This document shows positions 1-35,618 of a stretch of 35,618 nucleotides of DNA, in pieces (the stretch's first letter is position 1; each line of letters begins with the position of its first letter). The notes under the pieces were generated by a model. It saw only the letters and a list, made by a program, of their open reading frames with translations, was not told where the DNA came from and ran no database searches. This DNA comes from Candidatus Eisenbacteria bacterium. Lineage in GTDB: Bacteria > Orphanbacterota > Orphanbacteria > Orphanbacterales > Orphanbacteraceae. A program made the translations under genes and the position numbers. The DNA is taken from assembly GCA_016930695.1 (NCBI GenBank), contig JAFGGD010000019.1:1-35618 (forward strand), in the 5' to 3' direction.

Positions 1-306
1 CGGCCCCGAGAGGGAGCCCGGCGGCGGAAGGGAGGGTCGCCCCCCGCCCCTTCTCCTCGAAGGATCACGCCGTCCGTCCGGGGAGGAGGCGGAGGGGATG
101 GTGCTCCTTCGGTACCGGATTCTCTTTTCATGAATGTAGCGAGTGAAAGGATTTCCGGTACCGGAGAATCCCCCGGCGGGACCCCCGGGTGGTAGCGTCC
201 CCAGGGCGCCCTCTGGATCGCGGGGCGCCCTTCATGTTAAACTGAAGAGGCCGATTTCGCGCGGATCGCCCATATGGGAACCCCCTTTCCGAAAGCGAGG
301 TGCGCC
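1..306. other. intergenic region upstream of the first gene, with one hairpin
   Basis: No gene is supported here; open frames on both strands look like compositional noise. The first about 28 bases resemble the dispersed repeat seen near 14.65-14.80 kb and at the right edge. Positions 204-210 (GGGCGCC) and 224-230 (GGCGCCC) can form a 7-bp stem with a 13-nt loop, followed by TTCATGTT, which could be a weak terminator of something to the left or a 5' leader structure. GGTACCGGA-type words at about 111 and 161 are also echoed near 14,588. Confidence 0.4.
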
Positions 307-1724
307 ATGCGTCTCTTCGTACTCCTCCTTCTCCTTCTTGTCGCGGTCTCGACGGTTTTCGCCACCATTCCCTGGACGCCGGAGGACGCCGCCCGAGCCC
401 GGGAGTCCTTCGACGCCGGGGCGCGGGTTCTCCCGCCGGCGGAGGGTTTCCGTTTCTCCGGCAATCCTCTCGCCGATTACGACCTGGTCGCCTCATTCAT
501 CGCAGGAAAGCAGGTCACGGAGATCGCGAGTCCGCATTACGGCGGCATCCGGGAGGCGGAGCACATGATGGAGGTGATCCAGACCGACAACACCAGCGAG
601 TCGATCTGGATCTTCACCCGTTACTACGAGCTGACCGGCCAATCAACCTACATGGACAATCTGGACGCCTCTTGGACCTACGTGCTGAACCACCCCGCCT
701 ATAATGAGGAAGGGGGAGACGACCTGATCGGCGGCTACTATAGGATCTACAACTGCGGATGGGCGGTGCGGGCGGGGATAAGTACGAGCAGGTCACCGGA
801 GACACCACTTACCGTTCTTACGTCGACTCCTGCGCGAGTTATCTCGCCACCCATAACCTGTCGCGGCCGGGAACGACCGGCTTCTACGATCTGGTCAACC
901 CGCCCGTGCTCGCCTGGGGCGCGGGGAACCTCTACGCCTACGGCGAGGCGCGCGAGGACTCGGTCTGGAAGTACAGGGGTTGGAAGCGGGCGAACCGCGT
1001 GAAGGGTTGGGTCGACTCCGACCCGGCGATCATGAGCAACGAGGAGTGGGCGGTGAGCGGCGGGGCCGTCGCCTGGGGCCTGCTCGAATCGTACTTCCGA
1101 GTGAACGTGGGCGAGGAATCGCTCTGGGTCGAAACCTACGCGACGCTGATGGACACCGTCGCCGATCCAGGCGACTGGGAAAACGCCGCGAACGGTTGGT
1201 ACGCGCTCGGCCATAAGCGCGTGCAACGGTCCACCGGCGATCCCTATTGGGGAGCGCGCCACCAGTGGCTGACCGACTACCTGCTCGCTTTCGACACCGA
1301 CGATGACGGCGGGATTCAGGGGAACCCGGCGGACACGGACACGATGGACCACGCCTGGATCGCCGCCTATCTCGGCTTCATGTGCCTGGACCCGCTCATC
1401 GAAGAGGACACGGAGGTCGCCCTCGCCGGCGCCGGCGCGCCCGCCGCGCCGGTCACGCTTCTTCCGAACCGGCCGAATCCCTTTAACCCGTCGACGGAGA
1501 TCGCCTTCACGCTCCGGGAACCGGCGCGGGTGCGCCTCGGCGTGTTCGATGCGGCGGGCCGACTCGTGGCGCGCGTCGCCGACGGGGACTACCCGGCGGG
1601 CCGGCACGCCTTCTTCTGGGACGGGCGCGGGCGCGGCGGGTCGCCTTCACCGTCGGGCGTGTACTTCTGCCGGCTCGACGCGGGACGTTGGACTTCCACG
1701 AGGAAGATGGTCCTGCTACGCTAG
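307..1724 (+). CDS. secreted protein with C-terminal FlgD/T9SS-like sorting domain, interrupted by a frameshift near 770-780
   Basis: A secreted protein of unknown function, about 471 residues if repaired. The start at 307 gives a clear signal peptide (MRLFVLLLLLLVAVSTVFA) with a GCGAGG ribosome site just upstream. The reading frame opens at 307 and reads to about 775 (YNCGWAVRAG), then the same protein continues one frame over (GDKYEQVTGDTTYRSYVDSC) to the stop at 1724. Adding one G to the GGGG run near 773-777 restores a continuous frame. The repeated aromatic and helical segments in the middle look like an alpha/alpha-barrel or glycosidase-like repeat domain, which is only a guess. The last about 90 residues carry LLPNRPNPFNPSTEIAFTL and end in RKMVLLR, the FlgD-Ig/type IX-like sorting domain typical of FCB bacteria. 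The break may be an assembly error or a true pseudogene. Confidence 0.72.
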
Positions 1725-1753
1725 CCCTAGGGGCGTTCCTTTCATCCCGGTGA

Positions 1754-1803
1754 GGGTCCGGGTCGCCCGGCGCGATCCGATGGGGCGGCCGCGATCCGGA
1801 CCC
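1754..1803. other. 13-bp inverted repeat, possible terminator stem
   Basis: Positions 1754-1766 (GGGTCCGGGTCGC) pair with 1791-1803 (GCGATCCGGACCC) over 13 bp including one G-U pair, with a 24-nt loop. It begins 29 bases after the first gene's stop. No T tract follows (TTACGCCCC), so it is either a weak terminator or a 3' stabilising stem. Confidence 0.4.
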
Positions 1804-1879
1804 TTACGCCCCCGGTGCGCGGTCGCTGTGCGACCGTCCGGCCCCGGCTCGAATCGATTCCACGAGAGAGGTGTGTTTG

Positions 1880-2812
1880 ATGAGTTCCGACAATACGCTG
1901 CGGACTTTCGAGGAGTTGCGCCTCCGGGCGCGGGAGTCCGGCCCCAAGCGGGTCGCCGTCGTGGTCGCCGACGATGAGGTCGCCCTCACCGCGATCTCCC
2001 TCGCCGTGGAGCAGGGAATCGCCGAGGCGGTGCTGGTCGGCGACGGGAAGAAGATCCGCGGCAAGGCGGAGGCGCTCGGCCTCGGCGCCCTCGCGGCGCG
2101 CGCGACCTTTGTCGCCGCCGCCGGGCCGGAGGAGGCGGCCGCCGCCGCGGTCGCGCGGGTCCGCGGGGGGGAAGTGGACATCCTCCTCAAGGGGCATCTG
2201 CGCACCGACCAGCTCCTCCGCGCGGTGCTCGACAAGGAAAGGGGGCTTCGCACGGGGCGCACGCTCAGCGACGTGCTCCTCTACGAGGACGTCTGTTCCG
2301 GCGGGCGGCGCTTGGTGGGGATCACCGACGGCGGGCTGAACGTGCTCCCCACGCTGGAGCAGAAGAGGGAGATCGTCGAGAACGCCCTCCCGGTGATGCG
2401 CGCCCTCGGAATCGACCGCCCGCGGGTGGCGGTGATGAGCGCCACCGAGGCGGTCTCGGAGAAGCTCCCCTCGACGGTGGACGCCCGGGAGCTGACCCGC
2501 ATGGGAGAGGAGGGGGTCTTCGGCGACGCCGAGGTCTACGGGCCCCTGGCGCTGGACAACGCGCTTCTCCTCTCCGCCGCCGAGGCGAAGGGGATCACCT
2601 CCGTCGTGGCGGGCCGGGCGGACGTCATGGTGGTGCCCAACATCGAGGCGGGCAACCTACTCGGTAAGGGAGTCAAGTATTTGGGTGGCAGCGCCTGCGG
2701 CCACGTCATCATGGGGGCCACGGTGCCGGTGCTGATCCCTTCCCGGGTGGAGAGCGCCGAGGACAAGCTGAACGCCGTCGCCTTGGGGGTAATCATCCAT
2801 GCGGGAGCGTGA
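1880..2812 (+). CDS. ptb: phosphate butyryltransferase (phosphate acyltransferase)
   Basis: Transfers an acyl group (butyryl or branched-chain) from CoA to phosphate, giving acyl phosphate for the kinase encoded next. The 310-residue length fits the PTA_PTB family. Visible family features are the N-terminal Rossmann-like stretch (RVAVVVADDEVALTAISLAVEQGI), the LLKGHLRTDQLLRAVL segment, and the C-terminal VPNIEAGNLLGKGVKYLGG plus GHVIMGATVPVLIPSR, which are characteristic of Ptb. The ATG at 1880 is preferred because GAGAGG ends about 8 bases upstream; a GTG at 1871 in the same frame lies directly on that site. The gene overlaps the kinase gene by 14 bases, so the two are surely cotranscribed. 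Actual acyl specificity cannot be read from the sequence. Confidence 0.9.
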   Translation: MSSDNTLRTFEELRLRARESGPKRVAVVVADDEVALTAISLAVEQGIAEAVLVGDGKKIRGKAEALGLGALAARATFVAAAGPEEAAAAAVARVRGGEVDILLKGHLRTDQLLRAVLDKERGLRTGRTLSDVLLYEDVCSGGRRLVGITDGGLNVLPTLEQKREIVENALPVMRALGIDRPRVAVMSATEAVSEKLPSTVDARELTRMGEEGVFGDAEVYGPLALDNALLLSAAEAKGITSVVAGRADVMVVPNIEAGNLLGKGVKYLGGSACGHVIMGATVPVLIPSRVESAEDKLNAVALGVIIHAGA

Positions 2813-3887
2813 GAAGGAACTGCGGATCTTGGCGATCAACCCGGGGTCCACGTCGACCAAGATCGGGTATTTTAGGGACGAAACGGCGGAGTTCGTAGAA
2901 ACGATCCGCCACGGGGACGAGGAGATGGCTCCCTTCGCGCGGTTGCCGATGACGGCCCAGCTCGATTTTCGGCTCGGCGCGGTCCGCTCGGCGCTGGAGG
3001 GACGCGGAGTCGATCCTCTCGCCATCGACGCGGCGGTCGGCCGGGGCGGGCTGCTGAAGGCGCTCCCGAGCGGCACGTTCGTCGTGACCGAGGCGATGCT
3101 TCGCGATCTTCGAGAGGCCGCGCGGGGGGACCACGCCTCCAACCTGGGCGGCCAGCTCGCCCGGAGCCTCGCCGACGCGGCGGGCGCTCCGGCTTTCATC
3201 GTCGATCCGGTCAGCGTGGACGAGTGGCCCCCCGTCGCCCGCCTCTCCGGGCGGAAAGGGATGGACCGCCCCTGTCTCTCCCACGCGCTCAACACCAAGG
3301 CGACCGCCAAGCGATACGCCCGGGAGCGTGGTGAGCGGTACGACGCGCTCCGCCTCGTGGTGGCCCACCTGGGGAGCGGGATCAGCGTTTCCGCGCACGA
3401 GGGGGGGCGGATGATCGACGTGACCAACTCGCGCGAGGAGGGGGCTTTCTCCACCGAGCGGACAGGCACCGTTCCCTGCATGGGGCTTGTGAAACTCTGT
3501 TTCTCCGGCGAACACGATCGCAAGGAGGTCGAGAGGATGCTCTTTCGCGAGGGGGGGCTTCAATCCTATTTAGGGACAAAGGATCTGATGGAGGTGGTCC
3601 GCCGGATCGACGAAGGGGACGCCGAGGCGGAGTTGGTTTTCCGCGCCATGGCCTATCAGATCGCCAAGGAGATCGGCGCCATGGCGACCGTGCTCCGCGG
3701 CGAGGTGAACGCGATCCTGCTGACCGGCGGCATGGCCCACGAGGAGAGGTTGATCGACCAACTCCGGGAGAGAATCGGGTGGATCGCGCCGGTTCGCCTC
3801 TATCCGGGCGAGGACGAGCTGCGGGCTCTCGCCGAAGGGGCGCTTCGCGTGCTTCGCGGGGAGGAAGAATCGATCCATTACGAGTAA
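2799..3887 (+). CDS. buk: butyrate kinase
   Basis: Cytoplasmic acetokinase-family enzyme that converts acyl phosphate plus ADP into the carboxylic acid plus ATP, completing substrate-level phosphorylation with Ptb. The product has 362 residues, the usual size. The N-terminal phosphate-binding segment INPGSTSTKIGYF, the VVAHLGSGISVSAHEGGRMIDVTNS block and the ILLTGGMAHEERL block are all hallmark acetate/butyrate kinase (ASKHA fold) signatures. It overlaps ptb by 14 bases. A strong hairpin with a T tract follows 24 bases after the stop. In other bacteria this pair serves butyrate formation or use of branched-chain amino acids; no other fatty-acid genes are nearby, so the direction of flux is open. 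Confidence 0.92.
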   Translation: MREREKELRILAINPGSTSTKIGYFRDETAEFVETIRHGDEEMAPFARLPMTAQLDFRLGAVRSALEGRGVDPLAIDAAVGRGGLLKALPSGTFVVTEAMLRDLREAARGDHASNLGGQLARSLADAAGAPAFIVDPVSVDEWPPVARLSGRKGMDRPCLSHALNTKATAKRYARERGERYDALRLVVAHLGSGISVSAHEGGRMIDVTNSREEGAFSTERTGTVPCMGLVKLCFSGEHDRKEVERMLFREGGLQSYLGTKDLMEVVRRIDEGDAEAELVFRAMAYQIAKEIGAMATVLRGEVNAILLTGGMAHEERLIDQLRERIGWIAPVRLYPGEDELRALAEGALRVLRGEEESIHYE

Positions 3888-3911
3888 AGAAGAGAATGAG
3901 GGGATACTCGA

Positions 3912-3940
3912 GGGCTCGGCTCGCGCCGGGCCCTTTTTTT
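3912..3940 (+). terminator. intrinsic terminator of ptb-buk
   Basis: Stem GGGCTCGGC (3912-3920) pairs with GCCGGGCCC (3925-3933) over 9 bp with one G-U, loop TCGC, followed immediately by seven T (3934-3940). The T tract runs into the stop codon of the convergent histidine kinase gene (3939-3941), so the two transcription units are separated with no spare DNA. Confidence 0.85.
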
Positions 3941-6900
3941 ACGCGGTGGGCGGGGAGGCGCCTTCCTCCGGCGGGGCGCCGGCGGAGACGATGGCGTCGA
4001 TGGAGGGGAGGAGGCGCTCCACTTCCGTCTTGAGGCGGGCGAACGCCTCGCCCGTATCGGCGAGGCGACCCTCCCTGGCGAGTTCCTCGATCTCCCCGGC
4101 GGCGCGCACCGCCTCGGTGGCGCAGACGCTCCCGAGGGAGCCGCGGAAGCTGTGTGCCGCCCGCTCCAGCGCCTCGCCGTCGGCGCCCGCGAAAGCGTTC
4201 TCGATGTTGGAGAGGAGGCGGGGCATGCTCTCGGAAAGAATCCCGGCGATCTCCCGAAGGAGTTCTTCGTCGTCGTCGACGAGGGCGAGCGCCGCCCGCA
4301 GATCGATCCCGGCGAGCGCCGGCCCTTCCTCCGCACCGCCGCCGGAGGGGGCGCGGTCCTCCGGACCTTCCCCCCCGCCGATCGCCCGGAGCGTCTCGAA
4401 GAGAACGGCGGGACGGATCGGTTTGGAGAGATAGGCGTCCATCCCGGCGGCGAGACAGGTCGCCTCGTCCTCCTTGCGCGCGTGGGCGGTGAGCGCCACG
4501 ATCGGCGTTCGCCCGCCGCGCTCCTCCTCGCCGCGACGAATCGCCCGCGTCGCCTCCAGTCCGTCCATACGGGGCATTTGTACGTCCATAAGGATCACGT
4601 CGAAACGATCACCCTCCCAGATCCGCACCGCCTCGGCGCCGTCCGCCGCGACGATCACCCGGTGCCCCGCCTTTTCCAGCATCCGGACCGCCAGGCGCTG
4701 ATTGACCGGATGGTCCTCGGCGAGGAGGATTCGGAGGGACTTGTCGGCGAGGGGGATCCGCCTATCGCTCTCCCCCCGATCCGGAGCGCGCCGCGAAGCG
4801 ATTCGGAGCGCCGCGGCGATCGCGTCCCGCAAGGGTCCGGCGAGGACCGGTTTGACGAGACGGGGCGTTCCGGCGGGCGGCCCGTTTCCGTCCGTCTCGG
4901 GCCGCCGGTTCGCATCGACCATCAACACCACCGGAACCGGATCGCCTTCTTCGACCGGGAGGCGCCTCAGGAAGGCGGGGCCGTCCGTGCCGGGGAGTCC
5001 CGCGTCGACGAGCAGCAGGGAGAAGGCGCCCCCGCTTCTCCGCCTCTCCGCGATCCTTTCCCACCCCTCCTCGGCGTTCGACGCGGAGGTCGTTTCCATC
5101 CCCCAGTGGCGGAGGATCTCTTCGAGCGCGCGCCGCGCCGATTCGTTGTCGTCCACGACGAGCGCGGAGAGGCCTTGCAACGCGGGCCCCACGCCGGAAG
5201 GTTCCGGCGTCGGGGTCTCCTCGTCGACGCGGAGTGGGTGGCGGACGCGGAAGGTGCTGCCGCGGTCCGGTTCGCTCTCCAGGGTAACGGAGCCGCCCAT
5301 CATCTCGGCGAGGCGTAAAACGATCGACAGTCCGAGGCCGGTGCCGCCGTGCCGTCGCGTCACCGAGCCGTCCGCCTGCGTAAAGGAGAGGAAGATGCGG
5401 TGCTGCTGCTCCGGCTCGATCCCGATGCCGGTGTCGATCACCGCGATCTCCAGCATTTTTCGGTCGCCGCCCGCATCCACCGCGCTTACCTCCACGCGGA
5501 TCTCGCCCCGTTCGGTGAACTTGATCGCGTTGCCGACCAGGTTGACCAGAATCTGGCGGAGCCTGAGCGGGTCGCCGATCAGACGGTTCGGCAATCCCGG
5601 CTCGATTCGGCAGACCAACTCCAGCCCTTTGTCGTGGGCGCGGAGCGCGAGGGCGCGGAGCGTGTCGTCCAGAAGCCCGCGGAGCGCGAAGGGGATTTCG
5701 TCGATTTCCAGTTTGCCCGCCTCGATCTTGGAGAAGTCGAGGATATCGCCGATCACCGCCATCAGCGATTCCGCCGATTCGCGGGTGGTTTCGAGGTATT
5801 CGCGCTGCTCTTCGTTCAGGTCCGTTTCGAGCGCGAGGCCGGTCATGCCGAGGATGCCGTTCAGCGGAGTGCGGATTTCGTGGCTCATGTTCGCAAGGAA
5901 CTCCGACTTCGCCCGGCTCGCCTCGATTGCCGCGTCCCGCGCCCTCTCCAACCGGCGTTCCGCGCGTTTCCGATCGGTCACATCCGTTTTCACGGCGATG
6001 AAGTGTGTGATCTCTCCCCTCTTGTCGAGCACCGGCGTGATGGTGGTCTCTTCCACGTAGTCCCGGCCGCCTCGTTGGCGGCTGAGCAGTTCCCCTTTCC
6101 AGACCCGTCCCTCGCGGACGATGGACCAGACGTTCCGGAAGAAGCTCTCCGGGTGGGTCGATTGCTGCGGCAGGAAAAGATCCCGGCCGAGCGTCTCTTC
6201 GGCGGTTGTCCCGGCCAGGGCGAGGAAAGCGGGATTGCACCAGACCAAGCGTCCCCGCTCGTCGGCGATCCCGACCGCGTTCGCCGCCGACTCGAGCGCC
6301 GTCTCCTGGAGCCGCAGACGAAGCTGAGCGCTCTCGATGTCCTCCTCGACGCTCCGGAGGAAGAGATTGAGAAAGAGGAAGAGGGCCGCGCCGATCGCCA
6401 GGCTGAGGAGGCCGGCGCGCAGGGCGGTGGCGCGCGCGGCGGCGAGTCTGACCGAACCGCTACCCATGACCGCGATCTCGCCGAGACGCTCGCCGGAAGC
6501 GCTGAGCAGGGGGATGAACCCGGTGAGATAGAGGTTCCCTTTGTAATGAGTTTCCAGCGGAGAGCCGTGAGTGTGGATTCGTTCGCTGCGGAAATGCTTC
6601 TCCAGTTCCGGCGGAATGCGCTCCACCGTACGATCCACGATCACGACATCGGGGTAGCGGTCCCAATCCGACTCGCGGCCGAGGGAACTCATCCCCCGTT
6701 CCCAGTACTCCCTCACCAGGTTCCGTTTCTGGAGCGCCACCACGACCTCCTGGCCCGGCACGGTCCCGATGCTTCCGGTGATGGAGACGATCTCCTTCCC
6801 CAGCTCGACGTAGCCGATCAGGCGTCCCTTATGAAACCAGGGCGTGATCACCCGCAGCGTGAGGAAGCCGCTGTAGAGCTCGAGGTCGAGTCCGGAACTC

Positions 6901-7334
6901 GGGGCGCCGGTCTTTTCCGCCTCGCGAGCCGTGAAGCGGTGGATCATGTCGCCGTGGAGCTCGGGACGGTGCACGCGCAGAAAGTCGATTCGGTTGGGGA
7001 GGAGGAAATTGAAATGGGTGATGCCGTGTTCTCTCCGGAGGTCTTCGTAGAGAGGCGCCGTTGCTTCGAGAAGTCCTTCGCGGTCGCCGGCGAGGAAACG
7101 GTTCCGCACCCCGCCGTCCCGCATGATCGCTTCGAGCGCCGCGCTCATCAGCCGTGTTTCCGTTTCCTGGTCGCGCCGGAAGGAATCCCGCGCTTCGCGC
7201 AGGTCTTCGGCCAGGCTTTTCCGGGCGCCCGCCTTCTCGAGGAGAAAGATGGAGAGGACGAACACGGCGAGCATGCCGACGAGGGCGACCGTCAGCGGCA
7301 CGAGGATTCTCGATTTCAATCCGGGACGGTGCAT
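3939..7334 (-). CDS. hybrid sensor histidine kinase with two receivers and Hpt domain
   Basis: A 1131-residue membrane phosphorelay protein of BarA-like layout. From the N terminus: TM helix about 9-31; an extracytoplasmic Cache-like sensor about 35-305 (NFLLPNRIDFLRVHRPE); TM2 about 308-326; a PAS domain about 340-460; HisKA with SHEIRTPLNG, phospho-acceptor His485; HATPase_c about 590-700 (NAIKFTERG, DTGIGI, GGTGLGLSI); a degenerate-looking first receiver with Asp777; a canonical second receiver (LMDVQMPRMDG, Asp917); and a C-terminal Hpt domain with AHSFRGSLG, His1061. The ATG at 7334 is chosen for its GGAGAGG site and because TM1 begins at once; the open frame extends 106 codons further upstream without family-like sequence. 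No DNA-binding response regulator lies beside it, so its output partner is elsewhere. The ligand is unknown. Confidence 0.92.
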   Translation of the reverse strand: MHRPGLKSRILVPLTVALVGMLAVFVLSIFLLEKAGARKSLAEDLREARDSFRRDQETETRLMSAALEAIMRDGGVRNRFLAGDREGLLEATAPLYEDLRREHGITHFNFLLPNRIDFLRVHRPELHGDMIHRFTAREAEKTGAPSSGLDLELYSGFLTLRVITPWFHKGRLIGYVELGKEIVSITGSIGTVPGQEVVVALQKRNLVREYWERGMSSLGRESDWDRYPDVVIVDRTVERIPPELEKHFRSERIHTHGSPLETHYKGNLYLTGFIPLLSASGERLGEIAVMGSGSVRLAAARATALRAGLLSLAIGAALFLFLNLFLRSVEEDIESAQLRLRLQETALESAANAVGIADERGRLVWCNPAFLALAGTTAEETLGRDLFLPQQSTHPESFFRNVWSIVREGRVWKGELLSRQRGGRDYVEETTITPVLDKRGEITHFIAVKTDVTDRKRAERRLERARDAAIEASRAKSEFLANMSHEIRTPLNGILGMTGLALETDLNEEQREYLETTRESAESLMAVIGDILDFSKIEAGKLEIDEIPFALRGLLDDTLRALALRAHDKGLELVCRIEPGLPNRLIGDPLRLRQILVNLVGNAIKFTERGEIRVEVSAVDAGGDRKMLEIAVIDTGIGIEPEQQHRIFLSFTQADGSVTRRHGGTGLGLSIVLRLAEMMGGSVTLESEPDRGSTFRVRHPLRVDEETPTPEPSGVGPALQGLSALVVDDNESARRALEEILRHWGMETTSASNAEEGWERIAERRRSGGAFSLLLVDAGLPGTDGPAFLRRLPVEEGDPVPVVLMVDANRRPETDGNGPPAGTPRLVKPVLAGPLRDAIAAALRIASRRAPDRGESDRRIPLADKSLRILLAEDHPVNQRLAVRMLEKAGHRVIVAADGAEAVRIWEGDRFDVILMDVQMPRMDGLEATRAIRRGEEERGGRTPIVALTAHARKEDEATCLAAGMDAYLSKPIRPAVLFETLRAIGGGEGPEDRAPSGGGAEEGPALAGIDLRAALALVDDDEELLREIAGILSESMPRLLSNIENAFAGADGEALERAAHSFRGSLGSVCATEAVRAAGEIEELAREGRLADTGEAFARLKTEVERLLPSIDAIVSAGAPPEEGASPPTA

Positions 7335-7642
7335 CGCCTCTCCGGTGGGGAAACACGGCGCGGCCCGCCGTTCTCCCGCGGACACGGGGAACGGACCGTC
7401 CGGTTCGCCGCCCGGCGGCTCGGACCGAACGACCCACGCTCGGAGAATCGACATTCCGGGGGCGCTTCTTGAGAAGAACCGTCGCGCTTTCAGGAAGTTA
7501 GGCGCCCGTGCCCGGATCGCCGCCTTGCCCCGGCCGGGCGCTTGGGGTAGTCTGGGCGGGTTCCCGGGGGGATCTTCAGCGGGGGCGTCCCGGTGCCGAT
7601 CCTCCTTGTCCGGGAGGGTTTCCCGGGGAAACGGGGAGATCG
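7335..7642. other. divergent spacer between histidine kinase and nucleotidase genes
   Basis: About 308 bases without a supported gene. It must hold promoters for both divergent genes. The only structure noticed is a small imperfect dyad CTTCTTGAGAAG at about 7465-7476. A weak plus-strand hexamer pair (TTGCCC, 17-base spacer, TAGTCT, about 7525-7553) is too poor to call. Confidence 0.4.
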
Positions 7643-9118
7643 ATGGCGTCACGAAGGGAGAGGGGGCTCTCGGAGCGGGTCTATCTGACCGGCACTTTCG
7701 CCGAAGAGCGGCGGATCCCGCGGCGGCAACGCGTGTTCTGCAACCGGAACCTCCGCCTCACCTCGAACGGCGCGATCGGATTCGATCTGGACCACACACT
7801 CGCCCACTACGATCCCCTTCAGGTGGAGGAGCTCGCTTTTCGCGCGACGCAGCAGAAGCTGGTCCGCAAGCTCGGCTACCCCGCGGCGGTCTCGAACATA
7901 CGCTACGACCCGGAGTTCGTCATCCGGGGGCTGGTGATCGACCGCCGTAAGGGGAACATCGTCAAGATGAACTACCACAAGTACGTGACCCGGGCGTTCC
8001 ACGGCCGGAAGGAGCTGAGCCGGGAGCAACTCGAAACGTACCGCCGCGCCCGGATCAACCTTTCCTCGGAGAGGTTCGTGTCGGTGGACACTCTCTTCCA
8101 CCTTCCCGAGGTGTACCTCTACCTTTCCATTATCGATTTGCTGGAGGAGCGGGGGGAAAAGCCCAACTTCGTTCAGATCTATAAGGACGTGCGGGCCATG
8201 ATCGACCAGGCCCACGCCGACGGCAGCATCAAGAACGTGATCCGCGGGAATCCGTCCCGCTTCATCCGGATCGATCCCAAGCTGGTGCAGGTGATTGACG
8301 AGTTTCGCACATGGGGGAAGAAGATTTTTCTGCTCACCAACTCGGAGTATTACTACGCCGACGTGTTGATGAACCATCTCTTCCACAAACGCCCCGCCTC
8401 GGACACACGCCACTGGACCGATTTTTTCGATCTCATCATCACCGAGGCGGCGAAACCCGGTTTCTTCGACGAGGGGACCCGCCGGAAGCCGGCGCCGATC
8501 CGCAAGACCACCCACCCGGAGGCGTACAAGGGCGGGAGCGCGCGTTTCCTGGAGGAGCGCGTCGGTCACCGGGGAGACGAGATTCTCTATTTCGGCGATC
8601 ACACCTACGGGGACATTTTAAGGGCGAAAAAGTCGGCGGGGTGGCGGACCGCCATGGTCGTTCCGGAGCTGGAACAGGAGCTGAAGATCACCCTGGAGCT
8701 GCAGCCGAAGCTGCGGATCTACTCGGGGCTTTCGGAGGAACGGGACCGGATCGACATGGAGAGGGCCGCGCTCGAGCGGGAGCAGAACCGTCTCCGCATG
8801 CTGAGCCGGGAGAAGGCGCTTCCCCGTGTGCTGAGCCGCCGGGAGTCGAAGATCGCGATCCTGCAGGCGGAGATCGACGCACGTTCCCGGGAGATCGCCG
8901 ATCTGGCCGAGCAGACCGCGACGCTCTGGCGGGAGTGCGAGCGCCGGTACAATCGGATCTGGGGGCCCCTCTTCCGCGAGGGGAACGAGCCGAGCCGTTT
9001 CGGCCACCAGGTGCGCGATTTCGCCTGCGTGTACACGAGCCGGGCGAGCAATTTCCTTTTCTACTCCAAGGATCACTACTTCCGATCCCCCGTGGATCTT
9101 ATGCCCCACGAGATGTAG
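7643..9118 (+). CDS. HAD superfamily 5'-nucleotidase, cN-II-like
   Basis: Probable cytosolic purine 5'-nucleotidase, 491 residues, of the HAD-IG/NT5C2-like family that dephosphorylates IMP/GMP-type nucleotides. HAD motif I is FDLDHTLAHY with catalytic Asp48 and Asp50. Motif II is in KIFLLTNSEYYYAD, and the C-terminal motif is LYFGDHTYGDILRAKK. A long charged helical stretch follows (about 370-450), as in the family. The ATG at 7643 is chosen for the ACGGGGAG site and because upstream sequence is low-complexity. The stop is followed within 9 bases by the SDR gene, whose ribosome site overlaps this stop, so the two form an operon. The substrate is inferred from family only. Confidence 0.85.
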   Translation: MASRRERGLSERVYLTGTFAEERRIPRRQRVFCNRNLRLTSNGAIGFDLDHTLAHYDPLQVEELAFRATQQKLVRKLGYPAAVSNIRYDPEFVIRGLVIDRRKGNIVKMNYHKYVTRAFHGRKELSREQLETYRRARINLSSERFVSVDTLFHLPEVYLYLSIIDLLEERGEKPNFVQIYKDVRAMIDQAHADGSIKNVIRGNPSRFIRIDPKLVQVIDEFRTWGKKIFLLTNSEYYYADVLMNHLFHKRPASDTRHWTDFFDLIITEAAKPGFFDEGTRRKPAPIRKTTHPEAYKGGSARFLEERVGHRGDEILYFGDHTYGDILRAKKSAGWRTAMVVPELEQELKITLELQPKLRIYSGLSEERDRIDMERAALEREQNRLRMLSREKALPRVLSRRESKIAILQAEIDARSREIADLAEQTATLWRECERRYNRIWGPLFREGNEPSRFGHQVRDFACVYTSRASNFLFYSKDHYFRSPVDLMPHEM

Positions 9119-9127
9119 GAGGGCGCC

Positions 9128-9877
9128 GTGAGCGGTCGCGAGGCGGGAAAGAGCCGACTGCTGGAGGGGCGCGCGGCGCTGGTCACCGGCGCGGCGAAAC
9201 GGATCGGCCGGACGCTCGCCCTCGCGCTCGCCGGCGAGGGAGCGCGGGTGGCGGTGCATCACCACCGCTCGGCGGAGGAGGCGGAGGAAACCGCCCGTCT
9301 CGCAGGGAATGGAGCGCGCACCTTTCGCGCGGACCTCTCCTCGGTCGCGGAAGCGGAAGGGCTGGCCGAGGACGTCCACCGCGCTTTCGGCCGGATCGAC
9401 GTCGTGATCCACAACGCCGCCCTCTTCGGCCGCACCCCTTTCGGTGAAACGACCGAGCGGGATTGGGACCGCTTCCACGCCGTCAACCTGAAGGCACCTT
9501 TCTTCCTCTCCCAGGCGGCGGCGGCGCGCATGGGGGAGGGATCGATCCTCTTCATCGCCGACGTCTGCGCTCTCGATCCCTGGCCCGGCTATCTCGCCTA
9601 CGGCGCCACCAAGGCGGGATTGATCCATCTCACCCGCGGGCTCGCGCGGGCGCTGGCGCCGCGGATCCGGGTAAACGCGATTCTTCCCGGGCCGATCCTC
9701 CCCTCCGAACCGGAGGGGGCGGAGTCCCTGGACGAGGCGGTGGCGCGGACGCTTCTGAAACGCCGGGGCGATCCGTCGGACATCGCGTCGGCGGCGCTCT
9801 TCCTCACCGCCGAGGCGTGCTACGTCACCGGCGCCGTCCTCCCCGTCGACGGGGGCCGGCACCTGGGGAGCCGCTGA
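9128..9877 (+). CDS. SDR oxidoreductase, pteridine-reductase (FolM/PTR1) type
   Basis: NADPH-dependent short-chain dehydrogenase/reductase of 249 residues. The cofactor motif reads TGAAKRIG (20-27), the TGxxxRxG form typical of FolM and PTR1 rather than the classical TGxxxGxG. NNAG is replaced by HNAA. At the place of the usual catalytic serine there is Asp145 (FIADVCA), again as in pteridine reductases, followed by Tyr158 and Lys162 (YGATK). The C-terminal ITGAVLPVDGG-like ending (VTGAVLPVDGGRHLGSR) is standard. It starts with GTG at 9128, spaced well from AGGAGG that spans the previous stop. A role in dihydrofolate or dihydromonapterin reduction is inferred; another SDR substrate is possible. 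Confidence 0.85.
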   Translation: MSGREAGKSRLLEGRAALVTGAAKRIGRTLALALAGEGARVAVHHHRSAEEAEETARLAGNGARTFRADLSSVAEAEGLAEDVHRAFGRIDVVIHNAALFGRTPFGETTERDWDRFHAVNLKAPFFLSQAAAARMGEGSILFIADVCALDPWPGYLAYGATKAGLIHLTRGLARALAPRIRVNAILPGPILPSEPEGAESLDEAVARTLLKRRGDPSDIASAALFLTAEACYVTGAVLPVDGGRHLGSR

Positions 9878-9924
9878 CCGCTTTCGTCGCGCGTCCTTTC
9901 TTTGCGATCCAAACGGAATAGGTT

Positions 9925-12579
9925 CTAACGATTGCTCGCGGGCGCGTCCTTCGCCGGCGGCGTGTCGAGGAGCGCGCGGAAGGCGCGGTTCGATCGGTAC
10001 GACTCCCAGAGAGGGTCGAGGCGAACGGTGACGGCGCTGACCCGGGAGGGGTTTTCGAGGAGGGTCCGGAGCTGCTCGATGGCGATCGTCGGATCGTCGC
10101 AGACGACGGCGATCTGGGCGAGCCGTTCGTTCTGGTAGGGGCCGCTCATGGCGTCGCGGTCGAGGGGAAGCAGATCCACCGCGGCGCGTCCGTCCCGGAG
10201 CGCCTCGTCGCGGAGCCCGAGACGCGCCTCCGCCACGCCGAGAAGACCCCGGAGCCACCCCGCCTCCGGATCGCTCCGTACGCACCGGTCCAGGACCGTG
10301 CGCGCCGAGTCGGCCCGCGCCCGCGCTCGTTCCGGCTCTCCGCGCACGCCGTCCAGCTCCGCCTTATAAAGGAGACAGAAGACCGAGTCCGACGGGCTGT
10401 CGATCCCGGCGCCGCCGAGGGAGAGCTGCGCGCAGATTCCGGAGAAGGCGTCGGGGACGATGCGGAGGAGGAAGAGGGGTGTGACGCCCAGAAACTCGGC
10501 GGCGGGTATGCGGCGGGAGGCGTTCCGGATCGTCATGGCGGCGGCGGCGGTGTCGCCGTCCCGGTTCAGGTCGATCAGCGCCAGGTCCACGTAGGCGAAG
10601 ACCAGATGCGGCCAGAGGGAAACGGCGCGATCCAGCACCGGCTCCGCCTCGTCGAAACGGCGCATCCGAACCAGGGTCTGGCCGAGCCCGTGGGTGATGG
10701 TCGGGTCCCGCGGGTTCAGCTCCATCGCCTCGCGGAGCGTGCGGACCGATTCCTCCCACTCGCCGCGGCGGCGGTGGATCCAGCCGATGGAGGCGATGGC
10801 GTCCGACTCGCTCGGCCGGCTCCGTTGAACGAACTGGAAGTGTTCCAGCGCTTCGGTGTAGTCGCGGTGCCCGTAGTAGGCGAGGTCGCCGAGGGCCATG
10901 CGCGTGTCCACGCCGTCCGGCGCCAGGCGGAGGGCGTGCTCGGCCGCCACGCGCGCGGCGGCCAGTTCGTCGTCGTGCCCGAAGTGCCACTTCAGCCAGA
11001 CCCGCGCCCGCGCCAGCGACGCCCAGGCGACGGCGAAAGCGGGGTCGATCTCGACCGCCCTCTCGTACATCTCCACGGCGACGCGGGCGTCCCTCTCGGA
11101 GAGGCGGCGGTTGTAGGAGTCGTTGCCGCGGAGGAACAGTTCGTAGGCCTCCAGGTTCTCGGTGGGGCGCGACTGGACCGAGCGGCGCTCCGGCTCCAGC
11201 AGGGTGATGTCGAGCGCGCGGGCGACCCGCTCGGCGATTTCCGATTGCACGGCGAAGAGTTCGGTCATGTCCTTGTCGTAATGATCCGCCCAGACCGACA
11301 CCGCGTCGGCGACACTGATGAGGCTGGACGTCACGCGGAGGATGCTGGCGGGATCGTTGGGGCGCTCCCTCTGGATCGTCCCCTCGAGGACGAAGTCGGC
11401 GCCCAGCTCGCGCCCGATCTCCTGGCTGGTGAGATCGCTCCCCTTGAACTGCATCGCGCTCTTCCGGGAGATGACGGCGAGACCGTGGATGCCGGCGAGC
11501 CGCGCGATGATCGCCTCGGTGATCCCGTCGGCGAAGTACTCGTCCTCCCGCGGCCCGATGTTTTCGAGGGGGAGGACGGCGAGCTTTTTCCGGCCGCCTT
11601 CCCCGCCGCCGCCGAGGAGAAGGAGGGCGAGGAAAACCATACCGATGACGAGAAGGGCGCCGCCGGCGAAGAGCACGCGGCGTTTCCGCCGCGAGGCGGG
11701 GGCGGGCGCGGCCGGCGCGGGGGCGGTTTGCGCGACCGCCCATCCGGTGGCGGTCACGTCCCGCGCGCTCGGATCGACGTGGGGCCGAAGATCGTTGGCG
11801 ACCTCCCCCGCCGATCCGTAGCGCTTCTCCCTCTCCTTCTCCATGCAGCGCTCGACGATCCGCGCGAGAGGCGCGGGCACTCCGGGTCGCGCCTCGGCGA
11901 GGGGGGGCGGCGTTTCGTGCAGCACCGCGTAGAGAAGCGCGGGGATGGAGTTCCCCTGGAAGGGAGTGCGCCCGGTGAGCATCTGATAGAGGAGAACGCC
12001 GAGGGACCAGACGTCGCTTCGTCCGTCCAGCTCGATCCCCTGCGCCTGCTCCGGCGACATGTACGCCGCCGTTCCCACCGTCGTGCCGGGGAGGGTGATC
12101 ATGGTCTGCTCCGTCGACTTGGCGAGTCCGAAGTCCATGATCTTCACCCGCCCCTGCGCCGTGAGCATCAGGTTCGCCGGCTTGATGTCCCTGTGGACGA
12201 TCCCCTTGCCGTGCGCCTCCTGCAACCCCTCCGCCGCCTGGAGCGCGATCCGCGCCGTCTCGCCGGGCGGGAGAGGGCCGCCTTCGAGAATCTCCTTGAG
12301 GGTTTTCCCCTCGACGCACTCCATGGCGATGAAGCTGCGCCCCTCGTGCTCGTCGATCTCGTGGATGGTGCAGATGTTGGGATGGGAGAGGGCGGCGGCG
12401 GCGCGCGCCTCGTTCAGGAATCGCGCCTTCTCGCGCGGCGAAGATGTCGCCTCGGCGGGGAGGAACTTGAGCGCCACCGTTCGTTGGAGACGGGTGTCCT
12501 CCGCCTTGTAGACCACGCCCATTCCTCCCTCGCCCAGCTTGCCGAGGATGCGGTAATGGGAAACGGTCTCGCCGATCAT
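9925..12579 (-). CDS. membrane Ser/Thr protein kinase with TolB-like domain and TPR repeats
   Basis: An 884-residue one-pass membrane kinase of PknB type. The catalytic domain (about 9-275) shows the glycine loop LGEGGMGVVYKA, Lys38, the catalytic loop HRDIKPANLML with Asp131, MDFGLAK with Asp149, and YMSPEQAQG. A TM helix lies at about 303-324. After it comes a FlgO/TolB-like domain (KLAVLPLENIGPREDEYFADG) and then a long TPR region to the C terminus, probably a binding platform outside the membrane or for partners. This architecture is abundant in Eisenbacteria and Acidobacteria. The ATG at 12579 is preferred over an upstream ATG: GGAGG lies 7 bases ahead and the kinase fold begins directly. 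The gene converges on the SDR gene and is divergent from the serpin gene. Confidence 0.92.
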   Translation of the reverse strand: MIGETVSHYRILGKLGEGGMGVVYKAEDTRLQRTVALKFLPAEATSSPREKARFLNEARAAAALSHPNICTIHEIDEHEGRSFIAMECVEGKTLKEILEGGPLPPGETARIALQAAEGLQEAHGKGIVHRDIKPANLMLTAQGRVKIMDFGLAKSTEQTMITLPGTTVGTAAYMSPEQAQGIELDGRSDVWSLGVLLYQMLTGRTPFQGNSIPALLYAVLHETPPPLAEARPGVPAPLARIVERCMEKEREKRYGSAGEVANDLRPHVDPSARDVTATGWAVAQTAPAPAAPAPASRRKRRVLFAGGALLVIGMVFLALLLLGGGGEGGRKKLAVLPLENIGPREDEYFADGITEAIIARLAGIHGLAVISRKSAMQFKGSDLTSQEIGRELGADFVLEGTIQRERPNDPASILRVTSSLISVADAVSVWADHYDKDMTELFAVQSEIAERVARALDITLLEPERRSVQSRPTENLEAYELFLRGNDSYNRRLSERDARVAVEMYERAVEIDPAFAVAWASLARARVWLKWHFGHDDELAAARVAAEHALRLAPDGVDTRMALGDLAYYGHRDYTEALEHFQFVQRSRPSESDAIASIGWIHRRRGEWEESVRTLREAMELNPRDPTITHGLGQTLVRMRRFDEAEPVLDRAVSLWPHLVFAYVDLALIDLNRDGDTAAAAMTIRNASRRIPAAEFLGVTPLFLLRIVPDAFSGICAQLSLGGAGIDSPSDSVFCLLYKAELDGVRGEPERARARADSARTVLDRCVRSDPEAGWLRGLLGVAEARLGLRDEALRDGRAAVDLLPLDRDAMSGPYQNERLAQIAVVCDDPTIAIEQLRTLLENPSRVSAVTVRLDPLWESYRSNRAFRALLDTPPAKDAPASNR

Positions 12580-12658
12580 ACGTGGGCCTCCGGTCTCCCC
12601 GCGGGGAGGACGGCCGTACAGGGTGATCTGTCGCGCGCAGGCGCCCGTCCGCCGCATC

Positions 12659-12686
12659 ATTATACCGATCATGGGGACCGGGCCAA
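12659..12686 (-). promoter_or_regulatory. promoter of the Ser/Thr kinase gene
   Basis: On the minus strand a perfect -10 TATAAT (12664-12659) lies 16 bases from a -35-like TTGGCC (12686-12681, four of six matches). The transcript would start near 12,652 and carry a leader of about 70 nt to the ATG at 12,579. Confidence 0.55.
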
Positions 12687-12925
12687 GAAGATCGATGGAT
12701 TTCGGCGACTCGCTCCTCGGCGCAGCTGAAGAATCGCCGGAAGTGGAATTTGGTTAACTTGTTATTTGATGGCGTTTTGTGCGATTTTCACCGTTCCGTC
12801 CTTCTCAGGAACGGCGTGCTCGCCAAGGAGGGTCCGCTCGCATCGAGGGACCCGCCCGCGCCCCGCGAAGGCGGAAAAGCGAGGGTGGAAGCCGCGGCCG
12901 AAATCGATTCCGCGGCGGCGGCGGC
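12687..12925. other. divergent spacer between kinase and serpin genes
   Basis: No gene supported. The part at about 12,745-12,790 is distinctly AT-richer than its surroundings (TTTGGTTAACTTGTTATTTG). Two small hairpins can form: CGTTCC/GGAACG at about 12,794-12,815 and GGGTCC/GGACCC at about 12,829-12,852. Nothing further recognised. Confidence 0.4.
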
Positions 12926-12954
12926 GTGACATTCACGTCTCAATCGTGTATAGT
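12926..12954 (+). promoter_or_regulatory. sigma-70-type promoter of the serpin gene
   Basis: GTGACA (12926-12931, five of six matches to TTGACA), a 17-base spacer and TATAGT (12949-12954, five of six). A start near 12,961 would give a leader of about 40 nt that contains a near-perfect Shine-Dalgarno (AAGGAGGTG, 12989-12997) 4 bases before the ATG. Confidence 0.75.
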
Positions 12955-13001
12955 ACGCCTATCCACATCGCCCGGCGCCGATCCCTCGAAGGAGGTGGAT
13001 C

Positions 13002-14582
13002 ATGCTCGACCGTCCCGCCCGCCTCTTCCTTTTCCTTACGCTCCTCTTCGTTTTCTCCGTCCCCTCTCCCGCGCAGCAAACGGGGACCGGTACCCTAGCC
13101 GGAACGGTCAAAGACGCGGAGACTGGAGAGCCGGTGGAATGGGCGGATGTCGTTATTCTTGAGACGAACAAGGGGGGGATCGTCCAGCAGAATGGAAGGT
13201 TCGAGGTCAAATACATCCCGCCGGGCACATACCATGTAAAGGTCTGGATGAACGGCTACAATCCGCTCATTGAGAAGAGTGTCGAGATAAGTCCGAACGA
13301 TACGACCACGGTCCATTTCCTCTTGCATGAGATCGGGTATATCCCTCCTGTAAAACAAGAGGAGTTGAGGAAGCTCCAGGAGGAACGAGCGGCGAAAGCC
13401 AAAGCGCGGCGGATCGACGAGGATCGGGAGCCCCTCGCACGCGCCGCGGCGGACTCCGCGAACTCCTTCGCCTGGGATCTCTATGGGATTCTCGCCGAAA
13501 CGGAAGGGAACCTCTTCTTCTCCCCCTTCAGCGTGAGCATGGCGCTCGCCATGACCTACGCCGGCGCGGCGGGGGAGACGAAGGAGGAGATGGCACGAAC
13601 GCTCCACTTTTCAGGCGACGACGAGCATCTTCACACAGGTTGGATGGAGATCCGCGAGAGCCTGATCCGGGGGAGTGGGGAGGGAGTCTACGAACTCAGC
13701 ATAGCGAATCGTCTCTTCGGAGAGAGTGAACACCGGTTCCGGAAGCGGTTTTTATCGATCACGGAAGAGGAATACGGCGCTTCCCTGGAAGAGGTCGATT
13801 TCCGCACCGATACGGAAGGAGCCCGCCTGACGATCAATCGTTGGGTGGAAGAGGAAACCCGGAATCGGATCCGCGACCTGATTCCCCCCGGGGGGGTAAA
13901 TACCCTAACACGCCTGGTGCTCGCGAACGCGATCTATTTCAAGGGGCTCTGGGTGGACGCCTTCAAGAAAGACAAAACCCGGGATGAGCCGTTTTATCTT
14001 CTCTCCGGCGACACCCTCTCCGTTCCGATGATGGTGGACAAAAGGGATTGTCTGTTCAGTAAATATGAAGAGGACGGTCTTCGCGTCCTCGCGATGCCCT
14101 ATCAACCGGGGCAGATTTCCCTGGTGATTCTCCTCCCCGACCGGATCGACGGCCTCGCCGATCTGGAGAAGAAACTGACCGCCGAGCGGATCGATGGATG
14201 GATCGAGGGCGCAAAGAATACGGAAGTCGCCGTCCTGATCCCCCCGTTCCGGATCGAAGATCGTTTTAATCTGTCCGACGCGCTTTTTCATCTCGGGATG
14301 AAGACCGCCTTTTCCGACGTGCGGGCCGATTTCTCCGAAATGGCCGAGGAGGAGGAGATACCGCTCTTCCTATCCGAGGTGTTCCACAAGAGCTTCGTCG
14401 AGGTGAATGAAGAGGGGACCGAGGCGGCCGCGGCTACGGCGGTCGTCATGGAAACCCTTGGATTATCTACCCATTTTCCCCCCGAATTCCGTGCCGACCA
14501 CCCCTTCCTTTTCCTCATCCGCGACAAGGTCACCGGCGCGATCCTCTTTCTCGGACGGGTGGTCGATCCCACCGCGGGTTGA
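13002..14582 (+). CDS. secreted serpin with N-terminal carboxypeptidase-regulatory-like domain
   Basis: A 526-residue exported serine/cysteine protease inhibitor. Signal peptide about 1-25 (FLFLTLLFVFSVPSPAQQ). Residues about 27-107 form a CarboxypepD_reg-like beta domain (GTLAGTVKDAETGEPVEWADV, YIPPGTYHVKVWMNGY). A charged helical linker (about 115-145) leads to the serpin domain (about 150-526): NLFFSPFSVSMALAMTYAGA, LVLANAIYFKGLW, and the C-terminal DHPFLFLIRD. The reactive-loop hinge is EEGTEAAAAT (470-479), with small residues from P15 to P9, the pattern of inhibitory serpins. The P1 residue cannot be fixed, since the loop is a few residues longer than in alpha-1-antitrypsin; Leu486 and Met483 are candidates, suggesting a chymotrypsin- or elastase-like target. 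Its start has an excellent ribosome site. No protease gene is adjacent. Confidence 0.93.
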   Translation: MLDRPARLFLFLTLLFVFSVPSPAQQTGTGTLAGTVKDAETGEPVEWADVVILETNKGGIVQQNGRFEVKYIPPGTYHVKVWMNGYNPLIEKSVEISPNDTTTVHFLLHEIGYIPPVKQEELRKLQEERAAKAKARRIDEDREPLARAAADSANSFAWDLYGILAETEGNLFFSPFSVSMALAMTYAGAAGETKEEMARTLHFSGDDEHLHTGWMEIRESLIRGSGEGVYELSIANRLFGESEHRFRKRFLSITEEEYGASLEEVDFRTDTEGARLTINRWVEEETRNRIRDLIPPGGVNTLTRLVLANAIYFKGLWVDAFKKDKTRDEPFYLLSGDTLSVPMMVDKRDCLFSKYEEDGLRVLAMPYQPGQISLVILLPDRIDGLADLEKKLTAERIDGWIEGAKNTEVAVLIPPFRIEDRFNLSDALFHLGMKTAFSDVRADFSEMAEEEEIPLFLSEVFHKSFVEVNEEGTEAAAATAVVMETLGLSTHFPPEFRADHPFLFLIRDKVTGAILFLGRVVDPTAG

Positions 14583-15000
14583 TCTCGGTACCGGATACCC
14601 CCTCGCTTCGCTCGGAGAGAACAGCGTACCGAACGGCGGTTTCCCTTCCCCCGCCGGCTCTCCCTCTCGGGGCCGTCAGGCCTTCTCTCGATCCCGCTAT
14701 CCCCTCCGTCTCCTCCTCGGACGGACTCCGAGAGGGATTACCCGTCCGTCCGGCTCCCCACACCGTGCCCCGAAGGGAGAGCCGGCGGGGGAGGAGAAGG
14801 ACGATTTCGATACAGATACCGGAATGTTCGTTACCGGGCGCCTGATTCGTCGCGAGGTTTCGGAGCGCGAGGCGAGGGATCGTACTGGACGAGGTCCCTC
14901 CCGGAATCGTAGCCCGAGCTACGAGGAGGAAGGGGACGACGGAAGAACGGTCCCGCAGCCCGTGATCCGGAACCGCAGCAGAATCCAATCGCTCCCCCCG
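14583..15000. repeat. repeat-bearing spacer with inverted copies of a dispersed element
   Basis: No gene supported. Positions 14648-14673 and 14767-14792 are inverted copies of one 25-26-bp word (GCCCCGA(G)AGGGAGAGCCGG plus a G run), differing by one indel. Positions about 14,722-14,822 match, in inverse orientation, the element at about 35,420-35,565: shared blocks include CGGACTCCGAGA, GGATTACCCGTCCGTCC, CACCGTGCCCCGAAGGGAGA and CGATTTCGAT. The copy here lacks the REP-like palindrome carried by the right-edge copy. The rest (14,830-15,000) shows nothing recognised. Confidence 0.65.
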
Positions 15001-15100
15001 AAAATAAAGAGGCCTTCCGGGTTTCCGCTATCACCCGAAAGGCCTAACTCCGCTCAGACTACCCCGAGTACCCTGAGCCATCAGAACTCAGGATATTCAT
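15001..15100 (-). ncRNA. candidate structured small RNA of about 100 nt
   Basis: No known family recognised. A good promoter (15107-15135) and an intrinsic terminator (15010-15045 plus T-rich tail) bracket a 100-nt stretch with no downstream gene on this strand. Predicted start is 15,100. Counting from there: CCTGAG (9-14) pairs with CTCAGG (24-29); but GCTCAG (23-28) pairs equally well with CTGAGC (44-49), so two hairpins compete. A 13-codon frame begins exactly at the predicted first base (MNILSSDGSGYSG, stop at 40-42), so it could also be a leaderless short ORF. It lies 57 bases beyond the stop of the TPR gene and is read toward the serpin gene's 3' end. Expression has not been shown; it could also be a 3' remnant. 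Confidence 0.55.
15010..15045 (-). terminator. intrinsic terminator of the small RNA (minus strand)
   Basis: On the minus strand AGGCCTTTCGGGT pairs with ACCCGGAAGGCCT over 13 bp with one T-G pair and a 10-nt loop, followed by CTCTTTATTTT (15011-15001). On the plus strand the same stem has a C-A mismatch and no T tract, so the minus reading is right. Confidence 0.75.
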
Positions 15101-15106
15101 GCGGAA

Positions 15107-15135
15107 ACTATAACACACTTTTAACGGTAAGACAA
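15107..15135 (-). promoter_or_regulatory. promoter of the small RNA (minus strand)
   Basis: TTGTCT (15135-15130), 17-base spacer, TATAGT (15112-15107), in an AT-rich pocket that contrasts with the GC-rich surroundings. The -35 begins 22 bases past the stop codon of the upstream minus-strand TPR gene, and the predicted start falls on A at 15,100. Confidence 0.65.
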
Positions 15136-15156
15136 CTCCTTTTTAAAAACACGGTC

Positions 15157-17064
15157 TCAGTCGTAGAGGAATCCCCGCGCGTGGCGCACCTCGGACCTTT
15201 CCGGATTCGCGTAGCGCCAGTAGTGGAGGAACTCGCGGTAGGCGAGACCGGCCCGATCCTTCTCCCCCTGCTCCTCGAGAGTGCGCCCCAGGTAATAAAA
15301 AGTAAGAGGGAGCACAGGAGGGAGGTCGAGGAAGGACTCTCCGCGATCCGCCAGATGCTCCAACTCCCGAAGGGCGGGTCCCCATCGTTTGGCGAGCCAG
15401 GAAGCGCGCCCCAGGAGGTGCCGCGTCCAGGGACGGTCCTTCTCGTGGAGCGCGCGGCGGAGCGGCGGAATCGCCTCCCAACCGGATCCGCCGAAGAGGA
15501 GATGCACCCCGTCGAGAAGGTCCGGCAGATCCGGATCGGCGCCCGGTTCGCTCTCCAGCTCCAGCTTCTTGGCCGCCACCGCCCCCAGATCGCCCCGGTA
15601 GGCGCCGAAAAGTCCCTCCAGCCACGCCACCTTTCCCGGACGCGATCCCGCGCCCGCGAGTCCGTCCCCCCGGAAGCGCAGCTCCGCGAGTTCCGTCGCC
15701 GCCGCGTCCCACTCCCCCGCCTCCAGATAGACGAAGATGAGCCTCTCCGTCAGGTCGATCAGGCTTTCCTCGTCACGGAGGCCGTACGCCTCGTCGCGCG
15801 CCTGCACCAGATCCCCCGCCGCCTCGTGAAAACGGCCCTGGGCGAAGAGGAAGTCGGCGCGCGCCGCCCGGTGGACGAAATAGGGCCGCGTCCCCTCCGG
15901 TCCGTGCGGGTTCGGTGGTGGTGGTAGCGAGAGGATGTCCCCCGTCTCCTCGAGAAGGCCCTCCGAATAGTAGAGCGACGCGATCCCGATCCGCGCGAGA
16001 TGGTCCCGCGGCGAGAGACCGAGGGCGCGGCGGTATTCGTCCCGGGCGAGGTCGAGGAATCCGTCGCGCAGCGCCGCGTCGCCCAGAAGCCGGTGCGGCA
16101 TCGGGTCGAGAGGGCGCTTCTCCACCGCCTTCGCGAGGAGGCGGCGCCCCTCTTCCGACTCCCCGCGGTCCAGGCGGTCCAGCGCATCCAGAAGGAGCGT
16201 GTCGAAACGGTTGGGATACTCCTCGACGAGGCGGGCGAGAGCGAGGCGCGCCTCCTCGTCGGAGCCGCGCACCCGCGCCAAACGGACGCGGTGCACGAGC
16301 CTCTCCCTCGTGGTGAGATCGGCAGGCCGGACTCGGTCGAGGAAAGCGGCGCCTCTCTCCCGGCTTTCCCGCAGGAAGAGGCGGAAACCGAGTTCCGAAA
16401 GGGCCGGGGAGTGGAAGGAATCGAGGGCCGCCGATTCCGAGAGAAGGTTGATCGATCCGAAGATGAGACCGGAGGCGTATTGCTCTTCCGCGTCGGCGCG
16501 AAAGACGCGCGGGGGAGAGGAGGGTGGTTCTCCTCCCAGCCGCCGAACGGCGGAGTCGGCCAGCGCCGCCGCCGCGGCGCCGGTCGAGCCGGTGGGCGCC
16601 GCCGGGAGCCGGACGATCCAGTTCTCGTCGAAAGGGGAACGGGTGCCGAGCACCCGGATCTCCCGCTCTTCCCCCTCCCACGGCAGGTGGAGGTGAAGGA
16701 TCAGGTCGAGGCCGAACTCGCGCGCCTCGCTCCGGACATAGGCGAGGGCGTGGCCGGAGAGGGGCGCGCCCCCCGCTTCCTCGAGAAGGGCGGCCAGGTT
16801 TTCCTCCGCCGCGTCCGGCACGGCGGCGGGAAGAAGGGGGAGGCCGCTCTCCTCCAGCCTTCTCGCGAACTGTGTCCGAATCCCGTTCGGATGGGGAGTG
16901 GAGGGAGGGGCCGAGAGGAGGAGAACGTAGCGGGAAGGTTCCTCGGCCGCGGCCGCGCCGGAGAGAAGCGCCGCGAGCGCCGCCGCCGCGGCGAGAAAGG
17001 CTCGCCATCGCCTACCCCCGCAGGAGCCGCGCCACCCCGGTTTTTCTTCTCTTTTCCTTCCCAT
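15157..17064 (-). CDS. secreted TPR-repeat protein of unknown function
   Basis: A 635-residue exported protein. The N terminus is positively charged followed by a long Ala/Leu stretch (FLAAAAALAALLSGAAAAEE), a signal peptide with cleavage near residue 40. Residues about 45-160 hold a beta/alpha segment (YVLLLSAPPSTPHPNGI, LDLILHLHLPW) that I cannot name. From about 190 on there are helical TPR-like repeats (LARLVEEYPNRFDTLLLDALDRL, ARDEYRRALGLSPRDHLARIGIASLYYSEG), ending with EFLHYWRYANPE, like the tails of TPR kinases in this lineage. AAAGAGGA precedes the ATG. Probably a periplasmic scaffold; no partner is evident. It stands alone between the small-RNA candidate and the divergent permease operon. 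Confidence 0.8.
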   Translation of the reverse strand: MGRKREEKPGWRGSCGGRRWRAFLAAAAALAALLSGAAAAEEPSRYVLLLSAPPSTPHPNGIRTQFARRLEESGLPLLPAAVPDAAEENLAALLEEAGGAPLSGHALAYVRSEAREFGLDLILHLHLPWEGEEREIRVLGTRSPFDENWIVRLPAAPTGSTGAAAAALADSAVRRLGGEPPSSPPRVFRADAEEQYASGLIFGSINLLSESAALDSFHSPALSELGFRLFLRESRERGAAFLDRVRPADLTTRERLVHRVRLARVRGSDEEARLALARLVEEYPNRFDTLLLDALDRLDRGESEEGRRLLAKAVEKRPLDPMPHRLLGDAALRDGFLDLARDEYRRALGLSPRDHLARIGIASLYYSEGLLEETGDILSLPPPPNPHGPEGTRPYFVHRAARADFLFAQGRFHEAAGDLVQARDEAYGLRDEESLIDLTERLIFVYLEAGEWDAAATELAELRFRGDGLAGAGSRPGKVAWLEGLFGAYRGDLGAVAAKKLELESEPGADPDLPDLLDGVHLLFGGSGWEAIPPLRRALHEKDRPWTRHLLGRASWLAKRWGPALRELEHLADRGESFLDLPPVLPLTFYYLGRTLEEQGEKDRAGLAYREFLHYWRYANPERSEVRHARGFLYD

Positions 17065-17191
17065 TTCCTCTTTCCACCACTCCCGCCCCTCCCGTGTTCC
17101 CGGGTTTTCCTCGAACCCCGGAGGGGCGGGCCGTGTGCAAAGGATCGTGGCGATACGGCGACCCGGCCGCCCGAGCCCTATCTTTTATCCT

Positions 17192-17220
17192 TTGGCCCTC
17201 CGGGGCAAGTGGTATATATG
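17192..17220 (+). promoter_or_regulatory. possible promoter of the permease-SPFH operon
   Basis: TTGGCC (17192-17197), 17-base spacer, TATATG (17215-17220) in the 191-base divergent spacer. Matches are only moderate (four of six each). It would give a short leader of about 29 nt. No metal-regulator dyad was recognised. Confidence 0.35.
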
Positions 17221-17255
17221 GAGGATGACGCCATCGGGCGGGTCGAGGGTTCCTC

Positions 17256-19427
17256 ATGACGTTACTCATCGGGTTCTTTCGCGATTTCGTTCTCGAGACG
17301 GTACGCATGCTCTATGAGAGCGGCCTCTTCCTTCTCTTCGGCTTTTTCGTCGCCGGATTGCTCCACTCCTATCTGAGCACGGAGCGGATCGTGACCTATC
17401 TCGGGAAGCGGGGCTTCCGGTCGATGGTGAACGCCGCCATCCTGGGCGCGCCTCTCCCTCTCTGCTCCTGCGGCGTGCTCCCGGCGGCCGTGGAGCTCCG
17501 GAAAAAAGGGGCGAGCCGCGAGTCGGTCCTCTCCTTCCTCATCACGACGCCGGAGACGAGCTTCGAATCGATCGTCCTCTCCTATGGTCTTCTCGGCCCG
17601 GTCTACGCCGTCGCGCGCCCCATCGTGGCGATCGTCACCGCCCTGGTGGCGGGCGCGGCGCACATGATCTTCGGTGAAGACGGAGACGCGGACCCGCTGC
17701 AAGGGAGAGGCGCGAAGGAAACGGAGCCGGCGCCCACCTGCGCCGCCGAAGTGAACGAGCTGGACGAGCTCAAGATCGAGGAATACCGAGCCGACAGCCG
17801 GTACGGCCGTTTCCGCGCCGCGTCCCATTACGCATTCAGCTATCTTTTCGACGAGCTTCTCTTCTGGTTCATGCTCGGTATCGTGCTGACCGGTCTTCTC
17901 GGCGCGCTCCTCCCCCCCGAGTTCTTCGGCCGCTATCTGGGGAGCGGGGTTTTCTCCATCCTCGTGGCGGTGGCGGTCGGGATCCCGCTCTACATGTGCG
18001 CTTCCGGCTCCACGCCCATCGCGGCGGCGTTCCTCGCCAAGGGGTTGAATCCCGGCGCGGTGCTCGCCTTCCTCCTCACGGGTCCGGTGACCAACGCGGT
18101 GAGCATCTCGGTGTTGGGGAAGGTTTTCGGACGTCGTTTCCTGAAGATCCTGATCGCCTCGATCATGGCCGTTTCCATCGTCGCGGGCCTTCTCTTCAAC
18201 CGCGTCTACACCTGGAGCGCCAGCCACGTGCCGGGTACGTCGGGCAGCTCCACCGGTTTCCTGCTGAGCGCCGCCAAGGGGATCGGCCTGGTGGTCTTTC
18301 TCTACCTCGCCTACCGCAGCTTCCGCCGCACCGGCGTCCGGCACGGCTGGTGCGAGCTGAAAGACAACATGCGAAGCATTCTCGGTCCGATCCGGCGTTT
18401 CCGCCCGCGCCACCTTTACGGCACCACCGCCGGGCGGGTCGCCCTCGCGGCGGCGGCGGCCGTCTATCTGCTCACCGGCTTTTACACCGTCCGGCCGGGC
18501 GAGGTGGGGATGGAGAGAGTCTTCGGTGTCATTCGCGCGACGGACCGCGCGCCCGGTCTCCACTGGTGCCCGCCGCGTCCCTTCGGGCGGTCCGCCCGGT
18601 GCAGCGTGGACGGGGTGGTCCGGCTCGACATCGGGTTCCGATCCGAGGAGCGCGTGTGCGATCCCCTCGATTTTTATTGCACGATCTGCTCCGAGCCTGG
18701 ACGCGCGGTAAACCGGATCTTCGAGGAGGCGCTCTTCCTGACCGGCGACGAGAACATCGTGGACGTGATCTCCACGGTCCACTATCGGGTGTCGGACCCG
18801 ATCCGGTACACGTTCGGCGTCGAGGCGGCGGAGCAGCTGATCCGCGACGTGGCGCTCTGGTCGATCCTGCGGGAGACCGCGGCCTGGGAGATCGACCGGA
18901 TCATCACCGATTCCCGCTACGAAATCGAGCGGAGGGTCGAGGAGAGGGCGAACGCCGTTCTGGACGAGGGGCTTTCCGGACTGCGGATCGAGGAGATCCG
19001 CCTCCAGGCGACCCACGCGCCGCGGGAAGTGCATTACGATTTTCGGGACGTGGCGAGCGCCCAGGAGGACCGGGCGCGGATGATCCACGAGGCGTACGTG
19101 TATTGGGAAGGGGCCGTGAACGGCGCGCGGGGCCAGGCGGCCCGGATCGTCGCCGACGCCGAGGCGGCCCATTCGGAGCGCGTCGCCTCGGCGCGAGGGG
19201 CGGCGGCGAAGTTCCTCGCCCTCCAGGAGGCGTCCGCCGAGGAGCCCGGAAGCATCCGGCTTCGTCTCTACCTGGAAACGATGGAGAGAATTTTGCCGGG
19301 ATGCCGGACCGTGATCCGGCCCGACCCCGGCGCCGTGGACGACTTCGAAATCTGGTTCCGGTCGGGGAAGGGAAACGTCCTGCCGGACCTCTTCGGGGCG
19401 AAGAGGGAGGGGACCGATGAGCGATAG
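17256..19427 (+). CDS. SO_0444/ArsP-type permease fused to an HflK-like SPFH domain
   Basis: A 723-residue fusion. Residues about 1-385 are a polytopic permease of the DUF318/SO_0444 Cu/Zn-efflux kind: APLPLCSCGVLP (Cys70, Cys72), GIPLYMCASGSTPIAAAFLAKG (Cys248) and AFLLTGPVTNA, duplicated in two halves with a hydrophilic loop between. A further TM helix (about 394-411) opens an SPFH/band-7 module (about 412-640) of HflK type: FYTVRPGEVGMERVFG, GLHWCPPRPFG, LTGDENIVDVISTVHYRVSDPIRY. A helical tail follows. The SPFH part has five cysteines (438, 449, 468, 475, 478) absent from the sibling HflK-like protein. The stop overlaps the next start by 11 bases. Metal export in a membrane microdomain is inferred from the two parts; the combined activity is not known to me. 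Confidence 0.88.
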   Translation: MTLLIGFFRDFVLETVRMLYESGLFLLFGFFVAGLLHSYLSTERIVTYLGKRGFRSMVNAAILGAPLPLCSCGVLPAAVELRKKGASRESVLSFLITTPETSFESIVLSYGLLGPVYAVARPIVAIVTALVAGAAHMIFGEDGDADPLQGRGAKETEPAPTCAAEVNELDELKIEEYRADSRYGRFRAASHYAFSYLFDELLFWFMLGIVLTGLLGALLPPEFFGRYLGSGVFSILVAVAVGIPLYMCASGSTPIAAAFLAKGLNPGAVLAFLLTGPVTNAVSISVLGKVFGRRFLKILIASIMAVSIVAGLLFNRVYTWSASHVPGTSGSSTGFLLSAAKGIGLVVFLYLAYRSFRRTGVRHGWCELKDNMRSILGPIRRFRPRHLYGTTAGRVALAAAAAVYLLTGFYTVRPGEVGMERVFGVIRATDRAPGLHWCPPRPFGRSARCSVDGVVRLDIGFRSEERVCDPLDFYCTICSEPGRAVNRIFEEALFLTGDENIVDVISTVHYRVSDPIRYTFGVEAAEQLIRDVALWSILRETAAWEIDRIITDSRYEIERRVEERANAVLDEGLSGLRIEEIRLQATHAPREVHYDFRDVASAQEDRARMIHEAYVYWEGAVNGARGQAARIVADAEAAHSERVASARGAAAKFLALQEASAEEPGSIRLRLYLETMERILPGCRTVIRPDPGAVDDFEIWFRSGKGNVLPDLFGAKREGTDER

Positions 19428-20316
19428 ACGAAAGTGGGCGCTCGGCGCGGTCGGTGTGATCGCCGCCGTGTACCTGTTGTCCTCCTTTTACGTGGTGGAC
19501 GTGACCGAATACGTTGTGGTGACCCTCTTCGGGAATCCGGTGGCGGTTCACACCGAGCCGGGGCTGCATTTCGATTTGCGCAAACCGATCGAGTCGATCA
19601 ACCGGATCGACGCGCGCCTGCTCACCCTCGACCTGCCTCCCACCGAATACCACACCGAGGACAAGATCAACGTGGTGGCGAGCGGTTACACGCTTTGGCG
19701 CGTCGAGGACCCGCTTCTCTATCTGCGGCGCGTGTACAACCGTCGCGGCGCGGAGACGCGGATCACCGACATTCTCTCTTCCGAGATCGGTTCCGCCGTC
19801 GGCCGGACGCCGATGGCGGCGCTGGTGTCGACCGACTCGACCCGCATGCGGCTCGACGAGGTAGTCGGTTCGATCCTGGAGAAGGGCGGGGAGAGGATCG
19901 TTCGCGACTACGGGATTCGGATCGAGGACTTTCGCGTCAAGCGGCTCGCCTTCCCGGAGCAGAACAAGGAATCGGTTTTCCAGCGGATGCGGACCGAGCG
20001 GCACCGGATCGCCAAACGTTTCCGGTCCGAGGGCGAGGAACAGGCGCTCCGCATCCGGGCGGACGCGGACAAGCAGAAGTCGGAGATTCTCGCCGAGGCG
20101 CGGCGGCAGGCCGACGAGATCCGCGGCGGAGGAGAGGCGGAGGCGACCCGGATCATGGCGGAGGCGATTCGCCTGGATCCCGATTTCTACACTTTCCTGC
20201 GCACCCTGGAAAGCTACGAGAAGATCGTGAGCGACAAGACCACGCTGGTGATCTCGGGCGACTCGGATTTGATGCGGCTTTTGACCACCGGCCGGACGTC
20301 GGGAGGAGGTCGCTAG
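19417..20316 (+). CDS. HflC-like SPFH domain protein
   Basis: A 299-residue inner-membrane protein with one N-terminal helix (LGAVGVIAAVYLLSSFYVV) and an SPFH/band-7 domain of the HflC kind (TEYVVVTLFGNPVAVHTEPGLHF, the RRGAETRITDILSSEIG helix region, and the tail RSEGEEQALRIRADADKQKSEILAEARRQADEIRG). The tail is a long charged coiled coil as in HflC/prohibitins. In E. coli, HflC and HflK form a cage around FtsH protease; here no ftsH is visible and the partner is a permease fusion, so the role may be assembly of a transporter microdomain. The ATG overlaps the fusion gene's stop; the stop lies one base before the next gene's ATG. Confidence 0.9.
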   Translation: MSDRRKWALGAVGVIAAVYLLSSFYVVDVTEYVVVTLFGNPVAVHTEPGLHFDLRKPIESINRIDARLLTLDLPPTEYHTEDKINVVASGYTLWRVEDPLLYLRRVYNRRGAETRITDILSSEIGSAVGRTPMAALVSTDSTRMRLDEVVGSILEKGGERIVRDYGIRIEDFRVKRLAFPEQNKESVFQRMRTERHRIAKRFRSEGEEQALRIRADADKQKSEILAEARRQADEIRGGGEAEATRIMAEAIRLDPDFYTFLRTLESYEKIVSDKTTLVISGDSDLMRLLTTGRTSGGGR

Positions 20317-20317
20317 A

Positions 20318-21229
20318 ATGATGAAACGGCCCCCCGCCGCCCGAATCGTCCTCGCCGCGATCGCCCTTCTCTATCTCGGCTCGGGCCTCTTCATCGTCCA
20401 GCAGGACGAGGAGGCGGTGGTGCTCCTTTTCGGGAAACCGTGGAAGACGCGGGTTCCTTCGGGAATCCACTGGGCGCCCCCCTGGCCCGTCGGCAAACGG
20501 GTCGTGGTCCGCACCACCACGTCCTATCAGATGAGCGTCGGCTTCAAGATCGCGGACTCGGTGCGCGGCCTCCCCCCCGCCCAGGCGGAGACGGAGTTTC
20601 TTACCGGCGACACGAACATCCTTGACCTGGAAATGATCCTTCAGTACGTGATCGACGATCCCTATACCTTTGCCTTCGGCGTGGAGGATCCCCACTTCCT
20701 GGTCCGGCGCGCCGCGGAGGCGGTCGCGACACGCATTCTTGCCCAAAAGCCGGTGGACGAAGTGCTCACTTCGGAAAGGCAGGCTTTTCTCGAAGCGGTC
20801 CGCCTGGGGACGCAGGAGAAACTGCGCGCCTACGGAGCCGGCATCGCCGTGGTCTCCGCCACGCTCAAAAGGATCGAAGCTCCCGGCGAGGTGATCGAGG
20901 CGTTTCAGGACGTGCAGAACGCCAAGGCGGACCGGGAAAGGGCGATCAACGAGGCGAACGGCTACGCCAGCGAGAGCCTCCCGCGCGCGCGCGGCGAGGC
21001 GGAGGCGCTTCTCCAGGGGGCCGAGGGGGACCGGAACGCCCGGGTCGCCTGGGCGCGCGGCAACGCCGAGAGGATCCGCGTGATGACCGCCGAGTATCTG
21101 CGGGCGCCGCAGATCACCAAGGAGCGTATGTATCTGGAAACCGTCGACAAGGTGCTGCGGTCCGTTTCCGTCTATGTGATCGACTCCGAGGAGGGGCGCG
21201 AGCCGGTGGGCGTCAAGCTGTTCGACTGA
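20318..21229 (+). CDS. HflK-like SPFH domain protein
   Basis: A 303-residue membrane protein with one N-terminal helix (RIVLAAIALLYLGSGLFIV) and a complete HflK-type SPFH domain: QQDEEAVVLLFGKPW, GIHWAPPWPVGKR, LTGDTNILDLEMILQYVIDDPYTFAFGVEDP, then VIEAFQDVQNAKADRERAINEANGYASESLPRARGEAEAL, the conserved HflK tail. It aligns closely in motif order with the SPFH part of the fusion gene, so the operon encodes two HflK-type and one HflC-type subunit. It contains no cysteine in the region where the fusion has five. GGAGGAGG in the previous gene's end provides the ribosome site; a second ATG follows at once. Confidence 0.9.
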   Translation: MMKRPPAARIVLAAIALLYLGSGLFIVQQDEEAVVLLFGKPWKTRVPSGIHWAPPWPVGKRVVVRTTTSYQMSVGFKIADSVRGLPPAQAETEFLTGDTNILDLEMILQYVIDDPYTFAFGVEDPHFLVRRAAEAVATRILAQKPVDEVLTSERQAFLEAVRLGTQEKLRAYGAGIAVVSATLKRIEAPGEVIEAFQDVQNAKADRERAINEANGYASESLPRARGEAEALLQGAEGDRNARVAWARGNAERIRVMTAEYLRAPQITKERMYLETVDKVLRSVSVYVIDSEEGREPVGVKLFD

Positions 21230-21268
21230 GAGGACCGGCCGTTCCCCCGAGCCCCGTCACCCGCGTTT

Positions 21269-22270
21269 CTATCCGCTCGACGCGAGGAAATGGAAGAGCG
21301 GGTCCATCAGGTTTTCCACTTCCCGCTCCGGATTCTTCGGATTGAAAAGAGTGAAGGGATCGCGCCAGGCCGCCGGGTTCAGGATCGACGGTCCCCGGCG
21401 GAAAGCCTCGATGGTGATCGCCCGGGTTCCGTACACCTCGTACAGGTAGTCCATCTCCGTCCCACGCGCGCGGAAGAGGGGGAACCAGCGGCCGAGTTGC
21501 TTCGCCCGGAAACCGCAGCGCGGCTGCAGGTCGATCATCGCCCGGACCGTGTCCCGAAACCACGAGTCGTGCCGGCAGCTCTCCCGTTTCGCGGCGTAGG
21601 GCCAGAAGAAACGGCCGCCGAAGGAGTGGAAGGAAGCGGCGAAATCGAAACGGTGCTCCAAGAGGAGGGACCGGTAGGCGGCGGTTTCCGGCTCGCTGAA
21701 GGGCCGCGGACCGGGGTTGTAGAGGAAACGGAGCGCGCCGAAGATCGGAGCGCGGCGGGAGAAGAAGGCGCTGAAGTTGCGGTTCAGGTCGACGCCGTTC
21801 CGGTTGAAGCGCCGGAAGCGGGAGCGGCCGGCCGCCAGGTCTTTTTCCACGCGCCGGTAACCGTCCGGGTTCAGGATCGGAAGGAAGACCACCTCGCGGT
21901 TCTGCAGGGTGGGATTCAGTTTCATGTTGGCCGCGAACCGTTCCATCAGAGTGAGTGTGATCTCGGCACCGATGAACTCGAGCGGGTGGAGCAGCGAGGT
22001 GATCAGAAAACGAACCGGCGGCTCCGTCTCCTCTCTCGTGTTGTCCACGCGGAACGCCCAGATCGCCTCGCCGCCGGCGCTCTTGCCGATGGAGACCGGC
22101 TCCAGCCGCTGCGGGTAGCGCTTGAGGATGCGATCGATCTGGATGAAGACCTCGCGATAGGTTTTGTAGGCGCCGTACTTCTCCGCATCGAAGGAGATCT
22201 GGTATTCTCCCTCTTTCAGGAGACGGTCGTAGAAGACGCGCCAGTTTCGTCTCGACGTCGGTTTCGCCAT
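21269..22270 (-). CDS. M14 family zinc carboxypeptidase
   Basis: A 333-residue metallopeptidase of the M14 (carboxypeptidase A) superfamily that removes C-terminal residues or cleaves small peptide/amide substrates. Zinc ligands His95 and Glu98 lie in LLHPLEFIGAE; the third ligand is in FAASFHSFGG; substrate-binding NRNGVDLNRNF and the catalytic Glu in AITIEAFRRG are present, so it should be active. No signal peptide is seen from the ATG at 22,270 (AGGATGG upstream), suggesting a cytoplasmic enzyme, which is less common for M14. An in-frame upstream extension to 22,348 lacks a ribosome site. It converges on the SPFH operon and is divergent from the sigma-factor unit. Confidence 0.87.
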   Translation of the reverse strand: MAKPTSRRNWRVFYDRLLKEGEYQISFDAEKYGAYKTYREVFIQIDRILKRYPQRLEPVSIGKSAGGEAIWAFRVDNTREETEPPVRFLITSLLHPLEFIGAEITLTLMERFAANMKLNPTLQNREVVFLPILNPDGYRRVEKDLAAGRSRFRRFNRNGVDLNRNFSAFFSRRAPIFGALRFLYNPGPRPFSEPETAAYRSLLLEHRFDFAASFHSFGGRFFWPYAAKRESCRHDSWFRDTVRAMIDLQPRCGFRAKQLGRWFPLFRARGTEMDYLYEVYGTRAITIEAFRRGPSILNPAAWRDPFTLFNPKNPEREVENLMDPLFHFLASSG

Positions 22271-22362
22271 GTTTCCATCCTGCCCTCTCCGGAGAATACG
22301 GGATGGAATGGGCGGGTGTAAAGTGCGAAGGCGCAACTCCTTGCGCATTCGGTTTTCGGACG

Positions 22363-22391
22363 GGCGCCGGGGGGAACCCCGCGACGGCGCC
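22363..22391. other. hairpin and possible ECF-type promoter before the sigma-factor gene
   Basis: GGCGCCG (22363-22369) pairs with CGGCGCC (22385-22391). Inside and after it, GGAAC (22373-22377) and TGAAT (22395-22399), 17 bases apart, resemble an ECF-type -35/-10 set, which would mean autoregulation. A second hairpin CCGCC-CTC-GGCGG lies at about 22,404-22,416. All of this is weak. Confidence 0.25.
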
Positions 22392-22469
22392 GATTGAATA
22401 AAAGCCGCCCTCGGCGGTAGGCCCTTCAGAGGCGGGGGAAACGGAAAACCCCGCCATTTGGACTTTCAC

Positions 22470-23045
22470 ATGGACCGAATGGAAGAGCGGGATTGGATCG
22501 TGAGATGCCAAAGCGGCGATCGCGAGGCGTTCGGACCGATCGTGGAAGCCTACCGGCGGCGGGCCTTTTTCACCGCCCTCGCGTTGGTCGGTAACCGCGA
22601 GGAGGCCTACGATCTCTCGCAGGAAGCCTTCGTACGGGCTTTTCACGCCATCGCCCGTTTCGATCCTACCCGGGATTTCGCGCCCTGGTTTTTCCGCATT
22701 CTGCGCAACCTCTGCGCTTCCGCCCACGCGAAACGGAAAACGCGCCGGGAGGATTCGCTGGAGGAGATGCGCGCGGAAGGCCGGGACATACCGGCCGGCG
22801 ACCGATTCTCGCCGGAACTGCTCGCCGAGCGGAACGAGGCGGCGGAGCGGATCTGGAGGGGGCTCGCGGAACTCGACGCCAAGCACCGGGAGGTGGTGGT
22901 GCTCAAGGATCTCCAGGATCACAGCTATAAGGAGATCGCCGAGATCCTGGATATTCCGATCGGAACGGTCATGTCCCGGCTCTTCCATGCTCGGCAGAGT
23001 TTGAAGGAAAAGTTGCTCGGGGAGGAGGCCCGTCGTGCGGTGTGA
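22470..23045 (+). CDS. ECF-type RNA polymerase sigma factor
   Basis: A 191-residue sigma-70 family protein with only regions 2 and 4. Region 2 is at about 20-85 (FGPIVEAYRRRAFFTALALVGNREEAYDLSQEAFVRAF, FAPWFFRILRNLC) and region 4 at about 125-180 (LDAKHREVVVLKDLQDHSYKEIAEILDIPIGTVMSRLFHARQSL). It directs polymerase to a small regulon. The start is uncertain: ATG at 22,470 is chosen, TTG at 22,458 and ATG at 22,479 are alternatives, and none has a strong ribosome site. The next gene, an anti-sigma factor, overlaps it by 11 bases, so the two proteins are made together. Confidence 0.9.
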   Translation: MDRMEERDWIVRCQSGDREAFGPIVEAYRRRAFFTALALVGNREEAYDLSQEAFVRAFHAIARFDPTRDFAPWFFRILRNLCASAHAKRKTRREDSLEEMRAEGRDIPAGDRFSPELLAERNEAAERIWRGLAELDAKHREVVVLKDLQDHSYKEIAEILDIPIGTVMSRLFHARQSLKEKLLGEEARRAV

Positions 23046-23481
23046 GGATTTCCCGCTGCTTTCCATGGCCTATCTGGACGGAGAGATGTCCCCGGAGGAT
23101 CGTCTCGAGTTCGAAAAGCACCTGGAAGAGTGCGGTGTCTGCCGGACGGAACTCGAGAAACTCCGCCGGGTGAAGGAGGTGACGGCGAGAATGAGGCTGG
23201 CCGATTTGGAGGAACGAGACTGGGAGGCGTACTGGACGGGGGTCTATAATCGTCTGGAGCGCGGCGCCGGTTGGATCTTCTTCTCCGCCGGGGCGATCGT
23301 GGTTCTCGCGTTCGCCGCCTGTTCTCTGCTGCGCGACTTCTTTTTTAGTCCGGAAGAGCCGCTCCTCCTGCGCTGCGGCGTCGGATTCCTGGTTCTCGGC
23401 CTGCTGATTCTTCTCGTGTCGGTGGGTCGCCAACGGCTCCACGCCTGGAAGCGGGATCCGTACCGGAGGGTGAAAACATGA
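23035..23481 (+). CDS. zinc-finger (ZAS/zf-HC2) anti-sigma factor with two TM helices
   Basis: A 148-residue membrane protein that should bind and hold the ECF sigma factor encoded just upstream. The N terminus has the zinc-binding anti-sigma signature Cys3, His29, Cys33 and Cys36 (FEKHLEECGVCRTEL). Two hydrophobic helices follow, about 82-101 (WIFFSAGAIVVLAFAACSLL) and about 111-130 (LLRCGVGFLVLGLLILLVSV), so the zinc domain is cytoplasmic with a short loop outside. The GTG start at 23,035 is preceded by GGAGGAGG. The stop overlaps the next ATG (ATGA). No large extracytoplasmic sensor domain is present, so the signal must reach it through the membrane or a partner. Confidence 0.88.
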   Translation: MRCEDFPLLSMAYLDGEMSPEDRLEFEKHLEECGVCRTELEKLRRVKEVTARMRLADLEERDWEAYWTGVYNRLERGAGWIFFSAGAIVVLAFAACSLLRDFFFSPEEPLLLRCGVGFLVLGLLILLVSVGRQRLHAWKRDPYRRVKT

Positions 23482-23801
23482 TGGTCAGCACCTTGGAGAG
23501 CGCGCCCGGATACGAGATCGTCGAGGTTCTCGGACTCGTTCGGGGGAGCACGGTCCGGGCGCGGCACTTGGGGCACGACGTCCTCGCCAAGCTGCGAAAT
23601 CTGGTGGGCGGCGAGGTGCACGACTACACAAAGATGCTCGCCGAGGCGCGGGAACAGGCGTTGGACCGGATGACCGCCGAGTCGAAACGGCTCGGCGCCG
23701 ACGCGGTGTTGCAGATGCGCTTCATGACCTCGTCGGTCATGCAGGGGGCGGCGGAGATCGTCGCCTACGGCACGGCGGTCCGTCTTCGCAAGATCGACTG
23801 A
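23478..23801 (+). CDS. YbjQ/DUF74 family protein
   Basis: A 107-residue protein of the YbjQ (DUF74) family, a small homopentameric fold of unknown biochemical role often called a putative heavy-metal-binding protein. The family signature is clear: YEIVEVLGLVRGSTVRARHLGHDVLAKLRNLVGGEVHDYTKMLAEAREQALDRM and ADAVLQMRFMTSSVMQGAAEIVAYGTAV. Its start overlaps the anti-sigma gene's stop by 4 bases, so it belongs to the sigma-factor operon. Two ATGs stand side by side (23,478 and 23,481). Confidence 0.9.
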   Translation: MMVSTLESAPGYEIVEVLGLVRGSTVRARHLGHDVLAKLRNLVGGEVHDYTKMLAEAREQALDRMTAESKRLGADAVLQMRFMTSSVMQGAAEIVAYGTAVRLRKID

Positions 23802-23845
23802 GACAACCCCTCCGTCCCGTCCGGGGCGGTTCACTCGGAGGAAAC

Positions 23846-24391
23846 ATGAAAGGCGCGCTTCTTCTTCTCGGAACGCTCGCTGCGCTGCTGCCCGGCGCGG
23901 CGCTTGCCGTGCTCACCGTCGATCTCGGAGATCCGACCACGCACGAGTGGACGGTGACCTACCGCTTCGAGGCGAGCGGCGTCGGTAAAACCTCCATGGA
24001 CGTGCTCCCCTACGATTACGACGAAATGGAGATCCTGGACACCGCGCCGGAGAAGGGAGGGGGACAGCTCAAATACGAGGCGATCAACGAAGGGGAGGCG
24101 AAGAAGCCCAAGTTCCGAATCCTGCTCCCCAATCCTCTCGGCCCCAACGAGCGGATGAAATTTCGCGTGGTGGCGCGCATGAAGGATCCGGAGGCGTATT
24201 TTCTGGACGTGGCCAAACTCAACTTTCTCTATTCGACAGGACACGAGATCAACGTGACGCTTCCCGAGGGATACCTGCCGATCTACACCAACGAGGCGAT
24301 GGAGCTGAAGTGGGAGAAGAACCGCGTGGTGCTCTCCAGCGCCGGGGGAGTACTCCGGCCCGTCGTGATCTTCGGAAGAAGCTGCGACTAG
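23846..24391 (+). CDS. small secreted protein of unknown function
   Basis: A 181-residue exported protein not recognised as any family. Signal peptide about 1-21 (LLLLGTLAALLPGAALA). The mature part is beta-rich and acidic (TVTYRFEASGVGKTSMDVLPYDYDEMEILD, FRILLPNPLGPNERMKFRVVARMKD, INVTLPEGYLPIYTNEAMELKW), suggesting an immunoglobulin-like or DUF-type beta sandwich. There is one cysteine near the end (GRSCD). CGGAGGAAAC gives a good ribosome site. It follows the YbjQ gene by 44 bases on the same strand and could be the envelope target or sensor of the sigma/anti-sigma pair; that is inference from position only. Confidence 0.7.
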   Translation: MKGALLLLGTLAALLPGAALAVLTVDLGDPTTHEWTVTYRFEASGVGKTSMDVLPYDYDEMEILDTAPEKGGGQLKYEAINEGEAKKPKFRILLPNPLGPNERMKFRVVARMKDPEAYFLDVAKLNFLYSTGHEINVTLPEGYLPIYTNEAMELKWEKNRVVLSSAGGVLRPVVIFGRSCD

Positions 24392-24404
24392 GATCCGCCC
24401 GCGG

Positions 24405-25190
24405 TTAAAAACGGAGCGACATACAGGTGAGGCCGCCGTCCATCTTGCGCGGCTCGGAGAGACCGAGGGGGATCACCGGCGCGCCGAGGCGCTCGATCCT
24501 CTCCCGGAGGCGCGGAAATCCGGCGGCGATCAGAATCGTGTCGTTCACGCGGAGCGCGTTCGCCCCGTAACCCTCCTCGAGTTCGACGAACACCTTCTCC
24601 AAGAAGCGGAAGGCGGGTTCGTCCCGGTAAACCTCGTGCAGGAGAACGGTTCCCGGGCCGAGAGGGTTCGCCCCGGAGCGGAGATGCAGCCCTTCGCGGA
24701 CCGGCACGGGGGCCCAGGCGTACCCGTACCGTTCGACGATCGCGCCCAACGCCTCCGCCCCCGCCCGGTCCGTCCGCCCCGAAATCCCCACGAAGAAGGT
24801 CCCGCCGAGACGGAACACGTCACCGCCGTCGATCGTGCCGGGCGGTTCGATCCTTTCGATGCGCCTGTGAGGGCGGAGCGCCTCCTCGATGGTCGGCGTC
24901 TCCCCGCGCCGCGCTTCGGCGCCGGGGCGCGTGATCACCGCCGCCTCGGGGAAGACCACCGCCGCGTCCTCGGGGAAGTAGGCGTCCGGGAATCCGGTGA
25001 GGGGTTCGAGAACGGCGACGTCGAGACCGGCCAGGCGGAGGGCGTCGAGGTAGGCGTCGTGCTGGCGGAGGATCCGGTCGTATTCCGGCGGACCCAGATC
25101 CGCGGCGGTGATCCCTCCGGCGAAATCCGGCCCCGGGCGACGCGCGACGGCGCGTGAGAAACGGCAGGCGTCGGCGCGCGGATCGCTCAT
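24405..25190 (-). CDS. dimethylargininase (DDAH)-like amidinohydrolase
   Basis: A 261-residue enzyme of the pentein/amidinotransferase superfamily, closest in motifs to N(G),N(G)-dimethylarginine dimethylaminohydrolase, which turns methylarginines into citrulline plus methylamines. Substrate-binding FPDAYFPEDAAVVF, the PGTIDGGDV block, catalytic His169 (REGLHLRSGAN) and nucleophile Cys256 (GGLTCMSLRF) are all present, so it should be active. The ATG at 25,190 overlaps the PspC gene's stop by 4 bases and has only a weak ribosome site, consistent with translational coupling. Arginine deiminase-type activity is a less likely alternative given the size. Confidence 0.9.
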   Translation of the reverse strand: MSDPRADACRFSRAVARRPGPDFAGGITAADLGPPEYDRILRQHDAYLDALRLAGLDVAVLEPLTGFPDAYFPEDAAVVFPEAAVITRPGAEARRGETPTIEEALRPHRRIERIEPPGTIDGGDVFRLGGTFFVGISGRTDRAGAEALGAIVERYGYAWAPVPVREGLHLRSGANPLGPGTVLLHEVYRDEPAFRFLEKVFVELEEGYGANALRVNDTILIAAGFPRLRERIERLGAPVIPLGLSEPRKMDGGLTCMSLRF

Positions 25191-25420
25191 CGCCCGGGAT
25201 CTTCCATGCGGAAGGGAGGGTGCGCGTCCGGGCCGGGCATCACGATCCAGAGAACGATGTACGTGAGAATTCCCGGAAAGGCCGCCGAGAAGATCGAGAC
25301 CAAAACATAAAGAAGGCGCACCTTGCCGGGGGACCAACCGAAGAACTCGGCGATGCCGCCGCAGACGCCGCCGAAGATATGGTCGTCCGACCGTTTTAAC
25401 ATGTCGCTTCGTTTCCGCAT
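25187..25420 (-). CDS. PspC domain protein
   Basis: A 77-residue membrane protein consisting of a single PspC domain: LKRSDDHIFGGVCGGIAEFFGWSPGKVRLLYVLVSIFSAAFPGILTYIVLWIVMP, a basic N terminus and two hydrophobic segments. PspC proteins sense or stabilise the inner membrane and regulate phage-shock responses in enterobacteria; here no pspA or pspB is nearby. The start at 25,420 has GAGGGG 8 bases ahead; an inner ATG at 25,402 is possible. It sits 15 bases after the nitroreductase gene and overlaps the dimethylargininase gene. Confidence 0.9.
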   Translation of the reverse strand: MRKRSDMLKRSDDHIFGGVCGGIAEFFGWSPGKVRLLYVLVSIFSAAFPGILTYIVLWIVMPGPDAHPPFRMEDPGR

Positions 25421-25435
25421 TCTTTCATCCCCTCT

Positions 25436-26005
25436 TCACTCCAGAATCAGGTCGTCCAGGGGGCGCTTGGGTACGTGATGGATCCCCGTTTCGTCCCGCC
25501 AGTAGCGGATGTCGCCGTCGTCGCCGACCGATTCGACGATCACGCGCTCCGCCGGGCGCCCGAGGGCGACGACGAGCAGGATCTCGTACCGGTCCGGCAA
25601 CGCGAGCGCTTCCCGGAGCTTCCCCCGTTCGACCGAGGCGATCATGCAACCGCCGAACCCCTTCTCCGCCGCACCGAGTAGGATGGTCTGCGCCGCGATA
25701 CCGTGGTCCCATCGCACCTCCTCGGCGATCGTCTTGTCGGCGAGGATGACGATGTATCCCGTCGGGCGCTCCCCGGCTTCCGGTCCGTCCCAATCCTCCA
25801 GATAGCCAGCCCAGGCGAGGTGGGGAAAGATCGACGCGTTCGTCTCCGGCGTCCAGGAGAGAAGATACTTGAGAGGTTGTAGGTTCGCCGCCGATGGGGC
25901 GAGGCGGGCCAGGCCGACCAGGTCGCGCAGCGTTTCCCGGTCCAGGGCGGCCGCGCCGTCGAAGCGCCGGTAGCTTCGGTTTTTCTCGACCAGTTCGCGG
26001 ATCAT
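25436..26005 (-). CDS. nitroreductase family protein
   Basis: A 189-residue flavin (FMN) oxidoreductase of the nitroreductase superfamily. Family features: the N-terminal NRSYRRFDG, LRDLVGLARLAPSAANLQPLKYLL (FMN-phosphate contact region) and the GIAAQTILLGAAEKGFGGCMIASVER segment in the dimer core. The C-terminal arm is short. The reducible substrate cannot be deduced. The ATG at 26,005 follows GGGAGG by 10 bases. It is first in a tight minus-strand unit with the PspC and dimethylargininase genes (gaps of 15 bases and -4). Confidence 0.88.
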   Translation of the reverse strand: MIRELVEKNRSYRRFDGAAALDRETLRDLVGLARLAPSAANLQPLKYLLSWTPETNASIFPHLAWAGYLEDWDGPEAGERPTGYIVILADKTIAEEVRWDHGIAAQTILLGAAEKGFGGCMIASVERGKLREALALPDRYEILLVVALGRPAERVIVESVGDDGDIRYWRDETGIHHVPKRPLDDLILE

Positions 26006-26157
26006 GGTTCGTCGATCCTCCCGTCGTGCGCGTCACGCGCGGCGTCTTGGGGGTTGTTCCGCCAGCATAACCGATCGGAGGCGTGGATGCTTCCGGAAAG
26101 GGAGTGTCGTCTCGATGAGGAATGGCGTTCGCTTTGTCGCGTCGGGGTGGAGCCTGT

Positions 26158-27084
26158 TCAGAGGCCGCCGGCGAAACGCTTCGCCTCTTCGAAGGTCGGT
26201 TGGCCGGCGCGCCCGCCGAGGCGGGTCGCGACGCGGGCGGCGACGGCGGCGGCCAGACGGGCGGCGCGCCGGGTTTCCCAATCGCGGGAGAGACCGAAGA
26301 GGAAAGCGCCGTGAAAAGCGTCGCCGCAGCCGGTCGTATCGACGAGAGGATCCGCCGGAAAGGCGGCCTGATGAAACCGGTCGCCCGACCTTTCCCGGAA
26401 AGTGCTCCCCCGCGCGCCGTCGGTCACCCCCGCGATGGAAGCCCCGGCGTCGATCAGCGCGGCGGCGGCCCGTTCCGGATCCGATTCACCCGTAAAGCGT
26501 TCGGCGAACTCTCGGGCCGTGATGAGGATGTCCGTGAGACGGAGGATCGGGTCCAGTTCGGGACGATAGCGGTGGGCGCCGCCGTCGAAGCTGACCGTGA
26601 CTCCCTTTTCGCGGGCGTGGCGGCAGGCGGCGGCGCAGGCGCCGAGGTGGCGGCCGTTCACGTGCAGGAAGCGGGCCGAGGCGATCCGTTCGAGGGGAGC
26701 GTCGCCGGCGTCCATCTCCGGACCCGTTCCGGGGGCGAAGACGATCGACCTCGCCCCGTCCCGTCGTCGCACCAGGATGGACGCGACGGCGGACTCGCGC
26801 CCCGGCTCGACGCGGATCAGGCTCGCGTCCACGCCGGCCCGGCGGAACTCCTCCAGGATCGACACGCCGCGCCGGTCGTCGCCGATCCGGTCGATCATGG
26901 CGGTGCGCGCGCCGAGCCTCGCCGCCGCCGTGAGGGCACCCGCCACCGGTCCGCCCCCCTGTACGGACGTTTCGAGCGCCGGGGCGACACCCTCGCCCGA
27001 GGGAAACTCCTCCACCAACAGGAGAAGGTCCAGGGCGGAGACGCCGAGGCCGAGAATGTCCAAGATCGGATCTTCGCGTGTCAT
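26158..27084 (-). CDS. PfkB family carbohydrate kinase
   Basis: A 308-residue ribokinase-fold sugar kinase. The C-terminal signature VDTTGCGDAFHGAFLFGL includes the anion-hole glycines and catalytic Asp (GCGDAF). The N-terminal substrate half shows LGLGVSALDLLLLVEEFP and SVQGGGPVAGALTAAARLGA. Substrate unknown: the order of motifs fits the ribokinase/KHK/sulfofructose-kinase region of the family. It lies 49 bases downstream of the TetR gene on the same strand and could be coexpressed. The 152 bases after it, before the nitroreductase gene, hold nothing I recognise. Confidence 0.9.
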   Translation of the reverse strand: MTREDPILDILGLGVSALDLLLLVEEFPSGEGVAPALETSVQGGGPVAGALTAAARLGARTAMIDRIGDDRRGVSILEEFRRAGVDASLIRVEPGRESAVASILVRRRDGARSIVFAPGTGPEMDAGDAPLERIASARFLHVNGRHLGACAAACRHAREKGVTVSFDGGAHRYRPELDPILRLTDILITAREFAERFTGESDPERAAAALIDAGASIAGVTDGARGSTFRERSGDRFHQAAFPADPLVDTTGCGDAFHGAFLFGLSRDWETRRAARLAAAVAARVATRLGGRAGQPTFEEAKRFAGGL

Positions 27085-27133
27085 GAGTGTTGTCCCGCCC
27101 GAACGGCGAGGACGGACGAGGGCCGCGCCGCGC

Positions 27134-27784
27134 CTATGCCTTCATTCCCCGGAGGAGGGATCGGATCGCCATGCGCGCCATCCCTCGGAGATCTTCCGAG
27201 CCGTCCCCCTCCCCCCCCACGACCAGCGCGTGCGCGCCTCCTTGGGCTTCCATGGAGCGGACCTGCCGGTCGATCAACAACGTGGAGAGACCGTGGATCG
27301 TCGCCCAGGCGAGGGAGGTCAGAAGATGAGGATCCTCGGCGCGGATGCTCCCCTCTTCCTGGCACTCTTTTAAGGTCATGATCCCGATCTCGAAAGCGGA
27401 CCGCGCGGCCGCCTGTAATTCCGGGGGAGGAGAGTGGGTCACCGCCTCCGTTCCGAACATGAGCCGGTAGAAGGAAGGGTTCTCCACGGCGAACTCGACG
27501 TAGGCGAGGGAGATCCTCTCGAGACGGGCCACCGCGCCGTCCCCGCGATCCCCGGCCGCTTCGACGAGGCGGTTTCGCAGCCTGAGGAATCCTTTTTCGG
27601 CGACGGAGGAAAGCAGAAGGGTTTTGTCCGCGAAGTGCCGGTAAGGAGCCGTGTGGGAGACGCCGACCTTCTCGCTCAGATGGCGCATGGTCAGTCCTTC
27701 CACGCCTTCCCGGACGAGTATCTTTTCCGCCGTCTCAAGTAATCGCTGGCGCAGGTCTCCGTGATGATATTGCTTTTTCGCCAT
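27134..27784 (-). CDS. TetR/AcrR family transcriptional regulator
   Basis: A 216-residue repressor-like protein. The N-terminal DNA-binding domain begins KKQYHHGDLRQRLLETAEKIL; the helix-turn-helix is LSEKVGVSHTAPYRHFADKTLLLSSV. The C-terminal ligand domain resembles the WHG/TetR_C_33 class (FAVENPSFYRLMFG, LAWATIHGLSTLLID). GAAAGAGGG precedes the ATG. It is divergent from the nitronate monooxygenase gene across a 98-base spacer with two copies of a GTTGACA-type dyad, its most likely operator, so it probably controls both itself and the monooxygenase. Confidence 0.92.
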   Translation of the reverse strand: MAKKQYHHGDLRQRLLETAEKILVREGVEGLTMRHLSEKVGVSHTAPYRHFADKTLLLSSVAEKGFLRLRNRLVEAAGDRGDGAVARLERISLAYVEFAVENPSFYRLMFGTEAVTHSPPPELQAAARSAFEIGIMTLKECQEEGSIRAEDPHLLTSLAWATIHGLSTLLIDRQVRSMEAQGGAHALVVGGEGDGSEDLRGMARMAIRSLLRGMKA

Positions 27785-27818
27785 GAGCCCTCTTTCGTCG
27801 CCGAGGCTATCCTAATGG

Positions 27819-27860
27819 GTTGACACTGTCAACATTCCGTGTTATGTTAACGCTGTCAAC
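27819..27860. promoter_or_regulatory. paired dyad operator overlapping the nitronate monooxygenase promoter
   Basis: Site 1, GTTGACACTGTCAAC (27819-27833), is a perfect 7-1-7 palindrome. Site 2, GTTAACGCTGTCAAC (27846-27860), is a degenerate copy with the same right half; centres are 27 bases apart. The plus-strand promoter is built into them: -35 TTGACA (27820-27825, consensus) inside site 1, a 17-base spacer, and -10 TATGTT (27843-27848) touching site 2. The palindrome also supplies TTGACA for the opposite direction. Binding by the adjacent TetR protein would block both promoters. Confidence 0.8.
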
Positions 27861-27882
27861 ATTGGGAAACTCGGAGGAAAAT

Positions 27883-28998
27883 ATGAAGTTAGATAAGTTG
27901 CCCCAATTACGAATTGGGCACCTGACGGCTAAGATCCCCATTGTGCAGGGGGGAATGGGGGTGGGTATCTCCCTCTCCGGTCTCGCCTCGGCCGTGGCGA
28001 ATGAGGGGGGAATCGGGGTGATCGCCACGGCGGGCATCGGAAGAATGGAACCGGATTTCGCCTCGGACCTTCCGTCGGCGGACGCCCGCGCCCTCAGGAA
28101 CGAGATCCGTCGCGCCAAGAGCCGCACCGGCGGAATCGTGGGCGTCAATATCATGGTCGCGCTTACCGATTTCGGAGAGATGGTCCGTGTCGCCGTGGAG
28201 GAAGGGGTGGACCTGGTCATCATGGGTGCCGGTCTTCCGCTCCGCCTGCCGAAAACGCTCCGGTCGGAGGAATTGAAAAAGTCGAAGACCCTCTTCGCCC
28301 CCAAAGTGTCCTCGGCTCGGGCGGTCCGCGCGATTTTCCGTTTCTGGGAGAGGAACTACGACCATGTGCCGGACGCCGTGGTGGTCGAGGGTCCACTCGC
28401 CGGCGGACACATCGGTTTCGACCGGGGAGACATTGAACGCGAAGACCACACCCTGGAGCGGCTGGTCACCGAGGTGATCGAGGAGGTTCGGCCCTTCGAG
28501 CGGAGCATGGGGAAGAATATTCCCGTGATCGCGGCGGGGGGGATCTACTCCGGCGCGGACATCCGCCGTTTTCTCGAGATGGGGGCCGGCGGCGTGATGA
28601 TGGGAACCCGTTTCGTGACGACCCACGAGTGCGACGCCCACGAGAATTTCAAACGGGCCTACCTGGAGTGCGGGGAGGAGGGGCTTGTGATCATCGATAG
28701 CCCGGTCGGTCTCCCGGGCCGCGCCATCTCGAACCAATTCCTGAGCGACGTCGCCTCGGGTATCAAGAAACCTTACCGCTGTGTTTGGCAGTGCCTGAAA
28801 ACCTGTGATGTCCGGAACGCCCCCTACTGCATCGCCCAAGCACTCATGAACGCCAAGGAGGGGCGCCTGGACGAAGGCTTCGCCTTCGCTGGAGCGAACG
28901 CCTTTCGGACGACGGGTCTTCTGTCGGTCCGGGAGTTGATCCTCTCACTCGTTCGGGAATTTGAAGTGTCGGCCGCGCCCGCGCCGGTTTCGGGCTGA
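27883..28998 (+). CDS. nitronate monooxygenase (2-nitropropane dioxygenase family)
   Basis: A 371-residue FMN-dependent TIM-barrel enzyme that oxidises alkyl nitronates. Features: PIVQGGMGVGISLSGLASAVANEGGIGVI at the N terminus, VVVEGPLAGGHIGF with the active-site His, IPVIAAGGIYSGADIRRFLEMGAGGVMMGTRFVTTHEC in the FMN-phosphate region, and a C-terminal part with several cysteines (CVWQCLKTCDVRNAPYC). The cysteine-rich CxxxCxxC segment near residue 305-320 is common in the larger bacterial members of this group, and its purpose is not certain. The ATG at 27,883 has CGGAGG 7 bases upstream; upstream in-frame ATG codons at 27,820-27,850 fall inside the promoter. Regulated by the divergent TetR protein. 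Confidence 0.9.
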   Translation: MKLDKLPQLRIGHLTAKIPIVQGGMGVGISLSGLASAVANEGGIGVIATAGIGRMEPDFASDLPSADARALRNEIRRAKSRTGGIVGVNIMVALTDFGEMVRVAVEEGVDLVIMGAGLPLRLPKTLRSEELKKSKTLFAPKVSSARAVRAIFRFWERNYDHVPDAVVVEGPLAGGHIGFDRGDIEREDHTLERLVTEVIEEVRPFERSMGKNIPVIAAGGIYSGADIRRFLEMGAGGVMMGTRFVTTHECDAHENFKRAYLECGEEGLVIIDSPVGLPGRAISNQFLSDVASGIKKPYRCVWQCLKTCDVRNAPYCIAQALMNAKEGRLDEGFAFAGANAFRTTGLLSVRELILSLVREFEVSAAPAPVSG

Positions 28999-29019
28999 GG
29001 GGCGGACCGGCGGAGGAGT

Positions 29020-29484
29020 CTATCGGTTCAGAACCCAGATCGCGAGATTGAGCGCCGCCGCGAAACCGACCCAAGCGAGATAGGGGAGAAGAAGAACGGC
29101 CGCCAGCGAACGGACGCGGCGGAAGAGGAGTGCGGTCGCCGCGATCGAGATCCAGAGAAGAACGATCTCGACGAAGGCGGCGTCCGGCCTCCGGAGACCG
29201 AAGAAGAGACCGGTCCACGCCGCGTTCAGGAGAAGCTGGAGACCGAAGAGACCGAGGGGGGCCGCTCCTCGCCGCCAACCCCTTTCCCGCCATACGAGCC
29301 ACGCCGCGACCGCCATCATCGCGTAGAGCGCCGTCCAGACCGGGCCGAAGAGAGCGTTCGGAGGGGTCCAGGCGGGTTTGGCGATGGAGGCATACCACTC
29401 CCCCGGCATCCAGATGGAGCCGACCGCCGCCGCCGAGAAAACGGCTGCGAAGAAAAGGACCAGCATTCCGAGGGATTTCTTCAT
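29020..29484 (-). CDS. tspO: TspO/MBR family membrane protein
   Basis: A 154-residue tryptophan-rich five-helix membrane protein. The family block EWYASIAKPAWTPPNALFGPVWTALYAMMAVAAWLVW is unmistakable, as are LLNAAWTGLFFGLRRPDAAFVEI and the aromatic C-terminal helix PYLAWVGFAAALNLAIWVLN. TspO proteins bind porphyrins and related ligands and influence stress and tetrapyrrole homeostasis. The ATG at 29,484 with GGAGAGG upstream is the normal start. It stands 137 bases downstream of the racemase gene and converges on the nitronate monooxygenase gene. Confidence 0.95.
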   Translation of the reverse strand: MKKSLGMLVLFFAAVFSAAAVGSIWMPGEWYASIAKPAWTPPNALFGPVWTALYAMMAVAAWLVWRERGWRRGAAPLGLFGLQLLLNAAWTGLFFGLRRPDAAFVEIVLLWISIAATALLFRRVRSLAAVLLLPYLAWVGFAAALNLAIWVLNR

Positions 29485-29621
29485 CGTCCTCTCCGTATGG
29501 GGCGCGCCTCCCGCCGGCGGTCGGATTCGTCGATCCGCCGCTCCCCGCTCAGGGAAAATAAGCGAAGCGGTTTTTAAAGCCAAGAGGATTGGATGGGAAA
29601 AGGGGGCGGATCGCGCCGGCG

Positions 29622-30794
29622 TCACTCCCCGCGTTCCGTCCCGTCGCCGTCCAGATCGGAGAAAACCGGATCCACTCCGGCGCCGGGATCCCGCGGACCG
29701 GCGTCCCGGAGGTCTTGCAGAGGCGGAACCACCCTCTTGTCGACATAGGGGCTGTTCATCAGACCGAGAAGGGCGGCGTAGTCCACCCGGAAGGCGATGG
29801 TGTCCCCCACGTGAAGCCCCTCCGGGTTGTCGCCCAGGTTGACCACGGTGATGTCGCTGCTGGCGCCGGCGATTCTATAGTCTTCGCGGACCGGCGTGAG
29901 CCCTTCCACGGCGGTTTCCAGCTGCCCCACGGTAACCAGCGCGCGGTAGCCGCGGTCGCCCGGCTTGTGCTGGGAGTCGCCGTTCATCTCGAAGGGCTGG
30001 ATGCCGGCGGTTTCCGTCGTCGGCACCAGGCTTTTCTCCTTGATCTCGGCGATCTCGGCCTCCAGAAGAATCACGTCGTTGCGGAGGCCCGGCAGGGTTC
30101 CCCCGCCGACCAGGTCGCTGCCGAGGAAGAGCGATTCGCCGATCCGAAAGTGGTTGATCGACTTGGGGAGTTCGTTCTTCAGGACCAGCGGCAGGACCAC
30201 GCTCGACCCCGCGGAGATGAGCTGCAGCTGCCTGCCGAATTTCAGCTCTAAAAGTTCCCGGTAGAGGACGAGCTGCATGTACTGATCGATGTCCGGCACC
30301 GCTCCGGCCAGGCAACCGAGGTTCGCGCCGATGCCGAGCACGGTGATGTTCGGCAACTCGAACACCTTCTGATAGAAGTCGACGAGGGAGCCGGGGAGGA
30401 TTCCTTCCCGAAGGTCGCCCAACTCGATCATGATCACGATCCTGTGAATCTTGTCGAGCCGCGCCGCCTCCTCGTTCAGACGCTCGATGATTCGGATCTC
30501 GCTGTTCAGGCTGACGTCCGCCAGCTCCACGACCTCCGGGATGATCGACGGGTGGGGCGGACGGAGGTACCAGGATTCGAAGGAGGGGATGATCCGTTCG
30601 ATGGCGCGGAGATTCCGGAGCCGCGAGTCCGCGATCGAACGGACGCCCAGAATCTGCAACGCCTCGAGCGTTTCCGCGTGGCCGCAGAGTACCTTGGTGA
30701 CCACGCTCCAGGTGGCTCCGTGCGCGCGCATCCAGTCCCCGATGGTCTCGAGGTTTTGCCGGAGCGCCTCCAGGTCGACGGTAACGCGATTCAT
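29622..30794 (-). CDS. ornithine/alanine racemase family PLP enzyme
   Basis: A 390-residue fold-III PLP enzyme of the alanine/ornithine racemase group (related to Clostridium Orr and YhfX). The PLP lysine is Lys34 in SVVTKVLCGH. Other signatures: VRSIADSRLRNLRAIE, HRIVIMIELGDLREGI, VLGIGANLGCLAG and FRIGESLFLGSDL. The C-terminal 30 residues (DAGPRDPGAGVDPVFSDLDGDG) are an acidic extension beyond the usual end, with a calcium-loop-like look. Its ATG overlaps the stop of the acetyltransferase gene by 4 bases, so the two are coupled and may act on one amino acid. The exact amino acid is unknown. Confidence 0.88.
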   Translation of the reverse strand: MNRVTVDLEALRQNLETIGDWMRAHGATWSVVTKVLCGHAETLEALQILGVRSIADSRLRNLRAIERIIPSFESWYLRPPHPSIIPEVVELADVSLNSEIRIIERLNEEAARLDKIHRIVIMIELGDLREGILPGSLVDFYQKVFELPNITVLGIGANLGCLAGAVPDIDQYMQLVLYRELLELKFGRQLQLISAGSSVVLPLVLKNELPKSINHFRIGESLFLGSDLVGGGTLPGLRNDVILLEAEIAEIKEKSLVPTTETAGIQPFEMNGDSQHKPGDRGYRALVTVGQLETAVEGLTPVREDYRIAGASSDITVVNLGDNPEGLHVGDTIAFRVDYAALLGLMNSPYVDKRVVPPLQDLRDAGPRDPGAGVDPVFSDLDGDGTERGE

Positions 30795-31237
30795 CGCGTG
30801 ATCCTCATTTCCGCGTACTTGGATGTGAAACCGAGCCGCTTGTAAAGCCGTTTGGCGGGATTGTCGTATTCCACATGCAGCTTGACGTCGCCGTCGCACT
30901 CTTCCAGAGCGCGCCGGACGATCCGGCCGCCGAGGCCGCGGCCCCGCAGATCCGAGCGAACGCCCACGAAGAGGAGGATGTGATCGGGGACGTAGCCGGA
31001 CATCCCCGTGCGGAGCATCAGAAGCGCACCGACCAGTTCCCCTCCCGTCTCCGCGAGCACCAGGAAACCGCCCGCCCGATCGCTTTCGGAGAAGGCGTAG
31101 TCCAGGGCGTCACGGATGTCTTCGATCCGGTCTTCGTATGGCTTCATGTGATCGTGAAAGAAACGGACGAGACGGTCCCGATCGATCCAATCGGGCATCT
31201 CATCCGGACGTCGGACTAAATACAAACGCGAATCCAC
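30791..31237 (-). CDS. GNAT family N-acetyltransferase
   Basis: A 148-residue acetyl-CoA-dependent N-acetyltransferase. Motif A is LLFVGVRSDLRGRGLGGRIVRRALEE (acyl-CoA pyrophosphate loop RGRGLG), and motif B is VKLHVEYDNPAKRLYKRLGFTSKYAEMR. GTG at 31,237 is chosen because AAGGGG lies about 7 bases upstream and the protein then begins where GNATs usually do. An ATG at 31,339 in the same frame is only a few bases from the predicted transcription start, so a leaderless longer form (182 residues) is possible. Coupled to the racemase gene by a 4-base overlap; it may acetylate the racemase product or a related amino acid. Confidence 0.87.
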   Translation of the reverse strand: MDSRLYLVRRPDEMPDWIDRDRLVRFFHDHMKPYEDRIEDIRDALDYAFSESDRAGGFLVLAETGGELVGALLMLRTGMSGYVPDHILLFVGVRSDLRGRGLGGRIVRRALEECDGDVKLHVEYDNPAKRLYKRLGFTSKYAEMRITR

Positions 31238-31348
31238 GGGTTTCCCCTTTCGGCTTATGGCTCGGATGAGACGGGCAAAACGAAATCGTCGGTTGTCAGA
31301 GGGTTCGAGGGTAGCTCCCGCCGCGCGCCCCGGAGACATGCTATCTCT

Positions 31349-31377
31349 TTATTAACACGATTCAGCCGCGAACACAA
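31349..31377 (-). promoter_or_regulatory. promoter of the GNAT-racemase operon
   Basis: Minus strand: TTGTGT (31377-31372), 17-base spacer, TAATAA (31354-31349), in an AT-rich island (31,340-31,440) unlike the surrounding DNA. Transcription would begin near 31,342, three bases before an ATG at 31,339. A small dyad TACTAT-TTGT-ATAGTA at about 31,395-31,410 lies upstream of the -35 and could be a regulator site. Confidence 0.55.
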
Positions 31378-31448
31378 GGACGAATCGAGAAAATACTATT
31401 TGTATAGTAATATAAAGAACATAAACATGAGTTGTATTCCCGGTGCGA

Positions 31449-32810
31449 TTACCAGAAATAGCCGGTGAAGAGCTGCATCGCGCCGGTCTGGAAGCCGGCG
31501 AGGAGGATCGCGTCCCGCAGTCCGCGTTCGCCGGAGTTTCGGAAAAGGAGGAGCAGGTAGGGATAGAAGAAGAGGCATGTGCGGGCGGTTTCTCCGGTCC
31601 TGTAGGCGCCGGCGAGAAAGAGGAGAAGGAGCGCCGCCGCGCCGGCGAGAAGAAAGCCCGTTCCCCGGTCCCGGAGGTTTTGCAGGGCGGCGCGGCCGGC
31701 GTTCGAGCGGACGAGCGCCGCGAGCGCGCCGAAGGAAAGGAAGAAGGCGATCTCGGCGACGTTCTCGATCCGCGTGAGAAAGTAAGCGGCCGGATCGACG
31801 CGCCCGAGGAATCCCCCGGGGTTTTCGAAATCCGCGGCGGTCCGCAGCGCGAGAACGTGATCGTATCCGCAGAGACGCCGCAGGACGAGAGCGGTGAGGC
31901 CGAAGAGAAGAAGCGCCACGACGGTGGCGGCGAGGGAGCGGGGGCGCTCCCGGCGGAGCAGCTCGATCACCCCGGCGAAGCCGCCGGCGAGAAGAAGATA
32001 CGTGCCGCCGAAAGTGAGCAGGTTTACGCCGGTGAAACCGGCGGCGACGAGGAGGAATCCGGCGACGGCGCGCCCCGGACGTCCGATGAGCACGAGCCCG
32101 TAGAGAAAGAGCGTCGCCGGCAAGAGGATCACGCCGTCCAAGGAAGCGGCGGAGTAGATGTTCACCGCCGGCAGGACGGCGAACAGGATGAGGAGCGGGC
32201 CTCGGCGTTCGCGGGGGACTCCCAGTTCTCGTAGGATCGCGCCCGTGACCGGCAGGGCGAGAAGGGCGAGCAACGTGAAGGAGATGCCGAGCGCCGCGGC
32301 GCCCCCTCCCGTCCGCAGGATTCCATAGTGGAGGAGGACGGCGAAGGGAGGGTGGGTGCGGGAATGAACGAGCAAGTCCGGCTGGATTTCGTTAAACGCT
32401 CCGAGCCACGCCCCGGCGTCGCGAATCTTGACGGCGTCGTGATAGTAACGGATATCCCCCGCGGTGAAGGGCTCTTCGAAGCCGGCCTTCCATCCTCCCT
32501 GCCCCAGGTTCCCGAAAAGCACGAGAAGAAACGCCGCTGCGAAAACGCCCCGTGGACGAAGGCGCTCGGCTCGCGCCGTCGCGAAGAAGAGCGTCGCCGC
32601 GAAGAGAAGGATCCAGGGGACGCCTGCGGGATGGAGCGCCGGGCCGCTGAAGATGGAGATCGGAAAAAGACGGGGCATCTCTTCGTGGAAGCCCATGCGC
32701 TCCAGAACCTGATAGAGCGCGGCGAGCGCGATCCACGAGGCGGCGAGCCAAGCAGCCGTTCGAAGCGGTGCGCGGCGAACGAACGCGGTGATGGACGCGA
32801 GTGGGCTCAT
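31449..32810 (-). CDS. polytopic membrane protein, possible GT-C glycosyltransferase
   Basis: A 453-residue protein with about 10-11 hydrophobic helices. After the first helix it carries a large outside loop, and later the sequence AGDIRYYHDAVKIRDAGAW and HSRTHPPFAVLLHYGIL; an acidic first-loop motif plus H-x-HPP is reminiscent of GT-C (PMT/ArnT-like) enzymes that use lipid-linked sugars. No definite family assignment is possible by eye. The ATG at 32,810 with GAAGGT upstream is chosen over an upstream in-frame ATG at 32,864. It is the second gene after the MFS transporter on the same strand, 161 bases away. Confidence 0.65.
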   Translation of the reverse strand: MSPLASITAFVRRAPLRTAAWLAASWIALAALYQVLERMGFHEEMPRLFPISIFSGPALHPAGVPWILLFAATLFFATARAERLRPRGVFAAAFLLVLFGNLGQGGWKAGFEEPFTAGDIRYYHDAVKIRDAGAWLGAFNEIQPDLLVHSRTHPPFAVLLHYGILRTGGGAAALGISFTLLALLALPVTGAILRELGVPRERRGPLLILFAVLPAVNIYSAASLDGVILLPATLFLYGLVLIGRPGRAVAGFLLVAAGFTGVNLLTFGGTYLLLAGGFAGVIELLRRERPRSLAATVVALLLFGLTALVLRRLCGYDHVLALRTAADFENPGGFLGRVDPAAYFLTRIENVAEIAFFLSFGALAALVRSNAGRAALQNLRDRGTGFLLAGAAALLLLFLAGAYRTGETARTCLFFYPYLLLLFRNSGERGLRDAILLAGFQTGAMQLFTGYFW

Positions 32811-32971
32811 CGGATGCTTACCTTCGATCTCGGGCCCCGGGGGGCGGACCGTGGCGCGCCGCACCGACTGATTCTGGCAGAGGGTGGGTGTGGGGGGAAG
32901 GAGAAAGGGGGAGGGTGGTCCCTCCTTGTTCTCCGCCGCCGCGAGAGTCGCCGCCGGTCTCCCGGCGCGCG

Positions 32972-34264
32972 TCAGCGGCCCCGCCCGTCCGGCGCCCTCT
33001 CCGCCTCATTCCGTCCGGGTCTCGCGGCGAGAAGCAGCATGCACGCCGCCGCCGCCAAGGAGGCGCCGATCCGGAAGGCGATCGCCGGACCGAGCCGCGC
33101 CCAGAAGAGGCCGAAGAGAAGGCTCGCCGGGAGCGCCGCGAAACCGACCGCTCCGTGGTAGAGGCCGTACGCCCTCCCCCGCGAGGCGACGGGAACGCGA
33201 TCGGCGATGAGAGCCCGTTCCGCCCCCTCGGTCAATCCGTAGTACGCCCCATAGAGGACGAGCAGCACGCAGACCGCCGTGAGTCCCCCCGCGGAGGGGA
33301 TCGTGGCGTAGACGGCGGCATAGACCATCCAACCGATCAGAATGGCGGGTCGTCTCCCGATCCGATCGGAAAGACGGCCGCCCGGCAGACTGAAAATAAT
33401 CTTGGACAAATGAAGTAATATCCAAAGGGCGATCATCCAACCGAGACCCAGTCCGAAGCGGGTTTGGGCGAAGAAGACGAGAAAGAGGTCCGTGCTGTTC
33501 CCCAGCGTGAAGACGGTCACCGACGACAGAAAGAAGTAGAAGGATCGGGGCGGACCGGACGTTCTGTTCCCCCCGGCGCCGGCCGGGGGCATGGAGGCGG
33601 GTCGAGGGATCTCGCGGACCTTGCGCCAGAAGATGACCGACGCGGCGATTCCGGGGAGGAGCGCCAAGGCGAAGAGCCGGCGCAGGGCGTGCATCTCCTC
33701 GGGACCGGCCGGCCCGCTTCCGCGGACCCAGAGAAAACCCCGTCCGAGGAAGAGATAGAGGAGGAGGGCGGCGACGAGGGGGCCGCTCACGGCGCCGGCG
33801 TGATCCATCATCCGGTGAAAAGCGAAGGCGAGTCCACGCACGTCCGGATCCGCCGCTTCACCGATCAACGCGTCGCGCGGCGCCGTGCGTATCCCTTTGC
33901 CGACGCGATCGAGAAAACGGAGGGCGACCACGTGCCATCCGGCGGCGGCCAGGGCGATCAACGGCCGCGCCAAGCCGGAGAGGGAATACCCGGCGAGCGC
34001 GAGAGCCTTCCGCCGCCCGCTCCGGTCGCTCCATCCGCCGGACCAGATCTTCAAGAGGCCGGAGACGCTCTCCGCGACGCCGTCCATGAGACCGATGTAA
34101 ACGGCGGCGGCGGCGGCGGGGACCAGGCCGGAGAAAAAGGCGGGGAGAAGCGGGTAGATCATCTCGCTGGAGAAATCGGTGAGGAGGCTGACGAGGCCGA
34201 GCGGGAGGATGTTCCCCCGGAGCGCTCTTCGCAGGTCCGAATGGAGGCGTGGGCGCGCGTTCAC
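32972..34264 (-). CDS. MFS transporter
   Basis: A 430-residue, about 12-helix major facilitator superfamily permease. The first helix region LVSLLTDFSSEMIYPLLPAFF is typical of one MFS subgroup of unknown substrate. The loop 2-3 signature is present (GGWSDRSGRRKALALAGY), and repeated in the second half (GGRLSDRIGRRPAILIGW), and the loop after helix 4 reads FLDRVGKGIRTAPRDALIGE. GTG at 34,264 with GGGAGA upstream is preferred over a TTG at 34,321 that has no ribosome site. The substrate could be a sugar, drug or metabolite; neighbours do not decide it. Confidence 0.88.
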   Translation of the reverse strand: MNARPRLHSDLRRALRGNILPLGLVSLLTDFSSEMIYPLLPAFFSGLVPAAAAAVYIGLMDGVAESVSGLLKIWSGGWSDRSGRRKALALAGYSLSGLARPLIALAAAGWHVVALRFLDRVGKGIRTAPRDALIGEAADPDVRGLAFAFHRMMDHAGAVSGPLVAALLLYLFLGRGFLWVRGSGPAGPEEMHALRRLFALALLPGIAASVIFWRKVREIPRPASMPPAGAGGNRTSGPPRSFYFFLSSVTVFTLGNSTDLFLVFFAQTRFGLGLGWMIALWILLHLSKIIFSLPGGRLSDRIGRRPAILIGWMVYAAVYATIPSAGGLTAVCVLLVLYGAYYGLTEGAERALIADRVPVASRGRAYGLYHGAVGFAALPASLLFGLFWARLGPAIAFRIGASLAAAACMLLLAARPGRNEAERAPDGRGR

Positions 34265-34414
34265 GGCGAATCTCCCACCGGCGCCGCGGGGGCGGGGGTT
34301 CCGACAGCCACCGGGCAACAAAAGTCTATCACGAGATCGCCCCGGAGGATGGAGGTGTTTTCCGGTGGGGGGGGGAGAGGCGTCGCGTCGGCCGGTATCG
34401 GCGTTTCGCCGGCG

Positions 34415-35338
34415 CTAGGTTTCGAAGGGACGGTCCCGACTGAAATCGGGGAGGTAGTGGTCGCGGCTCTCCATCTCCTGCACGTAGGCGTTCGAGAGAC
34501 CGATCTGGAGAGCGAATTCGGCGATCTCCCGATACTCCTCGACCGTCGGATAACGATCGATCTCGGGATAATCGGCCGCCCGGTGGCGGGGAGAATACTG
34601 GGACAGGATGCTGACGGAAATCTCGCGGGATAGCTCGGCCAGGAAACGGAGGCATCGCCGGCTGTTTTCCAACCGGCCGGGAAGAACCAGGTGACGGACC
34701 AGGAGGCCGTGCGTGGCGATTCCCCGGCGGTCCGTCTCGAGGAAACCGACCTGTTCCCACATCTCTCGAATGGCGGCGGGGGCGATTTCCACGTAGTCGA
34801 GCGCGTCGGAATAGCGCTCCGCGATCTCTTCGGAAAGGTACTTTAGATCGGGAAGATAGATGTCCACCAAACCGCGGATCCTCCTGAGGGAATCCACCGA
34901 GTCGTATCCGTTCGAGTTGTAGACGATCGGGACGCGGAGCCCTCTCTCCTTCGCCTCGCGTATCGCGTCCGCCGCCTGACAGACCACGTGTGAGGGGGAG
35001 ACGAGGTTGATGTTGTGGGCGCCCGCCTCCTGGAGGCGGAGCATCTCGGACGCGAGGGAAGCCGCGTCGTGCGCCCGGCACTCCCGCCGGTCGAACTCCT
35101 GGCTGATCTGATGGTTCTGACAGAAGACGCAGCGGAGGTTGCATCCGGCGAAAAAGATCGTTCCCGATCCCTTCGTTCCCGAGAGGGGAGGCTCCTCTCC
35201 GAAGTGAAGGCCCGTGTGCGCGACCAAGATCTCCGCCGCGGTTCCGCAGTAGCCGATCTCTCCCGCGAGGCGGTTCACGCCGCAGGCGCGTGGGCAGCAA
35301 CGGCAGGCGGAGAGGAGGGGGGTGAGCGTTTCGGTCAT
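34415..35338 (-). CDS. PflX-type radical SAM protein (COG1313)
   Basis: A 307-residue radical S-adenosylmethionine enzyme. The [4Fe-4S] site is GCNLRCVFCQNH with Cys66, Cys70 and Cys73. An N-terminal cysteine set (CRCCPRACGVNR, Cys12, Cys15, Cys19, and Cys31) is the COG1313/PflX hallmark and probably binds a second iron-sulfur cluster. Further family blocks: GAHNINLVSPSHVV, VPIVYNSNGYDSVDSL, GLVDIYLPDLKYLS, GLLVRHLVLPGRL. These proteins are annotated as pyruvate-formate-lyase-activating-like; the true substrate is unknown, and no memo or amm gene lies beside it. The ATG at 35,338 follows GGGGAGA. The open frame continues upstream into repeat DNA, which is not part of the gene. Confidence 0.9.
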   Translation of the reverse strand: MTETLTPLLSACRCCPRACGVNRLAGEIGYCGTAAEILVAHTGLHFGEEPPLSGTKGSGTIFFAGCNLRCVFCQNHQISQEFDRRECRAHDAASLASEMLRLQEAGAHNINLVSPSHVVCQAADAIREAKERGLRVPIVYNSNGYDSVDSLRRIRGLVDIYLPDLKYLSEEIAERYSDALDYVEIAPAAIREMWEQVGFLETDRRGIATHGLLVRHLVLPGRLENSRRCLRFLAELSREISVSILSQYSPRHRAADYPEIDRYPTVEEYREIAEFALQIGLSNAYVQEMESRDHYLPDFSRDRPFET

Positions 35339-35407
35339 GGCGCTTCGTCTCCCGGGGAGATGGTTCGAAGTGTGAGTATAGCATCCGCGGGGGAGCGAGG
35401 CGGACGG

Positions 35408-35618
35408 GGTATCGGTATCGGCATCGGTATCCAAATCGAAATCGGTTTTCCCCTCTCCCGCTTGCGGGAGAGGGTGGGGGTGAGGGTGCCTTTCCATCCC
35501 CCACAGGTCTCCCTTCGGGGCACGGTGGGGTAAGGAGGACGGACGGGTAATCCTTCTCGGAGTCCGGGGCGTTTGGAATCGGTATCGATTCATTCTCTTC
35601 CCCCACCGGTCTCCCTTC
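35408..35618. repeat. dispersed/tandem repeat element at the right edge
   Basis: Positions 35,408-35,431 are a short GGTATC/GGCATC hexamer run. From about 35,420 to 35,575 the sequence is an inverse copy of the element at about 14,722-14,822. The word GGTCTCCCTTC recurs at 35,506-35,516 and 35,608-35,618, i.e. a spacing of 102 bases, with related flanks (CCCCCAC before it, ATCGAT/ATCGGTATC nearby). So a roughly 102-bp unit seems to be tandem and continues past the window. No gene is supported in it. Confidence 0.6.
35451..35474. repeat. REP-like palindrome
   Basis: CCCTCTCCCGC (35451-35461) and GCGGGAGAGGG (35464-35474) form a perfect 11-bp stem with a two-base loop, followed by TGGGGGTGAGGG. 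This is the extragenic REP type whose translation reads LTPTLSRKRERG. It appears to be inserted into the element shared with 14.7 kb, which lacks it. Confidence 0.8.

Follow-up and report, generated by a model that had tools for sequence, protein, structure and literature searches.

Composition of the operon

The window, i.e., the whole stretch of 35,618 nucleotides that was analysed, carries on its forward strand a three-gene operon in which a permease fused to an SPFH module is followed by an HflC-like and an HflK-like protein, hereafter HflC' and HflK'. The features of the operon, together with a neighbouring gene, are as follows.

15157–17064, reverse strand: gene of a divergent TPR protein, a neighbour kept in the family and at most a candidate member of the system
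17256–19427, forward strand: fusion gene (F), 723 aa, SO_0444/ArsP_1 permease, transmembrane (TM) helix and HflK-type SPFH module
17256–18314, forward strand: permease half, aa 1–353 (NF033936, PF03773)
17463–17474, forward strand: CSCG motif, aa 70–73; CSC in 19/19 aligned fusions (CSCG or CSCS)
17676–17825, forward strand: middle loop, about aa 141–190, variable, Cys- or His-rich in many relatives
17997–18008, forward strand: second Cys motif CASG, aa 248–251 (CASS or CASA in relatives); Cys in 19/19 aligned fusions
18315–18491, forward strand: basic linker (aa 354–393) and TM helix (about aa 394–412) before the SPFH module, from hydropathy
18486–19325, forward strand: SPFH module and C-terminal helical part, aa 411–690 (Band_7, HflK alignment, Foldseek)
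19417–20316, forward strand: HflC', 299 aa, operon-specific HflC paralogue (TIGR01932; outside the canonical HflC clade)
20318–21229, forward strand: HflK', 303 aa, operon-specific HflK paralogue (TIGR01933; outside the canonical HflK clade)

The listing of open reading frames gives the fusion gene as a single frame of 723 amino acids with no internal stops, in which Pfam recognised ArsP_1 (PF03773) at residues 15–315 (E 1.9e-45) and Band_7 at residues 411–612 (3.6e-8). The permease half exceeded the equivalog cut-off of the NCBIfam SO_0444 Cu/Zn efflux transporter model NF033936 over aa 16–353 (325 bits, cut-off 300) and stayed below that of the SaoE efflux transporter model NF040736 (150.1 versus 325 bits). 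Like the SO_0444 family (NF033936; PF03773), it contains CSCG, and Cu/Zn export is its putative function; unlike that family, the window protein has a C-terminal TM–SPFH extension and belongs to a three-gene operon. The linker sequence is kept in the alignment of the window family.

The fused SPFH module fell narrowly short of the cut-off of the NCBIfam hflK model TIGR01933 (154.6 bits, cut-off 159.4). HflC', whose gene overlaps the fusion gene by 11 bases, passed the cut-off of the hflC model TIGR01932 (179.5 bits, cut-off 134.4), and HflK', encoded after a gap of one base, passed that of TIGR01933 (202.8 bits, cut-off 159.4). All three SPFH proteins align across the segment of E. coli HflK/C that builds the cage; the fused one aligns with HflK residues 139–347, a stretch in which the roof helices known from the published structure are contained. 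The AlphaFold2 single-chain model of the fusion was weak (mean pLDDT 54, alignment of 13 sequences). In Foldseek searches, the top PDB match of its SPFH half was HflK (9cz2/7vhq/7wi3), and no convincing match among solved PDB structures was found for its permease half. The initial annotation had described a continuous 723-codon frame joining a CSCG permease to an SPFH module, followed by overlapping or abutting genes of HflC and HflK type, and this description was confirmed in each element.

A Cys cluster at about C469–C479 in an insert of the window SPFH module was considered as a conserved feature and dropped, as it is not kept in relatives. No shared regulatory motif was seen upstream of the fusion gene, and no plasmid record covers 80% of the fusion.

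Other genes of the window were also characterised. The gene at 13002–14579 (forward strand) encodes an apparently secreted protein, in which a complete serpin (E 2e-115) comes after a carboxypeptidase-regulatory-like domain; no match to it was found in the corresponding region of relatives. An M14 zinc carboxypeptidase gene at 21269–22348 (reverse strand) is convergent to the operon and is located near it in the related genomes G002, G003, and G004 as well. Genes for an ECF sigma factor, a zf-HC2 anti-sigma-like protein, a YbjQ family protein, and a 181-aa protein without known family (22458–24388, forward strand) are partly kept downstream in relatives.

Distribution of exporter–SPFH fusions

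Within the phylum of the window genome, seven genomes, all of one family, were available, and five of them contain the fusion together with HflC' and HflK'. The identities to the window proteins are 50–53% for the fusions, 64–67% for HflC', and 59–62% for HflK'. In G003, the fusion gene is split by a contig break and its remainder is located on another contig. In G001–G004, HflK' is followed by a fourth gene, that of a ZIP zinc transporter (PF02535), which was not found in the window genome, so that ZIP is optional. In a scan of contigs with the fusion as a query, only L022, a contig of G003, proved to be a fusion, the other matches being unfused permeases; unfused permease relatives in other collections (L023–L033) are about 300–380 aa long.

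A wider search covered 386 genomes spread over the domain. Full-length permease–SPFH fusions were detected in eight families outside the window phylum, nearly all of them followed by HflC' and HflK'. The initial annotation had named separate permease and SPFH genes in close relatives as a sign of an assembly fusion; since the full-length fusion recurs as one gene in four relatives (one of them contig-broken) and in other phyla, it is not a product of assembly.

The same search revealed SPFH proteins with another N-terminal part, identified by Pfam as Cation_efflux (CDF); such CDF–SPFH fusions were found under 10 family codes and in one genome of the phylum of Desulfuromonas BM103, where one of 62 strong SPFH matches is a CDF fusion. 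A search with HflC' as a query yielded further CDF–SPFH loci and a third exporter type, a 1040-aa fusion of a P-type ATPase (PF00122 and PF00702, with a CPC motif) to SPFH, behind which HflC' and HflK' are likewise encoded. Such P1B-type ATPase–SPFH fusions are present in five genomes of one small phylum (the first and four more). In Acidobacteriota, all 15 SPFH matches at E<=1e-92 among the 386 genomes lie in frames of 930–1092 aa; eight of these loci were read, and each of them joins a P-type ATPase to SPFH, which Pfam confirmed for four.

A six-frame tally gave 48 distinct fusion loci, comprising 20 with permease, 15 with CDF, and 13 with ATPase heads (L109 duplicates L039). Of the 46 loci uncut by contig ends, 45 have HflC' as the gene after the fusion (with a gap of about 400 bases in L117), and HflK' is then present in 44 of 45, which answers the question of neighbour conservation raised in the initial annotation. 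The sole true exception is L060 (G370 C10), a second permease–SPFH copy with neither HflC' nor HflK' adjoining. Among the SPFH matches listed in one search, frames longer than 550 aa were exporter fusions except in G031, a GC-rich genome with a long open frame. Two further long frames come from the phylum of Desulfuromonas BM103: L126 (885 aa) had only Band_7 by Pfam and was left out of the fusion count, and L127 showed no fusion on reading. In four permease-type families (f1, f67, f118, and f112), ZIP genes are adjacent to the fusion locus or within a few genes of it. Overall, the initial reading stood as regards composition, covalent fusion, and conserved HflC/HflK neighbours; it had missed the CDF and ATPase exporter types and the ZIP partner.

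The surroundings of some of these operons have features of their own. The permease-type operons in L061, L062, and L063 (G370, G091, and G104) come after an additional gene of HflC type and one for a member of the acetamidase/formamidase family, the FmdA_AmdA Pfam match having been obtained for L061 and L062. The CDF-type operon of L088 (3240–11169) is flanked by Mrp/NUBPL-type and Fe–S ATPases, a dinitrogenase iron–molybdenum cofactor family protein, and a radical SAM protein, and genes resembling this flank occur in L082, L086, and L073; a link of such CDF operons to iron or another metal is possible. Directly upstream of the acidobacterial ATPase–SPFH fusions in L121 (4647–5399) and L122 (4403–5155), a 251-aa probable membrane protein (MDTVWVLVSAAVGIGFVHTLIGIDH...) is encoded, which had no Pfam match.

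Relation to the canonical HflK–HflC pair

A canonical hflK–hflC pair is located at another locus in the window genome (G000) and in G002, G003, and G004, and G006, from which the fusion is absent, also has a separate pair. The identity between this pair and the operon copies is only 30–36%. A single FtsH is encoded in every genome of the phylum that carries the fusion; its gene is unlinked to the operon, being on a different contig or far off. Because of the separate canonical pair and the unlinked ftsH, the arrangement of the cage "around FtsH", on which the initial annotation had drawn, is not implied.

To place the operon proteins, trees were built in which the canonical set was a sample of unfused hflK–hflC pairs; L078, a very divergent SPFH protein, was kept out of both clade descriptions. 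Canonical HflC formed one clade (support 97/99), as did canonical HflK (SH-aLRT 99), and no operon members fell into them: HflC', HflK', and the fused SPFH modules are all outside both clades. The fused modules and the stand-alone HflK' form different groups, and the same genome sub-groups return among F, C', and K'. Because of this recurrence and of the separation of the fused SPFH from HflK', we read the trees as pointing to an ancient three-subunit operon, the exporter head of which would have been swapped. The CDF types fall into two or three groups, and the trees fix neither where the root lies nor how many such swaps there were.

Compared with the HflK–HflC/FtsH system of E. coli (7vhp, 7wi3, and 9cz2), HflC' and HflK' likewise pass the family cut-offs, HflK-like and HflC-like subunits likewise share an operon, and the fused SPFH aligns with HflK. 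Unlike the E. coli system, the window operon has three SPFH genes, one of them fused to an exporter, in the order F–C'–K' instead of K–C, and it is not beside ftsH. Among the prokaryotic SPFH subfamilies 1–12 (PMC2636767), the operon proteins belong near SPFH3 (HflK/C); in a term search, that survey never mentioned transporter, permease, or cation. No description of an exporter–SPFH fusion was found in the open-access literature, in agreement with the initial annotation, which knew of no system with this composition.

A proposed exporter within an SPFH dome

Several sequence signs point to metals. Both CSC and the second Cys motif occur without exception in the 19 permease fusions that were aligned; their middle loop varies, being CxxC-like in some, HDHDHDH-like in others, and poor in both in a few. 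Nearly all CDF halves have an HxxxD-type motif in TM5; the corresponding TM2 pattern was matched in six, and several CDF halves have both. The ATPase fusions contain CPC, and some HflC' proteins have His-rich N-termini. The ZIP genes beside the operons of four families are a further sign. Judging by the exporter families, the substrate would be a divalent metal, most likely Zn(II) or Cu/Cd.

The three exporter families have little in common except the removal of metal from the cytoplasm. Since one and the same cage subunit is attached to these unrelated families, with two more subunits nearly always following, SPFH domes appear to be tied to metal export. The C-termini of CDF proteins (6 TM) and P1B-ATPases (8 TM) are cytoplasmic; HflK has its N-terminus in the cytoplasm, from which the chain crosses to the periplasm. 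Because these two exporter types end where HflK starts, the SPFH module would be placed over the exit side. We consider it probable that the operon encodes a metal exporter that forms a covalent part of its own HflK/C-like SPFH dome, located over the exit side in the periplasm.

The chamber formed by canonical HflK and HflC is a 24-mer of alternating subunits (PMC12048511), and AQP1 and UT-B are enclosed by a dome of stomatin (PMC12407830). By analogy with both, the fused protein F would join C' and K' in a ring of alternating HflC' and HflK-type subunits, standing in for HflK at some places; one or several exporters would then lie in the patch of membrane by the ring wall, with the SPFH dome covering the periplasmic side. 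A divalent metal would be moved from the cytoplasm into the space beneath the dome, which would keep the exporters in one microdomain and may retain or pass on the ion, sparing the periplasm a flood; the ZIP carrier encoded beside many such operons could return the metal. Such an assembly would in the first place be not an FtsH adaptor but a version, fixed by the gene, of the stomatin–aquaporin-1 arrangement. With the latter (PMC12407830), the window operon would share an SPFH oligomer with a resident transporter as cargo, as judged from its genes; the stomatin dome is non-covalent, eukaryotic, on the cytoplasmic side, and concerned with water and urea, whereas the window system is covalent, bacterial, of the HflK/C type, and presumably periplasmic and concerned with metals. 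We infer cage assembly, stoichiometry, the inside position, the substrate, and the benefit of enclosure; the fused exporter could also be positioned outside the ring.

Alternatively, the SPFH modules could be a quality-control handle, with HflC', HflK', and the fused module recruiting FtsH and setting exporter turnover under metal scarcity. FtsH is bound by canonical HflK/C, which directs its proteolysis of membrane proteins (PMC12048511), the P-type ATPase MgtA has been named as an FtsH substrate (PMC13220708), and there is one FtsH in each fusion-bearing genome of the phylum. Nevertheless, we regard this explanation as rather unlikely, given the unlinked ftsH, the own canonical pair of the window genome and G002–G004, and the position of the operon paralogues outside the canonical clades; moreover, covalent fusion of the exporter would be a strange substrate mark.

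It is quite improbable that the SPFH modules merely multimerise and cluster the exporter in a lipid microdomain, a closed chamber being irrelevant. SPFH proteins are known as general scaffolds, and, because the CDF halves extend only to about residue 200 and gave no match to ZT_dimer, SPFH may stand in for the usual CDF dimer domain. However, three distinct SPFH paralogues occur together at nearly every locus, and the alignment of all three with the cage-forming part of HflK/C exceeds the needs of simple clustering. That the fusion is an artefact of assembly or annotation, or arose by chance in a single lineage, can practically be dismissed, since nothing in its favour was found (the gene in G003 is split at a contig end) and conservation over about 48 distinct loci in many families, some on contigs of several megabases, already refutes it.

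Beyond the probable dome-bound exporter of the window, it may tentatively be suggested, as a possibility somewhat short of probable, that these are widespread bacterial machines in which exporters from three unrelated families form a covalent part of an SPFH chamber in the periplasm. The ion would be released not into the open periplasm but into a protein-walled compartment for the vectorial transfer or storage of transition metals, of which no counterpart is known. The role and cargo of most bacterial SPFH proteins are a long-standing open issue; exporter fusions write the cargo into the gene, so that cargo, stoichiometry, and the benefit of enclosure become testable. An SPFH dome with resident membrane cargo is a known kind of structure, of which the exporter operons may be a bacterial counterpart to stomatin-enclosed channels and possibly an extra layer of metal homeostasis; a walled metal compartment, if true, would be a new category.
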